A stretch of DNA of 64,000 nt, taken from assembly GCF_003044935.1 (NCBI RefSeq), contig NZ_POXP01000001.1, positions 248,001 through 312,000 on the forward strand, in the 5' to 3' direction. The notes under the pieces are model-generated. The model was given only the letters and a program-made list of their open reading frames with translations, was not told where the DNA came from and did not search any database. Of this stretch, positions 1 through 64,000 are shown piece by piece. Numbering within the stretch: the first letter of the stretch is position 1; every line of letters begins with the position of its first letter. This DNA comes from Neisseria subflava (GTDB lineage: Bacteria; Pseudomonadota; Gammaproteobacteria; Burkholderiales; Neisseriaceae). The position numbers and the translations under genes were made by a program.

Positions 1-661
1 CCGATTCTTCGTTTAACAGGGAAAGCAACGGGGCGGCAAATGAAGCTCCCAAAGCAAGGCATAGGCGGCTATTGTTCTCTGCGTATCGCGCTGCCTGCTC
101 CTGCCATTCCTTGAGGCTGCCTTTTTCTGTGTAACCGTCTTTTTGGCTGGTGTCTCCGTTGTATAGAATGTTTGTGCCGTCTGCATTAACGGCTTCCCCG
201 CCTGCCAGTATGTAGGCGTCCCCGTTCCAACCGGCGCGGTCGGTAATGGTAAAGGCTATCGGGCTTCCCTCTTTCTGCAAATAGTCTGCCAGTCTTTCCC
301 TTTTTGCCCGTCCGCTCATGATGACTAGGCCGAAATTCTGCAAACGCTGCCAGCCTTGAACTGTGCCGATTTCTGCTTGTGGTAGGGCGGCGGTCTTTTG
401 TTGGCGTGTGATTTTGTCTTTAAACTTGATAATCCGATAATACGCGCCGTCATTGTCTTGCCCCGTGCCTATGATGTCGATAGGGTCGGAAAGGAATTGC
501 GGCTCTGATTCGATAATATCGCCGTCTTTATCGGTTCTAACGTTTACCCACCATACGCCCTGATTATCGATTTCAAAGTGAGGGCGCGGGCGGAATAGCT
601 CGATATTCTCAAGGTTGTAATCGTTAGGGCTTTCCTGCTTCGCTGTTTCGGTATTTTTCAT
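1..661 (-). CDS. DUF927-domain helicase-like replication protein (C-terminus outside window)
   Basis: The 5' end is complete: an ATG at 661 overlaps the TGA of the primase gene as ATGA, so translation is probably coupled. The 220 codons present begin MKNTETAKQESPNDY and contain RPRPHFEIDNQGVWWVNV, then a stretch typical of the DUF927 domain found in phage and island replication proteins that join a primase to a superfamily 3 helicase. The ATPase part with Walker motifs would lie beyond position 1 and cannot be seen. With the upstream primase it probably makes the two halves of an alpha/Rep-like primase-helicase needed for autonomous replication of the element. Helicase activity is inferred from family context. 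Confidence 0.75.
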   Translation of the reverse strand, partial: MKNTETAKQESPNDYNLENIELFRPRPHFEIDNQGVWWVNVRTDKDGDIIESEPQFLSDPIDIIGTGQDNDGAYYRIIKFKDKITRQQKTAALPQAEIGTVQGWQRLQNFGLVIMSGRAKRERLADYLQKEGSPIAFTITDRAGWNGDAYILAGGEAVNADGTNILYNGDTSQKDGYTEKGSLKEWQEQAARYAENNSRLCLALGASFAAPLLSLLNEES

Positions 662-1758
662 GCTGTCTGTCCTCCGGAATGATTGTCTGATTGCTTTTTC
701 TCGTTCAGTTCGTCCAGTGCGTCATAGCCCGGCGTTTTGCTTTGCCATATACTCGCCTTGATTCCCTGCTTAATGGCTCGCATTGCCAAGTCATAAGCGG
801 CTCTGTAACCAACGGGGCGGGGCGTGTCGTTATCGGCAATAATCACAATCTCTTTTATACCGTTCAAAAAGTGAAAATTTGCCAAGCTGTTTGCGCTCAA
901 GGCCGCGCATAAGCCCCAATCGTAAGCCTTGTACAATTCACGGGCGGCAAGGGCGGTTTCTATGCCCTCTGCAATGACAAGACGGCCATTTTCAGGAATC
1001 GGGAACAGGTGGACGGCTTGCCCCGATATACTGCCTTTCTTGCGGCTTCTCATTTTCTTGGCCGGTAATGTTTCGCCTGTTACAGGGCCTTTGATTGCCA
1101 GTTTCTGGTAGCGCGGGGCGTGTAGTCCGTCCTCTCCGCATGGCTTGTCATAGCTAGGCTGTAAATAGGTTAGGTGTAAGCCTTGTAGCTCTTCGTCCAT
1201 ATCGCGGATAGCGCAAACCATACAGGGGAAACTACCAAGCAACAGCGGCTTATCTTCGCCTGTTGTCCAATAGTCTTTTTCAGGTAGGAAACGGACGTTT
1301 TCGGGTAAATGCGCCATGTCCAAACCGCGTGATTTCAAATACTGGATAACAGGGGAATCGGGGCGGATAGGTTCTGTGCTTCTCCACAATGCGGCCAGTT
1401 CCTCGATTTGGTCTTTTTCGGGGCGTGGTTGCGCTTGTGGGCGTGTTGGCGGTATCGGCAAAGGGTTTGCATTGTCCATGCCTAAAATGCCTGAAACCTG
1501 CTTTAAGGCCGTCTGAAAATCACACCCGAAAAAGTGCATTACCAAGCCGAAACCATCGCCCGCGCCGTTGTTGTAATGGCTGCAAATGAATGTGCCGTTT
1601 CCGTCCTTGTCGTCATATCTGAAACGGTCTTTCCCTCCACACGCGGGGCAGGGCTGGTGTTTGTTTTTCAGGTATCGCGGGTCTATGCCTAATGCGGCGT
1701 GTATTTCCGGCCAGCGGTATTGCGCGACGGCTTTAATGTCTTGGTATGTTGGTTTCAT
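658..1758 (-). CDS. Zinc-finger/Toprim DNA primase of the element
   Basis: A 366-residue protein from the ATG at 1758, which has a GGAGG ribosome site 6-10 bases upstream; an in-frame start 60 bases earlier lacks one. Near residues 35-65 it has a zinc-binding CPAC...ICSH motif as in gp4-type primases. In the C-terminal half there is a Toprim domain with the GRLVIAEGIETA glutamate motif and the EIVIIADND acidic motif. These mark a primase that lays RNA primers for replication of the element. It overlaps the gene before it and the gene after it by 4 bases each (ATGA), so the three are one translationally coupled operon. A neisserial DUS at 1506-1517 lies inside the coding region. Confidence 0.85.
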   Translation of the reverse strand: MKPTYQDIKAVAQYRWPEIHAALGIDPRYLKNKHQPCPACGGKDRFRYDDKDGNGTFICSHYNNGAGDGFGLVMHFFGCDFQTALKQVSGILGMDNANPLPIPPTRPQAQPRPEKDQIEELAALWRSTEPIRPDSPVIQYLKSRGLDMAHLPENVRFLPEKDYWTTGEDKPLLLGSFPCMVCAIRDMDEELQGLHLTYLQPSYDKPCGEDGLHAPRYQKLAIKGPVTGETLPAKKMRSRKKGSISGQAVHLFPIPENGRLVIAEGIETALAARELYKAYDWGLCAALSANSLANFHFLNGIKEIVIIADNDTPRPVGYRAAYDLAMRAIKQGIKASIWQSKTPGYDALDELNEKKQSDNHSGGQTA

Positions 1759-1970
1759 TGCTCTGCCTCCTCTGATACTGGTTCTAAAACAATTCCGGCG
1801 GTCGGGTCGGTTTCCCATATTGCGGGCGTTTCCTGCTCTAGTTGCTCCGTGTCGGCGTGGGCGGGCTGGTTACAGGCTCGGACTACCAAAGCCAAAAGCA
1901 ACACCCAAAACACCAGCAAGGCGCGGTTAAGATACCGGCGGAAACGGTCGGATTTATTGGTCTGTTTCAT
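1755..1970 (-). CDS. Small single-pass membrane protein of unknown function
   Basis: The 71-residue product has a basic N-terminus (MKQTNKSDRFRRYLNRA), one hydrophobic segment at about residues 18-32 (LLVFWVLLLALVV) and then an acidic, proline-containing tail, so an N-in single-span topology is likely. A GGAGG-containing stretch lies 17-21 bases upstream of the ATG and AAGGA is closer. Its stop overlaps the primase start as ATGA. I recognise no family. In P4 the small genes before the primase are called kil, eta and orf106; this one takes that position, but there is no sequence basis for equating them. Confidence 0.65.
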   Translation of the reverse strand: MKQTNKSDRFRRYLNRALLVFWVLLLALVVRACNQPAHADTEQLEQETPAIWETDPTAGIVLEPVSEEAEQ

Positions 1971-2115
1971 GGTTTTATCCTTTGCTCTGCCTCCAGTGTT
2001 TCAAAACATGAATCTAATAAAATCAATTAGTTATGAAAACACTAGGGCGAAGTTTGCCCTATGCCGTCTGAAATAGGCGGCATAAAGGCGGGTAAATTTC
2101 AGGGAATAGGTGGGC

Positions 2116-2250
2116 TTAACCGGCGTGGGTTACGCTGTAAACAGCCCATTCTTTCAGGTCGTCTGAATCGTCAGGGCGCGGGATGGGGTCGGTTTTGAAT
2201 ATATCCCTCAAGCTCGGATGACAAATCGAAAGATTCCAAGTTTTCCGCAT
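2116..2250 (-). CDS. Possible 44-aa overlapping small ORF
   Basis: An ATG-to-TAA frame of 44 codons overlaps the end of the 108-aa gene at 2171-2497 in another frame and extends 55 bases beyond its stop. The C-terminal half (IFKTDPIPRPDDSDDLKEW then AVYSVTHAG) looks protein-like and hydrophilic. There is no clear ribosome site before the ATG at 2250, so expression would need coupling to the overlapping gene or a -1/+1 slip. The stretch DSDDL is encoded by a reverse AGGTCGTCTGAA uptake sequence. It could equally be a chance frame or the remains of a longer C-terminus lost by frameshift. Confidence 0.3.
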   Translation of the reverse strand: MRKTWNLSICHPSLRDIFKTDPIPRPDDSDDLKEWAVYSVTHAG

Positions 2251-2497
2251 GGGGGACTAGGGTTTGAATGACTGTGGCAAGGCGTGCCGTGCTTCTGATC
2301 GCACTTATGGGGGCGTTGTGGACGGGATGGGCGGCCATGTTGTCGCAAATGGTGTCGATGATTGCGCCCGTATTGGCGATAAATTCGCCGCCGTAATACA
2401 GCGCGTCCATGATGCGGTTTGCCAGCTCTAAGGGGATGGTTACCGTTTGGGCTTGATTTTGAATGGTTTGGATTTGGGTAGAATTTGAAGATTTCAT
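2171..2497 (-). CDS. Unknown 108-aa early protein of the element
   Basis: The first gene after the antisense-RNA/leader region, with an AAAGG site upstream of ATG 2497. The product starts with a Ser/Thr/Gln-rich segment (MKSSNSTQIQTIQNQ), followed by a predicted helical body with RIMDALYYGGEFIA, and ends in Pro-rich NRPHPAP. No signal peptide, membrane span or known motif is seen. It lies where P4 has its RNA-controlled early genes, so its expression is probably set by the structures at 2536-2762. Function not recognised. Confidence 0.6.
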   Translation of the reverse strand: MKSSNSTQIQTIQNQAQTVTIPLELANRIMDALYYGGEFIANTGAIIDTICDNMAAHPVHNAPISAIRSTARLATVIQTLVPHAENLESFDLSSELEGYIQNRPHPAP

Positions 2498-2535
2498 GAG
2501 GTGCTACCTTTCTGTTTGGCTAATGCCTCCTCCGT

Positions 2536-2618
2536 TCTCACACGGTAGGGCGGCGGGCAAAGGCAAGGTGTGAGAAACTGGCAAACAGTACCAGCGGGCG
2601 TGCGCCCTCCTTGCCCCG
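2536..2618 (-). promoter_or_regulatory. Structured leader, probable target of the antisense RNA
   Basis: On the minus strand this leader of the 2171-2497 gene can form a perfect 8-bp stem TCTCACAC/GTGTGAGA (2568-2575 with 2536-2543), a small GGGC/GCCC hairpin (2596-2607), and a CTGG/CCAG hairpin whose loop contains CTGTTTG. A second, longer pairing is possible between GGCAAGG/GGCGG and CCTTGCC/CCGCC. The segment at 2570-2588 is complementary to the small RNA upstream (2684-2704). When that pairing forms, the TCTCACAC arm is occupied and the hairpin beside the GGAGGAGG stretch cannot. A P4 CI or P1 C4 type switch is inferred. Confidence 0.5.
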
Positions 2619-2647
2619 CCCACCATGAAAGGTAAAGCTAGGGGATA

Positions 2648-2680
2648 GATACAAAAAAAACCGCTAGGCGGCTTTGTATC
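2648..2680 (-). terminator. Intrinsic terminator of the antisense RNA
   Basis: CCGC TAG GCGG stem at 2661-2671 followed on the minus strand by eight T, all enclosed in GATACAAA/TTTGTATC arms (2673-2680 and 2648-2655). The T run on the minus strand gives the direction. Confidence 0.7.
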
Positions 2681-2727
2681 TGCCTGTTTGTTTCAGCTTC
2701 TCACGGCTGACCTGCTATTGAACAGGT
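2652..2727 (-). ncRNA. Candidate CI/C4-like antisense RNA
   Basis: A short transcript of about 75 bases is expected between a promoter-like pair (TTTACA, 17 bases, CAAGAT at 2762-2734) and an intrinsic terminator (2680-2648). It holds a small hairpin, ACCTG/CAGGT, and then the segment 2704-2684 (minus) reading GTGAGAAGCTG AAA CAAACAG. This pairs with the leader segment 2588-2570: 11 base pairs in a row including one G-U, a small internal loop, then 7 more. Length, terminator and position ahead of the replication genes match the immunity RNAs of P4 (CI) and P1/P7 (C4). Homology by structure, not by database match. Confidence 0.5.
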
Positions 2728-2733
2728 TTGCTA

Positions 2734-2762
2734 ATCTTGCCGTTTTGCGTGGTGTTTGTAAA
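2734..2762 (-). promoter_or_regulatory. Probable promoter of the antisense RNA/early operon
   Basis: Minus-strand TTTACA at 2762-2757 and CAAGAT at 2739-2734 with a 17-base spacer. It is the only well-spaced sigma-70-like pair I see between alpA and the early genes. The expected start near 2727 gives a short RNA ending at the terminator at 2648, or, on read-through, the early operon mRNA. Confidence 0.4.
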
Positions 2763-2839
2763 TACTTTTCAGACGGATTTTTATAAATGTCTGATTCTGC
2801 TTTTAATTAAAAGGGGCTATGCCTTGCCTAGCACGTTTT

Positions 2840-2882
2840 ACAAGCGCGCTTGTCTTGAGTTACAATCGCGCGCGCGGGCGCG
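2840..2882. repeat. 14-bp perfect palindrome and CG tract after alpA
   Basis: ACAAGCGCGCTTGT at 2840-2853 is a perfect palindrome, and 2867-2882 is a 16-base tract made only of C and G, nearly alternating. The stretch 2763-2913 otherwise shows nothing coding. It could be an operator (AlpA or a repressor) or part of a replication origin; neither is shown. Confidence 0.45.
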
Positions 2883-2913
2883 TATTGGTCCGAAAACTCC
2901 TGTTATCCTTTCA

Positions 2914-3144
2914 TTAGCTTGCCTGTTCTGTAAGCCATTTCTTCACTTCTCCTGCTACATAAAAGCGGCTGCGCGTGCCTGTGATTTGGCGTGATTGCGG
3001 GAATTGTCCTGCTGCCTCCAGTCGTCTAATTTGGCTACTGCTCAAGCGAGTGATTCCGCGCCGTCCTTTCGCTTGGCTGGTCTCAAGTTCTGCGATAGTT
3101 AATTGCGCGGTATCAGGTAAGCTGTCGATATTGATAATGTGCAT
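2914..3144 (-). CDS. AlpA-family helix-turn-helix regulator
   Basis: The 76-residue product carries the AlpA signature in its second half: RGITRLSSSQIRRLEAAGQFPQ, then a basic turn (TGTRSRFY) and VAGEVKKWL. AlpA/Vis proteins are winged-helix activators and excisionases of P4-like satellites, and AlpA is also a hallmark of Gram-negative PICIs. A strong AAGGAGG site sits 5 bases before ATG 3144. It lies between the integrase side and the early operon, the usual place for a switch gene. Expected roles are activation of int or of the early promoter and help in excision; this is family-based. Confidence 0.8.
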   Translation of the reverse strand: MHIINIDSLPDTAQLTIAELETSQAKGRRGITRLSSSQIRRLEAAGQFPQSRQITGTRSRFYVAGEVKKWLTEQAS

Positions 3145-3232
3145 TTATTGCCTCCTTTTGGTTAATTACGCCTGCGGGTTGCTGGCGTTTCGATAGCGGC
3201 ATTGTGCAAAAAGCATAGGGGGGTTAGGCAAT

Positions 3233-3275
3233 AAAAAAACGGTTAAACCCTCCTTTCAAGAAAGGGGTTTAACCG
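3233..3275 (-). terminator. Strong intrinsic terminator after the 226-aa gene
   Basis: A perfect 10-bp stem GGTTAAACCC/GGGTTTAACC (3241-3250, 3265-3274) with an inner CTTTC/GAAAG helix, followed on the minus strand by seven T. It ends the transcript coming from the toxin/226-aa side and isolates alpA. Confidence 0.85.
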
Positions 3276-3317
3276 TCCTGTAATGTATGACTAATAAGGG
3301 GTTTGGGGGTTACTCGC

Positions 3318-3998
3318 CTACTGGTTTTTGAATAATGGCGGGCGTGTCAGGCTGTCAATACGCTTGATTGCTGCCAGTGTGGGCTCAACCCCTGTTATTT
3401 TCTTAAAGGTGTCCTTGATAAAGTCTTGAACTATAAGTGCTTTAGGGGGTGCAACCCCTACCGTCTGCTTGTTCCAAAATTCTTTAATCGCTATGCAAGC
3501 GGTTTCAAATTCTGGGGTTTCAAATTCAGGGACAACACAATAAGGCAAGGCTTTCATTTCCTGTTTTTCTGCCTCTGCTTTAGCCGCTTCCCGCCTTACC
3601 TGTTCTTCTGCCTGAATAGTTTGCCTCAAGCTAAGTACACGTTCTTTCGTTGCCCAGCTAATTAGCACATTCTGCATAATGGTTGTGTCGTTTGGTGCGA
3701 TGTCATTCATACTGAAAACGGCAGTTTTTTGACTGGCGCAATAAATCCCGCTATCTCCATCATGCAAATACAAATCTTGGACAGTCAGGGTTTTTAAAAC
3801 AATACCGCCCGAAAAAGCCTGTAATGCAATTTTTGCCCGTGCCTGTTTGCGTGGGTGTTCCTGCCATATACTCCCAAAAGTGAAAAACGCGGGATTAATT
3901 CCTGCCCATAATAGGGCGGCTTGCTCCAATGTCCATAACGGGGCTAATCGCCAATCGGACAAATCGGGCATATCTGAAAGGGTTAAGACGTCTGCCAT
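3318..3998 (-). CDS. Unknown 226-aa accessory protein
   Basis: The product begins MADVLTLSDMPDLSDWRLAP and continues with LWTLEQAALLWAGINP, a motif I associate with unnamed proteins of neisserial and related genomic islands. The middle (about residues 125-150) is a charged, Ala/Glu/Lys-rich predicted coiled coil, and the C-terminus is mixed and basic. No signal peptide or membrane span. It has its own strong terminator and stands alone between the antitoxin and alpA. Function not recognised; a DNA-binding or defence cargo role is possible but not supported by motifs. Confidence 0.65.
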   Translation of the reverse strand: MADVLTLSDMPDLSDWRLAPLWTLEQAALLWAGINPAFFTFGSIWQEHPRKQARAKIALQAFSGGIVLKTLTVQDLYLHDGDSGIYCASQKTAVFSMNDIAPNDTTIMQNVLISWATKERVLSLRQTIQAEEQVRREAAKAEAEKQEMKALPYCVVPEFETPEFETACIAIKEFWNKQTVGVAPPKALIVQDFIKDTFKKITGVEPTLAAIKRIDSLTRPPLFKNQ

Positions 3999-4125
3999 AT
4001 TCTATTCACTCCATGTTCTTTTTCTGACTGCATAAAACGGATTGAGTAGCCCCAAAAATCAACGGGTGGGGCGTCGTGTGGTACTTCGCGGCGGAAATAT
4101 ATCCGCTCCTTTTCTGTTTCCAGTA

Positions 4126-4437
4126 TCAGGCAATCGCCTCAATTCCCTTGTTCTTGACGATGGTAAGCAGCTTCAAAGCTGCGCCGCTCGGCTTTTTAAT
4201 GCCCCGTTCCCATTCGGAAACTTGGTTTTTACCGATGTTTAGATACATGGCAAAAGCGGCTTGTGATAATGCTTCGCGCTCTCTGATTGCCTTGATGTCT
4301 TCGCCGCTCAATGGTTTGATTTCGGTCAGGCATGATTTGTCAAAATCGCGCATGGTTTTTTTGTCGATAATGCCGATGTCGTGCAAACCCTGCATGGTTT
4401 CATGTATTGCTGCGAAAATCTCGCTTTTGTATTTCAT
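4126..4437 (-). CDS. XRE-family antitoxin (HigA/NadS-like)
   Basis: The 103-residue product has a helix-turn-helix of the XRE type in its C-terminal half: IKAIREREALSQAAFAMYL, then GKNQVSEWERGIKKPSGAALKLL. The N-terminal part would wrap the toxin. It starts inside the toxin gene's stop (ATGA overlap at 4434-4437), the toxin-first order of HigBA-type modules. Antitoxins of this family neutralise the mRNA interferase and repress their own promoter. Here the promoter would lie before the toxin gene, near the integrase stop. Confidence 0.8.
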   Translation of the reverse strand: MKYKSEIFAAIHETMQGLHDIGIIDKKTMRDFDKSCLTEIKPLSGEDIKAIREREALSQAAFAMYLNIGKNQVSEWERGIKKPSGAALKLLTIVKNKGIEAIA

Positions 4438-4802
4438 GGCTGTATCTCCGTGAAAGTGCCGTTTGATTTGGCTTGCTCTATGTCGGTTTCCGTCATTGCC
4501 AAGATGATGGCGGCGGCTTTCTTTAATTCTGCAAGTTCTTTGTTCGTGATGTTTTCGCGGTCGTTCTTGGCAAAGGCGGTCATGAAAAACGCCCGTTCCC
4601 CACGTCTGAAAAATATCAGGCTACGATAACCGCCGCTTCTGCCTTGCCCTTGCCTTGCTATGCGCTGCTTGATAACGCCGCCGCCTAAATCTGCGTCTAT
4701 TACTCCTTTATCTGCCCGCTCTACCGCTTCTATCAGCTCGGAATCGCTGATTTTGTGCTTCTTGGCAAATTTCGTTATCCACTGGTTTCTAAATATCCGC
4801 AT
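4434..4802 (-). CDS. RelE/HigB-type toxin
   Basis: A 122-residue protein starting MRIFRNQWITKFAKKHKISD. It has the GVIDADLGGGVIKQRIARQGQGRSGGYRS core and IFFRRGERAFFMTAFAKND that are characteristic of the HigB2/RelE-like family of ribosome-dependent mRNA interferases. The Arg/Lys-rich strands of the fold are intact, so the toxin looks functional. It is 31 bases downstream of the integrase stop on the same strand, and the antitoxin overlaps its end. Such modules stabilise islands by killing cells that lose them. Confidence 0.8.
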   Translation of the reverse strand: MRIFRNQWITKFAKKHKISDSELIEAVERADKGVIDADLGGGVIKQRIARQGQGRSGGYRSLIFFRRGERAFFMTAFAKNDRENITNKELAELKKAAAIILAMTETDIEQAKSNGTFTEIQP

Positions 4803-4833
4803 GGTTTTCTTTCGTAATGCTTAAGATGATAGT

Positions 4834-6057
4834 TTATTCTGCCGTTTCCTGCAATACGCCTGAATGTGCTTTCAATTCATCAAGATAATCAGCCCATTTT
4901 TGAACCATATCGGCGCGCTGTTCTAAGTATTCCGCATGGTTGTAGGCTGCCCTTGTCGTGTTGGGGTCTTTGTGGGCTAGTTGTCGCTCTACCCAATCGG
5001 CGTTATAGCCCATCTCATTCAGTATCGTGCTGGCTGTATGTCTAAAGCCGTGCTGTGTGGTTTCTTCCAAGAATCCCAGACGGTCTAATGCTTTCCGTAT
5101 CGCCCCCTCGCTCAAGGGCTGTTTTTTGCTGGTGTTACAAAATACATATTCATAATGCCCCGTTACAGGTTTCAAGCCGTCCAGTATTGCTAAGGCTTGG
5201 CGGCTCAAGGGGACAATATGGTCTATCTTGTTCTTCATGTTTATGCCATCTTTATAGTATTGCTGCTCCTCCCAATCAATTTCACACCAGCGCAATAAAC
5301 GTAATTCGGAAGGGCGGGCAAATACATAAGGGGAAAGCTGTAATAGGGCGCGTGTTTGCGGTAAACCTGTGTAACCGTCAAAAGCCCGTAACATCTCGCC
5401 TATCCTTTGCGGGTCTTTAATGAAGCGGTAATGTTTCTGTTCCACCTTTGCCAGCTCTCCCCGCAATTCGGCGGCGGGATTGAATAGGCTCAAGCGAAGT
5501 TTTACGGCATATTTGAAAACTTGATTTACTACGTCATAAATTTTTTGTGCCGTGTCATATTTCCCCGCCGATTCCAGCCTCTGTAACAGTCCTAAAACCT
5601 CAAGCGGCATGATTTCGTCTATTTTGCGTGTTGCAAGGTCAGGGAAAATATGAAGCTCAAGGCTGCGGATAACTCTTTGTGCATGGTCGGGCTTCCATTT
5701 ATTCGGCTTTGCTACTTGGTCGCTGTGCCATTTGCGCGCAATAGCCTCAAATGTGTTTTTTAGCTGTTCTGCCTGCCTCTGTGCTTTGTCTTGCTGGTGT
5801 AGTTTAGGGTCTATCCCTTTGGCTATCAGCCCGCGCAATTCTTCGCGTTTTTCTCTTGCTTCTTTTAAGCTGATTTCAGGATAGACACCCAGTCGCATTT
5901 CATCGCGTTTGTTGTCGCTTGGTCGGTAGTAACGAAAACGCCAGTATTTGCCGTTTCCCCTTGCTTGAAGATATAACCCGCCGCCGTCTGATAATTGATT
6001 CGGCGGTTGTAGTTTTTTGCATTGGCTATCTGTAAGTGGCAGCGTCTGTTTAGGCAT
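4834..6057 (-). CDS. Tyrosine integrase (P4/DUF4102 type)
   Basis: 407 residues. The N-terminal arm-binding DUF4102 domain covers about residues 1-90 (LSDGGGLYLQARGNGKYW..LGVYPEISLKEAR). A core-binding helical domain follows, then the catalytic domain: first Arg in VFARPSELRLLRW, His336-x-x-Arg339 in HGFRHT, His362 in LAHKDP and the nucleophile Tyr372 in RAAYNHA. All catalytic residues are present. It cuts and joins DNA at attachment sites, here the 3' end of ssrA, whose right border is 280 bases upstream of its start. AGTTACCC repeats in that interval are probably its arm sites. Confidence 0.93.
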   Translation of the reverse strand: MPKQTLPLTDSQCKKLQPPNQLSDGGGLYLQARGNGKYWRFRYYRPSDNKRDEMRLGVYPEISLKEAREKREELRGLIAKGIDPKLHQQDKAQRQAEQLKNTFEAIARKWHSDQVAKPNKWKPDHAQRVIRSLELHIFPDLATRKIDEIMPLEVLGLLQRLESAGKYDTAQKIYDVVNQVFKYAVKLRLSLFNPAAELRGELAKVEQKHYRFIKDPQRIGEMLRAFDGYTGLPQTRALLQLSPYVFARPSELRLLRWCEIDWEEQQYYKDGINMKNKIDHIVPLSRQALAILDGLKPVTGHYEYVFCNTSKKQPLSEGAIRKALDRLGFLEETTQHGFRHTASTILNEMGYNADWVERQLAHKDPNTTRAAYNHAEYLEQRADMVQKWADYLDELKAHSGVLQETAE

Positions 6058-6071
6058 TTTTAATCCAGTTT

Positions 6072-6222
6072 GGGGTAACTTTTAAAAACTCATTAAGCCA
6101 TTGTTAATAATTGGTTTTATGGACTTTTGGGGTAACTTGTTTAAAAAAATAGGGCTAATTTGCCTACTTTTCAGGCTTGTTTTTTTGGGTAACTCATGAA
6201 AAGTTACCCTAAAAGTTACCCT
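6072..6222. repeat. Five AGTTACCC repeats, probable integrase arm sites
   Basis: The motif AGTTACCC(C) occurs three times on the minus strand (forward GGGGTAACT at 6072-6080 and 6129-6137, GGGTAACT at 6187-6194) and twice on the plus strand (6202-6210, 6214-6222). The interval 6058-6336 is A+T-rich and otherwise non-coding. Their placement between int and the att core is where P4-type integrases bind arm DNA, and binding there would also silence the int promoter. Confidence 0.6.
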
Positions 6223-6336
6223 ATAAATTGCGAAAACTCAAGCATACGCCAGCATATTCAAGGTAATAAAAAAGCCTTGAAACCGTTATGGCTCAAGGCT
6301 TTATGCGTATTACAGGATACTGCTGAAAATTCGGTA

Positions 6337-6369
6337 TGGTGGAGGCGGGGGGAATCGAACCCCCGTCCG
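6337..6369. other. Attachment site core at the ssrA 3' end
   Basis: The acceptor and T-arm of the tmRNA gene (minus strand) abut the integrase side of the island, so recombination within this stretch keeps ssrA intact. The exact core cannot be fixed without the second copy, which should flank the element's left end outside the window. Confidence 0.6.
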
Positions 6370-6699
6370 AAAGTCCTCTACAGAGCGTTCTACATACTTA
6401 GTTGTGTCTATTTAGAATCTCGTTCCCATCATGCCGACCAACAGGCCTTCAGAGAACCAGTTACCTTAAATCTCGTTTCCTGCCAAGTAACCCGACAGAA
6501 AACCAGTCAATGTAGAATGACGTTGCGGTAGCTTGCGCTACACAGCCCATTGACCAACTGCTGCAACGGCAGGCCTTAAGCGGCCAGTGCGTAAGTTTCG
6601 TCGTTTGCGACTATTTTGATTCAGTGTTTAACGGGAAATCTGAGACCCCGGTATGCCCGCATCTGCTTTGCAACCCCCGTCGAAACCAAGATCGCCCCC
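6337..6699 (-). ncRNA. ssrA: tmRNA
   Basis: The minus strand begins GGGGGCGATCTTGG with the usual TTTCGACGGGGGTTGC and ends GGTTCGATTCCC...CCTCCACCA. The ends form a 7-bp acceptor stem (GGGGGCG with CGCCTCC, one G-U), and CCA is encoded. The tag frame at 6608-6576 reads ANDETYALAA then TAA, preceded by GTC; with the tRNA-borne Ala it gives AANDETYALAA. tmRNA with SmpB rescues stalled ribosomes and marks the products for proteolysis. Confidence 0.97.
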
Positions 6700-6714
6700 A
6701 GATAGGAAAAGTTG

Positions 6715-6743
6715 ATTATACGCATGTCAACAGGCTTTGCCAA
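6715..6743 (-). promoter_or_regulatory. ssrA promoter
   Basis: Minus-strand TTGGCA (6743-6738), 17-base spacer, TATAAT (6720-6715), lying 15 bases before the mature tmRNA 5' end. This is a near-consensus sigma-70 promoter and implies a short 5' leader removed by RNase P. Confidence 0.7.
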
Positions 6744-6761
6744 GTTGCTGTTTGATTAAAA

Positions 6762-6799
6762 AGGCCGTCTGAACAGCGGTTTGCTTTTTCAGACGGCCT
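6762..6799 (-). terminator. DUS-pair terminator after alaA
   Basis: Inverted AGGCCGTCTGAA (6762-6773) and TTCAGACGGCCT (6788-6799) flanked by A/T runs; serves the minus-strand alaA transcript. Confidence 0.8.
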
Positions 6800-6811
6800 C
6801 TTTGTTTAGGT

Positions 6812-8026
6812 TTATTGATGGTAGTTTTGCAAGAAGCGTTTGAGTTTGTCCATGGCTTCTTCGATTTGATGAACGGGCGGCAGGGTAACGATACGGAAGT
6901 GGTCGGGGCGTATCCAGTTAAAGCCTGTGCCTTGTACGAACAAGACTTTTTCACGCACGAGTAAGTCGTAGATGAATTTCATGTCGTCATGAATGCCGTA
7001 CATTTCGGTATCGATTTTGGGGAACATATACAATGCGCCCATGGGTTTGACGCAGGATATGCCCGGAATCTGGTTGACCAGTTCCCATGCTTTGTTGCGT
7101 TGCTCGAGCAGGCGGCCGCCGGGGAGGAGGAATTCGTTGATGCTTTGGTATCCGCCCAAGGCCGTCTGAATGGCGTGTTGCATGGGTGTGGTGGCACAAA
7201 GGCGCATAGACGAGAGCATGTCGAGGCCTTCGATATAGCCCTTGGCATGATGTTTCGGGCCGTTGAGTACCATCCAGCCTTGGCGGAAACCGGCCACGCG
7301 GTAGGCTTTGGAGAGGCCGTTAAACGTAATGGTCAGTAAGTCGGGGGCGAGGGCGGCAATGTGATGGTGTACGGCACCATCGTAAAGAATTTTGTCGTAA
7401 ATTTCGTCGGCGAAAATAATCAGGCCGTGTTTGCGCGCTAATTCGGCGATTTCGAGCAGGATTTCTTTGCTGTACACCGCGCCGGTAGGGTTGTTGGGAT
7501 TGATGATGACGATGGCTTTGGTTTTCGGTGTAATTTTGGCTTCTATATCGGCCAGGTTGGGGAACCAGTTGTTTTCTTCGTCGCATAGATAATGGCGGAC
7601 GGTACCGCCTGCCAGTGTCGCGGCGGCGGTCCACAAAGGATAGTCTGGTGCAGGAATCAGGATTTCGTCGCCGTCGTTGAGCAGCGCCTGCATGGACATG
7701 GTAATCAATTCGGAGACGCCGTTGCCGATGTAAACATCGTTGACGGTAACGTCGAGCAGTCCTTTGGTTTGGTAATAGTGAACGATGGCTTTGCGTGCGG
7801 AGTAAAGGCCTTTGGAGTCGCAATAGCCTTGTGAAGTCGGCAGGTTGCGGATGACGTCAACCAAGATTTCATCAGGCGCTTCAAAGCCGAACGGAGCCGG
7901 ATTGCCGATATTGAGTTTGAGGATTTTGTTGCCTTCTTCTTCCAGTTGCAGGGCTTTTTTGTGAACTGGGCCGCGAATATCGTAGCAAACGTGATCCAGT
8001 TTGGATGATTTAGGGAATTTCTCCAT
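6812..8026 (-). CDS. alaA: Alanine transaminase (PLP-dependent, AlaA type)
   Basis: 404 residues, the full length of the AlaA/YfbQ group of class I aminotransferases. The PLP lysine is Lys240 in FNGLSKAYRVAGFRQGW; PNNPTGAVY (about residues 177-185), FADEIYD and the substrate-binding Arg near the C-terminus are all present. It interconverts pyruvate and glutamate with alanine and 2-oxoglutarate in the cytoplasm. It is transcribed alone, ending in a DUS hairpin. The N-terminus MEKFPKSSKLDHVCYDIRGP is typical, so the ATG at 8026 is the likely start. Confidence 0.93.
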   Translation of the reverse strand: MEKFPKSSKLDHVCYDIRGPVHKKALQLEEEGNKILKLNIGNPAPFGFEAPDEILVDVIRNLPTSQGYCDSKGLYSARKAIVHYYQTKGLLDVTVNDVYIGNGVSELITMSMQALLNDGDEILIPAPDYPLWTAAATLAGGTVRHYLCDEENNWFPNLADIEAKITPKTKAIVIINPNNPTGAVYSKEILLEIAELARKHGLIIFADEIYDKILYDGAVHHHIAALAPDLLTITFNGLSKAYRVAGFRQGWMVLNGPKHHAKGYIEGLDMLSSMRLCATTPMQHAIQTALGGYQSINEFLLPGGRLLEQRNKAWELVNQIPGISCVKPMGALYMFPKIDTEMYGIHDDMKFIYDLLVREKVLFVQGTGFNWIRPDHFRIVTLPPVHQIEEAMDKLKRFLQNYHQ

Positions 8027-8110
8027 GATGTGTGTTCCGTAAAATTGTTAACAATGGGATAAATGTACTCTTTTTGTGGGTAAATTAAAAGAGCTTCAGA
8101 CGGCCAAGGC

Positions 8111-8326
8111 TTACTTATTGCGCGCTTCGGAACGGCGAACCGTCACGCTTTTGCCGCCTATGCCCCAGTTGTCCATATCGATTTCGTCGATGACGACGAC
8201 GGTCGTCTCAGGGTTTTTGTTGAGAACGCGAGTGAGTAATTCGGTGACGCCTCGGATTAATTCGGCTTTTTGCTCTGCATTCGGGGCTTCGCTGCCGCCG
8301 GTTACTTTGATGTTGACATAGGGCAT
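8111..8326 (-). CDS. 4-oxalocrotonate tautomerase family protein
   Basis: A 71-residue single-domain protein starting MPYVNIKVTGG. After Met removal the catalytic Pro1 is exposed, as in 4-oxalocrotonate tautomerase. The TTVVVIDEIDMDNWGIGGKSV segment contains the aromatic and basic residues that line this family's active site. It acts as a small hexameric keto-enol tautomerase, though the physiological substrate in Neisseria is unknown. Upstream of alaA on the same strand but separated by 84 bases and a partial DUS. Confidence 0.85.
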   Translation of the reverse strand: MPYVNIKVTGGSEAPNAEQKAELIRGVTELLTRVLNKNPETTVVVIDEIDMDNWGIGGKSVTVRRSEARNK

Positions 8327-8373
8327 AGCTTTTTCCTTTTAAAATAGCGTTCACATGTTATCTTATTTTTATC

Positions 8374-8385
8374 AGGCCGTCTGAA
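8374..8385 (+). repeat. Single DUS upstream of the MlaC-like gene
   Basis: Exact AGGCCGTCTGAA without an inverted partner, in the divergent promoter region between the tautomerase and the MlaC-like gene. Confidence 0.8.
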
Positions 8386-8479
8386 ATTTGATTGCAGGAT
8401 TTTTCATTGCTCATGACTGCTTTTACAAAGAATTAAGTTTTTTGGAATAGATTGTTTTTACAATGCGGTTTTATTTTGG

Positions 8480-9091
8480 ATGGATATCGTCATGAACCGT
8501 TTTCTTCAGACTTTGATTGTGGCCGCACCGATGGTAATTGCCGCGCCTTATGTGGCGGCGGAAACGCATCCGGCGCAAAAACAGATGCAGCAGAACATTG
8601 ATGCCGTGTTGAAAATTGCACGTAACACGTCTTTGACAGAGGCGCAACGTGTGAAACAGGTTGAGCAGTATGCCAACCGTTATCTGGATTATGAGCGTAT
8701 TTCGGCTTTGGCGGTTGGTGCGCCATGGCGTGAATTTTCTGCTAAACAGAAAACCGATTTTATCCGTGCATTCAAAGACATGGTCATTGCGATGTACTCG
8801 CATTCCGCGTTAATTGGCGCGGCAGATGCGAATGTGCGCCTGTTGCCGAAGATGACGGAAAACGGCAATAAGTTTGACGTTTTCTCAGAAATTCAGACCA
8901 AAAAAGGCACTAAGTATGAAGTGGCCTACCAGCTTTACCAAAGTGGCGGTGCGTATAAGATTTACAACATCCGCGTGGACGGTACCAGCTTGGTAACGGT
9001 ATACCGCAACCAATTTGGCGAGCTGATTAAGAGCAAAGGCATTGACGGTACGATTGCGACTGTTGCAGCCAAGGGCTTGAAGAAACAATAA
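8480..9091 (+). CDS. MlaC/Ttg2D-family periplasmic phospholipid-binding protein
   Basis: A 203-residue protein with an N-terminal signal peptide (MNRFLQTLIVAAPMVIAAPYVAA, cut before ETHPAQ). The mature part has the family's pattern: dimerising helices, LTEAQRVKQVEQYANRYLDYERISALAVGAPWREFSAKQKTDF, then a beta region ending YKIYNIRVDGTSLVTVYRNQF. MlaC-type proteins carry phospholipids between MlaA at the outer membrane and the MlaFEDB complex. No other mla gene is near, so this is a stand-alone copy. The ATG at 8492 has a GGAT site at good spacing and may be the true start rather than 8480. Confidence 0.85.
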   Translation: MDIVMNRFLQTLIVAAPMVIAAPYVAAETHPAQKQMQQNIDAVLKIARNTSLTEAQRVKQVEQYANRYLDYERISALAVGAPWREFSAKQKTDFIRAFKDMVIAMYSHSALIGAADANVRLLPKMTENGNKFDVFSEIQTKKGTKYEVAYQLYQSGGAYKIYNIRVDGTSLVTVYRNQFGELIKSKGIDGTIATVAAKGLKKQ

Positions 9092-9106
9092 GGTAGATTG
9101 ATAAAA

Positions 9107-9137
9107 AGGCCGTTTGAATGTTCAGACGGCCTTTTTG
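9107..9137 (+). terminator. DUS-pair terminator between mlaC-like gene and efp
   Basis: AGGCCGTTTGAA (one mismatch) and TTCAGACGGCCT in inverted order with a T run, between convergent genes. Confidence 0.75.
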
Positions 9138-9150
9138 TGTTACGGGCTGA

Positions 9151-9711
9151 TTAAGCACGTTTGCGGAATTCGCCGGTACGGGTATCGATTTCGACTTTGT
9201 CGCCGTTTTCGATGTAAGACATCACTTGGATTTCGGTGCCGCCAACCAGACGTGCGGTTTTCATTACTTTACCGGAGGTATCGCCTTTAACGGCAGGCTC
9301 GGTGTATTCAACTTCGCGAACGATGATGGTAGGCAATTCTACGGAGATTGGGTTGCCTTCGTAGAAAGTGACTTCACATACGTCTTCCATGCCGTCAACG
9401 ATGAATTTCAACGCGTCGCCGATGTTGTCGGCTTCGATTTCGTATTGGTTGAATTCTTCGTCCATGAAGACGTACATTGGGTCGGCAAAGTAGCTGTAAG
9501 TACAGTTTTTGCGGGCCAAGATTACGACGTCGAATTTGTCGTCGGCTTTGTAAATGCTTTCAGAAGCGGCACCGGTCAGCAGGTTTTTCAGTTTCATGCT
9601 GACTTTGGCGGAAGAGCGACCACCTTTGATATATTCGGTTTTTTGAACAACCATAGGGTCGTTGCCAACCATGAATACGTTGCCGGCGCGCAGTTCTTGT
9701 GCTGTTTTCAT
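9151..9711 (-). CDS. efp: Elongation factor P
   Basis: 186 residues with the KOW-like N-domain and two OB domains. The tip residue is Arg32 in [11 protein letters not shown], which marks the subclass of EF-P that is activated by rhamnosylation instead of lysinylation. EF-P frees ribosomes stalled at polyproline. The next gene on the strand side is earP, the matching rhamnosyltransferase, which confirms the system. In bacteria with this system loss of either gene impairs fitness (known for Neisseria, Pseudomonas and Shewanella). Confidence 0.96.
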
Positions 9712-9753
9712 TGTAGTTTTCCAATCAAATCGGTTGTAATAAAACGCGCTATT

Positions 9754-10911
9754 TTAGCGTATTTTTTTGTGCTTTGAAATAAAGGCGGCAAGTTTTTCAA
9801 CGGCACTTTTTTGAGCAAAAAGTCCGTCCCGCCATTTTGCCGCGCTTTGCCGCCATTCGTTTTGATGTGCCGTCAGGGTTTGCCATGCCTGCAGGCGTTG
9901 GCTGTCGCTGAGTGTTTCGCCGTTGTTGAGTTCGTCGGAAAGGCGACGGTGTGCCGTGGCGACAACATCCGGATAAACCTGATGCGCTTTGTCCCAAAAC
10001 GCGTGCAGCTTGTCGAGATGGATATTTTCTTCTTGCGGGTAGATGTGCCAAAAGAAAGGCTTTCCGGCGAGCTGGGCGCGAACAAAGCTGTCTTCACCGC
10101 GTATGACAGCGCCGTCGGCAAGGTTGAGCAGTTTGTCGAAATCCTGTTGGGGGACAAAAGGGATTTTGATCAGGGTAATGTGTTCGCTCTGATACATATC
10201 GCCGTCTTCAAGCAGGGCATTTTGCGGCACTAGGCCGCTGTTTTTCAGGCTGGCGATGATTTGTGTACCTGCAAATAGCAAGGTAATGGGTTGGCAGGCC
10301 TGTTGCCACATGGTCAGCCATTTTGCCCAAATATCGCTTTGATAGCCGAAAAGTAGCCATTCGGGCGCATTTTTTGCGGGAAGTTTGAGTTGTCGGCGTA
10401 AGGCTTCCGTATCAAATCCGGCAGATTCGGCGTAATCGCATTCGCGCAGCAGGCCGCCGCTTTTTTCGCTGAAACCCATAAACCAAAAGTATTTCTGTAT
10501 GCCGCCGGCTTGGGGCGAGGGCATTAAGTGCAGCCTCTCGTTGCTGTCTTCCGCGCTGAGGTATTCCCAATTGAGCCAAAGCAGTCGGTGTCGGCGGATG
10601 ATGGATTGAACGTTGTCGGGCAGTTCGCAGGCGAAGGTTTCGATGACGATGTCGGGGGTAGGGACTGTATCGGTATCTTCGGCATGATCGGCTTGCCAAG
10701 CGTGAATGCCGATGCCTTGATGGATATTGGGAATCGAGGCTAAGTCAGGACAGAGTGCCTGAAGGGACGGAAAGTCGTCTGTCCACAAATGCACTTGCCA
10801 GCCGAGTTCGCGTTGCAAAACACGCGCCAGCCGCCATGAAACGCCGATGTCGCCGAAGTTGTCGATGACGTTGCAGAAAATCCAGCAGGTATAAGGTGGG
10901 GTGGTGTTCAT
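9754..10911 (-). CDS. earP: EF-P arginine rhamnosyltransferase EarP
   Basis: From ATG 10911 (MNTTPPYTCWIFCNVIDNF) the protein has 385 residues; a longer frame to 10977 lacks family support. The N-terminal FCNVIDNFGDIGVSWRLARVL and the later GEDSFVRAQLAGKPFFWHIYPQ are the conserved nucleotide-sugar and EF-P-binding regions of the DUF2331 family, including the catalytic Asp in DNFGDIG. It transfers rhamnose from dTDP-rhamnose to Arg32 of EF-P. It lies 42 bases upstream of efp on the same strand, so the two are probably co-transcribed. Confidence 0.95.
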   Translation of the reverse strand: MNTTPPYTCWIFCNVIDNFGDIGVSWRLARVLQRELGWQVHLWTDDFPSLQALCPDLASIPNIHQGIGIHAWQADHAEDTDTVPTPDIVIETFACELPDNVQSIIRRHRLLWLNWEYLSAEDSNERLHLMPSPQAGGIQKYFWFMGFSEKSGGLLRECDYAESAGFDTEALRRQLKLPAKNAPEWLLFGYQSDIWAKWLTMWQQACQPITLLFAGTQIIASLKNSGLVPQNALLEDGDMYQSEHITLIKIPFVPQQDFDKLLNLADGAVIRGEDSFVRAQLAGKPFFWHIYPQEENIHLDKLHAFWDKAHQVYPDVVATAHRRLSDELNNGETLSDSQRLQAWQTLTAHQNEWRQSAAKWRDGLFAQKSAVEKLAAFISKHKKIR

Positions 10912-10942
10912 GGAAAAATATGCCCAAGGCCGTCTGAAAATA

Positions 10943-11221
10943 TCAGAATGCGCCGAAATAATGGAACAAATAAACAATCAGCAAAATAATCGGGATAAAC
11001 ATCCAAATGCTTTGCCGTTTCAATTCAGGCTCTTGTTTGAGGTGGTGTTTGATGACGTCAACGAGGACGAACTTGAATAGGAACGTGGCTTCGCAAGCAA
11101 GGATGATGCCGTTGATGAGGTGTTGCGTTTTGTCTTCGGGCGGGTTGAGGGCAAACCACAAAAGGGTGGCGAGCGGAATCAGGCAGATGATGAGCCAGCG
11201 CAGAAGGATGGGTTTGGACAT
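10943..11221 (-). CDS. Small three-span inner membrane protein
   Basis: 92 residues with three hydrophobic segments, about residues 8-25 (WLIICLIPLATLLWFAL), 36-53 and 74-90 (MFIPIILLIVYLFHYFG), separated by short charged loops. A conserved hypothetical with no recognised domain. It precedes earP on the same strand by 31 bases, with a DUS (10927-10938) in between, so co-expression is possible. Confidence 0.7.
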   Translation of the reverse strand: MSKPILLRWLIICLIPLATLLWFALNPPEDKTQHLINGIILACEATFLFKFVLVDVIKHHLKQEPELKRQSIWMFIPIILLIVYLFHYFGAF

Positions 11222-11323
11222 GGTGTGCGTGCAAGAAATAAAAAGGGCATTATACCCTGTCGTCTTTCAGACAAGTGCAAATCAGGCTATCATTCGTTTT
11301 ATTTGAAGCGAACATTTATCCCT

Positions 11324-12112
11324 ATGCAAACCCAAGCCATCATCCGCCATATTGTTCAATGGCTCAAAGATTACGCCGAGCAGGCGCGTGCCAAAGGTTT
11401 TGTCGTCGGCGTATCCGGCGGCATCGATTCTGCCGTGGTTTCCACACTTGCCGCGCAAACCGGTTTGTCGGTTTTGTTGTTGGAAATGCCGATTCGTCAG
11501 AAATCCGACCAAGTCAACCGCGCGCAAGAACACATGGGCCGTCTGAAACAGCGTTATCCGAATGTAAAAGCGCAAAGCGTTGATTTGACCCAAACTTTTG
11601 ATACTTTTGCCGATACCGTTGACGTCAGTGAAACCGAATTTCCCAACAAACAGCTGGCACTTGCCAATGCACGCAGCCGCCTGCGCATGACGACGCTTTA
11701 TTATTACGGCCAGCTGCATGGTTTGCTGGTGGCGGGGACAGGCAACAAAATTGAAGATTTCGGCGTCGGTTTCTTCACCAAATACGGCGACGGCGGCGTG
11801 GACATCAGCCCGATTGCCGATTTGACCAAAACTCAAGTGTACGCGCTAGCAGCCGAACTGGACGTATCGGAAGACATTCAAAAAGCCGTACCGACGGACG
11901 GACTTTGGGATACCGAACGTACCGATGAAGAACAAATGGGCGCATCTTATCCTGAACTCGAATGGGCGATGAGCGTGTATAGCAGCCACAAGCCTGAAGA
12001 TTTTGAAGGCAGACAGCGCGAAGTTTTGGCAATCTATACCCGATTGCACAAAGCCATGCAGCACAAAGTCAATCCGATTCCGGTTTGCAAGATTCCGGAA
12101 GAATTGTTTTAA
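11324..12112 (+). CDS. nadE: NH3-dependent NAD(+) synthetase
   Basis: 262 residues from ATG 11324 (MQTQAIIRHIVQWLKDYAEQ); the longer open frame upstream is antisense to another gene. The ATP-pyrophosphatase P-loop SGGIDS is at residues 31-36, and GTGNKIEDFGVGFFTKYGDGGVDISPI carries the deamido-NAD site. It adenylates and amidates nicotinate adenine dinucleotide to NAD with ammonia; there is no glutaminase domain. Contains a DUS in frame (GRLKQ, near 11538). Confidence 0.93.
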   Translation: MQTQAIIRHIVQWLKDYAEQARAKGFVVGVSGGIDSAVVSTLAAQTGLSVLLLEMPIRQKSDQVNRAQEHMGRLKQRYPNVKAQSVDLTQTFDTFADTVDVSETEFPNKQLALANARSRLRMTTLYYYGQLHGLLVAGTGNKIEDFGVGFFTKYGDGGVDISPIADLTKTQVYALAAELDVSEDIQKAVPTDGLWDTERTDEEQMGASYPELEWAMSVYSSHKPEDFEGRQREVLAIYTRLHKAMQHKVNPIPVCKIPEELF

Positions 12113-12123
12113 GTTTGAATATC

Positions 12124-12171
12124 AAAAGGCCGTCTGAAAACGCTGGATTAAGGTTTTCAGACGGCCTTTTA
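12124..12171 (+). terminator. DUS-pair terminator after nadE
   Basis: AGGCCGTCTGAAAAC and GTTTTCAGACGGCCT with a T run on both sides; shared with the convergent small membrane gene. Confidence 0.85.
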
Positions 12172-12180
12172 TATTTTATT

Positions 12181-12381
12181 TCAATAAGAATTGGGAATAT
12201 GCTTGAAAAACAGCATCATCAAATACCAAAACAGCGTAGCCGCCGCCGCGCCCAGCAATACCCACGCGCTGATTTTGGCGATTTCCCGAATGGTGCGCTT
12301 TTGTTGGCGGCTGAACAAACGGTTCACAATCAATGCAGCGATGGCGCAAAAGAAAAAAAATCGCAAAAGCCTGCCTATCAT
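12181..12381 (-). CDS. Small two-span membrane protein
   Basis: 66 residues from ATG 12381, which has GGGAG 8 bases upstream. Hydrophobic segments lie at about residues 4-19 (RLLRFFFFCAIAALIV) and 37-57 (SAWVLLGAAAATLFWYLMMLF), with a basic QQKRTIREIAK linker. No family recognised. Divergent from metX, which starts 117 bases away, with a DUS (12419-12430) between. Confidence 0.6.
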   Translation of the reverse strand: MIGRLLRFFFFCAIAALIVNRLFSRQQKRTIREIAKISAWVLLGAAAATLFWYLMMLFFKHIPNSY

Positions 12382-12497
12382 TCCACATTCTCCCAAAAAT
12401 ATTGCCTTTAATCAGGGCAGGCCGTCTGAAGCCTCATGCACAAAACAAAAACGAAACGTTATAATACCCCTTTTGCCGCTTCACTTGGAAATTACAA

Positions 12498-13637
12498 ATG
12501 ACAACAAATGCCTCAGTGGGCATTGTAACGCCCCAGAAAATCCCGTTTGACACACCGCTTGCTCTGGAAAACGGCAAAACCTTACCTCGTTTCGACCTGA
12601 TGATTGAAACCTACGGCACACTCAATGCCGACAAAAGCAATGCCGTCCTTATCTGCCACGCCCTGTCAGGCAATCATCACGTTGCCGGCAAGCACAGTGC
12701 GGAGGATAAATACGCCGGCTGGTGGGACAATATGGTCGGCCCCGGCAAACCCATCGATACCGAACACTTTTTTGTGGTCGGTTTGAACAACTTGGGCGGC
12801 TGCGACGGCAGTACCGGCCCTTTGTCCGAAAATCCTGAAACCGGCCACGAATATGGCGCGGATTTTCCGGTTGTAACCGTCAAAGACTGGGTGAAGTCCC
12901 AATCCATGCTTGCCGATTATCTCGGTATTCAAAAGTGGGCGGCCATTGTCGGCGGCAGCTTGGGCGGCATGCAGGCATTGCAATGGACGATTTCTTTGCC
13001 TGAACGCGTTGCCCACGCGCTCGTTATCGCTTCTGCGCCTAAACTTTCCACTCAAAACATCGCGTTTAACGATGTTGCCCGTCAGGCGATTTTGACCGAT
13101 CCCGATTTCCATGAAGGCAATTACCGCAGCCATCATACCGTTCCTTCACGCGGTTTGCGTATCGCGCGCATGATGGGACACATTACCTATCTTGCCGAAG
13201 ACGGCTTGGGTAAAAAATTCGGCCGCGATTTAAAATCAGACGGTTATCAGTATGGTTACGGCGTTGAGTTTGAAGTGGAATCTTATCTTCGCTATCAAGG
13301 CGACAAGTTTGTTGGTCGCTTTGATGCCAACACTTATCTTCTGATGACCAAGGCACTCGACTATTTTGACCCGGCCGCCGATTACGGCCACAACCTCACG
13401 CGCGCTGTGGAGAATGTACAGGCCAAATTCTTCGTTGCCAGCTTCAGCACCGACTGGCGCTTCTCGCCACAACGTTCGCATGAATTGGTCAAGGCATTAA
13501 TCGCCGCGCAAAAATCCGTGCAATACATTGAAGTCAAATCCAATCACGGCCACGATGCCTTCTTGATGGAAGACGAAGCCTATATCCGCGCGGTTGCCGC
13601 TTATATGAACAACGTTTACAAGGACTGCCAAAAATGA
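12498..13637 (+). CDS. metX: Homoserine O-acyltransferase MetX
   Basis: 379 residues of the alpha/beta-hydrolase fold. The nucleophile is the Ser in [13 protein letters not shown] (about residue 157), with [12 protein letters not shown], and the catalytic Asp/His near the C-terminus in [14 protein letters not shown]. It activates homoserine for methionine synthesis. Whether acetyl-CoA or succinyl-CoA is the donor cannot be told from the family alone; several betaproteobacterial MetX enzymes are annotated as succinyltransferases. metW overlaps its end by 4 bases (ATGA), the conserved metXW arrangement. Confidence 0.93.
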
Positions 13638-14215
13638 ATCTGCGCGACGATTTGCAACTCATTTACGATTGGATACCCGAAGGCAGCCGCGTACTTGATT
13701 TAGGCTGCGGCGACGGCGAGCTGTTGGCTGCGTTGGTGGAACATAAAAATTGCACCGGCTACGGCGTTGAAATAGATACCGACAGCGTGATTGCCGCCAT
13801 ATCCCGTGGCGTGAATGTCATTCAGGCCGACTTGGAAGAAGGTTTGGTGGCTTTTGGCGATCAAAGTTTTGATGTGATTGTCTTGAGCCAAACCATTCAG
13901 GCGATGCAGAACACGGAAAAAATCCTGCGCTGCCTGATGCGCGTGGCCAAGCAGGCTATTGTCAGCTTCCCTAATTTCGGCTACTGGCGCAACCGTTTTC
14001 AAATCGCCGTTGGCGGCCATATGCCGGTTTCCGAGCGGATGCCGTATCATTGGTACGATACGCCCAATATCCATTGGTGTACCCTCAAAGACTTCGATTT
14101 ATTGTGTGCCAAAAATAAAATCCGTGTGCTTGAGCGTGCGGTCATGACGGGCAACCGACAGGTCAAACATCTGCCGAATTTATTGGGCAGTCTGGCGTTT
14201 TATCGCGTAGGTTGA
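13634..14215 (+). CDS. metW: Methionine biosynthesis protein MetW
   Basis: 193 residues with a class I SAM-methyltransferase-like fold: [15 protein letters not shown] at about residues 20-34 is the glycine loop. MetW is the obligate partner of MetX in many proteobacteria and is needed for homoserine acylation; it is not known to be a real methyltransferase. Start codon overlaps the metX stop. Confidence 0.92.
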
Positions 14216-14231
14216 TTGCGGTCATAGATAA

Positions 14232-14291
14232 AGGCCGTCTGAACAGGTAATCACGAAAGCATGGCTTTTGAGATACCTGTTCAGACGGCCT
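14232..14291 (+). terminator. Extended 18-bp DUS hairpin after metW
   Basis: AGGCCGTCTGAACAGGTA at 14232-14249 pairs perfectly with 14274-14291, so the stem goes 6 bp beyond the uptake sequence; T run follows. Between convergent metW and the phosphatase gene. Confidence 0.9.
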
Positions 14292-14309
14292 TTTATTGTT
14301 CAAGCCGGT

Positions 14310-14774
14310 TTAAGCCTGTTTCAATTTTTCCAACAAGGCCAAACTGCCGGCATCGACCAGACGGTAGGTTTCGTCAAAGTCGCCTGTGTACCACGGATCG
14401 GGAACGTGGTTGTAACCTGAATCGGGGATAAGGTCGGTCAGTTTGAAGATTTTGCCGGGGTGGAAACCGAGCTGCTTTTCAGTTTCTCTGAGGTTGTTGT
14501 CGTCCATCACGATGATGTAGTCGAAATGCTCGGCATCGCTGGGTTTGATTTTGCTGCTGGTAAAGCCTGACGGGTCGATGCCGTGTTGCTTGAGCGCGCG
14601 GCGCGTGCCTTCGTGCATGTCTTCTCCGTCGTGCCAACCTGATGTGCCTGCGCTGGCAGTAATGACGGCATTGCCCATGCCTGCTTCGCGGGCGCGGTGG
14701 CGCAGGACGTATTCGGCCATGGGGGAGCGGCAGATGTTGCCGAGGCAGACGAAAAGGATTTTGTGGGTTTTCAT
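14310..14774 (-). CDS. Low-molecular-weight protein-tyrosine phosphatase
   Basis: 154 residues. The P-loop CLGNICRSP has the nucleophile Cys10 and Arg16, and the general-acid Asp is in HVPDPWYTGDFDETY, so the enzyme is complete. It removes phosphate from protein tyrosines; without a neighbouring BY-kinase or capsule locus, its substrate is open. Related to Wzb/PtpA and to eukaryotic LMW-PTP. Confidence 0.92.
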   Translation of the reverse strand: MKTHKILFVCLGNICRSPMAEYVLRHRAREAGMGNAVITASAGTSGWHDGEDMHEGTRRALKQHGIDPSGFTSSKIKPSDAEHFDYIIVMDDNNLRETEKQLGFHPGKIFKLTDLIPDSGYNHVPDPWYTGDFDETYRLVDAGSLALLEKLKQA

Positions 14775-14860
14775 ATGCGTGAAAATGAGCGGTAAGGTTT
14801 GAAAATCAATGCAACACGCTAAACCGTTTTCAGACGGACTTGGCGTGTTGCATTTTCAAT

Positions 14861-15961
14861 TTAGTTTACATTGCTGAAGAAAGGATTATGACCTTCCAGT
14901 TTCAACGCTTGGGCATAAGTAGGGATGTTCTCGTTTTCGCCCAATGGGTTGTGCAGCAGATAGAGGTGCTCGATTCGGCATTCTGCCATCAGGTCGAGGA
15001 AGTTTTGCTGAACGATGGCGATATTGTCGGTTGAAGCCAGCTCCCAAGTGAAGGTCTGTGGAACAATTTCAAACGCGCTGTCTGTCGCGTTGAAGCTGAA
15101 CTGGAGCTTGCCGTCCGCTTTCGCTGCGGCAACAACGCCGACGCGCGGGCTTTGCATACGGATGGCGCGGATAGCGTTGGTGGCAAAAACGTCCATGGCC
15201 ATGCGTTGGCGGGTGTGGCTGCCGTCGGTCAGTGCGTCAAGCGGCGTATTGGGCGAGAGCGGGTTGGTAAAGAGGGTAACGCCGTCGAGGGCGAGATGCT
15301 CTTGCCAAACCTGCATCAATGGCAGGCCTGCCTGTTGCAGGTTAAGGCCCAAGGCAGTCTGAATGTCTTTATTGCCGTAGCCCAGCGCGTAAACAACATG
15401 GACGGATTGACCTTCGGGCAGCGTCAATGGTTTGTATTCGAATTTTTGCAGGAATGCGCCTGCCGCTTCATCGTTTTGCTTGGCTTGGAACCATTCGCCC
15501 GGGGTAACGCTGCTCAAGTCGGTAGATTGGACGAGGTAAGGCAGCCATTGCGTGTTTTGCGTGAGGGCACGCAGGTTGGGGTAGTTTTGCAGGCAGGCGA
15601 AGAGGGCTTCGGTAGGCAGCGTGAGCGGCAGGGTTTGTTCTTTTTTGCAACCGGCGACCAAAACGACAGGCAGGGCAAACCATTGGGCTTCGTTATCGTT
15701 TTCTGCCTTCAGGACTTCGCCCACGCTTTGAATCAGGCTGGTGTAAGTGCCGACATCGGGCGCCATGGTCATCGCCAATGAAAGGTTGATGTAATGGTTT
15801 TGGCTGAGCATGGTGCGGATTTCGGTTTGCAGTTGGCCGGCCGAAAGCTTGCGTGATGCGGAGGAGGAGTTGTGCGCCAGCTGATAGGCATTGAGCAGAA
15901 GGTAGTTTTTGATAGGGCTCTGCGGATAAGGGCGGGTATCTGGAAGAACAAAGGTTTTCAT
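14861..15961 (-). CDS. Conserved hypothetical protein, 366 aa
   Basis: A soluble protein without a signal peptide or membrane span: MKTFVLPDTRPYPQSPIKNYLLLNAYQ..., with an AHNSSSASRKLSAGQLQTEI segment and a C-terminal HLYLLHNPLGENENIPTYAQALKLEGHNPFFSNVN. I recognise no domain. Codon use resembles that of the neighbours. It is isolated, 86 bases from the phosphatase and reading the same way. No clear ribosome site is visible before ATG 15961. Confidence 0.7.
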   Translation of the reverse strand: MKTFVLPDTRPYPQSPIKNYLLLNAYQLAHNSSSASRKLSAGQLQTEIRTMLSQNHYINLSLAMTMAPDVGTYTSLIQSVGEVLKAENDNEAQWFALPVVLVAGCKKEQTLPLTLPTEALFACLQNYPNLRALTQNTQWLPYLVQSTDLSSVTPGEWFQAKQNDEAAGAFLQKFEYKPLTLPEGQSVHVVYALGYGNKDIQTALGLNLQQAGLPLMQVWQEHLALDGVTLFTNPLSPNTPLDALTDGSHTRQRMAMDVFATNAIRAIRMQSPRVGVVAAAKADGKLQFSFNATDSAFEIVPQTFTWELASTDNIAIVQQNFLDLMAECRIEHLYLLHNPLGENENIPTYAQALKLEGHNPFFSNVN

Positions 15962-16121
15962 GACAGTTTGAAGTGTTGTGTTGTAATTGTGGCGATTATA
16001 GCAATTTAGTCAGTCGGTGTGCTTGTTAATACATGAAATTCAAATGACGGCAGGGTGTGTGCTTCATTTTTATGCAGTTTCAGTGTCGGTATTTTGAGGC
16101 TGAAGAGGATGGTGCCCGATG

Positions 16122-16130
16122 TGTTATAAT
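16122..16130 (+). promoter_or_regulatory. Extended -10 promoter of gloA
   Basis: TGTTATAAT, an extended -10 (TGnTATAAT), 36 bases before the gloA ATG; no good -35 element, as usual for this promoter class. Confidence 0.55.
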
Positions 16131-16165
16131 CCATGACCAAACATAATTCAGAAAGGAACAATATC

Positions 16166-16579
16166 ATGCGCTTGCTTCATACTATGCTGCGTGTCGGCAA
16201 TCTCGAACGCTCTTTGAATTTCTATCAAAACGTATTGAATATGCAACTGCTGCGCCGCCGCGATTATCCCGAAGGCCGTTTTACTTTGGCTTTTGTCGGT
16301 TATGGCGATGAAGCGGACCATACTGTTTTGGAACTGACCCACAACTGGGATACCGAGTCTTACGATTTGGGCGATGCTTATGGCCATATCGCGATTGAAG
16401 TCGATGATGCTTACGCGGCGTGCGAGCGTGTCAAAGAAATGGGAGGTAAAGTGGTACGCGAAGCCGGCCCGATGAAACACGGCACGACTGTGATTGCGTT
16501 TGTTGAAGATCCAGATGGCTACAAAATTGAATTTATTCAAAAGAAAAGCGGTAGCGATTCGGTTCAATATTCATCTTAA
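16166..16579 (+). CDS. gloA: Lactoylglutathione lyase (glyoxalase I)
   Basis: 137 residues from ATG 16166, which is preceded by AAAGGAAC; an upstream in-frame ATG at 16133 has no site. The vicinal-oxygen-chelate fold has metal ligands His5 (MRLLHTML), Glu56 in LELTHNWD, the His in [10 protein letters not shown] and the Glu in YKIEFIQ. It isomerises the methylglyoxal-glutathione hemithioacetal to lactoylglutathione, using Ni in bacteria of this group. Ends in a DUS hairpin. Confidence 0.95.
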
Positions 16580-16597
16580 GGCATAAGATAATGGAAA

Positions 16598-16628
16598 AGG
16601 CCGTCTGAACATTCAGACGGCCTTTTTT
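16598..16628 (+). terminator. DUS-pair terminator after gloA
   Basis: AGGCCGTCTGAA/TTCAGACGGCCT with a 2-base gap and a T run; also serves the convergent acyltransferase gene. Confidence 0.85.
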
Positions 16629-16631
16629 TGA

Positions 16632-17381
16632 TCAACCCAACTGTTTTTGCTTTTCGCTCAACAGGGCGTGTACTTGAAGCGCAGTAGCGTAGCGGTCTTC
16701 TCCTGCTTCAATCGGATCGAGGAAATGCAGTTCGACCGTGTTGGAAGGCTGGCTGATGACCATGCAGATAGATTGCCAGAGGCTGATGTCGCCGTAGTAG
16801 GCAGTGTGCGGATTGGGGCTGCTGCCGTCTGGATTCGGATAGCGGCAGAGTGCCGGAATAATCGGTACGCCTGCATCATAGGCCGTCTGAAAAAAGCTCG
16901 GTTTGAACGGCAGGATTTCACGGCCTTCGGTACTGGTGCCTTCGGGAAAAATGGTGACGGTATCGCCGTTTTTCAGCGCTTCGGTTACGCCGGCGATTTT
17001 GGCAGAATTGCCTTTGATGCCGCGGTTGCGCGAGACGTAAACCGTTTGAGCCTGTGTGGCAAGATAACCGACCACAGGCCATTTGGCCACATCGTCTTTA
17101 GCCACAAAACGGCCGGGGAAAGCACCGTTGACCGCCATAATGTCCAACCATGAAATATGGTTGCTGATAATCAGCTGACCGCGATCTTCTTGCGGCGGCG
17201 TGCCGAAAGTTTGCAGTTTCATGCCGCAGGAAGCGAGCACGCGCAGCGACCATAATTGGATCGCGCGCAGTTTGCGTTTGCTGCTGTAAAAGGGAAACAG
17301 AAAAAACATTTCGGCCATGCCGTATAAAAGGCAGCCGGCAATGCAGAGAAGACGGAAGATAAAACGGATTTTGGCGGTCAT
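16632..17381 (-). CDS. PlsC-family acyltransferase (1-acylglycerol-phosphate or OlsA type)
   Basis: 249 residues from ATG 17381. One N-terminal membrane segment (about residues 8-31) is followed by the acyltransferase motifs: NHISWLD with His75 and Asp80 (HX4D), GRFVAKDDV, and FPEGTSTEGREILPFKPSFF. It acylates a lyso-lipid at the inner membrane. Neisseria has several such enzymes (NlaA, NlaB) that make phosphatidic acid. Because the gene before it on this strand is an OlsB-like N-acyltransferase, an OlsA role in ornithine lipid synthesis is an alternative. A DUS hairpin separates the two. Confidence 0.85.
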   Translation of the reverse strand: MTAKIRFIFRLLCIAGCLLYGMAEMFFLFPFYSSKRKLRAIQLWSLRVLASCGMKLQTFGTPPQEDRGQLIISNHISWLDIMAVNGAFPGRFVAKDDVAKWPVVGYLATQAQTVYVSRNRGIKGNSAKIAGVTEALKNGDTVTIFPEGTSTEGREILPFKPSFFQTAYDAGVPIIPALCRYPNPDGSSPNPHTAYYGDISLWQSICMVISQPSNTVELHFLDPIEAGEDRYATALQVHALLSEKQKQLG

Positions 17382-17409
17382 TGTGTGTGTTTTTTTATAA
17401 AGATTAGGC

Positions 17410-17435
17410 AGGCCGTCTGAAGTTTCAGACGGCCT
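17410..17435 (-). terminator. DUS-pair terminator between the two acyltransferase genes
   Basis: AGGCCGTCTGAA (17410-17421) and TTCAGACGGCCT (17424-17435), tight loop, followed by T on the plus strand and by only weak T on the minus strand, so read-through from the upstream gene is plausible. Confidence 0.7.
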
Positions 17436-17439
17436 TTTA

Positions 17440-18195
17440 TTATGAATCGGTTTTAGGGGCAAAACGCTGCAAGTAGCGGTCGGAAAGGTGGTTGATGTCC
17501 ATCATGATCAGCACATCCGCGCAGTTGAATGCTTCATCGACGCAAGGCTCGCCGCAGAACCACGCGCCTGCTTTGAGATAGCCTTTGATCAGGGCAGGTA
17601 CGGGCGGATTTTCAGACGGCGTGATGCTGTCCCATTTGAGCGGGTTGAGCGGTTTGACGCGCCATTGTTCCGGAGCGAGGTATTTGTCTTTCAAAGCATG
17701 ATACAGACCGGCCGCATCGTTGCCGCCGTCGCGCATTTCGATACTGCCGCAACCAATCATAAAGCGCAGGTTTTCGTCTTTCATGAATTTGACCAAACCG
17801 GTCCACAACAGCATGACCAAACCGCCGTTGCGGTAGTCCGGGTGGGTACAGGCGCGGCCGAGTTCGACGGTTTGCGGCAGGATATCTTTTAAAGGCTCAA
17901 GGTCGAATTCATGCTCGCTGTACCAGCCGCCGACTTTTTTTGCGGTTTCTTCGGTAATCAGGCGGTAACAGCCGATTACCTCGCCGGTTGCATCGTCAAA
18001 CGCGAGCAGGTGGTGGCAATGCTCATCATAAGGATCGACATCGCGGCCGTCATCGCTTTCGATTTCCGCCCCCAGTTCTTGGGCAAAAACCTGATAGCGC
18101 AATCTTTGGGCGGCTTCGATTTCAGCTTGGGTTTCTGCAAGGCGTACGCTCAGGCCGATTTTGGGGCCCGTTTGATTGAAACGGCTGGGGGACAT
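17440..18195 (-). CDS. GNAT-family N-acyltransferase, OlsB-like
   Basis: 251 residues from ATG 18195, which has AGGAAA upstream; the open frame extends further but without a site. The acetyltransferase_5/hemolysin-like fold shows AQRLRYQVFAQELGAE, DEHCHHLLAFD, GCYRLIT, VELGRACTHPDYRNGGLVMLLW and FMIGCGSIEM, the conserved set of OlsB and related acyl-ACP-dependent enzymes. OlsB joins a 3-hydroxyacyl group to ornithine's amino group to form lyso-ornithine lipid. Adjacent to a PlsC-type gene. The family fits well, but the substrate is not proven by sequence. Confidence 0.75.
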   Translation of the reverse strand: MSPSRFNQTGPKIGLSVRLAETQAEIEAAQRLRYQVFAQELGAEIESDDGRDVDPYDEHCHHLLAFDDATGEVIGCYRLITEETAKKVGGWYSEHEFDLEPLKDILPQTVELGRACTHPDYRNGGLVMLLWTGLVKFMKDENLRFMIGCGSIEMRDGGNDAAGLYHALKDKYLAPEQWRVKPLNPLKWDSITPSENPPVPALIKGYLKAGAWFCGEPCVDEAFNCADVLIMMDINHLSDRYLQRFAPKTDS

Positions 18196-18372
18196 GATGT
18201 TTCCTGTTTGAAGAAAATGGCTGATTATAGCGGATATACGGACAGATTTATATTGATTTGCTTTGCGGTAGGGCAAATTATGTCGGGTTGTTGGAAAAAG
18301 GCTTCAGGCCGTCTGAATTTGGCATGCCAAGCGGTAGAAGCGTAAAATCAATGTTTTTGCCGCTTTTTTATT

Positions 18373-19305
18373 ATGGAAACCTCTTTCCTGCTTGCCGGAA
18401 AAATTACCGAGCTGACGTTGATTGTTTTGATGGGCGTGGCCTTGGTGAAGGCAGGGCTGTTGAAATCGGAAAACAGCTATACGCTCTCGGTCATCGCGCT
18501 TTACCTGATCAGCCCGTCCGTCATGATTCATGCTTTTCAGATGGACAATATGCCGCAGATTATCGAAGGGCTGAAGCTTTCCGTCATGCTGGCAGTGTTT
18601 TTCCATGTGGTGTTGATTGTTTTGGGCAGGTTGTTTAAACACTTGTTCAAACTCGATGCGCTCGAACACGCAGCGACGGTGTACAGCAATTCGGGCAACC
18701 TGATTATCCCTTTGGTAATGTCGGTCTTTGGGCCGGAATGGGTGATTTACACCAGCGGTTTTATCATGGTGCAGACGTTTTTGTTTTGGACGCATCTGCG
18801 CCTGTTGATTTGCGGTCGAGGCAATGTGGCTTGGAAAACCATTTTTACCAATATCAACATCTTATCCATGTTGGTCGGGCTGCTGATGTTTGCCTTTCAA
18901 ATCAAGCTGCCTCATATTGTCGATAATACTTTGGCGACGGTGGGCAGTATGATTGGCCCAGTTGCCATGTTGGTGGCGGGCATGCTGCTGGCCTCTTTGC
19001 CGTTGCGTTCGATTGTGTGGACACCGAGGCTTTATCTCGTTGCTTTTTTAAGGTTGATTTTGATTCCGATATTATTGCTTTTTGCCGTCAAAGTCTGTGG
19101 TTTTGCCCATCATGATGCGCATGCGGATACGGTTGTTTTGATCAGCTTTTTGGCAACGACTTCGCCTGCCGCTTCGACAGTTACCCAAATGGCGGTTGTT
19201 TACGGCAAAAATGCCCAAAAAGCCAGCGCGATTTATGGGCTGACGACCTTACTTTGTGTGGTAACTATGCCGGTGATGATTGCGTTATATCGTTGGATTA
19301 TTTAA
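18373..19305 (+). CDS. AEC-family (auxin efflux carrier-like) transporter
   Basis: 310 residues and about ten hydrophobic segments with the AEC pattern of two five-helix repeats; the first repeat has YSNSGNLIIPLVMSVFG and the second FLATTSPAASTVTQMAVVYG. Bacterial AEC carriers move small organic acids such as malate, malonate or amino acids; the substrate here is unknown. Divergent from the OlsB-like gene, with a DUS at 18306-18317 in the shared upstream region. Confidence 0.85.
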   Translation: METSFLLAGKITELTLIVLMGVALVKAGLLKSENSYTLSVIALYLISPSVMIHAFQMDNMPQIIEGLKLSVMLAVFFHVVLIVLGRLFKHLFKLDALEHAATVYSNSGNLIIPLVMSVFGPEWVIYTSGFIMVQTFLFWTHLRLLICGRGNVAWKTIFTNINILSMLVGLLMFAFQIKLPHIVDNTLATVGSMIGPVAMLVAGMLLASLPLRSIVWTPRLYLVAFLRLILIPILLLFAVKVCGFAHHDAHADTVVLISFLATTSPAASTVTQMAVVYGKNAQKASAIYGLTTLLCVVTMPVMIALYRWII

Positions 19306-19313
19306 GAAAAGGG

Positions 19314-19353
19314 TAGGCTGTCTGAAACGTTAGCCTTATGTTTCAGGCGGCCT
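19314..19353 (+). terminator. Degenerate DUS-pair terminator after the AEC gene
   Basis: AGGCTGTCTGAA and TTCAGGCGGCCT: both arms carry changes and the pairing is imperfect, followed by T-rich DNA. Confidence 0.5.
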
Positions 19354-19487
19354 GTTTGTTATTTTAAATTTGAAAATAACTTTTATTATCAATTAATTAA
19401 GCAATTAAAAAACTATACAAAGCCGTTTGCAGCGTGTATCCTTATGTCTAACATTCATCCAATATCAATCTTTAAAGGAACACAGCC

Positions 19488-19961
19488 ATGACCGACTTTA
19501 CCGTTTGGGAAACCGCACCTTTCAATTCCACCATTGACCATATTTTGCAGCGTTACCACAATGTCCACCGCGCCCAGTTTGAAGAGTTGGTTCCGCTGGC
19601 GCAAAAAGTGGCGCAGGTTCATGCCGACACTTTCCCTGCCGAAGTGCCTGATTTGTTGGCCTATATGCAAAACGAGCTGTTGATGCACATGATGAAAGAG
19701 GAACGCATGTTGTTCCCGATGATTAATCAGGGTGTGGGTCGCGGCGCAGCCATGCCCATCAGCGTGATGATGCATGAACACGAAGACCACGATCAGGCCA
19801 TCGCGCGCTTGGAAGAATTGACCAATAATTTTGAGCTTCCCGAAGGCGCTTGCGGCAGCTGGACCCGTTTGTACACTTTGGCCAAAGAGATGGTGGACGA
19901 TTTGAAAGACCATATCCATTTGGAAAATGAGATTTTGTTCCACCGCGTTTTGGCTTCTTAA
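19488..19961 (+). CDS. dnrN: Di-iron iron-sulfur cluster repair protein (DnrN/YtfE-like)
   Basis: 157 residues of a hemerythrin-like bundle: the His/Glu ligands are spread over IDHILQRYHNVH, LLMHMMKEERMLFPM, MMHEHEDHDQ and HIHLENEILFHRV, all present. The N-terminal ScdA_N segment of the longer E. coli YtfE is missing, as in neisserial DnrN. The family repairs Fe-S clusters after nitric oxide damage. In Neisseria the gene is under NsrR control; the A+T-rich 120 bases upstream probably hold the operator, but I could not define it by eye. AAAGGAA precedes the ATG. Confidence 0.88.
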   Translation: MTDFTVWETAPFNSTIDHILQRYHNVHRAQFEELVPLAQKVAQVHADTFPAEVPDLLAYMQNELLMHMMKEERMLFPMINQGVGRGAAMPISVMMHEHEDHDQAIARLEELTNNFELPEGACGSWTRLYTLAKEMVDDLKDHIHLENEILFHRVLAS

Positions 19962-19977
19962 AATTTGAGCTTAATCA

Positions 19978-20003
19978 AGGCCGTCTGAATGTTCAGACGG
20001 CCT
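19978..20003 (+). terminator. DUS-pair terminator after dnrN
   Basis: AGGCCGTCTGAA (19978-19989) and TTCAGACGGCCT (19992-20003) with a 2-base gap. Confidence 0.8.
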
Positions 20004-20118
20004 GTTCTTTAATCCCTTGCTAAGTTAGTATAATAGTTCTAAAATTTTAATAAAGAAACAAAATTAGGTAGTAAAGGCACACATCCGTTCTTTTGTTTAC
20101 TTGAGAAGGAGTTTATGA

Positions 20119-20844
20119 ATGAAACATTCTAAAGTTTTACTATCGGGTATTCTGTTTGTTGCTCTGACTGCGTGCGCCCAAACGATGGACGGCAGCTGGA
20201 GCGCCCTGCAGGATACGAAAACAGGCGTGCAGTCGCGACCTTATTATGAATTTGGCAATGTACTTCAGAAGATTTCTTTTAAGAAAACCGGCAATCCGGA
20301 AAATGGTCTGAAAAAGCCTGTCTTGACTGTGTATCGTCAGGGCAAGCTGTTGGGCGAAGCATATAATTTGGAAGCCTCTCATGGCAGCCCCTTGTTGCCA
20401 ACCCTGTTTCTGGTAAACGGCAAGTCATTAAATGTAAATGACGGCAACGATAAAAAACAATTGGCTTCTGCGAAGAGAATCGATTTTTACGATTTCGGCC
20501 ACGGCCGTATCGGCCATGCAGTCTTTACCGCGCCTAACGGCATCTGTCAGGATATGAAACACGGCAAAGGTGTTTCCTACAAGCTGGTTACCAACTATGT
20601 TAATTTTCCGGATTATCCTTCGCCTGAAAATATCTTGATTATCACTGCGCAAGGCAAATATGAGCAAGACGGGTTTATATTGGATTCCACTGAGTCAAGA
20701 GTGACCAGTGCCAATAAAGAGTTTGCCAGAAAATATGGCGAAGCCCTGAAATCCAAGAATGGCCCTGAGACCAGACAGGTAAATATGGCCAATGCAGCCA
20801 GTGCGGAAAAAGGCAGACTGTTGGCTGATTATATCTGTCAGTAA
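20119..20844 (+). CDS. Putative lipoprotein of unknown function
   Basis: 241 residues. The signal peptide MKHSKVLLSGILFVALTAC ends in a lipobox (LTAC, Cys19), so a lipid-anchored envelope protein is expected. The mature part has no recognised domain; it is rich in Lys, Gly and Tyr and has two further Cys (NGICQD and the C-terminal YICQ) that could bond. AAGGAG lies upstream; the earlier ATG at 20115 is out of frame and reads only five codons. Confidence 0.75.
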   Translation: MKHSKVLLSGILFVALTACAQTMDGSWSALQDTKTGVQSRPYYEFGNVLQKISFKKTGNPENGLKKPVLTVYRQGKLLGEAYNLEASHGSPLLPTLFLVNGKSLNVNDGNDKKQLASAKRIDFYDFGHGRIGHAVFTAPNGICQDMKHGKGVSYKLVTNYVNFPDYPSPENILIITAQGKYEQDGFILDSTESRVTSANKEFARKYGEALKSKNGPETRQVNMANAASAEKGRLLADYICQ

Positions 20845-20853
20845 TCATATTAA

Positions 20854-20880
20854 AGGCCGTCTGAAATTCAGACGGCCTTT
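20854..20880 (+). terminator. DUS-pair terminator between lipoprotein gene and dusC
   Basis: AGGCCGTCTGAAATTCAGACGGCCT, single-base loop, T runs on both sides, between convergent genes. Confidence 0.8.
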
Positions 20881-20885
20881 TTGAA

Positions 20886-21851
20886 TCATGAATGCATCTC
20901 TTGTTCAAATGACAGCAGAATCTGTTTTACTTCATCCGCTTCTTTGACGGCGCGGATGCGGTCAAACAATACCTGCGCTTGTTCAAACTCTTTTTTCATC
21001 ATGCCCAGCCACTGTTTCAAACGGGCAACCGGATATTTGTTGTTGGCTTCTTTGGCAAGGCACAAGTCGAAGAACTGGACTATCCATGAGGAGACTTCGG
21101 CAAAGTCGGTGTCTTTGACTGTTTCGCCGTTTTCATATTGCTTGATTTGCCGCGCCAAGTCGGGACGGATAACTGCGCCGCGCCCGAGCATCACGCTGTC
21201 GCATCCGCTGACGGTTTTAATGTCGAGATAGTCTTGAAGGCTGAATACATCGCCGTTGGCAGTAACGGGAATACTGACTGCATCGCGGATTTTGCGCACC
21301 CATTCCCAATGTGCCGGCGGTTCGTAGCCTTCGACTTTGGTGCGCGCATGGACGGTTAATGCACATGCGCCGCCGTTTTCAATCGCGGAAGCACATTCCA
21401 ATGCCAGACTTTTATCTTCATAACCGAGCCGCATCTTGGCAGTCAGCGGAATGTGTTGCGGAAGGCGTTGGCGCAGGGTGCGGACGATGTGGTAAATCAA
21501 GTCGGGCTCTTTGAGTAAGACTGCACCGCCTTTGTGTTTGTTGACCGTCGGCGCGGGGCAGCCGAAGTTGAGGTCGATTTTGTCCGCACCGAAACGCACG
21601 GCTTCCAAAGCATTGACGGCCATGTTTTCCGCATCGCTGCCCAAAAGTTGGACAGTACAGGGCGTGCCGGCCGGCGTGCGGTTGGCATGGGCGATTTCGG
21701 GAACATATTTAAGCCAAGTGGCGCGTGAGTGGACCGTGTGCGTAATGCGGACAAATTCGCTGACGCATTCGTCAAATCCGCCGATGCGCGTCAACAAGTC
21801 GCGCATCACATCGTCCACCAGCCCCTGCATGGGGGCAAGAATAAGCTGCAT
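20886..21851 (-). CDS. dusC: tRNA-dihydrouridine(16) synthase
   Basis: 321 residues. The TIM barrel opens with the flavin motif LILAPMQGLVDDVMRDLL; NFGCPAPTVNKHKGGAVLLKEP contains the catalytic Cys that protonates the uridine, followed by KMRLGY and the HARTKVEGY loop. The QLILAPMQG start and length place it with DusC rather than DusA/DusB. It reduces U16 in the tRNA D-loop with NADPH and FMN. Divergent from the glycosyltransferase gene. Confidence 0.92.
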   Translation of the reverse strand: MQLILAPMQGLVDDVMRDLLTRIGGFDECVSEFVRITHTVHSRATWLKYVPEIAHANRTPAGTPCTVQLLGSDAENMAVNALEAVRFGADKIDLNFGCPAPTVNKHKGGAVLLKEPDLIYHIVRTLRQRLPQHIPLTAKMRLGYEDKSLALECASAIENGGACALTVHARTKVEGYEPPAHWEWVRKIRDAVSIPVTANGDVFSLQDYLDIKTVSGCDSVMLGRGAVIRPDLARQIKQYENGETVKDTDFAEVSSWIVQFFDLCLAKEANNKYPVARLKQWLGMMKKEFEQAQVLFDRIRAVKEADEVKQILLSFEQEMHS

Positions 21852-21856
21852 GAGTC

Positions 21857-21930
21857 AGGCCGTCTGAAAAAAGGAGGACATATTGTAGCGGTATATCGGT
21901 TAAAATACAGCTTCCTTTTTCAGACGGCCT
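21857..21930. repeat. DUS pair flanking the dusC/glycosyltransferase divergent promoter
   Basis: AGGCCGTCTGAA at 21857-21868 and TTCAGACGGCCT at 21919-21930, 50 bases apart, leaving the whole divergent promoter region between them. The right copy ends 4 bases before the glycosyltransferase ATG. Confidence 0.8.
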
Positions 21931-21934
21931 TTTT

Positions 21935-23509
21935 ATGATGCACACAATTCCGGCAACCGCCGCCATGTTGGTAAAAAATTCAGAACGTTATCTTTCAGAA
22001 GTTTTGAGTGCACTGAAAGACTTTGACGAAGTCCTGCTGTTGGACAACGGCTCGACCGACCGTACTTTTGAAATTGCCAAGGGCTTTTCCAATGTCAGCT
22101 ATTACAAGCATGACTTTATCGGGTTTGGCCCGATGAAAAATCTGGCGGCCAGACTGGCGCAAAACGATTGGATTTTCAGCATAGACAGCGATGAAGTGGC
22201 GGATGAGGCTTTAATCGAATCCATTCGTGCGGCCGTTTTGGAAAATGAGAAGGAACATATTTTTTCGCTTTCCCGTTTGAACCATTATCACGGCAGGCTG
22301 ATTAAAGGCTGCGGCTGGTATCCGGATATTATTCCGCGCCTTTATCATCGCAGATTTACCCGTTTTTCCGACCGTCAGGTGCATGAGTCTTTGGTGTTGC
22401 CGCAGGAAGCCAAGGTTAAACAACTTGATGGCCGTCTGAAACATTATTCTTTTGAAAACGCCGAAGGACTGATCCAAAAAATGCAGCAGTACAGTTCGCT
22501 GTATGCGGAAGAAAATCGTTTTAAGAAAGACAGTTCGCCGTTTAAGGCTTTGCTGCATGGCGGCGTATCGTTTGTGAAGAATTACCTGCTCAAGCGCGGT
22601 TTTGCCTATGGTGCAGACGGCCTGACGATTTCAGTTTCCAATGCACAAGGTTCGTATTACAAATATGTCAAACTCTACGAGCGCAACCGCACGATAACCG
22701 TCTCCCTCATCATTACCACTTACAACCGCCCAGATGCTTTGGAGCTGGTGTTGAAATCGGCTTTATCGCAAACCCGTCTGCCGGATGAGATTATTGTCGC
22801 GGATGATGGCTCAAGGCAGGAAACCGCCGAAGTGGTTGATTTTATCCGCCGCAGGACAAGTATTCCCGTTAAGCATTCATGGCAGCCGGATAGGGGCTTT
22901 CGTGCCGCCGAATCGCGCAACCGTGCGTTGGCGCAGGCGAAAAGTGATTATATTGTGTTGATTGACGGCGATATGGTCTTGGATCCGTCTTTTATCGCCG
23001 ATCATTTGAAGATTGCCCGCAAAGGCCGTCTGATACAGGGTTCCCGCGTGATTTTGACTGAGGATAAAACGCAGGATATTTTGGACGAAGGCGATTTGCC
23101 TGCTTTGTCCATGTTCAGCTCGGGAATAGAAAAACGGCTTTCCGCCCTGCGCTGCCGTTGTTTGGCCAAATTGACAGGCCGAAAAGGCAACCGCAAACAC
23201 AAAGGCATCAAAACCTGCAATATGGGCTTTTTCCGCAGCGATGCGCTTGCCGTCAACGGGTTTGACAATAGCTTTGTCGGCTGGGGCAGGGAGGACAGCG
23301 AATTTGTCGCCCGTTGCTATCATAACGGGATGAAGCGCCATAATCTGAAATTTGCCGGCATTGCGTACCACCTCTGGCACAATGAGGCAGAACGCGATTC
23401 ATTGCCGCAAAACGATGCCTTGTTGGAGGCAACTTTGTCGGAACGCAAAATCCGCTGTGTTCATGGCGTATCGGATTTTATAAAAGATGAAGAAGTAGCC
23501 GGAAAATAG
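21935..23509 (+). CDS. Two-domain family 2 glycosyltransferase
   Basis: 524 residues. Domain 1 (about 5-250) resembles WaaE/KdtX/LgtF-type LPS core glucosyltransferases: DNGSTDRT at 37-44, FSIDSDE, GWYPDIIPRLYHR and DRQVHESL. Domain 2 (about 256-515) is a separate GT2: VSLIITTYNRPDALELVL, IVADDGS, RGFRAAESRNRALAQA, LIDGDMVLD, and GWGREDSEFVAR, as in galactosyltransferase/polymerase-type GTs. Both have intact DXD-like motifs, so two sugar transfers by one protein are likely, probably in lipooligosaccharide or another surface glycan. No ribosome site is visible before the tandem ATG ATG. Confidence 0.82.
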   Translation: MMHTIPATAAMLVKNSERYLSEVLSALKDFDEVLLLDNGSTDRTFEIAKGFSNVSYYKHDFIGFGPMKNLAARLAQNDWIFSIDSDEVADEALIESIRAAVLENEKEHIFSLSRLNHYHGRLIKGCGWYPDIIPRLYHRRFTRFSDRQVHESLVLPQEAKVKQLDGRLKHYSFENAEGLIQKMQQYSSLYAEENRFKKDSSPFKALLHGGVSFVKNYLLKRGFAYGADGLTISVSNAQGSYYKYVKLYERNRTITVSLIITTYNRPDALELVLKSALSQTRLPDEIIVADDGSRQETAEVVDFIRRRTSIPVKHSWQPDRGFRAAESRNRALAQAKSDYIVLIDGDMVLDPSFIADHLKIARKGRLIQGSRVILTEDKTQDILDEGDLPALSMFSSGIEKRLSALRCRCLAKLTGRKGNRKHKGIKTCNMGFFRSDALAVNGFDNSFVGWGREDSEFVARCYHNGMKRHNLKFAGIAYHLWHNEAERDSLPQNDALLEATLSERKIRCVHGVSDFIKDEEVAGK

Positions 23510-23533
23510 CCTTATCATCTTTTTAAATCATAG

Positions 23534-23563
23534 AGGCCGTCTGAAAATTTTCAGACGGCCTCT
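23534..23563 (+). terminator. DUS-pair terminator after the glycosyltransferase
   Basis: AGGCCGTCTGAAAATTTTCAGACGGCCT with a T-rich tail. Confidence 0.85.
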
Positions 23564-23721
23564 TTTGTATTTTTAAAACCTAGTGTTTAAATGAGGATAT
23601 TATTTATTTGATATAGACCAGTATGTATAATTAGGTAAAGTATGGTTAGGAAAGAGGGTTTACTCTATAATCCAACCGTTTGTAATTTTATTTCGGCTAA
23701 GGCCGGATTTTGGGAGTTGTT

Positions 23722-25059
23722 ATGTCAACTATGTTTTTTATCCAGTTTGCCGTTGTGCTGCTGTGTATCCTGATTGGTGCGCAGGTTGGCGGTATTGGTT
23801 TGGGCGTGCTCGGCGGTATCGGCTTGGCCGTATTGTCTTTTGGTTTCCATCTTCAGCCGACCAGCCCGCCGATTGATGTGATGCTGATGATTATGGCGGT
23901 AGTGTCTGCCGCGGCGGCCATGCAGGCCAGCGGCGGTTTGGACTATATGATTAAGATTGCCACGCGCGTGTTGCACCGCAATCCGAAATACATCACCTTT
24001 ATCGCGCCGGCGGTGACTTATACCTTTACCGTGTTGGCAGGTACGGGCCATGTGGCTTACTCGGTCTTGCCCGTGATTGCCGAAGTCAGCCGTCGCAATG
24101 GCATCCGTCCTTCCCGTCCGTTGACGATGGCGGTTATTGCTTCCCAATTTGCGATCGTTGCCAGCCCGATTGCCGCCGCGGTTGTTGCCTGTGTTACCAT
24201 GCTTGAGCCGCAACACATCACGATGGCGGATGTGTTGAAAGTTACTGTTCCGTCCACGATTTTGGGTATCGGTTTGGCTTGCGTGTTCGTAAACAAACTG
24301 GGCAAAGAATTGAAAGACGATCCGCATTATCAGGCTTTGCTGAAAGACCCGAACTATGTGAAAGAATACATCGATGTGGAGGAACAACAAACCGATGTCG
24401 CCATTTCGCCGAAAGCCAAATTGTCAGTCGGTATTTTCTTGACTGCGGCATTGCTGGTAGTTGTGATGGGTGCGCTGCCTGAGCTGCGTCCGGCTTTTGA
24501 ACACGATGGCGCGATCAAGCCTATGGGCATGGCGCATACGATTGAAATCGTGATGTTGTCTGCTTCTGCATTGATTATCTTGGCGTGTAAACCCAATGGC
24601 GATGCGATTACCCGAGGTTCGGTATTCCATGCCGGTATGCGTGCCGTGATTGCGGTGTTTGGCGTGGCTTGGTTGGGCGATACCTTGATGAACGGCCACT
24701 TAACAGAAGTGGAATCGACAGTCAGCCATTTGGTTGAATCTGCACCATGGACCTTTGCCTTTGCCCTGTTTGTCTTGTCGGTATTGGTCAATAGCCAAGG
24801 CGCGACAGTGGCAACGCTGTTTCCGATCGCCATCAAACTGGGTATTCCTGCGCCCATCATTATCGGCACATTTGTTGCGGTAAACGGCTATTTCTTCATT
24901 CCGAACTACGGTCCGATTATTGCCGCTATCGACTTTGATACAACCGGCTCAACCAAAATCGGCAAATTTATCTTCAACCACAGCTTCATGATTCCGGGCC
25001 TGTTGAGCATGGCATTCAGCTTAGCCATCGGTTTGTTGTTGGTTCAACTGTATTATTGA
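23722..25059 (+). CDS. dcuB: Anaerobic C4-dicarboxylate transporter, Dcu family
   Basis: 445 residues from ATG 23722, with GGGAG upstream. Multi-span protein with the Dcu pattern: [17 protein letters not shown] near the N-terminus, [24 protein letters not shown], and [29 protein letters not shown] near the C-terminus. Dcu carriers exchange fumarate, aspartate or malate for succinate. DcuA and DcuB are hard to separate by eye, so the symbol is tentative. Upstream DNA (23564-23721) is A+T-rich and shows no clear FNR site. Confidence 0.85.
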
Positions 25060-25074
25060 TGGAGTGAAAAATAA

Positions 25075-25110
25075 AGGCCGTCTGAAATTAAATTTCAGAC
25101 GGCCTTTTTG
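25075..25110 (+). terminator. DUS-pair terminator after the Dcu gene
   Basis: AGGCCGTCTGAAATT/AATTTCAGACGGCCT, T run follows; also serves the convergent DUF4124 gene. Confidence 0.85.
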
Positions 25111-25128
25111 ATATTGTTATTTGAGAGC

Positions 25129-25554
25129 TTAATTGCAGTATTTATTGACGTCGTTTTGGTATTGCTTAATCAGGCTGTCGCGATTGGCCAAGCGTGCGCT
25201 TTCGGCGACTTGGCGGTTGATTTTGGCGATTTTGCAGTTTTCCAGCTTGTTTTGGCGGTTTTGCTCTTCGATTTTTTTATTGCGCTCTTCGATTTGTTTG
25301 TTTTGTTCCGCGACCTGTTCGTTGGGTTGCTCGGCAACCGGCTCAGATGCCGCAACAGCAGGCGCAACGGCAGGTTTGACGTTGTGTGTGCGGATGTTGA
25401 CCACGCCGGAACGCTTGGGTTGCAGACGGTTTGGCGTATCGGAATAGCTGTTGCCCGACGCGCCTTTCCAAGTGTAAACCTCGGCCGCGCCGGTCAGGGC
25501 GGCGGAAGAGAGAAGGGCTGCTATCAGACAGGTTTTGAGTACGGAAGATTTCAT
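25129..25554 (-). CDS. DUF4124-domain periplasmic protein
   Basis: 141 residues. Signal peptide MKSSVLKTCLIAALLSSAALTGAA is cut before EVYTWKGASGNSYSDTPNRL, the DUF4124 core found in many beta- and gammaproteobacterial envelope proteins. A long Glu/Gln/Lys-rich coiled-coil stretch (QNKQIEERNKKIEEQNRQ) follows, with a C-terminal KYCN Cys and one more Cys in LENCKIA. Function unknown. Confidence 0.8.
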   Translation of the reverse strand: MKSSVLKTCLIAALLSSAALTGAAEVYTWKGASGNSYSDTPNRLQPKRSGVVNIRTHNVKPAVAPAVAASEPVAEQPNEQVAEQNKQIEERNKKIEEQNRQNKLENCKIAKINRQVAESARLANRDSLIKQYQNDVNKYCN

Positions 25555-25701
25555 GGGTTTCCCTTATGTAAATGATGTTCTCATCCGACCTATTTTACTT
25601 GAAACTGAAATGCGTTGGCATATTTTTGTACTGCGGATCAAATCATGTAAAAAAATAACGTTAAAACATGTATTGCCAATGTTAGCATCAAGCCGGTGTG
25701 A

Positions 25702-27207
<1,506 letters not shown>

Positions 27208-27219
27208 CCCACTATAAAA

Positions 27220-27252
27220 AGGTCGTCTGAAAATATTTCAGACGGCCTTTCT
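27220..27252 (+). terminator. Mixed-dialect DUS terminator after guaB
   Basis: The left arm is AGGTCGTCTGAA (the mucosa-type dialect) and the right arm the reverse of AGGCCGTCTGAA, giving one G-T style mismatch in the stem; T run follows. Confidence 0.75.
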
Positions 27253-27272
27253 GTTTTTATAAGGTTTTAAAA

Positions 27273-27414
27273 ATGAAGCAAATATTGTTTGCCGCCGTTT
27301 AGCCTGGTGTTTCAGGTTGGGTATTTGCAGAATTTGCCGAATAATTGGGAAGACGAACGCTTCATGCGCTGAAATGACATGTATCAACTAGTACGTTTTG
27401 AACTGAGAGATTAA
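27273..27414 (+). pseudogene. Possible remnant of a small secreted-protein gene
   Basis: MKQILFAAV then a stop in one frame, followed at 27304 in another frame by LVFQVGYLQNLPNNWEDERF-MR, a stop, NDMYQLVRFELRD and a stop. Joined, these read like a signal peptide plus a short mature protein with one frameshift and one nonsense change. No family recognised. The 273-base gap between guaB and waaF holds nothing else except DUS. Confidence 0.3.
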
Positions 27415-27480
27415 ACCGAGTTTCAGACGGCCTTTTAAAAATCGTATTACAATAAGCCAAAATTAAAAACACATTTCATT

Positions 27481-28500
27481 ATGTCCAAAAAAATCCTGAT
27501 TATTACCCCAAGCTGGATTGGCGACTGCGTCATGACCCAACCGCTTTATCGCCGTTTGCATGAGCTGCATCCCGGCTGCACTATTGATGCTTTTGCGCCC
27601 AAATGGTCGATGGCCGTATTTGAGCGTATGCCTGAAATTAGCCGTGTGATGGAAAACCCGTTTGGACATGGTGCGTTGGAATTGAAAAAACGCTGGCATA
27701 TCGGTCGCGAATTGGGAAAAGAAGGCTATGATCAAGTGATTGTTTTGCCCGGTTCGCTCAAATCCGCCATTATTGCCTTGGCTACGGGCATCAAGCAACG
27801 TACGGGCTACGTCGGCGAGTCGCGCTATTTTTTACTGAACGATATCCGCAAGTTGGATAAGGTCGCGTTGCCCCTGATGGTCGACCGCTATACTGCGCTG
27901 GCGCATCCGACCCAAGCGGATTTTAACGGGCATTCCGATAATCCGTGTTTTAAGATTGATCCCGAAAGCCGTCAAGCCGCTTTGGCAAAACATGGTTTGG
28001 CGACGGATAAGCCGATTTTGGCATTTTGTCCCGGTGCGGAGTATGGCCCGGCCAAGCGTTGGCCTGCGCGTCATTTTGCCGAACTCGGTCGCCGATATTT
28101 GGCAGAGGGTTGGCAGGTTTGGCTGTTTGGTTCGCAAAAAGATTTTGATATTGCAGATGAAATCAACCGACTTTCAGACGGCCTTTGCACCAATCTTTGT
28201 GGCAAAACCAATCTTTCTGAAGCCATTGATTTGTTGTCTTGCGCCGATACGGTTGTGTGCAACGACAGCGGTCTGATGCACCTTGCGGCCGCGCTTGATC
28301 GGAAATTGGTTGCGGTTTACGGCTCATCCAGCCCTGACCATACGCCGCCTCTCAGCCAAAAGGCAAAAATCGTCAGCTTGAATTTGGATTGTTCACCTTG
28401 TTTCAAACGTGAATGTCCGTTGGGGCATACGGATTGTTTGAACAAGCTGACGCCGGATATGGTGCAAAAAGCAGCGGAAGCGCTGGCTCGTTCGGCGTAA
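27481..28500 (+). CDS. waaF: ADP-heptose:LPS heptosyltransferase II
   Basis: 339 residues of the GT9 family: PSWIGDCVMTQPLYRRL near the N-terminus is the acceptor-side motif, and FCPGAEYGPAKRWPARHFAELG and NDSGLMHLAAALDRKLVAVYGSSSP form the ADP-heptose site. It adds the second heptose to the inner core of lipooligosaccharide at the inner membrane. PSWIGD and the length fit WaaF (RfaF) rather than WaaC. Ends well before the DUS hairpin at 28585. Confidence 0.93.
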   Translation: MSKKILIITPSWIGDCVMTQPLYRRLHELHPGCTIDAFAPKWSMAVFERMPEISRVMENPFGHGALELKKRWHIGRELGKEGYDQVIVLPGSLKSAIIALATGIKQRTGYVGESRYFLLNDIRKLDKVALPLMVDRYTALAHPTQADFNGHSDNPCFKIDPESRQAALAKHGLATDKPILAFCPGAEYGPAKRWPARHFAELGRRYLAEGWQVWLFGSQKDFDIADEINRLSDGLCTNLCGKTNLSEAIDLLSCADTVVCNDSGLMHLAAALDRKLVAVYGSSSPDHTPPLSQKAKIVSLNLDCSPCFKRECPLGHTDCLNKLTPDMVQKAAEALARSA

Positions 28501-28584
28501 TCTAATAAAGGTTAGATGGAAAACAGTAAAGAACAGATTTGAGTCTGTCTTTTTAATCTTTCGTTTCTTTTATTTTTTAACAAA

Positions 28585-28620
28585 AGGCCGTCTGAAAATC
28601 ATATTTCAGACGGCCTTTTT
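28585..28620 (+). terminator. DUS-pair terminator between waaF and fbp
   Basis: AGGCCGTCTGAAAAT/ATTTCAGACGGCCT, T runs on both sides, between convergent genes. Confidence 0.85.
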
Positions 28621-28643
28621 TGGTTTGAAATCAATACATCTGA

Positions 28644-29618
28644 TTATTTTTGATGCAGATTATAAACGTATTCTACTTCTTCGCGGCTGCCCATGAATAC
28701 GGCAACACGTTGGTGCAGGCCGGTAGGTTGGATGTCGAGCATGGCTTCGATGGCGTTGTTTGATGCGCCGCCGGCTTGTTCCATAATCAGGCTCATCGGG
28801 TTGGCTTCGTACATCAGGCGCAGTTTGCCCGGTTTGGATGGGTCGCGTTTGTCTTGCGGATACATGAATACGCCGCCGCGCATCAGGATGCGGTGGATTT
28901 CGGCAACCATGCTGGCTACCCAGCGCATATTGTAGTTTTTGCCGCGTACGCCGGTTTCGCCTGCCAGTAGTTCGTCAATGTATTGTTGAACAGGAGCGAA
29001 CCAATGTCTTTGATTGGACATATTGATGGCGAATTCTTTAGTGGATTCTGGAACACGCGGATTTTCTTTGGTCAGCAGGAATTGGTTGGCATCGTCCAGA
29101 GTGAAGACGAACACGCCGTGACCGACAGTCAGTACCAGTTGGGTTTGCGGACCGTATAAAACATAACCTGCGGCCACTTGGTCGCGGCCTTTTTGCAGGA
29201 AAGACTCGGTAGTCAATGCACCTTCAGGTTTCGCCAAGATGGAGAAGATGGTGCCGACGGAGATGTTGACGTCGATATTGGAAGAGCCGTCCAGCGGATC
29301 AAACAATACCAAATAGCCGCCGTTTTCGTGCGTGGCGACATAGGTGTCTTCTTCTTCGCTGGCAAGACCGGCGATGTTGGCATTGGCTTTTAAAACATCA
29401 ATCATGATATTGTTGGCGATGACATCGAGTTTCTTTTGGTCTTCGCCTTGGATGTTGCCGGTACCTGCCATACCCAAAACGCCGGAAAGCGCGCCGAGGC
29501 GGACTTTGGCGTTGATATCCAAACAGGCGGCGGCTACGGATTCCAATACGCTGGCCAGCTCTTGCGGCAGTTTGTGTTCGGGCAGGTGGTGGGCTAAGAA
29601 TTGGTTCAATGTCTTCAT
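28644..29618 (-). CDS. fbp: Fructose-1,6-bisphosphatase, class 1
   Basis: 324 residues. Metal site motifs: ASEEEDT and [23 protein letters not shown]; later [18 protein letters not shown], and the substrate site in [20 protein letters not shown]. It hydrolyses fructose 1,6-bisphosphate in gluconeogenesis, which Neisseria relies on when growing on lactate or pyruvate. Single gene; a lone DUS (29664-29675) lies upstream. Confidence 0.95.
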
Positions 29619-29685
29619 GGTTTCACTCTTTTCCTAAGTTTGAATCGAATATTTTTCAATTTCAGGCCGTCTGAAAACGGCGTGT

Positions 29686-30039
29686 TCATTTGGTTTTGCT
29701 GTCAGCCATGCCTAAAACTTCTTTAGTACAGGCGATGCTGGTGTCTTTGATGCGTTTTTTCAGCTCGTCGCTCATGGAGTCGCTGCCGCCCAAAAGCGAT
29801 GTCGCTTCTTCAGGATTGATTTGGTCGACTGTTTTTTCGCCGATGCAGCGGCAGATTTTTTCAGTGGTCGCGGAATCAAACGGGCTTTTTCCGGAAGCTT
29901 TTTCTACGCAGGCTTCGGTTGCCGAGCGGACAAATTCGGTGCGGAAACTTTGGGTAAATTCTTCTTTAAATTCGTTTTTTACAGATTCGCTGCACGCGCA
30001 AAGTAGGAGCGTGCAGGCTAGGGGTGTGCGTATATTCAT
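29686..30039 (-). CDS. Small putative lipoprotein
   Basis: 117 residues starting MNIRTPLACTLLLCACSESV; the LLCAC box points to lipidation, most likely at Cys16. The mature part is charged and helical (KNEFKEEFTQSFRTEFVRS) with four more Cys in ATEACVEK, ICRCIGEK and IACTKE, so two disulfides are possible. No known domain. Stands alone between fbp and rlmJ. Confidence 0.7.
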   Translation of the reverse strand: MNIRTPLACTLLLCACSESVKNEFKEEFTQSFRTEFVRSATEACVEKASGKSPFDSATTEKICRCIGEKTVDQINPEEATSLLGGSDSMSDELKKRIKDTSIACTKEVLGMADSKTK

Positions 30040-30169
30040 GAGTGGACGGTCGTTAATTGTTATGTTGTGAATTGTAGTGGAAAAAGGCTTAAGTATAAAG
30101 GGTTAAGGCCGTCTGAGCAGGTCTGGCAGAAAAATTGAAGCTCTTGGATATGCATTTAGACGGCAGCGT

Positions 30170-31015
30170 TTATTTCGTTTTGCTTTCCAATATATAATGC
30201 GCGTCGGCATCTTGCGCCAAAATTTTGGAAAGTTCGGGCAGATTGTTTTGCAGCTGTTCGGCAAGCATATAGGGCGGGTTGATGACAAACATGCCGCTGC
30301 CGTGCATACCGAAGCCGTCACTGCGCGGCGTATGGACATGGAGCTCGGCGTGCAGATAATTGTCGGGAGCGATTTTTTTGAGTTCGTCCGGCAGTTTACG
30401 GCTTTCTTCACGGCTCAAGCAGGGATACCAAATCATGTAGCAGCCGGTTTCAAAGCGTTTTAAAGCATCTTTCAAGACTTGGACGACGCGGCGGTAGTCT
30501 TGTTTTTCTTCGTAGGGCGGATCAATCAAGACGGTGGCGCGGCGGGGCGGAGGAGGCAAGAGTGAAATCAGGCCTTGATAACCGTCCGCTTGGCTGACTT
30601 GCACTTTGCGCGTCGGACGGACTTCGCGCATATTGTTTTGCAAATGGACAAAATCGGCAGGGTGCAGTTCAAAGAGGCGCATTTTGTCGCTGTCGCGCGT
30701 GAGTGCCTGTGCTAGCCAAGGCGAGCCGCAGTAAAGGTTGTCTTGCGGCAGTATTTGTTTCAGACGGCCCACAAATTCGGCCAATTCGGCAGGCAGCTTG
30801 TCAGCTTGTTCCAAGAGCGCAATGCCTTGTTTGTATTCGCCGACTTTTTGCGCTTCATCGCCGCTCAAATCATACAAACCGGCACCGCTGTGCGTATCGA
30901 TATACCAATAGGGCTTGTCTTTACGGTTGAAATATTCGAGGACGAGGAAGAGGGTGAAGTGCTTGAGCATATCGGCATGGTTGCCGGCATGGAAGGCGTG
31001 GCGGTAGCTGAGCAT
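30170..31015 (-). CDS. rlmJ: 23S rRNA (adenine(2030)-N6)-methyltransferase
   Basis: 281 residues: MLSYRHAFHAGNHADMLKH is the hallmark N-terminus; DTHSGAGLYDL and VLIDPPYEEKQDYRR (the NPPY-type catalytic motif as DPPY) complete the SAM-dependent fold, followed by WYPCLSREE. It methylates A2030 of 23S rRNA before ribosome assembly. Divergent from ribE, with a DUS (31072-31083) between. Confidence 0.93.
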   Translation of the reverse strand: MLSYRHAFHAGNHADMLKHFTLFLVLEYFNRKDKPYWYIDTHSGAGLYDLSGDEAQKVGEYKQGIALLEQADKLPAELAEFVGRLKQILPQDNLYCGSPWLAQALTRDSDKMRLFELHPADFVHLQNNMREVRPTRKVQVSQADGYQGLISLLPPPPRRATVLIDPPYEEKQDYRRVVQVLKDALKRFETGCYMIWYPCLSREESRKLPDELKKIAPDNYLHAELHVHTPRSDGFGMHGSGMFVINPPYMLAEQLQNNLPELSKILAQDADAHYILESKTK

Positions 31016-31140
31016 GATCGGGCTGCGGAAATAAAAATCCGATTATACCCCAAACCATCGCCATCACCGCTTTCAGACGGCCTTTGTGCCTGGAAAATGC
31101 TACAATATCCGCCTTATCGTACCATCGGAAAGAAGACATC

Positions 31141-31755
31141 ATGTTTACAGGTATCGTACAAGGCATAGGCAAAATTACAGACATCGCCCAACCTTCGCCC
31201 GACTTTCGTACCCACACTGTCGAGCTGCCCCCCGAAATCGCCGATAATCTGCAAACCGGCGCATCTGTCGCCAACAACGGCTGCTGCCTGACCATTACCC
31301 GAATCGACGGCAACAAAGTTAGCTTTGATTTGATGGACGAGACCTTACGTAAAACCAATCTCGGCAGCTTGAAAGTCGGCGACAGTGTCAATTTGGAACG
31401 CGCGGCGCGGTTTGGCGACGAAATCGGCGGCCATGTGATGAGCGGCCATGTGATGGTGGTTACCCGAATTTCCCGTATCGAATCCAGCGAGTTCAACCGT
31501 ACAGTTTGGTTTGAGCTGCCGGAAAACCTCAAACCCTACATCCTGACCAAAGGCTTTGTCGGTTTGGACGGTTGCAGCCTGACCATAGGCGAAGTCAGCG
31601 ACAGCGAATTTTGCGTACACCTGATTCCGGAGACTTTGGAACGTACCCTGTTTGGCAGCCGCAAAGAAGGCGATCTCATCAATATTGAAATCGATCCGCA
31701 AACCCAAGCCGTTGTCGATACCGTGATGCGTGTATTGGCACAAAAGGCCGTCTGA
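31141..31755 (+). CDS. ribE: Riboflavin synthase alpha subunit
   Basis: 204 residues from ATG 31141 ([23 protein letters not shown] upstream). Two repeated lumazine-binding barrels: MFTGIVQG...[10 protein letters not shown]...[20 protein letters not shown], then the second repeat with GCSLTIGEV and TLERTLFG. It dismutates two lumazines to riboflavin. The last codons and the stop (GCC GTC TGA) are part of the DUS at 31745-31756. The symbol ribC is used in some species. Confidence 0.94.
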
Positions 31756-31756
31756 A
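31745..31756 (+). repeat. DUS that supplies the ribE stop codon
   Basis: Exact AGGCCGTCTGAA with TGA at 31753-31755 used as the ribE stop; unpaired. Confidence 0.85.
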
Positions 31757-31774
31757 AAAAAAAAGAAAGCCGAA

Positions 31775-32641
31775 ATGAAATTATCCAATTTTTTGAAAAA
31801 AGCGAATTCCGTTTTAAACCGTCTGGATTTAATCCTGCCTGACGAAGCCGGTAAAACCGACTGGCGCGCTTTGGCCTACCGTTGGCACAGTGTGGGCAAA
31901 AAAGGCATTTTGGAAAGCCTGCCGCGTCCGCATACGTTTCCTTTGAGCAGATTGGCGGCAGTCGGTTCGCAAACCGACAGGCTGAAACGCAATACCGAGC
32001 AATTTTTGGCAGGCCGTCCGGCAAATAATGTCTTGATGACCGGCGCACGCGGTACGGGAAAATCTTCCTTGGTTAAAGCGCTGTTGCACGAATATGCAGA
32101 TCGCGGCCTGCGACTGATTGAGGTGGATAAAAGCGATTTAATCAGTTTGCCGGCTTTGTTGACGCTGTTGTCCGAGCGTCCCGAGAAATTTATCGTTTTC
32201 TGCGATGATTTGTCGTTTGAAACCGGCGATGAAACCTATAAAGCCTTGAAAACTGCTTTAGACGGCGGACTGTCGCAACGTTGCACCAATGTTTTGGTTT
32301 ATGCCACTTCCAACCGCCGTCATTTAATTCCCGAATACATGGATGAAAACGGCGGTACTACGGGCACTCGCGGCGAAATCCATCAGAAGGAAGCTGTCGA
32401 GGAGAAAATCTCCCTTTCCGACCGCTTCGGCTTATGGCTGAGTTTTTATCCTTTCGATCAAAACGATTATTTGACCGCTGTAGCCAACTGGTTGGACGAT
32501 TTCAATGTGCCTTTTGACGATACGGCGCGCCAAGCTGCATTGCAATGGGCGCAAATGCGCGGCAGCCGTTCAGGCCGCTCGGCATGGCAGTTTGCCTGCG
32601 ACTGGGCAGGGCGGTTGCTGGAAGAAAGAGTGCTGGATTAA
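31775..32641 (+). CDS. DUF815-type AAA+ ATPase
   Basis: 288 residues from ATG 31775. Walker A is GARGTGKSSLVKALL (about residue 85), Walker B FIVFCDDLSF, with the sensor YATSNRRHLIPEYM; the ending is SGRSAWQFACDWAGRLLEE. DUF815 proteins are single-domain AAA+ ATPases of unknown role, common beside housekeeping genes. It follows ribE by 19 bases and is probably on the same mRNA. The start has only a purine-rich AAGAAAG upstream. Confidence 0.85.
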   Translation: MKLSNFLKKANSVLNRLDLILPDEAGKTDWRALAYRWHSVGKKGILESLPRPHTFPLSRLAAVGSQTDRLKRNTEQFLAGRPANNVLMTGARGTGKSSLVKALLHEYADRGLRLIEVDKSDLISLPALLTLLSERPEKFIVFCDDLSFETGDETYKALKTALDGGLSQRCTNVLVYATSNRRHLIPEYMDENGGTTGTRGEIHQKEAVEEKISLSDRFGLWLSFYPFDQNDYLTAVANWLDDFNVPFDDTARQAALQWAQMRGSRSGRSAWQFACDWAGRLLEERVLD

Positions 32642-32655
32642 GGCAGAAAAAGCAA

Positions 32656-32690
32656 AGGCCGTCTGAATATGGTTTCAGACGGCCTTTTTG
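32656..32690 (+). terminator. DUS-pair terminator after the DUF815 gene
   Basis: AGGCCGTCTGAA (32656-32667) and TTCAGACGGCCT (32674-32685) with a T run. Confidence 0.85.
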
Positions 32691-32706
32691 TATTTTTATT
32701 TATCCA

Positions 32707-33135
32707 TCAGCGCAAGCATGAAGACAACCATTGCTGGCGTTGGCGCGGATTTAGCAGATGATAGAAGCGGTATTGGATTTCCATTTCATCCACCGCATAG
32801 TCCATGCTGGAGAGGTAGCGGTTTTCAACATAATCGCGGGCGGCGTTTGAGTCGAATGAGTCGCCGGAGAGGATTTTGATGATGGTTTGACGGCGGTTGC
32901 GGTCGGAGCGTACGGTTTTGCGGTAGGCTTTATCGTTGATTTGTTTGAAGTCGGTACGCAGGTGGCGCAGGGCGGCGTGTTGGTCGGCGGATAAATTAAG
33001 CTGTCGGATGTCGCAATTCGGGTGGAAGTCGTCCAAAGTGGCCAGAAACGGGCCGGCGTGTGCAGGCAGACTGGAACAGAGTAGGGCGAGTGCTAAGAAA
33101 ATAAAAGTCGGATAGCGGGAAAGTGCAACAGACAC
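32707..33135 (-). CDS. Spy/CpxP-like periplasmic protein
   Basis: 142 residues. The signal peptide ends in SSLPAHA before GPFLATLDDF. The mature protein is helical with two LTxxQ-like motifs, LNLSADQHAALRHLRTDF and HLLNPRQRQQWLSSCL, the mark of the Spy/CpxP/ZraP chaperone family, and two Cys (NCDIR and SSCLR) that may bond. Such proteins protect unfolded envelope proteins or tune a sensor kinase. No two-component genes are adjacent. Confidence 0.72.
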   Translation of the reverse strand: MSVALSRYPTFIFLALALLCSSLPAHAGPFLATLDDFHPNCDIRQLNLSADQHAALRHLRTDFKQINDKAYRKTVRSDRNRRQTIIKILSGDSFDSNAARDYVENRYLSSMDYAVDEMEIQYRFYHLLNPRQRQQWLSSCLR

Positions 33136-33412
33136 GGTGTTTTCCTAATGTTTCATCAGGTTTGGAAATATAACCGATAAGCGTGTGAAAGGCAGTATCA
33201 ATGCAGTTAACTTTTGTTAATGATGTTAGATTTTTTTGCATATGTATGTAATCTAATAATTTATTTTCAAAGCCTTACTATGTGATTATAAGTTTCATTA
33301 ATGTATATGAAATGTAAATTCATAAAAATGACGGCAGAGATGTTGTCGGCAGCATACAACATAGGGTTAAAAATGCGATAATGACAAAGGAACACACTTT
33401 AGGAGGATAAAC

Positions 33413-34093
33413 ATGACCGACTACCGTATCGCACCCAGTATTTTGTCTGCCGATTTTGCCCGTTTGGGCGAAGAGGTTGCCGAAGTGATTCGCGCCGGTG
33501 CGGATTTGATTCATTTTGACGTGATGGACAATCATTATGTGCCGAATCTGACTTTCGGCCCTATGGTTTGCGCGGCTTTGAAACCGTATGCAACCGTGCC
33601 GGTCGATGTGCATTTGATGGTTGAGCCGGTGGATGATTTGATTCATGCGTTTGCCAAAGCCGGTGCCAATATCATTACCTTTCATCCCGAAGCCAGCCGC
33701 CATGTCGACCGCAGCTTGGGTTTGATTAAAGAATACGGCTGTCAGGCAGGTTTGGTATTGAATCCTGCTACGCCGGTCAATATTCTGGAAAACGTTTTGG
33801 ACAAACTGGATATGGTGTTGCTGATGTCGGTCAACCCGGGCTTTGGCGGACAAAGCTTTATCCCGAATACGCTGGTGAAAATCTGCAAAGTGCGCGAGAT
33901 GTTGGACGAGTATGAACGGCAAAGCGGCCGCCATATCGCATTGGAAGTCGATGGCGGCGTGAAGACAGACAATATTGCTGAAATTGCGGCGGCAGGTGCG
34001 GATACGTTTGTGGCCGGTTCGGCGATTTTTGGCAAAGCGGATTACAAAGCCGTTATTGATGAAATGCGTCAACAGTTGGCGCAAGTTGGATAA
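33413..34093 (+). CDS. rpe: Ribulose-phosphate 3-epimerase
   Basis: 226 residues: [35 protein letters not shown] with metal ligands, [18 protein letters not shown] and [10 protein letters not shown], the complete TIM-barrel set. It interconverts ribulose 5-phosphate and xylulose 5-phosphate. AGGAGG lies 8 bases upstream of the ATG. The 277-base gap before it (33136-33412) is A+T-rich and shows no gene. Confidence 0.96.
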
Positions 34094-34148
34094 TTAAGCC
34101 GGGATATTCTTGGTTTCCAAACTTTAAATAATCAATGTTTAATATTAA

Positions 34149-34182
34149 AGGCCGTCTGAAATGATTTTCAGACGGCCTTTTA
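34149..34182 (+). terminator. DUS-pair terminator between rpe and pgm
   Basis: AGGCCGTCTGAA (34149-34160) and TTCAGACGGCCT (34167-34178), T runs on both sides, between convergent genes. Confidence 0.85.
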
Positions 34183-34197
34183 TTTTAGCCTAAACCC

Positions 34198-35580
34198 TTA
34201 CAGCGGCCATTTCAATGCTGGATTGCTTTCAATGACTGCTTTGAATTGGTTTTGAATACGCTCAATCGCTTCTTGCGTATCCGCTTCAAAACGCAATACC
34301 AAAATCGGCGTGGTATTGGAAGCACGCATCAGTCCGAAGCCGTCAGGGAATTCAACGCGCAAGCCGTCGATGGTGATGATTTCGGTCGCCCCTTCAAACT
34401 TGGCATTGGCAGCCAGCTCTTCAATCACTTTGTGGCCGTTGCTGCCTTCAGGCAGGTCAATGTTGAGTTCCGGAGTGGAAATACTTTGCGGCAGCTTGTT
34501 CAACACTTCGGACGGATTGTCGAAGGCAGACAGGATTTCCAAGAGGCGTGCGCCGGCATACATACCATCGTCAAAGCCGAACCAGCGTTCTTTAAAGAAA
34601 ACGTGGCCGCTCATTTCGCCTGCAACCAGTGCGCCGGTTTTTTTCATGGTAGATTTGATGAAGCTGTGGCCGGTTTTTTCCATTACAGGTTCGCCGCCGT
34701 GTTCTTTAATCCAAGGCGCGAGCAGACGGGTGGATTTGACGTCGAAAATCACTTTGGCTTTAGGATTGCGGTTCAACACGTCTTGCGCGAAAAGCATCAG
34801 TTGGCGGTCTGGATAGATGATGTTGCCGTCTTTGGTGACCACGCCCAAGCGGTCGGCATCGCCGTCAAATGCCAAGCCGATTTCAGCATTGCCGTTTTTG
34901 AGCTCGACGATGAGGTCTTGCAGGTTTTTCGGTTTGGAAGGATCAGGGTGGTGATTAGGGAAGTTGCCGTCTACTTCGCAGAAAAGTTCGGTTACTTCGT
35001 TGCCCAAACCTTTGTAGAGTTTGCCCGCGAATGCGCCGCCGACACCGTTGCCCGCGTCGATGGCGATTTTCATCGGGCGTTTGAGCTTGATGTGGCCGAC
35101 GATGTTGTTGTGGTATTCGCCGGAGATGTCTTTTTCAGTTACGCTGCCTTGTTTGTCGGCGGCAACAAAACCGTCTTTTTCAACAATGGCTAAAAGTTCT
35201 TGAATGGCTTCGCCTGCGAGCGTGTCGCCGCCGAGCATCATTTTGAAACCGTTGTAATCGGGCGGATTGTGGCTGCCGGTAATCATCACGCCGCTGCCGC
35301 CGCATTCGTTGATGGCTGCGAAGTAGAGCATAGGGGTGGCAACCATGCCGACGTTGAGGACGTCAATGCCGCTGTCTGTAAAACCGCGTTGAATTTGTGC
35401 CATCAGGCCGGGACCGCTCAAACGGCCGTCGCGACCGAGTGCGATGCGGGTAATGCCTTTTTCGGAGGCTTTGGTAGCAATAGCTTTACCGATTAAGTAG
35501 GCAGCTTCGTCGGTCAGGGTTTTACCGACGATGCCCCGGATGTCGTAGGCTTTGAAAATGTCGCGGGCGATATTTGCCAT
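34198..35580 (-). CDS. pgm: Phosphoglucomutase/phosphomannomutase
   Basis: 460 residues with the four-domain alpha-phosphohexomutase layout: catalytic Ser in MITGSHNPPDYNG (about residue 104), Mg loop in FDGDADRLGVV, sugar-binding loop GEMSGHVFFKERW and phosphate-binding RASNTTPILVLRFE. It interconverts the 1- and 6-phosphates of glucose and mannose and feeds lipooligosaccharide precursor synthesis in Neisseria. Single gene with a DUS hairpin upstream. Confidence 0.93.
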   Translation of the reverse strand: MANIARDIFKAYDIRGIVGKTLTDEAAYLIGKAIATKASEKGITRIALGRDGRLSGPGLMAQIQRGFTDSGIDVLNVGMVATPMLYFAAINECGGSGVMITGSHNPPDYNGFKMMLGGDTLAGEAIQELLAIVEKDGFVAADKQGSVTEKDISGEYHNNIVGHIKLKRPMKIAIDAGNGVGGAFAGKLYKGLGNEVTELFCEVDGNFPNHHPDPSKPKNLQDLIVELKNGNAEIGLAFDGDADRLGVVTKDGNIIYPDRQLMLFAQDVLNRNPKAKVIFDVKSTRLLAPWIKEHGGEPVMEKTGHSFIKSTMKKTGALVAGEMSGHVFFKERWFGFDDGMYAGARLLEILSAFDNPSEVLNKLPQSISTPELNIDLPEGSNGHKVIEELAANAKFEGATEIITIDGLRVEFPDGFGLMRASNTTPILVLRFEADTQEAIERIQNQFKAVIESNPALKWPL

Positions 35581-35636
35581 GTGGGTTTCCTTTGAATTTA
35601 AGGGGAAATAATAGGCGTTATTCTAACACGGCTAAA

Positions 35637-35668
35637 AGGCCGTCTGAAGAATTCAGACGGCCTTTTAT
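35637..35668. terminator. DUS-pair hairpin between pgm and ypfJ
   Basis: AGGCCGTCTGAA (35637-35648), AATTC-type loop, TTCAGACGGCCT (35652-35663), with T on the far side for the minus-strand ypfJ transcript. Confidence 0.8.
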
Positions 35669-35701
35669 CGTTACATCAAAGAACAGTGTTGTTTGGACGA
35701 A

Positions 35702-36544
35702 TCAATTGTTGAAAGTGTTGCACTGGTTGATGTCGCCGCTTTCCAAACCGCGCTTGAGCCAAGTTATGCGTTCTTCGGACGAGCCATGGGTAAAGCTGTC
35801 GGGAACGACATAGCCCTGAGCCTGTTTCTGCAAGCGGTCATCGCCGACGGATTCGGCAGCCAGCATCGCTTTTTGAATGTCTTCGGCTTTGAAGATATTG
35901 TTGTTGACGGCGTAGTGTCCCCAAATACCGGCGAAGCAGTCGGCCTGCAATTCGAGTTTGACGGAAAGGGCATTGGCCTCTTTCTTGCCGACTTGCTGTT
36001 GCATTTTGTGGACTTTAGGCAGAATGCCGAGCAGGTTTTGGACGTGATGGCCGACTTCATGGGCAATAACGTAGGCAAACGCAGCATCGCTGGCAGATTT
36101 GAGTTTGGTGCGCATGTCTTCGTAGAAACTCAAATCCAAATAAACTTTTTGGTCGCCTGGGCAGTAAAACGGGCCCATGGCAGATTGGCCCGTACCGCAG
36201 GCGGTGGATGTACCGCCTTCATACAACACCATGGTTGCCGGCGTGTAGTGTTGACCGTGTTGTTGGAAATATTTGCTCCATGCTTTTTCCGTATCTGCAA
36301 GGACGACGCGGGACAGTTCGTTCAATTCGGCTTCTTGTTGGCTGTCGAGTCGGGAAGCTTGCTGGGTAGGAATGCTCATTGAAGATGAGCCACCAACCAA
36401 ACCGCTCAAATCCACGCCGTAATATGCACCGACCAAAACCACGATAATGCCGAGTATGCCCGGCGTTTTGCCGCCACCGCCGCCGCCACGGCTTCCGCGG
36501 CGGTCTTCGACGTTTTGGCTTTGTTCACGGCCTTTCCAATCCAT
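35702..36544 (-). CDS. ypfJ: YpfJ/KPN_02809-family neutral zinc metallopeptidase
   Basis: 280 residues: MDWKGREQSQNVEDRRGSRG with a poly-Gly stretch, one membrane span (about residues 28-42, GILGIIVVLVGAYYG), then the extracytoplasmic domain CGTGQSAMGPFYCPGDQKVYLDLSFY and the zinc motif HEVGHHVQNLLG, with a further RITWLKRGLESGD near the end. The proteolytic substrate is unknown. Divergent from the PEBP gene. Confidence 0.85.
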   Translation of the reverse strand: MDWKGREQSQNVEDRRGSRGGGGGGKTPGILGIIVVLVGAYYGVDLSGLVGGSSSMSIPTQQASRLDSQQEAELNELSRVVLADTEKAWSKYFQQHGQHYTPATMVLYEGGTSTACGTGQSAMGPFYCPGDQKVYLDLSFYEDMRTKLKSASDAAFAYVIAHEVGHHVQNLLGILPKVHKMQQQVGKKEANALSVKLELQADCFAGIWGHYAVNNNIFKAEDIQKAMLAAESVGDDRLQKQAQGYVVPDSFTHGSSEERITWLKRGLESGDINQCNTFNN

Positions 36545-36627
36545 AATGCGTATCCTGTGTAGTTTTCATGCGGCGGATTATACTATGGAATGTCAAATGT
36601 GTTTGATCGAATTGCGAATATTGCTTG

Positions 36628-36686
36628 AGGCCGTCTGAAAATGCGACATCGGGAAAGTGAAAACGGCAGTATCTTTCAGACGGCCT
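36628..36686. repeat. DUS pair in the ypfJ/PEBP divergent promoter
   Basis: AGGCCGTCTGAA at 36628-36639 and TTCAGACGGCCT at 36675-36686 with 35 bases between; no T run. Confidence 0.75.
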
Positions 36687-36730
36687 TGGGGTTTGTTAGA
36701 ATGAACAAACCTACTATTGGGAGATATAAG

Positions 36731-37228
36731 ATGAAAGTCAGCAGTAAAGCTATTGTCAACGGCGAATTTGAAGACAAATACGGCAAGCGCGGCAGCCAGT
36801 TCAGTCCGAACGGTATGCCTACTTATTCGATTCCTTTTGAGATCGAAGATGCGCCTGAAGGAACAAAATCGTTTGCCGTGGTGTTGGAAGACAAAGATGC
36901 CATTTCAGCATCGGGTTTCGTATGGACGCATTGGTTGATTTCGGATTTGAAACGTACTTCCGTGGTAGAAAATGAAAGTATTTCTGCAACGGATTTCACG
37001 CAAGGCGCGAACACCTGGGCGAGCGCATTGGGTAAATTTGAAATCGAAGAGGCTTCGTTTTACGGCGGCATGGCGCCACCGAACAACCGCCATCGTTATG
37101 AGCTGATTGTGTACGCGCTGGATACCGTTTTGGATTTGCCGCGCGGTTTCCGCTTTAATGAGCTGCATTTTGCCATGCAGGGTCATGTTTTGGATTCGGC
37201 ATGCGTGGTCGGTACTTATGATGTGTGA
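36731..37228 (+). CDS. YbhB/YbcL-family (PEBP, Raf kinase inhibitor-like) protein
   Basis: 165 residues from ATG 36731, with GGGAG 8 bases upstream; the frame stays open further upstream without a site. Motifs: MPTYSIPFEIEDAPEGTKSFAVVLEDKDA, FVWTHWLISDL, and the phosphate-binding region YGGMAPPNNRHRYELIVYALD. The bacterial PEBP-like function is not established. No signal peptide, so cytoplasmic. Confidence 0.87.
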   Translation: MKVSSKAIVNGEFEDKYGKRGSQFSPNGMPTYSIPFEIEDAPEGTKSFAVVLEDKDAISASGFVWTHWLISDLKRTSVVENESISATDFTQGANTWASALGKFEIEEASFYGGMAPPNNRHRYELIVYALDTVLDLPRGFRFNELHFAMQGHVLDSACVVGTYDV

Positions 37229-37249
37229 AGGTATCGTCATTAATGATTG

Positions 37250-37290
37250 AAAAACAGCCTGTCCGTTTTGAATTCGGACAGGCTGTTTTT
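37250..37290. terminator. Bidirectional non-DUS terminator between PEBP gene and ppiB
   Basis: AAAACAGCCTGTCCG and CGGACAGGCTGTTTT form an 11-bp G+C core flanked by A and T runs, one of the few strong terminators here not made from a DUS. Confidence 0.9.
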
Positions 37291-37306
37291 ATGGGAAATC
37301 AATCAA

Positions 37307-37816
37307 TTAAACCACTTCGGCTTTGGTGATGATGACAGGTTCGGTCGGTACATCGTCGTGGTAGCCGTGGCGTTTGGTAGAAACGCCTTCGATGGCATCG
37401 ACAACGTCAAAACCGTCAACGACTTTACCGAATACGGCATAGCCCCAGTCTTGGACGACGGTTTTGCCGTACAGTTCTTTAGAGCGGAAGTTCAGGAAGG
37501 CGTTATCGGCAGTGTTGATGAAGAATTGCGCGCTGGCAGAGTGAGGATCGGAAGTACGCGCCATGGCGATGGTGTATTTTTCGTTGGGCAAACCGTTGGA
37601 CGCTTCGTTTTGAATCGGATCGCGGGTTTCTTTTTCGTTCATGTTTTCATCCATGCCGCCGCCTTGAATCATGAAGCCTTTGATGACGCGGTGGAAGATT
37701 ACGCCGTCGTAGAAGCCGTCTTTAACGTATTGCTCGAAGTTTTTAGCAGTAACGGGGGCTTTGTCGAAATCGAGTTCGATTTTGATGTCGCCTTTGTTGG
37801 TGTGCAGGATAATCAT
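37307..37816 (-). CDS. ppiB: Peptidyl-prolyl cis-trans isomerase B (cyclophilin)
   Basis: 169 residues: [39 protein letters not shown] contains the catalytic Arg and Phe, later [25 protein letters not shown] and [17 protein letters not shown]. No signal peptide, hence the cytoplasmic PpiB type. It speeds proline isomerisation in folding. Confidence 0.95.
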
Positions 37817-37882
37817 GGGTTTCCTTTCGTTAGAATCCGGTTTTAATCATTTTGTTAAATTGTGTCTGAACGACAAACTTCA

Positions 37883-37915
37883 AGGCCGTCTGAAAAATAT
37901 TCTTTCAGACGGCCT
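37883..37915. terminator. DUS-pair hairpin between ppiB and the DASS gene
   Basis: AGGCCGTCTGAA (37883-37894) and TTCAGACGGCCT (37904-37915); terminates the minus-strand transporter transcript. Confidence 0.75.
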
Positions 37916-37932
37916 CGACTATGTTTACGGGT

Positions 37933-39351
37933 TTACGGCATCAGGACGAAATAAGCCCACAGCGCAACCAATACGATACAGAGGACGTTCAGCAGCAAGC
38001 CGACGTTCATCATTTCGCGTTGTTTGATTAAGCCCGTACCGAACACAATCGCGTTAGGCGGCGTGGCAACCGGCAACATGAAGGCACAAGACGCGCCGAT
38101 GCCGATGACGAATACCAAGACTTGTTCGGGCAGACCCATTTGCGTGGCGATGCTGGCGAAAATGGGTACGAGCAGCGCGGCGGAGGCAGTGTTACTGGTG
38201 AACTCGGTCAGGAAGATGATGAAGGCGGCAACCACGAAAATCACCAGCAATGCAGGAGAATGGGAGAAGGTGGAGGCAACCTGTTGACCCAATGCTTCGG
38301 ACGCACCGGAAGATTGCAACAGTGCGCTCAAGCTGATACCGCCGCCGAAGAGCATCAATACACCCCAGTCGGTATTGCGGGCAACTTCTTTCCATTGAGC
38401 CACGCCGAATACGACGACGGCAACGGCAGCAATCAGGGCGATGACGGTGTCGGGGTTGGAAATACCGAATGCAGCTTTGATTTTGGAGCTGAATACCCAA
38501 GCAACGGCGGCAGCCAAGAAGATCAACAATGCGATCACGCGGTGCAGCGTCCAAGGGATAGACTCCTCTTTAACTTCCACGCGTTCGTTCAAATTAGGTT
38601 TGAGGATGACATACATGGAGAACAGCATCAGCGGCAGAATCAACAGCATCATCGGCAGGCCGAGCTTCATCCAGCCGACGAAGTCCAAGTTTAGCGCTTT
38701 GGCGGCAATCATGTTTGGCGGTGAACCGACCACGGTACCCAAGCCGCCGATACTGGCGCAGTAGGCGATGCCGAGCAGGACGAAAACGTAGGTTTTGCGT
38801 TCTTTTTCTTGATCGAGGTGGCTCATCATACCCATTGCCAAAGGCAGCATCATGGCGGCTGTTGCAGTATTGCTGATCCACATGGACAGGAAGGCGGTAA
38901 CGGCAAACAGCATCAACACGGCCACTTTCATATTGCCGCGCGACAGGCGCAACAGGCTGACGGCGATTTTACGGTCGAGGCGCTGCATGTGCAGGGCGGT
39001 TGCAAGCGCGAAGCCGCCGAAGAAGATGTAAATCGTCGGATCGGCAAAGCCCGCCATCGCCTTTTTGATGTCCATGTCGGGGAAGCCGAGTACGACGGCG
39101 AGAATCGGCACCATCAATGCGGTTACCGTGATGTGGACGGCTTCGGTAAACCAAAGCGCGGCAACGAAAATCAACAGCGCGATGCCTTTGTTGGCGTCGG
39201 GGCTGTAGGGCAGGACGCTGTAAATGCCGAAACAGACGACGGCGGAAATGATGGTGGTCAGCAGGCCTTTAAAGTCGGTAATCGGCTTTTGTGCACTGAG
39301 CAGCTCGACGTTTTCCGGATGCTGGGTTTTGTCCTTTGCGTGCAGATCCAT
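37933..39351 (-). CDS. DASS/SLC13-family sodium:dicarboxylate symporter
   Basis: 472 residues with about 12 hydrophobic segments. The two SNT-type signature loops are present: MWISNTATAAMMLPLAMGM and LTEFTSNTASAALLVPIFASI, the sodium- and carboxylate-binding hairpins of VcINDY-like carriers, plus GGLGTVVGSPPNMIAAKAL. It probably imports succinate, malate, citrate or a related anion with sodium; exact substrate unknown. Confidence 0.88.
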   Translation of the reverse strand: MDLHAKDKTQHPENVELLSAQKPITDFKGLLTTIISAVVCFGIYSVLPYSPDANKGIALLIFVAALWFTEAVHITVTALMVPILAVVLGFPDMDIKKAMAGFADPTIYIFFGGFALATALHMQRLDRKIAVSLLRLSRGNMKVAVLMLFAVTAFLSMWISNTATAAMMLPLAMGMMSHLDQEKERKTYVFVLLGIAYCASIGGLGTVVGSPPNMIAAKALNLDFVGWMKLGLPMMLLILPLMLFSMYVILKPNLNERVEVKEESIPWTLHRVIALLIFLAAAVAWVFSSKIKAAFGISNPDTVIALIAAVAVVVFGVAQWKEVARNTDWGVLMLFGGGISLSALLQSSGASEALGQQVASTFSHSPALLVIFVVAAFIIFLTEFTSNTASAALLVPIFASIATQMGLPEQVLVFVIGIGASCAFMLPVATPPNAIVFGTGLIKQREMMNVGLLLNVLCIVLVALWAYFVLMP

Positions 39352-39483
39352 AGAATGTTCCTCTGAAGTTTGCTGGTTTTTCTTTTACGCTTGTGCCGAC
39401 CGTTTTCAGACGGCCTGACAGCGACAGTATATTTGTAATTTAATGTAGTGTAAATAAATTGTAAATTATTTTTTAAAATAAAA

Positions 39484-39520
39484 TAAAAAACGGACAAGCA
39501 GCAGGAGGGCTGTTTGTCCG
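39484..39520 (-). terminator. Non-DUS terminator after the SotB-like gene
   Basis: CGGACAAACAGCCC...GCTGCTTGTCCG on the minus strand followed by TTTTTTATTTTA. Confidence 0.8.
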
Positions 39521-39544
39521 TTCGATTAGGAAAGTGATTGGATT

Positions 39545-40717
39545 TTAAACGTTTTGTGTCGGGTTGTCTTGTGCTTTAACCAGTAGGCTGCACACGGCCA
39601 AAGCGGCTGCAGCCAAGAGTGCGCCTGCAATGCCGATATTGGAAAGGCCGAACCAAGTGGTCACGTAATGCCCCAAAAGCGCACCGCCGCCGATACCGAC
39701 ATTGTACAAACCTGAATAAATCGAGTTGGCCACATCTGTCGCATCGGAAGCAAACGACAATACTTTTGAGACCATGCCCAAGCTGACGATGACGATGGCC
39801 ACGCCCCAAATAAACACCAGCGCATATACCGCATACGGGAAAGAGGCAAGCGGCAGAAGCAGCAGGGCGGAAAGCAGGATGACTGCCACTGCGCCGAGCA
39901 TAAACAAACGTTGCGCTTTGGCAAACCATTTGCCGAACAGATAAGATGCAGCAAATCCTGCCAAACCGTACAGGCTCAAGACTATTGTTACTTGTTCGGC
40001 TTTAAAGTGGCCGATTTGCAAAACGAAAGGCTCGATATAGCTGTATGCCGTGAAATGGGCTGTAATAATCAACACCGTCATGACATAGAGCAGCATCAGG
40101 TTACGGCGTTTGAACAAACTCGGCAGGCTGCTTAAAGAGCCGGTATTTTGGCTGGGTAAAGCAGGCAGGTTTTTAGCCAACACCAGCATTACGCCGGCAG
40201 CGCAGACCCCGATCAGCAGGAAGCTGAGCTGCCAGCCGAAGTATTGCCCGACCACGCGCCCCAGCGGAATACCCAAAACCATCGCCAAAACCGAACCCGT
40301 ACTGAGCAAGCCCAGAGCCTGATTGGTTTTGCCGGCGGGGGCAAGCCGTACCGCCAAAGAAGCCGTAATCGACCAAAAGATCGCGTGTGTCAGCGCAATC
40401 CCGACACGGCTGACCAAGAGGATGGTGAAGTTCCAAGAAAAGAACGACAGCGCGTGAAACAGCGCGAACAGTGCAAACAGCATCAGCAATAATTTGCGCC
40501 GTTCGATGTTTTTCGTCATCAGCATCAGCGGTAGCGATAGGAGCGCAACAATCCACGCATACACCGTGATCATCATGCCCACTTCCGTTGCCGGTTTGCC
40601 AAAGCTTTGACCGATGTCGCTCAAAAGCGCAATCGGAATGAATTCGGTGGTATTGAAAATAAACGCTCCCACCGCCAGCGCGCATACACTAACCCATTGT
40701 TTCAATGTTGAAGTCAT
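39545..40717 (-). CDS. MFS exporter, SotB/YdeA-like
   Basis: 390 residues and 12 spans. The N-terminus WVSVCALAVGAFIFNTTEFIPIALLSDIG is the DHA1 signature with the Asn-Thr-Thr-Glu stretch of the SotB group, and the loop RVGIALTHAIFWSITASLAVRLAP is motif C-like. SotB exports sugars such as arabinose or IPTG-like compounds; other DHA1 members export drugs or purines, so the substrate is uncertain. Confidence 0.82.
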   Translation of the reverse strand: MTSTLKQWVSVCALAVGAFIFNTTEFIPIALLSDIGQSFGKPATEVGMMITVYAWIVALLSLPLMLMTKNIERRKLLLMLFALFALFHALSFFSWNFTILLVSRVGIALTHAIFWSITASLAVRLAPAGKTNQALGLLSTGSVLAMVLGIPLGRVVGQYFGWQLSFLLIGVCAAGVMLVLAKNLPALPSQNTGSLSSLPSLFKRRNLMLLYVMTVLIITAHFTAYSYIEPFVLQIGHFKAEQVTIVLSLYGLAGFAASYLFGKWFAKAQRLFMLGAVAVILLSALLLLPLASFPYAVYALVFIWGVAIVIVSLGMVSKVLSFASDATDVANSIYSGLYNVGIGGGALLGHYVTTWFGLSNIGIAGALLAAAALAVCSLLVKAQDNPTQNV

Positions 40718-40861
40718 TATTATGTCCGTTTGATGAAGTAAGGGACGTTATTATACGCCTATCTGCATTTTTCAGACGGCCCTAATGAAGAATTTGCAAG
40801 CTGTTTGTGTAAGGAGTAAAGTATTTGGCAACCATATTTGTTTGAATGAAAGGAAATACAA

Positions 40862-41071
40862 ATGCAAACTGTTACCCTCAATATCGACGGCATGACCTGC
40901 GGCGGTTGCGTGAAAAGCGTAACCCGTCTTTTGGAAGGCGTAGAAGGCGTGGAAAAAGCAGAAGTCAGCCTGGAAAACAAAAATGCAGTGATTACTTTCG
41001 ATGAAAGCAAAACAGATGCCGACGCGCTGATTGATGCCGTAGAAGACGGCGGCTACGACGTGGCTTTGTAA
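40862..41071 (+). CDS. copZ: Copper chaperone CopZ, native copy
   Basis: 69 residues, a single HMA fold: MQTVTLNIDGMTCGGCVKSV with Cys13 and Cys16 binding Cu(I). AAAGGAAA lies 6 bases before the ATG. It is 75% identical by eye (52 of 69) to the second copy at 41858-42067. It is followed by an ordinary neisserial DUS terminator, so this copy seems to be the resident one. No CueR-type operator is seen upstream. Confidence 0.92.
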   Translation: MQTVTLNIDGMTCGGCVKSVTRLLEGVEGVEKAEVSLENKNAVITFDESKTDADALIDAVEDGGYDVAL

Positions 41072-41091
41072 CCGATAAGCGTATTTTGAAA

Positions 41092-41119
41092 AGGCCGTCT
41101 GAAACGCTTCAGACGGCCT
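41092..41119 (+). terminator. DUS-pair terminator after the first copZ
   Basis: AGGCCGTCTGAA (41092-41103) and TTCAGACGGCCT (41108-41119), the last neisserial-type DUS before the stretch with the other dialect. Confidence 0.8.
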
Positions 41120-41133
41120 CTGTCTCTTGATAA

Positions 41134-41268
41134 CTTACTTTTTGCCATTATTTGGATTACACCGCCACACGGGTAAACAAAAGTTTTCGCGCATATCTGA
41201 AGCAAAGCGGCGGCAAGTGGCTGCCGTATTACGACGAGGCCTGTACCAAACCGTTAGCGGCCGACTAA
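41134..41268 (+). pseudogene. C-terminal remnant of an unrecognised gene
   Basis: An open stretch without a good start codon that ends ...YTATRVNKSFRAYLKQSGG then KWLPYYDEACTKPLAAD and TAA at 41266-41268. The composition looks like a real protein end, and the stop codon runs into an Eikenella-type DUS, the usual place for such a hairpin behind a gene. It begins 15 bases after the neisserial DUS hairpin, so the upstream part was probably lost at the recombination joint. Family unknown. Confidence 0.45.
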
Positions 41269-41295
41269 GGCTACCTGAAACTTTTCAGGTAGCCT
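41268..41295 (+). terminator. Eikenella-dialect DUS hairpin (pair 1)
   Basis: Exact AGGCTACCTGAA at 41268-41279 and its reverse TTCAGGTAGCCT at 41284-41295, a 12-bp stem with a 4-base loop and T-rich DNA after it. Serves the remnant (plus) and cueR (minus). Confidence 0.85.
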
Positions 41296-41317
41296 GTTTC
41301 TATTCTGCCCAAGCCGC

Positions 41318-41710
41318 CTAACGCTCCTCCAGCCCGGCCAAAATCGCACAATCCGGGCAGTCGTCTCCCGTGCAGGCATCGTGCCAACATTGCAGCTCGG
41401 CCACCATGCCCTGCAAGCGTTCAATTTTGGCTTCCAGCTCGGCGATGTGCCGCGCGGTGAGCGTTTTCACTTCGCGGCTGGTGCGCTGCGGGTTGTGTTG
41501 CAGGCTCAAAAGCTGCCCGATCTGCGGCAGCGAAAAGCCCACTTCCCGCGCATGGCGGATAAAGCGCAGCCGGACAAGGTCGGCCTGTCCGTAGCAGCGG
41601 TAGCCTGCTTCGCTGCGCGCGGCCGGGGCGATTAGGCCGTGCTTTTCGTAGTCGCGGATTTGTTTGGCGGAAAGGCCGCTCTCGGCCGCGGCCTGGCTGA
41701 TGTTCATCAT
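41318..41710 (-). CDS. cueR: MerR-family Cu(I)-responsive regulator, CueR type
   Basis: 130 residues (129 if the second ATG at 41707 is used). N-terminal MerR helix-turn-helix: ISQAAAESGLSAKQIRDYEKHGLI, then YRCYGQADLVRLRFIRHAREVGFSLPQI, the dimerisation helix, and a metal loop with Cys-x7-Cys (CTGDDCPDC), which at residues 112 and 120 from the second Met matches the Cu(I) ligands of E. coli CueR. It twists the over-long promoter spacer when copper is bound. Divergent from the second copZ; base composition is higher in G+C than around it. Confidence 0.93.
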   Translation of the reverse strand: MMNISQAAAESGLSAKQIRDYEKHGLIAPAARSEAGYRCYGQADLVRLRFIRHAREVGFSLPQIGQLLSLQHNPQRTSREVKTLTARHIAELEAKIERLQGMVAELQCWHDACTGDDCPDCAILAGLEER

Positions 41711-41715
41711 GATGC

Positions 41716-41746
41716 TTGACCTTTACTTCGGGTAAAGCTTTATAGT
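41716..41746 (+). promoter_or_regulatory. CueR operator/promoter for copZ2-copA
   Basis: TTGACC (41716-41721) and TATAGT (41741-41746) are separated by 19 bases, the long spacer of MerR-type promoters. Within it lies the perfect dyad CTTTAC-TTCGG-GTAAAG (41721-41726, 41732-41737). It points toward copZ2 and copA; cueR begins only 6 bases away on the other strand, so CueR also represses itself. Confidence 0.88.
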
Positions 41747-41787
41747 GGCGGCACTTAGCGGGAAAGCAAGAGCAGACCCATCATTTC

Positions 41788-41799
41788 AGGTTACCTGAA
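41788..41799 (+). repeat. Eikenella-type DUS variant in the copZ2 leader
   Basis: AGGTTACCTGAA, one change from AGGCTACCTGAA, within the 17-bp palindrome TTTCAGGTTACCTGAAA (41784-41800). Confidence 0.6.
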
Positions 41800-41857
41800 A
41801 GCTTTGGCTGCAACGGGCTTTAAAACCTCAGCCTCATTCCAACAGAAAGGAAACCCT

Positions 41858-42067
41858 ATGCAAACCATCACATTAAACATCGAAGGCATGACCTGCGGCG
41901 GCTGCGTGAAAAGCGTTACCAGCATCCTCGAAGGCGTAAACGGCGTGGACAAGGCCGAAGTGAGCCTGGAAAACAAGAATGCCGTCGTGGAATTCGACCC
42001 CGCCCAAACCAACCCCGCCGCGCTGATAGAAGCGGTGGAAGACGGCGGCTTTGATGCGGCTTTGTAA
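41858..42067 (+). CDS. copZ: Copper chaperone CopZ, second (acquired) copy
   Basis: 69 residues from ATG 41858 with AAAGGAAA upstream: MQTITLNIEGMTCGGCVKSV with Cys13/Cys16. It delivers Cu(I) to CopA and buffers it. It lies directly behind the CueR operator and 99 bases before copA, ending in an Eikenella-type DUS hairpin that transcription must pass to reach copA. It is probably a xenologue of the upstream copy rather than a recent tandem duplicate, since the flanking DNA differs. Confidence 0.92.
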   Translation: MQTITLNIEGMTCGGCVKSVTSILEGVNGVDKAEVSLENKNAVVEFDPAQTNPAALIEAVEDGGFDAAL

Positions 42068-42101
42068 ATCGAATCGCAACAAATCGACCGCAACACCTCA
42101 A

Positions 42102-42142
42102 AGGCTACCTGAAAACCCTGCTCCGCTTTTTTCAGGTAGCCC
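42102..42142 (+). terminator. Eikenella-dialect DUS hairpin (pair 2) between copZ2 and copA
   Basis: Exact AGGCTACCTGAA at 42102-42113 and TTCAGGTAGCCC at 42131-42142 (one end mismatch), with a TTTTTT run before the right arm rather than after it. Probably an attenuator at most, because copA appears to depend on the same promoter. Confidence 0.75.
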
Positions 42143-42166
42143 AACCACATTCAGAAGGAAGAAACC

Positions 42167-44329
42167 ATGCAACAAAAAGTCCGTTTTCAAATCGAAGGCA
42201 TGACCTGTCAGGCCTGCGCTTCGCGTATTGAAAAAGTGTTGAACAAAAAAGATTTTGTCGAATCGGCGGGGGTGAACTTCGCCAGCGAGGAGGCGCAGGT
42301 TACGTTTGACGACAGCAAAACTTCCGCTGCCGACATTGCCAAAATCATTGAGAAAACCGGTTACGGCGCGAAGGAAAAAACGGAAGACGCGCTGCCGCAG
42401 CCCGAAGAAGCAGCGCATGTAAGCTGGCGGTTGTGGCTTTTGCTGGCCATTAATATTCCGTTCCTTATCGGCATGGCAGGGATGATGATTGGGCGGCACG
42501 ATTGGATGATTCCGCCTGTATGGCAATTTGTACTGGCAAGCATAGTGCAACTTTGGCTGGCCATCCCGTTTTACAAAAGCGCGTGGGCGAGCATTAAGGG
42601 CGGACTGGCGAATATGGACGTGTTGGTTACCATCGGTACGGTGTCGATTTACCTGTATTCCGTCTATATGCTGTTTTTCAGCCCGCACGCGGCGCACGGC
42701 ATGGCACACGTGTATTTTGAAGTAGGCGTGATGGTGATCGGTTTTGTGTCGCTGGGCAAATTTTTGGAACACCGCACCAAAAAATCCAGCCTGAACAGCT
42801 TGGGCTTGCTGCTCAAACTCACGCCGACCCAAGTCAACGTGCAACGCGATGGCGAATGGAAACAACTGCCCATCGACCAAGTGCAAATCGGCGACCTTAT
42901 CCGCGCCAACCACGGCGAACGCATTGCCGCCGACGGCATCATCGAGAGCGGCAGCGGTTGGGCGGATGAGAGCCATCTTACCGGCGAATCCAACCCCGAA
43001 GAGAAAAAAGCGGGCGGCAAAGTGTTGGCGGGTGCGTTGATGACCGAAGGCAGCGTGGTGTACCGCGCCACACAACTCGGCAGCCAAACCCTGCTTGGCG
43101 ACATGATGAACGCGCTGTCCGAAGCGCAGGGCAGTAAAGCGCCGATTGCGCGCGTGGCAGACAAGGCGGCGGCGGTGTTTGTGCCTGCCGTCGTGGGCAT
43201 CGCGCTTCTGACTTTTATCGCCACTTGGCTGGTAAAAGGCGATTGGACGGTTGCTCTGATGCACGCCGTTGCCGTTTTGGTAATTGCCTGCCCGTGCGCG
43301 CTCGGTCTGGCAACCCCTGCCGCGATTATGGTCGGCATGGGCAAAGCGGTGAAACACGGTATTTGGTTTAAAGACGCGGCGGCAATGGAAGAAGCCGCCC
43401 ACGTCGATGCCGTCGTGCTGGACAAAACCGGCACGCTGACCGAAGGCAGGCCGCAGGTTGCCGCCGTTTATTGCGTTCCCGACAGCGGCTTTGACGAAGA
43501 CGCTTTGTACCGCATCGCCGCCGCCGTCGAACAAAACGCCGCTCATCCGCTTGCCCGCGCCATCGTTTCCGCCGCCCAAGCGCGCGGTTTGGACATTCCC
43601 GCCGCACAAAACGCGCAAACCGTTGTCGGCGCAGGCATTACCGCCGAAGTGGAAGGCGTGGGTTTGGTGAAAGCAGGCAAAGCCGAATTTGCCGAACTGA
43701 CCTTGCCGAAGTTTTCAGACGGCGTTTGGGACATTGCAAGCATTGTTGCAGTCTCGGTCGATAACAAACCTATCGGCGCATTCGCACTTGCAGACGCGTT
43801 GAAAGCCGATACCGCCGAAGCCGTAGGCCGTCTGAAAAAACACAATATCGATGTCTATATTATGAGCGGCGACAACCAAGGTACGGTCGAATATGTCGCC
43901 AAACAACTGGGCATCGCACACGCCTTTGGTAATATGAGTCCGCGCGATAAAGCCGCTGAAGTGCAGAAACTCAAAGCCGCCGGCAAAACCGTGGCGATGG
44001 TCGGCGACGGCATCAACGACGCACCCGCGCTCGCCGCCGCCAACGTCAGCTTCGCCATGAAAGGCGGTGCGGACGTTGCCGAACACACCGCATCCGCCAC
44101 ACTGATGCAGCATTCGGTCAACCAGCTCGCCGATGCCCTGCTGGTGTCGCAGGCAACTTTGAAAAACATCAAGCAAAACCTGTTTTTCGCCTTCTTCTAC
44201 AATATTTTGGGCATTCCGCTCGCCGCGCTCGGCTTTTTAAACCCCGTCATCGCAGGCGCGGCAATGGCGGCAAGCTCGGTTTCGGTATTGGGTAATGCCT
44301 TGCGCCTGAAACGGGTGAACATTGAGTGA
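42167..44329 (+). CDS. copA: Copper-exporting P1B-type ATPase CopA
   Basis: 720 residues. One N-terminal HMA domain with Cys14/Cys17 (GMTCQACASRI), membrane helices, the actuator motif ESHLTGESNPEEKKAG, the metal channel CPC at residues 375-377, phosphorylation Asp419 in DKTGTLTEG, the HP motif AAHPLARAI and the hinge MVGDGINDAPALAAA. It pumps Cu(I) out of the cytoplasm, important against host copper. A neisserial AG-type DUS at 43825-43836 is inside the P-domain, so the 3' part of the gene is native in dialect. Confidence 0.96.
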   Translation: MQQKVRFQIEGMTCQACASRIEKVLNKKDFVESAGVNFASEEAQVTFDDSKTSAADIAKIIEKTGYGAKEKTEDALPQPEEAAHVSWRLWLLLAINIPFLIGMAGMMIGRHDWMIPPVWQFVLASIVQLWLAIPFYKSAWASIKGGLANMDVLVTIGTVSIYLYSVYMLFFSPHAAHGMAHVYFEVGVMVIGFVSLGKFLEHRTKKSSLNSLGLLLKLTPTQVNVQRDGEWKQLPIDQVQIGDLIRANHGERIAADGIIESGSGWADESHLTGESNPEEKKAGGKVLAGALMTEGSVVYRATQLGSQTLLGDMMNALSEAQGSKAPIARVADKAAAVFVPAVVGIALLTFIATWLVKGDWTVALMHAVAVLVIACPCALGLATPAAIMVGMGKAVKHGIWFKDAAAMEEAAHVDAVVLDKTGTLTEGRPQVAAVYCVPDSGFDEDALYRIAAAVEQNAAHPLARAIVSAAQARGLDIPAAQNAQTVVGAGITAEVEGVGLVKAGKAEFAELTLPKFSDGVWDIASIVAVSVDNKPIGAFALADALKADTAEAVGRLKKHNIDVYIMSGDNQGTVEYVAKQLGIAHAFGNMSPRDKAAEVQKLKAAGKTVAMVGDGINDAPALAAANVSFAMKGGADVAEHTASATLMQHSVNQLADALLVSQATLKNIKQNLFFAFFYNILGIPLAALGFLNPVIAGAAMAASSVSVLGNALRLKRVNIE

Positions 44330-44337
44330 TAATATAA

Positions 44338-44370
44338 AGGCCGTCTGAAGATTGTTTTTTCAGACGGCCT
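44338..44370 (+). terminator. DUS-pair terminator after copA
   Basis: AGGCCGTCTGAA (44338-44349) and TTCAGACGGCCT (44359-44370). Confidence 0.8.
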
Positions 44371-44400
44371 GTCATCAAATATTTTTGGAGAAATAATCAG

Positions 44401-44883
44401 ATGAAAACACTTCGTTTATTGTTTGGTTTAGCATTGGTTGCCACTGCATTTAGCGTGCAGGCTGAGGATTACAGCGAGAAGCAGCACGATAAGCTGATAC
44501 GGGAATGCAATCGGAACAATCTGGAGAGTTGCGTCACTGCGGCCATTTGGATGCGCGATTATCTTGAAGCGCCTGCTCATGCGTATCCGTTTCTGAAAAA
44601 AGCCTGCGATGGCGGCAATATGCGCGGCTGCAATGTTTTGGGTAATCTGTATCTCAATCCGTCCAGCGGTTTGGGCATGGATTATGCCGCCGCAGTCAAG
44701 CTCTACGAGCGAGCCTGTAAAGGCGGTTATGAAAATGCCTGTACCAATTTTGAAGAAACTAAAGCAGAGATGGCGCAAGGCAATACACCAGACCGCGACA
44801 GCCGTTTAAACCAACTGAGCGAATCTTGTGCTTTGGAAAACGAATCCGCTTGTCAGGCGTTAATGATGGAAATGCAACGTTGA
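44401..44883 (+). CDS. Sel1-like repeat periplasmic protein
   Basis: 160 residues: signal peptide MKTLRLLFGLALVATAFSVQA, then Sel1/TPR-like helical repeats with paired Cys: YPFLKKACDGGNMRGCNVLGNLYL and VKLYERACKGGYENACTNFEE, a pattern of HcpA-type cysteine-rich repeat proteins, each repeat closed by a disulfide. It may be a protein-protein adaptor in the periplasm. Role unknown. Confidence 0.82.
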   Translation: MKTLRLLFGLALVATAFSVQAEDYSEKQHDKLIRECNRNNLESCVTAAIWMRDYLEAPAHAYPFLKKACDGGNMRGCNVLGNLYLNPSSGLGMDYAAAVKLYERACKGGYENACTNFEETKAEMAQGNTPDRDSRLNQLSESCALENESACQALMMEMQR

Positions 44884-44894
44884 GCGTCACGCTG

Positions 44895-44930
44895 AGGCCG
44901 TTTGAAGATTGTTTTTCAGACGGCCTTTAA
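44895..44930 (+). terminator. DUS-pair terminator after the Sel1-like gene
   Basis: AGGCCGTTTGAA (one change) and TTCAGACGGCCT; short T tail. Confidence 0.6.
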
Positions 44931-44972
44931 TCCATATTTTCTGATTTCGAGACTTAAGCGGGAGTATGTCGT

Positions 44973-45230
44973 ATGGACATGATGTTGTTTACCAATATTG
45001 TATTGATTGTTTTATGTATTTTTACCATGTTGCTGGTGTGGTCGCGTAACTGGAAACGCAAGCAGGCGTATTTTGAGAAAATCAAAAGCAATCCGGAAAA
45101 CCTCAAATGGGTTGGGCAGAATCTGACTGGTCAGGAATGGAAGGATTTGAAAGCCGTGAGCGACCGTTTTGGGCTGCCCATGTTGCAGGCCAAGCAATTA
45201 ATTGATTTTTATAAAAACAGTCAGCTCTAA
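44973..45230 (+). CDS. Small membrane-anchored protein of unknown function
   Basis: 85 residues: an N-terminal span (about residues 4-24, LFTNIVLIVLCIFTMLLVW) followed by a basic stretch and a soluble tail, NLKWVGQNLTGQEWKDLKAV and RFGLPMLQAKQLIDFYKN. The tail would face the cytoplasm by the positive-inside rule. No family recognised. Confidence 0.65.
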   Translation: MDMMLFTNIVLIVLCIFTMLLVWSRNWKRKQAYFEKIKSNPENLKWVGQNLTGQEWKDLKAVSDRFGLPMLQAKQLIDFYKNSQL

Positions 45231-45264
45231 TTGATGATTTAACGATAGAACTTGACTGAAGTTA

Positions 45265-45318
45265 AGGCCGTCTGAAATAGCACTCTTATAATAATATAAG
45301 TGATATTTCAGACGGCCT
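45265..45318 (+). terminator. Long extended DUS hairpin
   Basis: The DUS arms (45265-45276, 45307-45318) continue into GAAATA/TATTTC and CACT-TTATA/TATAA-GTG, giving a nearly uninterrupted stem of about 25 bp around a small A+T loop. Confidence 0.8.
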
Positions 45319-45352
45319 TGCTGTTGATTCAAATAAAGGGAGGAGAACAAAA

Positions 45353-45919
45353 ATGACCGTTTACTTAATCGGCGACTCCGTTCGGCTTGCTTCGGAGCCT
45401 TACACGCGCGCCGCTTTGCCTGAGGCGGAAATTGTTTCTCCATCGGAAAACTGCCGTTCGTCGCATGATGTGTTAGAGCATATCGGGCAATGGACAGAGG
45501 GCGCGACTGTGGGAGACATTATCCACATCAACTGCGGTTTGCACGACATCCGCCACAATCAAGGCTGTAACGGGCCGGTGGCCGATATAAAAACCTATCG
45601 CAGCAACCTGATTCAAATTTTCGATTATCTGAAACAGACAGGGGCAAAAATTATTTGGGCGAGCAGTACGCCGTTTTTGGAAAGCGTACACAATATCGTC
45701 AAACCCTCGCGCCGCTATCTGGCCGACTTGAAGGCCTATAACCGTGTGGCGGAGGATTTGGCAAGGCAATATGGTTTTACCGTCAATGATTTATACAGTC
45801 TGATGTTTGAGCAGGATTTGACCGATGTGATGCTGTGCGATGGACTTCATTTCAATGAGTTCGGCAGCAAGATGATAGGCGAGGCAGTAGCCGAAGCGAT
45901 ATTGAAACAGTTGTGCTAA
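45353..45919 (+). CDS. SGNH/GDSL-type hydrolase
   Basis: 188 residues: block I MTVYLIGDSVRLAS with the nucleophile Ser9, a Gly/Asn block (IHINCGLHD), and the C-terminal DGLHFNEFGSKMIGEA with the catalytic Asp and His. No signal peptide, so probably cytoplasmic. The family includes esterases and O-acetyl hydrolases; the substrate is not predictable. GGGAGG precedes the ATG. Confidence 0.8.
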   Translation: MTVYLIGDSVRLASEPYTRAALPEAEIVSPSENCRSSHDVLEHIGQWTEGATVGDIIHINCGLHDIRHNQGCNGPVADIKTYRSNLIQIFDYLKQTGAKIIWASSTPFLESVHNIVKPSRRYLADLKAYNRVAEDLARQYGFTVNDLYSLMFEQDLTDVMLCDGLHFNEFGSKMIGEAVAEAILKQLC

Positions 45920-46035
45920 CTTGACGTAATCCATTTTTATTATGTTTTTAATATTGAGACAGACTTTAAGTTGCAACCCAATATCTATTGGGGTATAGTG
46001 ATTACTCTTATCAACATGAAACTAAGAAGGAATAA

Positions 46036-46353
46036 ATGATGACTGGCAAATTAGATCAAATCAGCGGTGAAGTAAAAGAGAAAGCCGGCGAAGTTCTTGA
46101 CGATTCCAAACTCAAAGCTGAAGGCGTAGTTCAACAAGGCGTCGGTAAGACAAAAGAAGTTGCTGCGGATGCTAAAGAAAAAGCAGAAAACTTTGCAGGC
46201 GAGGCTAAAGAAAAAGTAGAAAACTTTGCAGGTGAAGCTAAAGAAAAAGCAGCTCATTTAGCCGGTGAAGCCAAAGAGAAAGTAGCACACTTGGCTGAAG
46301 AAGCCAAAGAAAAAGCTGAAGGCTTGATTAATGATATTAAAAGCAAATTTTAA
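46036..46353 (+). CDS. CsbD-like/LEA-repeat stress protein
   Basis: 105 residues (104 if the second ATG is used; AGAAGGAA is upstream). The first 45 residues match the CsbD pattern (KLDQISGEVKEKAGEVLDDS, GVVQQGVGKTKE). The rest consists of 11-12-residue repeats of the form GEAKEKVENFA / GEAKEKAAHLA / EEAKEKAEGL, as in late-embryogenesis-abundant-type proteins, highly charged and helical when dried. A role in desiccation or envelope stress is likely but unproven. Confidence 0.75.
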   Translation: MMTGKLDQISGEVKEKAGEVLDDSKLKAEGVVQQGVGKTKEVAADAKEKAENFAGEAKEKVENFAGEAKEKAAHLAGEAKEKVAHLAEEAKEKAEGLINDIKSKF

Positions 46354-46368
46354 TATTTAAAGAATAAA

Positions 46369-46402
46369 AGGCCGTCTGAAAGATTTTTCAGACGGCCTTT
46401 GT
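46369..46402 (+). terminator. DUS-pair terminator between the CsbD-like gene and trpD
   Basis: AGGCCGTCTGAA (46369-46380) and TTCAGACGGCCT (46387-46398), T runs on both sides, between convergent genes. Confidence 0.85.
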
Positions 46403-46417
46403 TTATGGTTTTAAAGT

Positions 46418-47446
46418 TTAGGCAAACTGTTTGCCAAATTCGATAAACTCGTCTTTTTTGGCTTTGGCTTTGCCGGAGTCGATGGCTTCTTGCGCGGCTT
46501 TGACACCGTCCGCCAGCGATGCGACCACATTTCCTGCGTAGAGCGCGGCGGCTGCATTGAGGACGACGATGTCGCGTGCGGCACCGACTTTGCCATCCAG
46601 CACTTCGTTCATTTTTTGCAGGGATTCTTGCGCGTTTTCGACTTTGATTTCGTCCAAATTGCGGCGGATTTCCATGCCGAAATCGGCCGGGCTGATATCG
46701 TATTCGGTGATTTTGCCGTCTTTCAGTTCGGCAACGCGGGTTTTGCCGGTCAGCGTGATTTCATCCAAACCGCCTTCGCCGCACACAACCAAAACATGTT
46801 TGGAACCAAGCTGTTGCAATACGCGGGAAAGAATGCCGCACAAGTCGATGTGGAACACGCCCAAGAGTTGGTTTGCCGCGCCGGCAGGATTGGTCAGTGG
46901 GCCCAAGATATTGAAGATGCTGCGGAATCCGAGCGAACGGCGGACAGGGGCAACATAGCGCATGGCGCTGTGATGGTTGGGCGCGAACATAAAGCCGATG
47001 CCGGTTTGCTGAATGCTTTGGGCAACCTGTTCGGGGTTGAGATTGAGGTTGGCGCCCATTTGTTCCATGACATCGGCAGCGCCGCTGGATGAAGAAACGG
47101 AGCGACCGCCGTGTTTGGCAACTTGCGCGCCTGCCGCAGCCGCGACAAACATGGAAGTTGTGGAAATATTGAAGGTTTTGGCACCGTCGCCGCCTGTGCC
47201 GACAATATCGACCAAGTCATCGGCGTTTTCCAGCGGCACTTTGGTGGCAAATTCACGCATCACGCTGGCTGCGGCGGTAATCTCGGAAACGGTTTCAACT
47301 TTAATCCGCAGGCCGGTCAGGATGGCGGCGATTTGCTCGGGCGGAACTTGGCCGCTCATGATTTGGCGCATGAGGTCGGTCATTTCATCGTAGAAAAGTT
47401 CGTTGTTGCTGATGAGGCGTTCAATCGCTTGTTGAGGGGTAATCAT
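46418..47446 (-). CDS. trpD: Anthranilate phosphoribosyltransferase
   Basis: 342 residues: glycine-rich PRPP loop [74 protein letters not shown] and EGGLDEI. It joins anthranilate to PRPP, the second step of tryptophan synthesis. It is 88 bases downstream of trpG on the same strand, with an extended DUS hairpin between them. trpE is about 8 kb away, so the pathway is split. Confidence 0.95.
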
Positions 47447-47478
47447 GATTTTTCCTTTGTTCGTGTCCGATGTGATTC

Positions 47479-47530
47479 AGGCCGTCTGAAAATGCGGTTT
47501 GAACACTGTCAAACACATTTCAGACGGCCT
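47479..47530 (-). terminator. Extended DUS hairpin between trpG and trpD
   Basis: DUS arms 47479-47490 and 47519-47530 extended inward by AATG-GGTTTG/CAAAC-CATT pairing. Would limit read-through from trpG into trpD. Confidence 0.75.
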
Positions 47531-47534
47531 TTCA

Positions 47535-48125
47535 TTAAGATTTTTGCGGGTGATAATTTTTGAATTCTTCCAAGAAGTTTTTCAGCATATCGTGGCCGTG
47601 TTCGGTCAGCAGGGCTTCGGGGTGGAACTGTACGCCTTCAACGGCATATTCTTTGTGGCGTACGCCCATGATTTCGCCGTCTTCCGTCCACGCGGTAATT
47701 TCGAGGCAGTCGGGCAGGGTGGCGCGGTCGATGGCCAGGCTGTGGTAGCGCGTGCAGTTGACCGGATTGGACAGGTCTTTAAACATGCCTGTGCCGTGAT
47801 GGAAAACGGGGGAGACTTTGCCGTGCATCATCGTTTGCGCGCGCACGACATTGCCACCGAACGCTTCGCCCATGGTTTGATGGCCGAGGCACACGCCCAT
47901 GACGGGCAGCCTGCCGGCAAAGTGCTGCATGGCTGCAACAGAAATGCCTGCTTCTTTAGGGGAACAAGGGCCGGGGCCGATAACCAGATATTGCGGTTTT
48001 AGGGCTTCGATTTCTTCGATGGTGATTTCATCGTTGCAGCGAACCAAAACTTCCTGCCCCAATTCGGCAAAGTATTGGACGATGTTGTAGGTGAAGCTGT
48101 CGTAATTATCAATGAATAAAAGCAT
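47535..48125 (-). CDS. trpG: Anthranilate synthase component II (glutamine amidotransferase)
   Basis: 196 residues from ATG 48125, which has AAAGG 8 bases upstream; a TTG in frame just before it is less likely. Class I amidotransferase: [30 protein letters not shown], nucleophile Cys79 in [16 protein letters not shown], and the His-x-Glu of [14 protein letters not shown]. It supplies ammonia to TrpE and perhaps also to PabB, since many bacteria share one subunit. Confidence 0.94.
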
Positions 48126-48300
48126 TTGCAAACCTTTAATGACATTTTGGCAGACAGGGTAAGGCCCGCCAAAAGTGTAAAAATCGTTTATGTTTGCATA
48201 ATATCACAATCTTTACCTAAAGGCCGTCTGAAACGGCGGATAAGACAAAACAGCTAAAAAATGCTATGCTTTACGCTTTGAACCTAATCTGTTTGAAGTG

Positions 48301-49842
48301 ATGAAAAAGTATCTTATCCCGACTGCCGCCGTCGTTGTCGCCGCTGCGCTCGGCACGCCTTATTATCTTGGTGTCAAAGCGGAAGAAAGCCTGACCGAGC
48401 AACAAAAGCTGTTGCAGGAATCCGGTTTCCTGACCGTTGAGTCCCACCAATACGATCGCGGCTGGTTCAGTTCAACCGAGACGACCGTCATCCGCCTCAA
48501 ACCGACCCTGCTTCAAAATACGCAAAAATACCTGCCGGACAATTTGAAAACCGTCCTGCAAGAGCCGATTACGGTCGTCAACCACGTAACACACGGCCCG
48601 TTTGCCGGCGGCTTCGGTACGCGTGCCCATGTGGAAACCGAGTTCCAATACCATCCGGAAACCAAAAAAGTTTTAGACCGCTTCTTCGGCCAGCAAACGC
48701 CGTTGACCATGACCAATACGGTTTACCTTTCCGGCGACGGCAAACTCAGCCTCAATATTCCCGCCTTCGATTATGAAGAGCTTTCCGGTATCAAGCTCAA
48801 CTGGAAAGGCTTTAGCGGCAATACCGATTACAGCCAAGGCTTCAAAAGCTATCGCCACGATTACCTTGCGCCGTCTTTACAAGTCAAATTGGCCGACAAA
48901 GGCGATGTGTCTTTGGAAAACCTGCGCTTCCAATCCGAGACGGAAGACGGCCTGACCAAGCTTGCTTTGGGCAAGAGCAGCATTACGCTGGATAAATTCC
49001 TGCTGCAATGGAAAGAAAACATCGATTACAACGTTAAGTTGAATGAGTTGGTCAACCTTGTGACCAACCTGCAAATCGGTGCATTTATCAATCCGACCGG
49101 CACGATTGCTCCGTCTAAAATCGAAGTCAACAAACTGCGTTTCGATACCCAGACCAGCGAAGTCGATAAATTCATCAACAGTGAAGGCCGCTTCCAATTT
49201 GAAAGCCTGACTTATGGCGAAGACAAATACGGCCCTCTGGACATCAATGTCGCTGCTGAGCATTTGGATGCGGCATCACTTTTGGCATTGAAAAACAAAA
49301 TTGCCGAAGTGTCCGTGAAGAAAATGAGCGAAGAAGAAATTCAGGCTTCCTTGATTCAGACGGCCAAAAACGAGGCTTCGGGCCTGTTTACCAATAATCC
49401 GGTTTTGAACGTCAAAACCTTCAAATTCACCATGCCTCATGGTGATGTCGATGTCAGCGGCAAACTCGCGTTTAAAGGTTTGACGGCCAAAGACCTCAAC
49501 AGCCTGGGCGATATGCTGAAAAAAACCGAAGCCGACTTCAACATGAGCGTACCGCAAAAATTGTTGGAACAACTCGCCGTCAACCAAGCAAGCAGCCTGT
49601 TTAGCGTCAATGCCGAAGATGAAGCCGCAGGCCGTGCCAGCATCGACGATATCAACGAGACCTTGCGCCTGATGGTGGACAGCACCATTAAAAGCATGGC
49701 AAGTGAGAAATATCTGACCTTAGAAAACGATAATGTCAAAACCCATCTGACTCTGCAAAACAGCGAGTTGAAATTAAACGGAAAAGTTCTTCAAAGCGAC
49801 CCGGAACCCGAGTTTGACGAATCAGACTTTCCCAATAACTAA
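48301..49842 (+). CDS. DUF945 (YdgA)-family protein
   Basis: 513 residues from ATG 48301. N-terminal signal anchor (MKKYLIPTAAVVVAAALGTPYYLG) followed by the DUF945 region: EESLTEQQKLLQESGFLTVESHQYDRGWFSSTETTVIRLKP. The rest is rich in beta strands, ending in PEPEFDESDFPNN. The family is predicted periplasmic and membrane-tethered; related to AsmA-like large envelope proteins in general shape only. Function unknown. Confidence 0.82.
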   Translation: MKKYLIPTAAVVVAAALGTPYYLGVKAEESLTEQQKLLQESGFLTVESHQYDRGWFSSTETTVIRLKPTLLQNTQKYLPDNLKTVLQEPITVVNHVTHGPFAGGFGTRAHVETEFQYHPETKKVLDRFFGQQTPLTMTNTVYLSGDGKLSLNIPAFDYEELSGIKLNWKGFSGNTDYSQGFKSYRHDYLAPSLQVKLADKGDVSLENLRFQSETEDGLTKLALGKSSITLDKFLLQWKENIDYNVKLNELVNLVTNLQIGAFINPTGTIAPSKIEVNKLRFDTQTSEVDKFINSEGRFQFESLTYGEDKYGPLDINVAAEHLDAASLLALKNKIAEVSVKKMSEEEIQASLIQTAKNEASGLFTNNPVLNVKTFKFTMPHGDVDVSGKLAFKGLTAKDLNSLGDMLKKTEADFNMSVPQKLLEQLAVNQASSLFSVNAEDEAAGRASIDDINETLRLMVDSTIKSMASEKYLTLENDNVKTHLTLQNSELKLNGKVLQSDPEPEFDESDFPNN

Positions 49843-49860
49843 TCCTCAATCACACAAACA

Positions 49861-49891
49861 GCGGTTTTAACTTCCCGGAAGTTAAAACCGC
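49861..49891. repeat. 14-bp perfect hairpin without U-tract before panD
   Basis: GCGGTTTTAACTTC (49861-49874) and GAAGTTAAAACCGC (49878-49891) with a 3-base loop; no T run on either side and not built from a DUS. It is 29 bases before the panD ATG, in the 78-base gap after the DUF945 gene. Confidence 0.75.
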
Positions 49892-49920
49892 AAATCAACC
49901 CACAATCAAAAAGGAAACCC

Positions 49921-51221
<1,301 letters not shown>

Positions 51222-51237
51222 GGGCAAATAAGTTAAA

Positions 51238-51272
51238 AGGCCGTCTGAAAGCATTTTCAGACGGCCTTTTTA
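51238..51272 (+). terminator. DUS-pair terminator between kdsA and mutL
   Basis: AGGCCGTCTGAA (51238-51249) and TTCAGACGGCCT (51256-51267), T run, between convergent genes. Confidence 0.85.
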
Positions 51273-51278
51273 TCGGCG

Positions 51279-53255
51279 TTACTGTCCGCGTAAAAACAAC
51301 GCATCCAATTCTTTTAAAGTCAGTTTGACCCAAGTCGGACGGCCGTGGTTGCACTGGTTGCTGCGCGGTGTGTTTTCCATATCGCGCAGGAGTGCGTTCA
51401 TTTCGGGCAAAGTCAGTTGGCGGCCGGCGCGGACTGAGCCGTGGCAGGACATGGTGGCGAGGATGTGGTTTTCGTGTTCCTCGATGGTTTGGCTACTGCC
51501 GACTTGGGCGAGTTCGCCCAATACATCTTTAGCCAGCGAAACAACGTCGGCTTTGCCGAGCATAGCGGGAACTGCACGGACGGCAAGGGTATTGCCGCCC
51601 ATGTCGGACAATTCCAAGCCAAAGCCTGCCAGCATTTCGGCATGATCGGCAAGAGCGGCGCATTCTTCGTGGGATGCGGCAAAGGTTACGGGAATAAGCA
51701 GGCGTTGGCTTTGCAGGTTGCCGTTTTCCTGACGTTGGCGTTTCATTTTCTCGTAGTTGACGCGTTCGGCAGCGGCGTGCATATCGATGAGCAACAGGCT
51801 CTCTTCTGCTTGGGCAAGGATGTAGATGCCTAGTAATTGGGCAATGGCAAAGCCGAGCGGCGGTAATTCGGATTGGGAGGGAAGGCCGTCTGAAAGCGGC
51901 GTATCTGTTTTGGGAATAGGCGTTTCAGACGGCATATTGCCGAAACGTGCCTGCTCGAATTGGCTCAACTCAAGGTCAATGTCGTCGGTTTTTTTGTAGA
52001 GTTCGGCATAAGTATTCATGGCCGCGCGGCTTTCGCGCAGGGACAGGCTGCGTTGCTGCGGCGCGCGTGCGGCTTGGTAAGGCATGGGCGCGGTTTTGCC
52101 TGATGAGCCAAAGGCATTGCGTGTATTGGATTTGTTGCCTGTCGGGTAGTTGGATGTGCTATCAAACAGATTTTCGCTGTTGTTTTCAGACGGCATTGGT
52201 GCAGGCGTAACGCCGGTAATGTCATGCAACACTTCGCCTGCGTTGCTGACGCTTTCGGTCAAGTCGGCGCGCGTGTCGGCAAGGGCTTTGTTGAGCGTGT
52301 GGAACACGAGTTGGTGCACCTGTTGGCTGTCTCGGAAGCGGATTTCGGTTTTGGTCGGGTGGACGTTGACATCCACGGCTTCGGGCGGCAGATCGAGAAA
52401 GAGGACGAAAGCAGGCGTCAGCGCGTTGTGCAATACGTCGCGGTATGCCTGCTTGACGGCATGGAGCATGACTTTGTCGCGCACGAAGCGATGGTTGACG
52501 AAGCAGTATTGTTTGTCGGTTTTGCCTTTGGCGAAAGTCGGTTTGGCAATCGCGCCATAGAGCCGCAGCGCGCCGTTGCCGCTGTCGATTTCTAAGGATG
52601 CTGCCTGAAAGTCTTCGCCGACAATGGCGGCTATGCGTTCGTGCAGGCTTTGGGCGGGGAATTTGAACACTTGTTTGCCGTCGCGTTTGAGCGAGAAGGC
52701 GATGTGCGGATGCGCCAGCGCGAGGCGTTCGAGCATGGTGGCGCAGTGGGCGTATTCGGTGTTTTCGGATTTGAGGAACTTGCGCCGCGCGGGGGTGTTG
52801 AAGAAGAGTTCGGCGGCTTCGATGGTGGTGCCGACAGGGTGGGCGGCGGCGGTGGGGCTGCTGAGTTTGCCATCTTCGGCTTTGACTTGGGTTGCATGCG
52901 TGCTGTCTTCTTGACGGCTGGTCAGGGTCAGGCGGCTGACGGAGGCGATACTGGCCAAACCTTCGCCGCGAAAGCCCATGCTGGCAACGTGTTCCAAATC
53001 GTTTAAGGTTTTGATTTTGCTGGTGGCGTGGCGGTGTAGTGCAAGCTCGATGTCGTCCGGATGGATACCGCTGCCGTTGTCGCTGACGCGAATCAGGCGG
53101 ATGCCGCCGCCGGCCAGCTCGACATCAATCGCCGTCGCGCCTGCATCGATGCTGTTTTCAACGATTTCTTTCAAGGCGTTGGCAGGACGTTCGACCACTT
53201 CGCCGGCGGCGATTTGATTGACAAGATGGTCGGGCAGGGCGGCAATTCGGGACAT
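51279..53255 (-). CDS. mutL: DNA mismatch repair protein MutL
   Basis: 658 residues. GHKL ATPase at the N-terminus: ENSIDAGATAIDVELAGGG, DNGSGI, ATSKIKTLNDLEHVASMGFRGEGLASIASVS. A variable linker (about residues 340-465) is followed by a dimerisation domain. DMHAAAERVNYE at 491-502 matches the DQHA-type endonuclease motif, so this MutL should nick DNA, as expected in a bacterium without MutH. The linker contains three DUS (51883-51894, 51924-51935, 52185-52196), which add peptides such as PSE and SDG. Confidence 0.95.
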   Translation of the reverse strand: MSRIAALPDHLVNQIAAGEVVERPANALKEIVENSIDAGATAIDVELAGGGIRLIRVSDNGSGIHPDDIELALHRHATSKIKTLNDLEHVASMGFRGEGLASIASVSRLTLTSRQEDSTHATQVKAEDGKLSSPTAAAHPVGTTIEAAELFFNTPARRKFLKSENTEYAHCATMLERLALAHPHIAFSLKRDGKQVFKFPAQSLHERIAAIVGEDFQAASLEIDSGNGALRLYGAIAKPTFAKGKTDKQYCFVNHRFVRDKVMLHAVKQAYRDVLHNALTPAFVLFLDLPPEAVDVNVHPTKTEIRFRDSQQVHQLVFHTLNKALADTRADLTESVSNAGEVLHDITGVTPAPMPSENNSENLFDSTSNYPTGNKSNTRNAFGSSGKTAPMPYQAARAPQQRSLSLRESRAAMNTYAELYKKTDDIDLELSQFEQARFGNMPSETPIPKTDTPLSDGLPSQSELPPLGFAIAQLLGIYILAQAEESLLLIDMHAAAERVNYEKMKRQRQENGNLQSQRLLIPVTFAASHEECAALADHAEMLAGFGLELSDMGGNTLAVRAVPAMLGKADVVSLAKDVLGELAQVGSSQTIEEHENHILATMSCHGSVRAGRQLTLPEMNALLRDMENTPRSNQCNHGRPTWVKLTLKELDALFLRGQ

Positions 53256-53291
53256 CGGTTTCTTTCAAAAAAGCAACGGAGGAAGAGAAAA

Positions 53292-53774
53292 TTACAGGTA
53301 TTTGCGCATCAATTCGCATTCGACGCGGACGGTTTTGTTCAGCTGCAACACGGCAGTACCGAGCGACTCGTAACGGTTGAGGCGATAAAAAGGCACGGAA
53401 TTGAGCGAAGCATACAGTTTGAGAAAGCTGAGACCTGCATTTCGTGCCATTTCTTCGGCGCGGCTGAGTAGGGCCGTACCCAAGCCGAGATTGTGGAAGA
53501 GCGGATGGACGTATAAGGCGTCCAGTTGCGCTTCTTTGAAATCGACTTGGAAGAAACCTTGAATCAGCCCTTTGTATTCGACCACCCACAAAGCTTTGTT
53601 TTTATCGGAGATGGTTTCCAAATAGCTGTTGATGTCGAGCAGACTTTCCCATGTGTGCATAATGGTTTCATCGTAACTGCGGATGCAGGCGTATTGAACG
53701 GCATGCAGATGGGCGTTGTGTATGGCTTGGCAGTCTTTTTCGGTTGCCGGACGGAGGATGGTCAGAAGGCTCAT
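53292..53774 (-). CDS. GNAT-family N-acetyltransferase
   Basis: 160 residues: LRPATEKDCQAIHNAHLHAVQ, then VVEYKGLIQGFFQVDFKEAQLDALYVHPLFHNLGLGTALLSRAEE, where LGLGTALL is the acetyl-CoA pyrophosphate loop, and LYASLNSVPFYRLNRYESLG. Substrate unknown. Lies between mutL and purK on the same strand. Confidence 0.85.
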   Translation of the reverse strand: MSLLTILRPATEKDCQAIHNAHLHAVQYACIRSYDETIMHTWESLLDINSYLETISDKNKALWVVEYKGLIQGFFQVDFKEAQLDALYVHPLFHNLGLGTALLSRAEEMARNAGLSFLKLYASLNSVPFYRLNRYESLGTAVLQLNKTVRVECELMRKYL

Positions 53775-53797
53775 GGCGGATGGTCGGAAAAATTGAT

Positions 53798-53832
53798 TTC
53801 AGACGGCCTTTGGTAATCAAAGGCCGTCTGAA
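53798..53832 (-). terminator. Inside-out DUS hairpin after purK
   Basis: TTCAGACGGCCTTTG (53798-53812) and CAAAGGCCGTCTGAA (53818-53832): here the DUS point outward, the reverse of the usual order; 15-bp stem, 5-base loop. Confidence 0.8.
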
Positions 53833-53846
53833 AAAAGTGGGTAAGG

Positions 53847-54983
53847 TTACAGGCTTTGATGTAAGGTTTGTGCGGTTTGGAACGCGTTGTCCGCATCATT
53901 GGCCAAGACGGTAAAGTGGCCCATTTTTCGACCTTTGCGCGCGGCTTTTTTACCGTAAAGATGCAGATGTGCATTCGGGTTACTTTGCAGCGGCAGCCAT
54001 TCGGGGTCGCCGCCGTCTTCCTTCCAAACGTCGCCCAAAATATTCGCCATACAGCAAGAGCTCAGTAATTTGGTATCAGCCGGAGGCAGGTTGCACATCA
54101 GGCGGACCTGTTGCTGGAATTGGTCTGCCGCACAGGCGTCGATGGTATGGTGGCCGGAATTGTGCGGACGCGGGGCGATTTCGTTGACGACCAATTCATG
54201 CGTGTCGCCGACAACAAACATTTCTACTGCCAATACGCCGACGTAGTTCAATTCATCGGCCAAACGCTGCGCCATTTGTCGTGCCTGTTGCTGAATGTCG
54301 ACACTCAGTCGGGCCGGGACGATGGAGTAGGCGAGGATACCGTTTTCGTGAATATTTTCGGCAGGGTCGAAAGTTTGCACGTTGTCATTGTTCAGACGGC
54401 ATACGATAACGGAAATTTCGCCGCGCAAATCCACCATTTTTTCCAAAACGCAATCCACGCCGCCGTGTTCGGCAAATGCGGCTTTGAGTTCATCCAATGT
54501 TTTTACGCGGATTTGGCCTTTGCCGTCGTAGCCCAAAGTAGCAGTTTTCAGGATGCCGGGCAGAAATTGTACGCTTTCTTCAGTGATGTCTTCGGTCTTG
54601 CAAACTGCTTGATACGGCGCGGTTTGCAGGCCTGCTTTGCGTATCCATGCCTTTTCCTGAATGCGGTTTTGCGCGATGGCAACGCAGTCGCCGCTGGGGG
54701 AAACATTGGTATGTTTGGCGAGAAAACGCATCGCGTCGGCATTGACGTTTTCAAACTCGGTCGTAACAGCCGCGCATTTTGCCAATTCTTCCAAAGCTGC
54801 TTCATCATCAAACGGCGCGCATAAATGACGGTCGGCAAATTCCGCTGCCGGCGCATTCGGGTCGGGATCGAGTACAGTTACTTTGTAGCCCATGGTTTTG
54901 GCAGCAACAGTAAACATTCTGCCTAATTGTCCGCCGCCAAGAATGCCGAGCATAGCAGGAGGGAGGATGGGGGATGTGTTCAT
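53847..54983 (-). CDS. purK: N5-carboxyaminoimidazole ribonucleotide synthase
   Basis: 378 residues of the ATP-grasp fold: MLGILGGGQLGRMFTVAAKTMG, VTTEFENVNADAMRFLA, GYDGKGQIRV, RGEISVIVCR, VEMFVVGDTHELVVNEIAPRPHNSGHHT. It carboxylates AIR with bicarbonate and ATP in purine synthesis. Its usual partner purE is not adjacent in the window. Confidence 0.94.
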   Translation of the reverse strand: MNTSPILPPAMLGILGGGQLGRMFTVAAKTMGYKVTVLDPDPNAPAAEFADRHLCAPFDDEAALEELAKCAAVTTEFENVNADAMRFLAKHTNVSPSGDCVAIAQNRIQEKAWIRKAGLQTAPYQAVCKTEDITEESVQFLPGILKTATLGYDGKGQIRVKTLDELKAAFAEHGGVDCVLEKMVDLRGEISVIVCRLNNDNVQTFDPAENIHENGILAYSIVPARLSVDIQQQARQMAQRLADELNYVGVLAVEMFVVGDTHELVVNEIAPRPHNSGHHTIDACAADQFQQQVRLMCNLPPADTKLLSSCCMANILGDVWKEDGGDPEWLPLQSNPNAHLHLYGKKAARKGRKMGHFTVLANDADNAFQTAQTLHQSL

Positions 54984-55066
54984 GGATAATCGCTTTATGA
55001 AGAAATTGGGTAGGGTGTTTGCAGACCGTCTGAAAATGGTTTTACAGCTTCAGACGGCCTGATGTT

Positions 55067-55636
55067 TTAAAGTTTGCCGATAAATTGCGGCGGAACGTTT
55101 TCAGTTAACCATACGCCGTTGTCCGCCAAATAAAATTGATGTCCTGCCGCAAGCATGGCGACAGTGTCGATGGTCAATACAAGCGGCTTGCCGTGTCGGG
55201 AGCCGACGTTGACGGCTGTTGTAGCATCGGCAGACAGATGGACAAAATGGCGCGAGGCAGAATGCAGGCCTTGTTCCAAAATAGACGAAACAGAGCGTTC
55301 AGCCGTACCGTGATACAAAATCTGAGGAGGCGTTGCCACTTTGTGTTCGACCTGAACTTGTGCCGTCGAATGACCTTGTGCCGCACGGATGCGTTTGCCG
55401 TCTTCAGAAAGGGTAAACCTTTTTTTATCGTTGTTTTCGACCACTTCCAACAATACTTCATAGGTCAGCGGATTGCCCGTAAAGCCGCGATCAGGATGGT
55501 TTACCTGCGTCAGTAAGGTATTAATATCCACCCAGCCGTCTTTATCCAAAGTAATACCAATTTGCTCAGGATGGTGGCGCAAGATGAAGCTGAGGAATTT
55601 GCTGATGGATTTTAGTTGTTTTTCGTTTAGTATCAT
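55067..55636 (-). CDS. kptA: RNA 2'-phosphotransferase (Tpt1/KptA)
   Basis: 189 residues: SKFLSFILRHHPEQIGITLDKDGWVDINTLL (first catalytic Arg), RFTLSEDGKRIRAAQGHS, then LYHGTAERSVSSILEQGL and SRHFVHLSADATTAVNVG with the NAD-binding His and Arg residues. It moves an internal RNA 2'-phosphate to NAD, making ADP-ribose 1'',2''-cyclic phosphate. In eukaryotes it completes tRNA splicing; bacteria lack that substrate and the role is open. Located between purK and trpE on the same strand. Confidence 0.93.
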   Translation of the reverse strand: MILNEKQLKSISKFLSFILRHHPEQIGITLDKDGWVDINTLLTQVNHPDRGFTGNPLTYEVLLEVVENNDKKRFTLSEDGKRIRAAQGHSTAQVQVEHKVATPPQILYHGTAERSVSSILEQGLHSASRHFVHLSADATTAVNVGSRHGKPLVLTIDTVAMLAAGHQFYLADNGVWLTENVPPQFIGKL

Positions 55637-55665
55637 AATCTTGTTGTTTAGTCATTTCAGAGCGC

Positions 55666-55677
55666 AGGCCGTCTGAA
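55666..55677 (+). repeat. Single DUS at the trpE 3' end
   Basis: Exact AGGCCGTCTGAA, 2 bases past the trpE stop; no inverted partner within 100 bases. Confidence 0.8.
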
Positions 55678-55679
55678 AA

Positions 55680-57155
55680 TTATTTATCCAATCCTTCTTG
55701 CACCATTTGCGCTGCGCGGATTACTGCCCGGGCTTTGTTTTGGGTTTCCTGCCATTCGGATGTTGGGTCGGAATCAGCAACTACACCTGCGCCGCTTTGG
55801 ACGAAGAGGGTATTGTTTTTAATCACGGCAGTACGGATGGCGATGGCCAAGTCCATGTCGTTGTTGAAACTCCATACGCCGACGGCGCCGCCGTAGATGC
55901 CGCGTTTGCTCGGCTCGACTTCTTCGATGATTTCCATGGCGCGGACTTTGGGAGCGCCGGAAAGCGTGCCTGCAGGGAAGGTGGCGGCAAGGATGTTCAT
56001 GTTGGTCATGCCGTCTTTCAGACGGCCTTCGACGTTAGAGACGATGTGCATCACATGGGAGTATTTTTCAATCACCATTTTGTCGGTGACTTTGACTTCG
56101 CCGGTTTTACTGATACGGCCGACGTCGTTGCGTCCTAAGTCAATCAACATGACGTGTTCGGCAATCTCTTTGGCATCGCTCAGCAGGTCTTGCTCGTTGG
56201 CGAGGTCTTCGGCTGGTGTTTTGCCGCGCAGGCGTGTGCCGGCGATAGGGCGGACGATGACATCGTCGCGTTCGCGGCGGACGAGGATTTCGGGCGAAGA
56301 GCCGACAATATGGAAATCGCCGAAATCGTAGTAGAACATGTATGGCGATGGGTTCAGCGTACGCAGGGCGCGGTAGAGGGCAAGCGGATTGTCGGTAAAT
56401 TCCATGCTCATGCGTTGGCTGGGGACGACCTGCATGCAGTCGCCTGCAAAGATGTAGTCTTTGATTTTGTTGACACAGGCTTTGAAGGGTTCTTCGCCGA
56501 ACTCGCTGACTGCTTGGGTTTGCTTGCTGCCGAGGGAAAGCGGGATGGCGCAACTTTGGCGTAACTGGGTACGGATGTCTTCAAGACGTTCGCGTGCGCG
56601 TTCGTAGCCGTTGGCTTGAGACGGATCGGCATAAACAATCAGATAGATTTTGCCGCTTAGATTATCCACTACCGCAAGCTCTTGCGAGAGCATCAGGAGG
56701 ATGTCGGGCGTACCGAGCGGATCGGCTTTAGCAGTATGTTTCAGGCGGTGGGAAAAATGTTCGAAATTATAGATGGTTTCATAACCGAAATAGCCGACCA
56801 GGCCACCTGTAAAGCGCGGCAGGCTTGGGATTTCGGGCGTTTTGAAGCGGTTGTGGAAGGCTTCGATAAAGGGTAGGGGATTACCGTCGTGTTGTTCGAT
56901 GATTTCGCCGTTTTGATACACATCGACATGTTTGCCGCTGGTTTTGAGATAATGGCTGCAAGGCAGGCCGATAAAGGAATAGCGGCCGAAGCGTTCTCCA
57001 CCGACAACGGATTCGAGCAGGTAGGTGAAAGGCTTGTTGGCAAGTTTTAGGTAGATTGAGAGCGGTGTGTCCAAGTCGGCAAGCAGCTCTTGAACGAGTG
57101 GAATGCGGTTGTAACCTTGTGCGGCTTGGGCTTGGTATTCTTGTTTGCTGATCAT
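55680..57155 (-). CDS. trpE: Anthranilate synthase component I
   Basis: 491 residues. The regulatory N-domain has the tryptophan-binding LLES motif ([19 protein letters not shown]), and the chorismate-binding C-domain has [43 protein letters not shown], and [17 protein letters not shown]. With TrpG it converts chorismate to anthranilate, and it should be feedback-inhibited by tryptophan. No trp leader peptide or attenuator is evident; one DUS (57168-57179) lies upstream. Confidence 0.95.
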
Positions 57156-57262
57156 CTTGATAAGTCTTTCAGACGGCCTGTGTTAGGGTGTTAAATCGTG
57201 TGAAGAGTATAGCATTTTATTGGGATTGTTGACAGTCTGAGCGTTATGTCAAATATGGAAAA

Positions 57263-57283
57263 CGCCGTCTGAAAAAGACGGCG
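57263..57283 (-). terminator. Short terminator after the 125-aa membrane gene
   Basis: CGCCGTCT/AGACGGCG stem with a 5-base loop; on the minus strand followed by TTTTCC. It contains a partial DUS. Confidence 0.75.
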
Positions 57284-57290
57284 CGAGGTA

Positions 57291-57668
57291 TCAGGCAAGG
57301 GTATTGGAAATTTTGTTTTTCCGGCTTCGTTTCCACTTGAAGATATAAGCGGCAACAACGGGAATCAAGGCGATAATGGATTTGAATGTCCAGCCTGAAT
57401 ACCATGTGCCTTCGGGAACATCGCTTGCAAGCCAAGTGAAGTATGGCCACCAGCAGGCAACTAGGCTGCCGAGGAACAGCGGCCAAATATGACGGCTTAA
57501 GTTGCGCTGCCATAAAAGGAAACAGATGGCTGCCCAAACGAAAGTCAGTACGGTAATCAGGAGGATGGTGTAGGCATCTGAAATTAGGATGGCGGCAAAG
57601 TAGTAGCTGAGTGCGACCCATAATAGGGCAAGTATCAAGACGATGATTTCTTCTGGGCGTTTAAACAT
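57291..57668 (-). CDS. Four-span membrane protein of unknown function
   Basis: 125 residues with hydrophobic segments at about 8-28, 33-52, 63-80 and 92-111 (FKSIIALIPVVAAYIFKW) and a strongly basic C-terminus (KWKRSRKNK). A conserved hypothetical without a recognised domain. Stands alone between trpE and the Smr gene. Confidence 0.65.
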   Translation of the reverse strand: MFKRPEEIIVLILALLWVALSYYFAAILISDAYTILLITVLTFVWAAICFLLWQRNLSRHIWPLFLGSLVACWWPYFTWLASDVPEGTWYSGWTFKSIIALIPVVAAYIFKWKRSRKNKISNTLA

Positions 57669-57804
57669 ATTTTCTCTCTTTTATAAGACTGGCAATGCGT
57701 TAATACTATACCCTAAACAAGAAGCGATGATAAGAGTCTTTCAGACGGCCTTGTAGCCGGGTTTGCTATAATGTGCGCAATCAATTTTTTGGAAAGGACA
57801 AACC

Positions 57805-58425
57805 ATGACGGCAAACTTTCAAGAAACGCTGAAGGCTTTGGGCAAACAGGCGAAAAAGGAAGCTGCGGAGCGGGAAGCGGAAGCGAAGGCTAAAAAGCAG
57901 GCAGAAGATGTGGATTTCAGCAAGGCGGTTGGTAAGGTTACGCCGTTAAAAAATGCCGGTAATTATTATGAACAGCCCCGTGATAAATCTCCGATCAAGC
58001 CGCGCCCCAAAGAAATGGCGACTTTGGAGCAGGAAGATTATTTTTATGTGGGCAGCGGCGGCTGGGAAGAACCGCCGGCTTCGTTCAGTAAAAACGGGCA
58101 GGGTAAAAATGATTTGATGCGTTTGCGAAACGGCCATTATCCTGTTGTGGCGGATGTGGATTTGCATGGCTATACGCAGGAAGAAGCGCAACAGGTATTG
58201 AACGAATTTATCGAGTTCACGAAAAAACGCGGCGTTTGCGGCGAAATTGTCCACGGTAGCGGCTTGGGTTCTTCAGGCTATAAACCGGTTTTAAAAAATA
58301 TGACGCGCCGCTGGTTGATGCAGCATCCTGATGTGTTGGCTTATGTCGAGCCTCGACAAGGCAATGATGGCGCAGTCAGGATTTTGTTAAAACGCCAACG
58401 CCGAGACGATGATTGGAAGCAGTAA
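57805..58425 (+). CDS. Smr-domain protein (SmrA-like)
   Basis: 206 residues. A charged N-terminal region (KQAKKEAAEREAEAKAKKQ) is followed by the Smr domain: DLHGYTQEEAQQVLNEFIEF, CGEIVHGSGLGSSGYKPVLK and AYVEPRQGNDGAVRILLK. The LDxH and HGxG motifs are those of stand-alone small MutS-related domains; in E. coli SmrA/SmrB cut RNA or nick DNA, and SmrB rescues collided ribosomes. AAAGGAC precedes the ATG. Confidence 0.88.
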   Translation: MTANFQETLKALGKQAKKEAAEREAEAKAKKQAEDVDFSKAVGKVTPLKNAGNYYEQPRDKSPIKPRPKEMATLEQEDYFYVGSGGWEEPPASFSKNGQGKNDLMRLRNGHYPVVADVDLHGYTQEEAQQVLNEFIEFTKKRGVCGEIVHGSGLGSSGYKPVLKNMTRRWLMQHPDVLAYVEPRQGNDGAVRILLKRQRRDDDWKQ

Positions 58426-58429
58426 AATA

Positions 58430-58464
58430 AAAAAGCAGTGTCAGTAAGATGACACTGCTTTTTA
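58430..58464 (+). terminator. Non-DUS terminator between the Smr gene and the pilin operon
   Basis: AAAAGCAGTGTCA and TGACACTGCTTTT, 13-bp stem, A/T runs on both sides, bidirectional. Confidence 0.9.
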
Positions 58465-58475
58465 TGTTTGTCAGA

Positions 58476-58964
58476 CTAAGAAGATTTCTTTTTGGAAACC
58501 GATTCGCAACCTTTGCCATTGGTCATTGTAGTTTTGGGATGTTTGGCAGAATCAATATCAGTACATTTGTAAGCATTGCCCAAACTATCCATCCAAACAG
58601 AAAGGGTATAGCCTTTTTTTGTGGGAATGGCTTTCAAAAGATAGGCCCGGCTTTTATTGGCATCAATCATTTCAGCAGAGTATTCATATTTGTCTGCCAA
58701 GTCTTTATGGCCTTTATATGAGGAAATAAATGTATCTAATTCTTTTTTAATCCTATCAGTTTTCCACTTTGGATTTTTAACCATCTGGTTTTTAAAAGCG
58801 GAATTGATGGCGACTAACTCGGCATGCGCTTGTGATTGGTGGCCGCGTTCAATGTAGCGGTTGTAAGAGGGAATGGCAATGATGCCCAGAATGGCTAAGA
58901 TGGTGACGGCAATCATCATCTCAACCAGCGTAAAGCCTAGTTGTTTGGTAGAGGTGGTATTCAT
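58476..58964 (-). CDS. Minor pilin at the end of the cluster (PilX/PilL position)
   Basis: 162 residues from ATG 58964. Type III leader KQLG then FTLVEMMIAVTILAILG with Glu5 of the mature protein, followed by the alpha-1 spine and a pilin head with two Cys (YKCTDIDS, GKGCES) that form the D-region loop. In this position meningococcus has PilX (aggregation and adhesion) and gonococcus PilL; this sequence is pilin-like, but which one it equates to is not clear. Last gene of the fimT-pilV-pilW-pilX operon. Confidence 0.85.
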   Translation of the reverse strand: MNTTSTKQLGFTLVEMMIAVTILAILGIIAIPSYNRYIERGHQSQAHAELVAINSAFKNQMVKNPKWKTDRIKKELDTFISSYKGHKDLADKYEYSAEMIDANKSRAYLLKAIPTKKGYTLSVWMDSLGNAYKCTDIDSAKHPKTTMTNGKGCESVSKKKSS

Positions 58965-58968
58965 TATA

Positions 58969-59514
58969 TTATTCGCTGGCAACGTAAGACTGAAGAACGA
59001 CTTGGGTATTGGCATTCTTACCCCATGCTTTGGCGGTAACGCGGTAGGTGATTCGGCCTTCAGTAGTTTTACTTAAATATTCGATGATGTAGCGGGGATT
59101 GTTTGCGATGCCGCTTTTTTTATCTAAAGGATATTCCGTACCATTGGTGTCAATACACAGGTTTTTGTCGCATTTGCGCTTCCAAGCATCTACGGTTGGG
59201 CTACCTTCTTCAGTAAAATCGCCATTGGATTTGACGTTTGGCGTGGAACATAAACCTTTTTCACATTTTGCGGTAAAAGTAGTCTTTTTACCTTCAATAT
59301 CAAAAATTTGATTTTCACCTTCACGCAGTGCCGCTTCGGCTAGGGTGGTTGCCAGTTTGCGGTCGGCATCATTGGTGCTGATACGCTGTTCAGTATTGTA
59401 GGACTGGGTGGCTGTGACCACGAGCAGGGCGATGACGACCATCATCATTAAAACGATAAACAAAGCATAGCCCTGCTGCCGGTTAGGTTTGATTAGAGTG
59501 ATCGGTCGGCGCAT
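58969..59514 (-). CDS. pilK: Minor pilin/assembly protein, PilX_N type (PilK)
   Basis: 181 residues: N-terminal QQGYALFIVLMMMVVIALLVVTA, the PilX_N hydrophobic helix, which lacks a Glu5, then an acidic, Cys-containing head (CEKGLCSTP, CDKNLCIDTNG). It belongs to the class GspK-like minor pilins that cap the pseudopilus tip. Its start overlaps the pilW gene by 22 bases, and 4 bases separate its stop from the next gene. Named PilK in Neisseria, PilX in Pseudomonas. Confidence 0.85.
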   Translation of the reverse strand: MRRPITLIKPNRQQGYALFIVLMMMVVIALLVVTATQSYNTEQRISTNDADRKLATTLAEAALREGENQIFDIEGKKTTFTAKCEKGLCSTPNVKSNGDFTEEGSPTVDAWKRKCDKNLCIDTNGTEYPLDKKSGIANNPRYIIEYLSKTTEGRITYRVTAKAWGKNANTQVVLQSYVASE

Positions 59515-60428
59515 ACATTTCCTCCGCGGATGGTGGCATTAATATTGTAGATATCAACTTTATTGTCTTGTTCTTTCGATGGGTCAATACTGCCGTTATT
59601 CAGTACGATTTGGATAGAAGCCGGAGACTTAGCCTCAGCTGAGATATCCAATGCGTTTTTGTAATCAAATGATTCTGTATTTACTCCGCTGGCAGATGCA
59701 TTTTCAGAATCATGACATTCTGCATAGATATAGTGGATATCCATGGTTGTAATGCCTTTAATCAACAGCTGCGGATTACTCCATGAACCATCATTTGATA
59801 ATTGGAAACGGAACAAACCGCTCTCTTCACCAAGTTTACCGACAGCGTAGGCAATCATTTCATGTTTCATGATGGCGATACTGCCATTTTGATCAGGGTC
59901 GGTAATTTTCAAAGCTGTTTTTGCCGCATCTAAATCTTTAATTTCTGTTTGAGGTTTGGCAATGCCGAAACAGCTGCTGACAATAGCAGTTTTTGCAGCA
60001 GGGTTTGCTTTGTCGATTCCATATTGAAACAGCAGGGCTTTGCCGGTTTGAGCAAAACCTGCGTAGCCTAATTTATTGATTTCTTTAACTGGTAACAGCT
60101 TATTTACACCAGCTGTTTTCAATGTGTATTCATCCGAGCTTTTGTCTTCTATCACTGCAGAGGCAGGAAAATTCGACATATTGAAGCAGCCGAAATTGCC
60201 TGCCATACGCGCATCACGGACGATCATATTGGCGGTGTTACGCAAATCTTGTTGGATACCGATACGTGTGTTGGCAGATTTGTTCAATCCGCGTGCAGTA
60301 AAGTAGGTGGAGCTGACAGCCATTAAGACGATCATGCTGAGCAGGCTGGCAACCAGAAATTCAAGGATGCTGAAGCCGCGAATGGCGGTTTTATTGGGAA
60401 TATGATTGAGTAAGCGTTTATTGTTCAT
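59493..60428 (-). CDS. pilJ: Minor pilin PilW-type (PilJ)
   Basis: 311 residues: leader NKTAIRG then FSILEFLVASLLSMIVLMAV (Glu5 present), the PilW/GspJ pattern, and a large head with paired Cys (GNFGCFNMS, SSCFGIA, AECHDSE, GNVCADRSL). Part of the tip complex that primes type IV pilus assembly. Named PilJ in Neisseria and PilW in Pseudomonas. Confidence 0.87.
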   Translation of the reverse strand: MNNKRLLNHIPNKTAIRGFSILEFLVASLLSMIVLMAVSSTYFTARGLNKSANTRIGIQQDLRNTANMIVRDARMAGNFGCFNMSNFPASAVIEDKSSDEYTLKTAGVNKLLPVKEINKLGYAGFAQTGKALLFQYGIDKANPAAKTAIVSSCFGIAKPQTEIKDLDAAKTALKITDPDQNGSIAIMKHEMIAYAVGKLGEESGLFRFQLSNDGSWSNPQLLIKGITTMDIHYIYAECHDSENASASGVNTESFDYKNALDISAEAKSPASIQIVLNNGSIDPSKEQDNKVDIYNINATIRGGNVCADRSL

Positions 60429-60430
60429 TG

Positions 60431-61078
60431 TTAGTCTCTTACGCGTGATTGGTAGGTATAGACAACGTGATGCCCCGATGTGTTGAGATTTTTTGCTCTA
60501 TTTTCTTCTTCGACATCTTGCAACCATAAAACTTTAACGATGGTTGTGTCGCCTTTGCCATCGCATTTTGCGTTAAACCCATTTTCGTAAGTCGGCTCTG
60601 CACCGGAAGAATCTTTGCAGATGGTCGAGAAGACTTGGGCTTCGGGAAGGGCTTTGTCTAAGTCGGCTTTAAACTGTGCAATTTGAGCCTGTGCAAGTTG
60701 AGTTTTGTTCATTTTGGCTTCAAATTTCGCAGTTTGTTTAGAGTCGGATTTTAGGTAGGCATCATAGGATTTTTTATAACGGGAGGTTTTTTCCCCTGCA
60801 GTATCGGTTTCTTCAGAGAGCGTCGGATTAATGAGCATGCCTTCAATCAGATTTTGCGTAATTTGGGCAACTGTGGTTTGATTTTCAGACTCACGCACGT
60901 TGGATACGGTACGTAATTGAACAGCTAAAAGGGCGAGCACACCGATGGCAAGGACAAACATGGCAATCAAAACTTCAATCAGGGTCATACCAGATTGAAG
61001 TTTTGGGGTAAAGCTTGTTGAGCTTGTTTTCAGACGGCCTTTAAATGATCTGAGATGAGTAGGATTAGTAATGTTCAT
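60431..61078 (-). CDS. pilI: Minor pilin PilV-type (PilI)
   Basis: 215 residues: an unusually long leader of about 30 residues ending in KLQSG, then MTLIEVLIAMFVLAIGVLALLA with Glu5, the PilV/GspI pattern. The head includes Cys in STICKDSSGAE and NAKCDGKGDTT. It is 2 bases upstream of the pilJ start, so translation is coupled. A shorter start is possible but none is better supported by a ribosome site. Confidence 0.85.
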   Translation of the reverse strand: MNITNPTHLRSFKGRLKTSSTSFTPKLQSGMTLIEVLIAMFVLAIGVLALLAVQLRTVSNVRESENQTTVAQITQNLIEGMLINPTLSEETDTAGEKTSRYKKSYDAYLKSDSKQTAKFEAKMNKTQLAQAQIAQFKADLDKALPEAQVFSTICKDSSGAEPTYENGFNAKCDGKGDTTIVKVLWLQDVEEENRAKNLNTSGHHVVYTYQSRVRD

Positions 61079-61090
61079 AAGATACCGTTG

Positions 61091-61759
61091 TTATTCTTTG
61101 GAAGAGTATTCGCATATTTTGCGCTCATCGTTTTTAGCACAGATTTCGACATGCCCATTACCATTGATTAAAAGTACGGTAGCACGGGCTTTCTTGGTTT
61201 CAGCATCGGCGGCGGATTTATCCGTCAGGCTGATTTTGATGTGGCCGTCTGAAAATTGATAATTCTTTCCATCGGTTGAATGGCCAAATGTACCATTTGG
61301 TAGGAATCTCCACCAGACTTCTTTTGAAGCTGAGGTCGAGAGGGCAGAACGGTCATTGCTGATAGGGATGTAGTTGAAGCTGTATTCCACTTTGTCAGTA
61401 TCTCCATTAAGGATAATGGAGCGGACGGATAAATCGACTGTATCGTTTTTATAGTTGGAATCTCCGTTTTTATCGGCGTAGGCCAACATACCATTACCGG
61501 CATATTTGGAATCGCAACCATTATTGGGCGAGCCATCGGATTTGATTTTGACCGGGCAGATGTAAACGGGAAGATTGAGACGGACGGCCTCATTTCGCGC
61601 GAAGCGCAGCAGATTGGCAATTTGCTCTGCTTGCGATGCTGCACGTCTGGAGGCAATCCATTGATTCATATTGGGAAGTGCGATGACGGCCATTACTGCT
61701 GCAATAGTAATGACGATCAGCAACTCAATTAGGGTGAAGCCTTTTTGTGTCTGATACAT
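61091..61759 (-). CDS. pilH: Minor pilin FimT/GspH-type (PilH)
   Basis: 222 residues: short leader MYQTQKG, then FTLIELLIVITIAAVMAVIAL with Glu5; the head has the GspH pattern (ASQAEQIANLLRFARNEAVRLNLPV) and Cys in VYICPVK and NGCDSKY. First gene of the minor pilin operon, 156 bases after dnaB. The A+T-rich gap holds a GCATTGCC/GGCAAATGC imperfect hairpin but no clear promoter. Confidence 0.88.
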   Translation of the reverse strand: MYQTQKGFTLIELLIVITIAAVMAVIALPNMNQWIASRRAASQAEQIANLLRFARNEAVRLNLPVYICPVKIKSDGSPNNGCDSKYAGNGMLAYADKNGDSNYKNDTVDLSVRSIILNGDTDKVEYSFNYIPISNDRSALSTSASKEVWWRFLPNGTFGHSTDGKNYQFSDGHIKISLTDKSAADAETKKARATVLLINGNGHVEICAKNDERKICEYSSKE

Positions 61760-61915
61760 GAGTGATTTTTGGTAGTAATGTGTTGGGTAACTGACGTTTT
61801 CTCTTTTGCATTTGCCTGTGGCAATGCTTTTGCTTTTATTAGATTAATTCTAAACGATTTTGTAATGCGTGACTAATGAAATATGAAATTCGGTTAGTTT
61901 TTCAGACAATCTGTC

Positions 61916-63331
61916 TCAATCTTCCATCAACATGGATTCTGGAACATAGGCAGCATTATCAAATTTGGTAAATTGACCCATCCAAGTGAGGAATACTTTC
62001 CCGACGGGACCGTTACGGTGTTTACCGATAATACATTCCGCCAAGCCTTTTGCGGGTGATTCTGAGTTGTAGTATTCATCACGATACATGAACATAATCA
62101 AGTCGGCATCTTGTTCGATTGCGCCGGACTCGCGCAAGTCGGACATCATCGGGCGTTTGTCGGTACGCTGCTCAACTGTACGGCTCAACTGCGACAGGGC
62201 AATGACGGGAACTTGCAATTCTTTAGCCAATGCTTTGAGGGAGCGGGAAATTTCGCCAAGCTCGGAAGCGCGGTTGTCAGAACGGCCGGAGCCTGACATT
62301 AATTGCAGGTAGTCGATGACGATCAAGCCCAATTTGCCGTTGAACTGGCGCGCAAGACGGCGGGCGCGAGCGCGCAGTTCGAGCGCGGTCAAACCCGGAG
62401 TTTCATCGATATACATGGGTGCATCGGAGAGTTTAACGACCGCCTCGTTCAGACGGCCCCAGTGTTCGTCTTGCAATCTGCCGGTTTTTAAAACGCTTTG
62501 ATCCAAACGTCCTACCGAACCCAGCATACGCATAACCAGCTGCGCACCACCCATCTCCATCGAAAATACGGCGACAGGCAGCTTGCCCTCTACGGCAACG
62601 TGTTCTGCAATGTTGATGGAAAAGGCAGTTTTACCCATGGAAGGACGGCCTGCGACGATGATCAAATCGCCCGGTTGAAGGCCTGATGTTTTTTTGTCGA
62701 GGTCGATAAAACCAGTCGATATACCGGTTACTTCATCAGGATTGTCGCGCGAATAAAGCATATCGATGCGCTCGACCACTTCTTTCAAAAGATCGGGCAT
62801 CTCAAGAAAGCCTTGTTTGGATTTGGCGGTACTTTCGGCGATTTGGAATACTTTGTTTTCTGCCTCGTCCAAAAGTTGACCTGCATCGCGCCCTTGCGGA
62901 TTGTAGGCGCTGCGTGCAATTTCCGTACCGACTTCGGCAAGCTGGCGCATGATGGAACGTTCGCGCACGATTTCGGCGTAGCGGCGGATATTGGCTGCGG
63001 ATGGTGTGTTTTGCGCCAGCGTAATCAGATAGTTGAATCCGCCTGCCGCTTCCAATTCTTCATTGCGTTCCAAACTTTCTTGAACGGTAATGACGTCGGC
63101 AGGGCGGCTTTCGTTAATCAGGTTGGCAATGGCACGAAAAATCAGGCGGTGTTCGTGGCGGTAGAAATCTTCGCCGGAAACGACATCGGCAATACGGTCC
63201 CAAGCAGAATTTTCCAGCATCAGGCCGCCCAATACGGATTGCTCCGCTTCGGTGGAATGTGGCGGCAGTGACAATGCGCTGATTTCACGGTCTTCAGACG
63301 GCATATCGGAATAATTGCTCATGACGGGCAT
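61916..63331 (-). CDS. dnaB: Replicative DNA helicase DnaB
   Basis: 471 residues: N-terminal DnaG/DnaC-interaction domain (PHSTEAEQSVLGGLMLENSAWD), linker, then the RecA-like domain with Walker A GRPSMGKTAF, Walker B LIVIDYLQLMSG, and DKRPMMSDLRESGAIEQDAD (arginine-finger region). It unwinds the fork on the lagging-strand template. The second ATG at 63322 is an equally good start. Its place directly before the minor pilins is conserved in Neisseria. It contains one AT-type DUS near the N-terminus (63293-63304). Confidence 0.95.
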   Translation of the reverse strand: MPVMSNYSDMPSEDREISALSLPPHSTEAEQSVLGGLMLENSAWDRIADVVSGEDFYRHEHRLIFRAIANLINESRPADVITVQESLERNEELEAAGGFNYLITLAQNTPSAANIRRYAEIVRERSIMRQLAEVGTEIARSAYNPQGRDAGQLLDEAENKVFQIAESTAKSKQGFLEMPDLLKEVVERIDMLYSRDNPDEVTGISTGFIDLDKKTSGLQPGDLIIVAGRPSMGKTAFSINIAEHVAVEGKLPVAVFSMEMGGAQLVMRMLGSVGRLDQSVLKTGRLQDEHWGRLNEAVVKLSDAPMYIDETPGLTALELRARARRLARQFNGKLGLIVIDYLQLMSGSGRSDNRASELGEISRSLKALAKELQVPVIALSQLSRTVEQRTDKRPMMSDLRESGAIEQDADLIMFMYRDEYYNSESPAKGLAECIIGKHRNGPVGKVFLTWMGQFTKFDNAAYVPESMLMED

Positions 63332-63425
63332 CTCTGGCTGGAAAATTGCAATCCACTATTATAGCGCAGTGTAAGTTCAATTGGTTTGTTTAGGCTAAAG
63401 CAGGTAAAATAGCAATGTTGTCGAT

Positions 63426-63453
63426 TTGACAACACACACTACCAAAATATAAA
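63426..63453 (+). promoter_or_regulatory. sodB promoter with overlapping inverted repeat
   Basis: TTGACA (63426-63431), 16 bases, TATAAA (63448-63453). The perfect 7-bp repeat TGTTGTC-GATTT-GACAACA (63416-63422, 63428-63434) covers the -35 box and could be an operator. Confidence 0.65.
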
Positions 63454-63476
63454 TATCAATAATTAGGAGCATAAAA

Positions 63477-64000
63477 ATGGAACACAAGCTGCCACAATTG
63501 CCTTATGAACTGGATGCGTTATCCCCCCATCTGACCAAAGAGACTTTGGAGTTCCACTACGGCAAACACCATCAAACTTACATCACCAATTTGAACAATC
63601 AAATCAAAGACACTGAGTTTGAAGAAATGCCTTTGGAAGAAATCGTGAAAAAATCTTCCGGCGGTATGTTCAACAACGCTGCCCAAACTTGGAACCACAC
63701 TTTCTACTGGCTGGGCTTTACCCCTAAAGGTCAAGGCAAACCTGCCGGTGAATTGGCTGCGGCCATCGACGCCAAATGGGGCAGCTTCGAGAAATTCCAA
63801 GAAGCGTTCAATGCTTGCGCGGCTGGTACTTTCGGCTCAGGTTGGGCATGGTTGGTGAAAACGCCTGCCGGTGAATTGGATCTGGTTTCTACTTCCAATG
63901 CAGGTACTCCGCTGACTACTGAAAACACTCCGCTGTTGACTTGCGACGTATGGGAACACGCTTACTACATCGACTACCGCAACAGCCGTCCTAACTACCT
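63477..64000 (+). CDS. sodB: Fe-type superoxide dismutase (C-terminus outside window)
   Basis: 174 codons from ATG 63477, with AGGAG 8 bases upstream; about 20 residues are missing at the right edge. Metal ligands His27 (FHYGKHH), His74 (TWNHTFYW), Asp157 and His161 (DVWEHAYY) are present, and Gln70 in NNAAQTWNH marks the iron subclass. It removes cytoplasmic superoxide. Confidence 0.96.

Follow-up and report, generated by a model that had tools for sequence, protein, structure and literature searches.

The window, i.e., the whole 64,000-nt stretch of the Neisseria subflava genome analysed here, harbours genes of an integrative island of about 8.4 kb, whose ends are tentatively placed by a short 14-bp repeat with an exact copy at L052:13921. 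The following features of the island were annotated:

658-1761, minus strand: primase with zinc ribbon and Toprim (PF08273, PF13362, phrog_510)
1755-1970, minus strand: 71-aa ORF with a membrane-like stretch by eye; no Pfam or PHROG match, NCBIfam at E 0.08 or worse
2171-2497, minus strand: opening gene of the operon behind the switch (108 aa); Pfam and NCBIfam gave no match at E up to 0.5
2914-3144, minus strand: AlpA-like regulator (PF05930), upstream of the switch as in P4
4834-6057, minus strand: tyrosine integrase of the island (PF00589)
6337-6350, plus strand: putative right attachment site at the 3' end of the tmRNA gene (14-bp repeat)

The replication operon also includes a DUF927 helicase gene, and a 226-aa ORF without family match is found elsewhere among the island's contents. 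The PHROG comparison of the 108-aa protein gave a single weak hit to a family of unknown function (E 3.1e-4), and the 258 ORFs behind C4 units that were analysed contained no relative of it, its own apart. The primase operon, the AlpA-like regulator, the integrase at the tmRNA gene and the C4-type RNA ahead of the operon together give the island the makeup of a P4-like satellite, and a comparison of its DNA with phage and plasmid records gave no match at E up to 1e-3. At 4126-4802, the island carries a gene pair for an HTH antitoxin-like (103 aa) and a RelE toxin-family (122 aa) protein.

Ahead of the 108-aa gene, the elements of the switch are arranged on the minus strand as follows:

2734-2762, minus strand: weak promoter-like pair TTTACA (2762-2757), 17 nt, CAAGAT (2739-2734), read by eye
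2654-2730, minus strand: predicted target leader RNA (P4 seqA / IsrK / c4-a1b1-like), about 75 nt to the terminator, with hairpins in 2730-2676
2698-2704, minus strand: b1 target GTGAGAA, loop of a predicted CAGC/GCTG hairpin (duplex computation, own-target matching)
2684-2690, minus strand: a1 target CAAACAG, left single-stranded by the predicted fold (duplex computation, own-target matching)
2653-2675, minus strand: intrinsic-terminator-like hairpin and T-run between target leader and C4 (terminator scan)
2546-2630, minus strand: C4 antisense RNA, P4 CI-like (RF01695)
2582-2588, minus strand: a' specificity loop CTGTTTG of C4 (specificity alignment)
2570-2576, minus strand: b' specificity segment TTCTCAC of C4, a 7-mer identical to that of phage P4 (specificity alignment, P4 control)
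2535-2541, minus strand: b2 target GTGAGAA (seqC), within a predicted hairpin (duplex computation, own-target matching)
2512-2518, minus strand: a2 target CAAACAG, abutting the ribosome-binding-site candidate AAAGG at 2511-2507 (own-target matching, sequence reading)

The second target region as a whole (2545-2498, seqC) runs into the ribosome-binding site of the 108-aa gene. A preliminary description had reported that GTGAGAAGCTGAAACAAACAG (2704-2684) pairs with CTGTTTGCCAGTTTCTCAC (2588-2570) by 11 bp, including one G-U, plus 7 bp, and this pairing is present as described, as is the perfect 8-bp hairpin, in which TCTCACAC (2575-2568) pairs with GTGTGAGA (2543-2536) next to GGAGGAGG at 2533-2526 of the minus strand. 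It had further delimited an RNA of about 75 nt by a promoter-like pair and a strong terminator. Here, the terminator-like hairpin with its T-run at 2675-2653 was recovered, but the TTTACA/CAAGAT pair at 2762-2734 is weak and was not reported by a consensus promoter scan, and the RNA of about 75 nt is a prediction. Terminator-like sites over the 3-kb stretch number 7 compared to a shuffle mean of 5.4, which is no clear excess.

Family assignment and polarity of the RNA pair

An Rfam scan of the whole window returned two matches over the cut-off, namely the tmRNA and C4 (RF01695). The C4 match at 2630-2546 of the minus strand covers the full model (1-87) and reaches 49.1 bits against a gathering score of 45, so that the covariance-model search proposed earlier as a check speaks for the family. 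The margin is just 4.1 bits, and 10 of the 62 family hits outside the genome G078 (ESL0693) fall below the cut-off. The fold itself has a z of -3.4, and the two segments a' and b' are complementary to upstream as well as downstream targets, with b1, a1, b2 and a2 all matched in the window. Phage P4, which served as control, gave 74.9 bits for C4, 60.8 for isrK and 44.1 for c4-a1b1 (the latter also under the RF03163 gathering score of 46.7), in the same order as in the window.

In a lax Rfam scan of 501 bases, the leader (2727-2654) matched isrK (RF01394) with 28.5 bits, under the cut-off of 50, next to two further matches at chance level. This isrK match is the best one in its own genome (E 2.7e-4 vs 0.029 for the next), and since weak isrK matches (E up to 1) are present in 10 of the 14 control genomes too, it counts only by its position. 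With RF03163 giving no match at E up to 1, membership of the leader in isrK or c4-a1b1 was rejected.

The window's switch is a new member of the known C4 family. Three lines of evidence, namely the placement of the C4 model of Rfam, the control with P4 and the targets matched to either side, identify 2630-2546 as the antisense RNA and the 75-nt piece as the target leader. In this respect the roles given in the preliminary description, which took the 75-nt RNA (2730-2654) for the antisense and the downstream hairpin for the leader, are inverted, and the same three lines of evidence rule out that polarity as the main reading; its more general proposal, a switch of the P4 CI / P1 C4 type that precedes replication genes in an operon, is borne out by the score over the cut-off, the P4 layout and the own-target matches.

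Distribution of C4 and matching of loops to targets

Within the genus, 18 of 46 genomes have a C4 match with E up to 0.01, which exceeds the cut-off in 13 of them. C4 was further detected in 39 of 83 genomes of the family at E up to 0.001 and in 52 of 399 genomes of an even draw from the order at E up to 2e-7, while none of the 14 control genomes contained it in either the genus, the family or the order search. The family search comprised 102 C4 places, 99 of which were analysed in sequence, three of the 40 in G078 being left out.

This genome (ESL0693; L073-L093, L096-L100) stands out by its 40 C4 matches, several of them in tandem about 350 nt apart. In five stretches examined, the units lie between ordinary chromosomal genes, often with an ORF of about 40 aa and one of 84 aa behind, and 33 distinct a/b specificities were found among the 37 read. 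A comparison of its C4 loops with foreign leaders gave 13 matches to both a and b in 2294, without a clear pattern. Multi-copy C4 RNAs are described for Acinetobacter baumannii in a section of an earlier report (PMC5320573), and tandem C4 arrays with matched targets may be new.

In Snodgrassella (genus g10; G067-G080, loci L038-L048, L057, L058, L063-L071), the same two C4 units, with the specificities CTCTTTG/CTGTCAA and CTGATTA/CTTCCAG and short ORFs behind, recur in 9 of 14 genomes, and one of them in three. No relative of the window's primase was found in these genomes at E up to 1e-30, and the units look as if domesticated. At several C4 loci, sRNA-Xcc1 (RF02221) adjoins the C4 RNA (L012:1217-1302, L019:1936-2021 and 2457-2542, and L009:1762-1847, the match at L009 being below the cut-off). 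Similar neighbourhoods appear in excerpts of the literature, with adjacent isrK and C4 matches and Xcc1 next to them in Xylella (PMC12189769) and adjacent isrK and C4 RNAs among the candidate small RNAs of Burkholderia cenocepacia (PMC4603805). In L003, L009, L019 and L049, C4 precedes antirepressor-like genes as in P1 immI; AntA (PF08346) was found by profile scan at L003, and the other three were judged by translation likeness.

Covariation of the fold was assessed in 49 of the 54 distinct C4 sequences with at least 39 bits outside G078 (L065-L068 and L071 were left out), and 14 of the 20 consensus pairs displayed two-sided changes; two of the 62 hits lie under 39 bits and were excluded here and from the counts of shared specificities. 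For specificity, a' and b' were fixed from the alignment with one row per specificity, which resulted in 38 rows (37 Neisseriaceae loci and P4), and an exact match was defined as 7 of 7 for b and at least 6 in a row for a. Own targets were matched exactly in 36 of 38 cases for b1, 33 for b2, 30 for a1 and 31 for a2, each reached in 0 of 5000 permutations, compared to 31/1304 (b1), 11/1304 (b2), 163/1398 (a1) and 82/1398 (a2) for loci with a different element. In G078, which was counted separately in this and in the duplex-energy test, 19, 17, 19 and 19 of the 33 specificities matched their own b1, b2, a1 and a2. Both C4 segments hence change together with both targets, i.e., the compensatory change in related islands that had been named as a check is indeed found.

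Duplex energies point in the same direction for the leader. The C4 core and its own leader in the window form a duplex of -32.1 kcal/mol, which 0 of 2000 dinucleotide shuffles reached, and across the 42 distinct C4 cores outside G078 the mean is -33.7 for cognate vs -24.2 kcal/mol for non-cognate pairs (0/20000 permutations). The own C4 is the best partner for 22 of the 42 leaders; for the leader of the window it comes second after the C4 of L016, whose loops are identical. With the downstream region, the window's C4 core reaches -22.3 kcal/mol, which is not better than shuffles (462 of 2000). Support for the downstream pairing comes from the own-target matches among the relatives. Cognate and non-cognate means for this region are -24.9 vs -19.6 (42 cores, 0/20000 permutations), with the own C4 as the best partner for only 9 of 42 downstream regions.

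Equal specificities within genomes were also considered as a test of incompatibility. No two elements of one genome share both a and b (0 of 27 pairs), which is not significant, as shuffles gave the same in 800 of 5000 cases.

A sister element behind a c4-2-like leader

Relatives of the 108-aa protein occur at five places in 4 of the 46 genomes of the genus, including a second gene copy in the window's own genome (C1:57156-57479, 96% identical). This copy belongs to a sister element (L123, G000:C1:50000-65000) beside a different integrase and tRNA-Leu. Both elements share a replication block of 2575 nt with 98.4% identity, which extends from the 108-aa gene to within the initial portion of the helicase gene, and identity per 50 nt amounts to 20-32% in the 300 nt before the start codon vs 90-100% after it. 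The sister leader is without C4 match and contains a c4-2-like RNA (RF02944, of the same Rfam clan as C4) with 26.3 bits, under the gathering score of 41. All four 108-aa-family places other than the window's have such a c4-2-like match, each below the cut-off (23.2-28.1 bits).

A search for the window's primase at E up to 1e-30 gave relatives in 31 of 83 genomes, and 41 of 43 primase places were labelled by the RNA in front, with 24 C4, 8 c4-2 and 9 without RNA found. Several of these labels are less certain. None of the c4-2 matches reaches the cut-off, L173 was assigned to C4 solely on its leader match, L167 on its leader match together with a match of its DNA to C4 of the window, L202 was assigned to c4-2 on pattern and RNA scan, and L182 has both RNAs. 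Two partial primase rows were left out of both trees and three with inner stops out of the second. In the 41-row tree, the window forms a clade with six c4-2 rows (100/100), and in the 38-row tree (23 C4, 7 c4-2, 8 none) window and sister group together (100/98), followed by G037 and G005 (100/99) and then G027 and G024 (98/93), each of them c4-2. One clade of all C4 rows vs the c4-2 rows was rejected with a p-AU of 1.6e-81, in a test that is not about the window alone and whose groups were set from RNA scans, though after the first tree was known. The closest primases are preceded by c4-2-like RNAs, so that an exchange of leaders within the C4 clan is probable; most simply, a C4 leader has replaced a c4-2 leader in the element of the window. 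At L182, a C4 (132-216) and a c4-2-like RNA (662-730; 31.7 bits, below the cut-off) stand in a row before one primase.

The c4-2 family, which reportedly goes back to Weinberg 2017, is given no function in a passage of the Rfam 15 paper. Within the genus, a free-loop c4-2 pattern was found at 8 places in 7 of 46 genomes. Its 7-nt loop is present in five different versions. At all 8 places, it matches the region of the ribosome-binding site, and at 6 of them also the leader ahead of the terminator. Leaders and ribosome-binding sites do not match the loops of other versions, the one exception being the leader of L126, which carries the target of L124's loop. L126 appears as a mosaic, in which the own loop and ribosome-binding site agree and the upstream target fits the loop of L124. 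By eye, similar matches are visible at more distant c4-2 loci, some with two segments as in C4. The sister's own leader has no exact match to its c4-2 loop. For the sister's RNA, kinship with c4-2 is indicated by the pattern and by the agreement of its loop with the ribosome-binding site.

Duplex energies did not cleanly separate the genome's two switches. The window's C4 pairs with the leader and ribosome-binding site of the sister no better than shuffles do (393/500 and 386/500), but the c4-2 core of the sister attains -20.8 kcal/mol with the leader of the window, reached by 2 of 500 shuffles, and its pairing with its own leader and ribosome-binding site is no better than that of shuffles (193/500 and 94/500).

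With about even chances, we propose that leaders of the C4 clan are exchangeable immunity cassettes, which would let two elements with near-identical replication genes coexist, and that c4-2 RNAs could be antisense switches of the same logic, their loops being matched to a leader target and the ribosome-binding site.

Proposed mechanism, alternatives and known relatives

We consider it very likely that the locus is an immunity switch based on an antisense RNA of the C4 type and belongs to an integrative element similar to P4. At the level of sequence, this reading builds on the family score, the covariation of the fold, the three-way matching, the conserved order and the leader difference ending at the start codon. 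Processing, pairing, repression and immunity are inferred by analogy with P4, P1 and their relatives, and transcription and the use of the leader as an exchangeable cassette are likewise proposed. One transcript would start near 2730, and much of it would end at the terminator behind the target leader (a1b1). Read-through would give the C4 RNA (2630-2546), probably cut out by RNase P, to about 77 nt if it behaves like other C4 RNAs; a section of one report describes how C4 is cut from a longer transcript by this enzyme with a GGW motif at the site (PMC5320573), which GGT at 2624-2622 resembles. Via loop a' and segment b', C4 would then pair in trans with a1b1 of new leaders. It would also pair with a2b2 ahead of the 108-aa gene. 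These pairings would block the ribosome-binding site of this gene and favour early termination, so that the genes for the 108-aa and 71-aa proteins, the primase and the DUF927 helicase, which make up the replication operon, would be kept off. The same repression would extend to an incoming element of equal specificity.

Among the alternatives, a role similar to toxin-antitoxin systems, in which C4 chiefly restrains a harmful small protein and immunity is secondary, seems unlikely to us. Precedents for such a harmful small protein would be kil of P4 and icd of P1. In many relatives C4 lies directly before a short ORF, and the units of G078 sit between chromosomal genes with small ORFs behind, whereas the first gene of the window's operon is the 108-aa ORF without Pfam or NCBIfam match, followed by the primase. 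It is very unlikely, in turn, that a once-active switch persists as a functionless remnant in a decayed island. The weak promoter and the C4 score near the cut-off would fit such a decay, but all four target matches are exact, the frames of the 108-aa gene, the primase and the integrase are open, and the 14-bp repeat is present at both ends.

We also regard it as quite unlikely that the short 2730-2654 RNA is itself the trans-acting antisense and the downstream hairpin its target. Such an RNA would be discrete, bounded by the promoter-like pair and the terminator, and IsrK of Salmonella, a structural homologue of P4 SeqA according to sections of its description, acts in trans on its own read-through transcript (PMC4825925). 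The conserved fold over the cut-off is nevertheless C4 itself, with matched targets on both sides, and P4 and P1, as far as the consulted sections go, use the C4 piece as regulator (PMC4825925, PMC5320573, PMC8198154). Beside C4 as the regulator, a short leader RNA acting in trans may remain only in an IsrK-like side role.

The proposed C4 switch closely resembles that of phage P4, with its target leader, antisense RNA (CI), second target, small genes and alpha primase operon, an AlpA-like gene upstream and the same b 7-mer. According to a passage on P4, the CI RNA pairs with seqA upstream and seqC downstream of CI, which leads to transcription termination (PMC4825925). Unlike in P4, the window's a specificity is a different one, its 108-aa and 71-aa genes are without family match, and its integrase side features the RelE/HTH pair and an integrase beside the tmRNA gene. 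With the immI system of P1/P7 (c4, icd, ant), it shares the Rfam family and the a'/b' loops, which sections of two reports describe as pairing near the ribosome-binding site (PMC5320573, PMC8198154), but the window has replication genes instead of icd/ant; at L003, another C4 locus in Neisseria, an AntA antirepressor follows. IsrK-orf45-anrP of Salmonella Gifsy-1 likewise combines a short leader RNA, a terminator and read-through with a processed RNA (STnc1160), and the part of the report at hand includes the authors' own comparison with CI; there, however, the short RNA activates translation, with AnrP downstream and AntQ upstream (PMC4825925). Finally, a c4-2-like RNA (RF02944) precedes relatives of the 108-aa gene or the primase in the sister element and in six other genomes of the genus; c4-2 differs by its shorter model, with all matches below its cut-off, and the window's own leader has C4 instead.

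The portion of the literature covered, partly at the level of titles, contained no description of a C4 RNA in Neisseria or Snodgrassella, and titles and abstract openings mentioned no P4-like satellite of Neisseria with such a switch; the earlier statement that no such switch is described in Neisseria is uncontradicted within this scope. Beside the known C4 family, the probable exchange of leaders and the matches between c4-2 loops and targets stand out, and the analysis proposes targets for the c4-2 RNA family. Two near-identical replication blocks behind different RNA leaders in one genome represent a natural experiment on whether RNA specificity decides coexistence. If the proposed reading is true, small integrative elements throughout Neisseria and its family would be governed by RNA immunity of the P4/P1 type, and dozens of distinct specificities could be told from the sequence.
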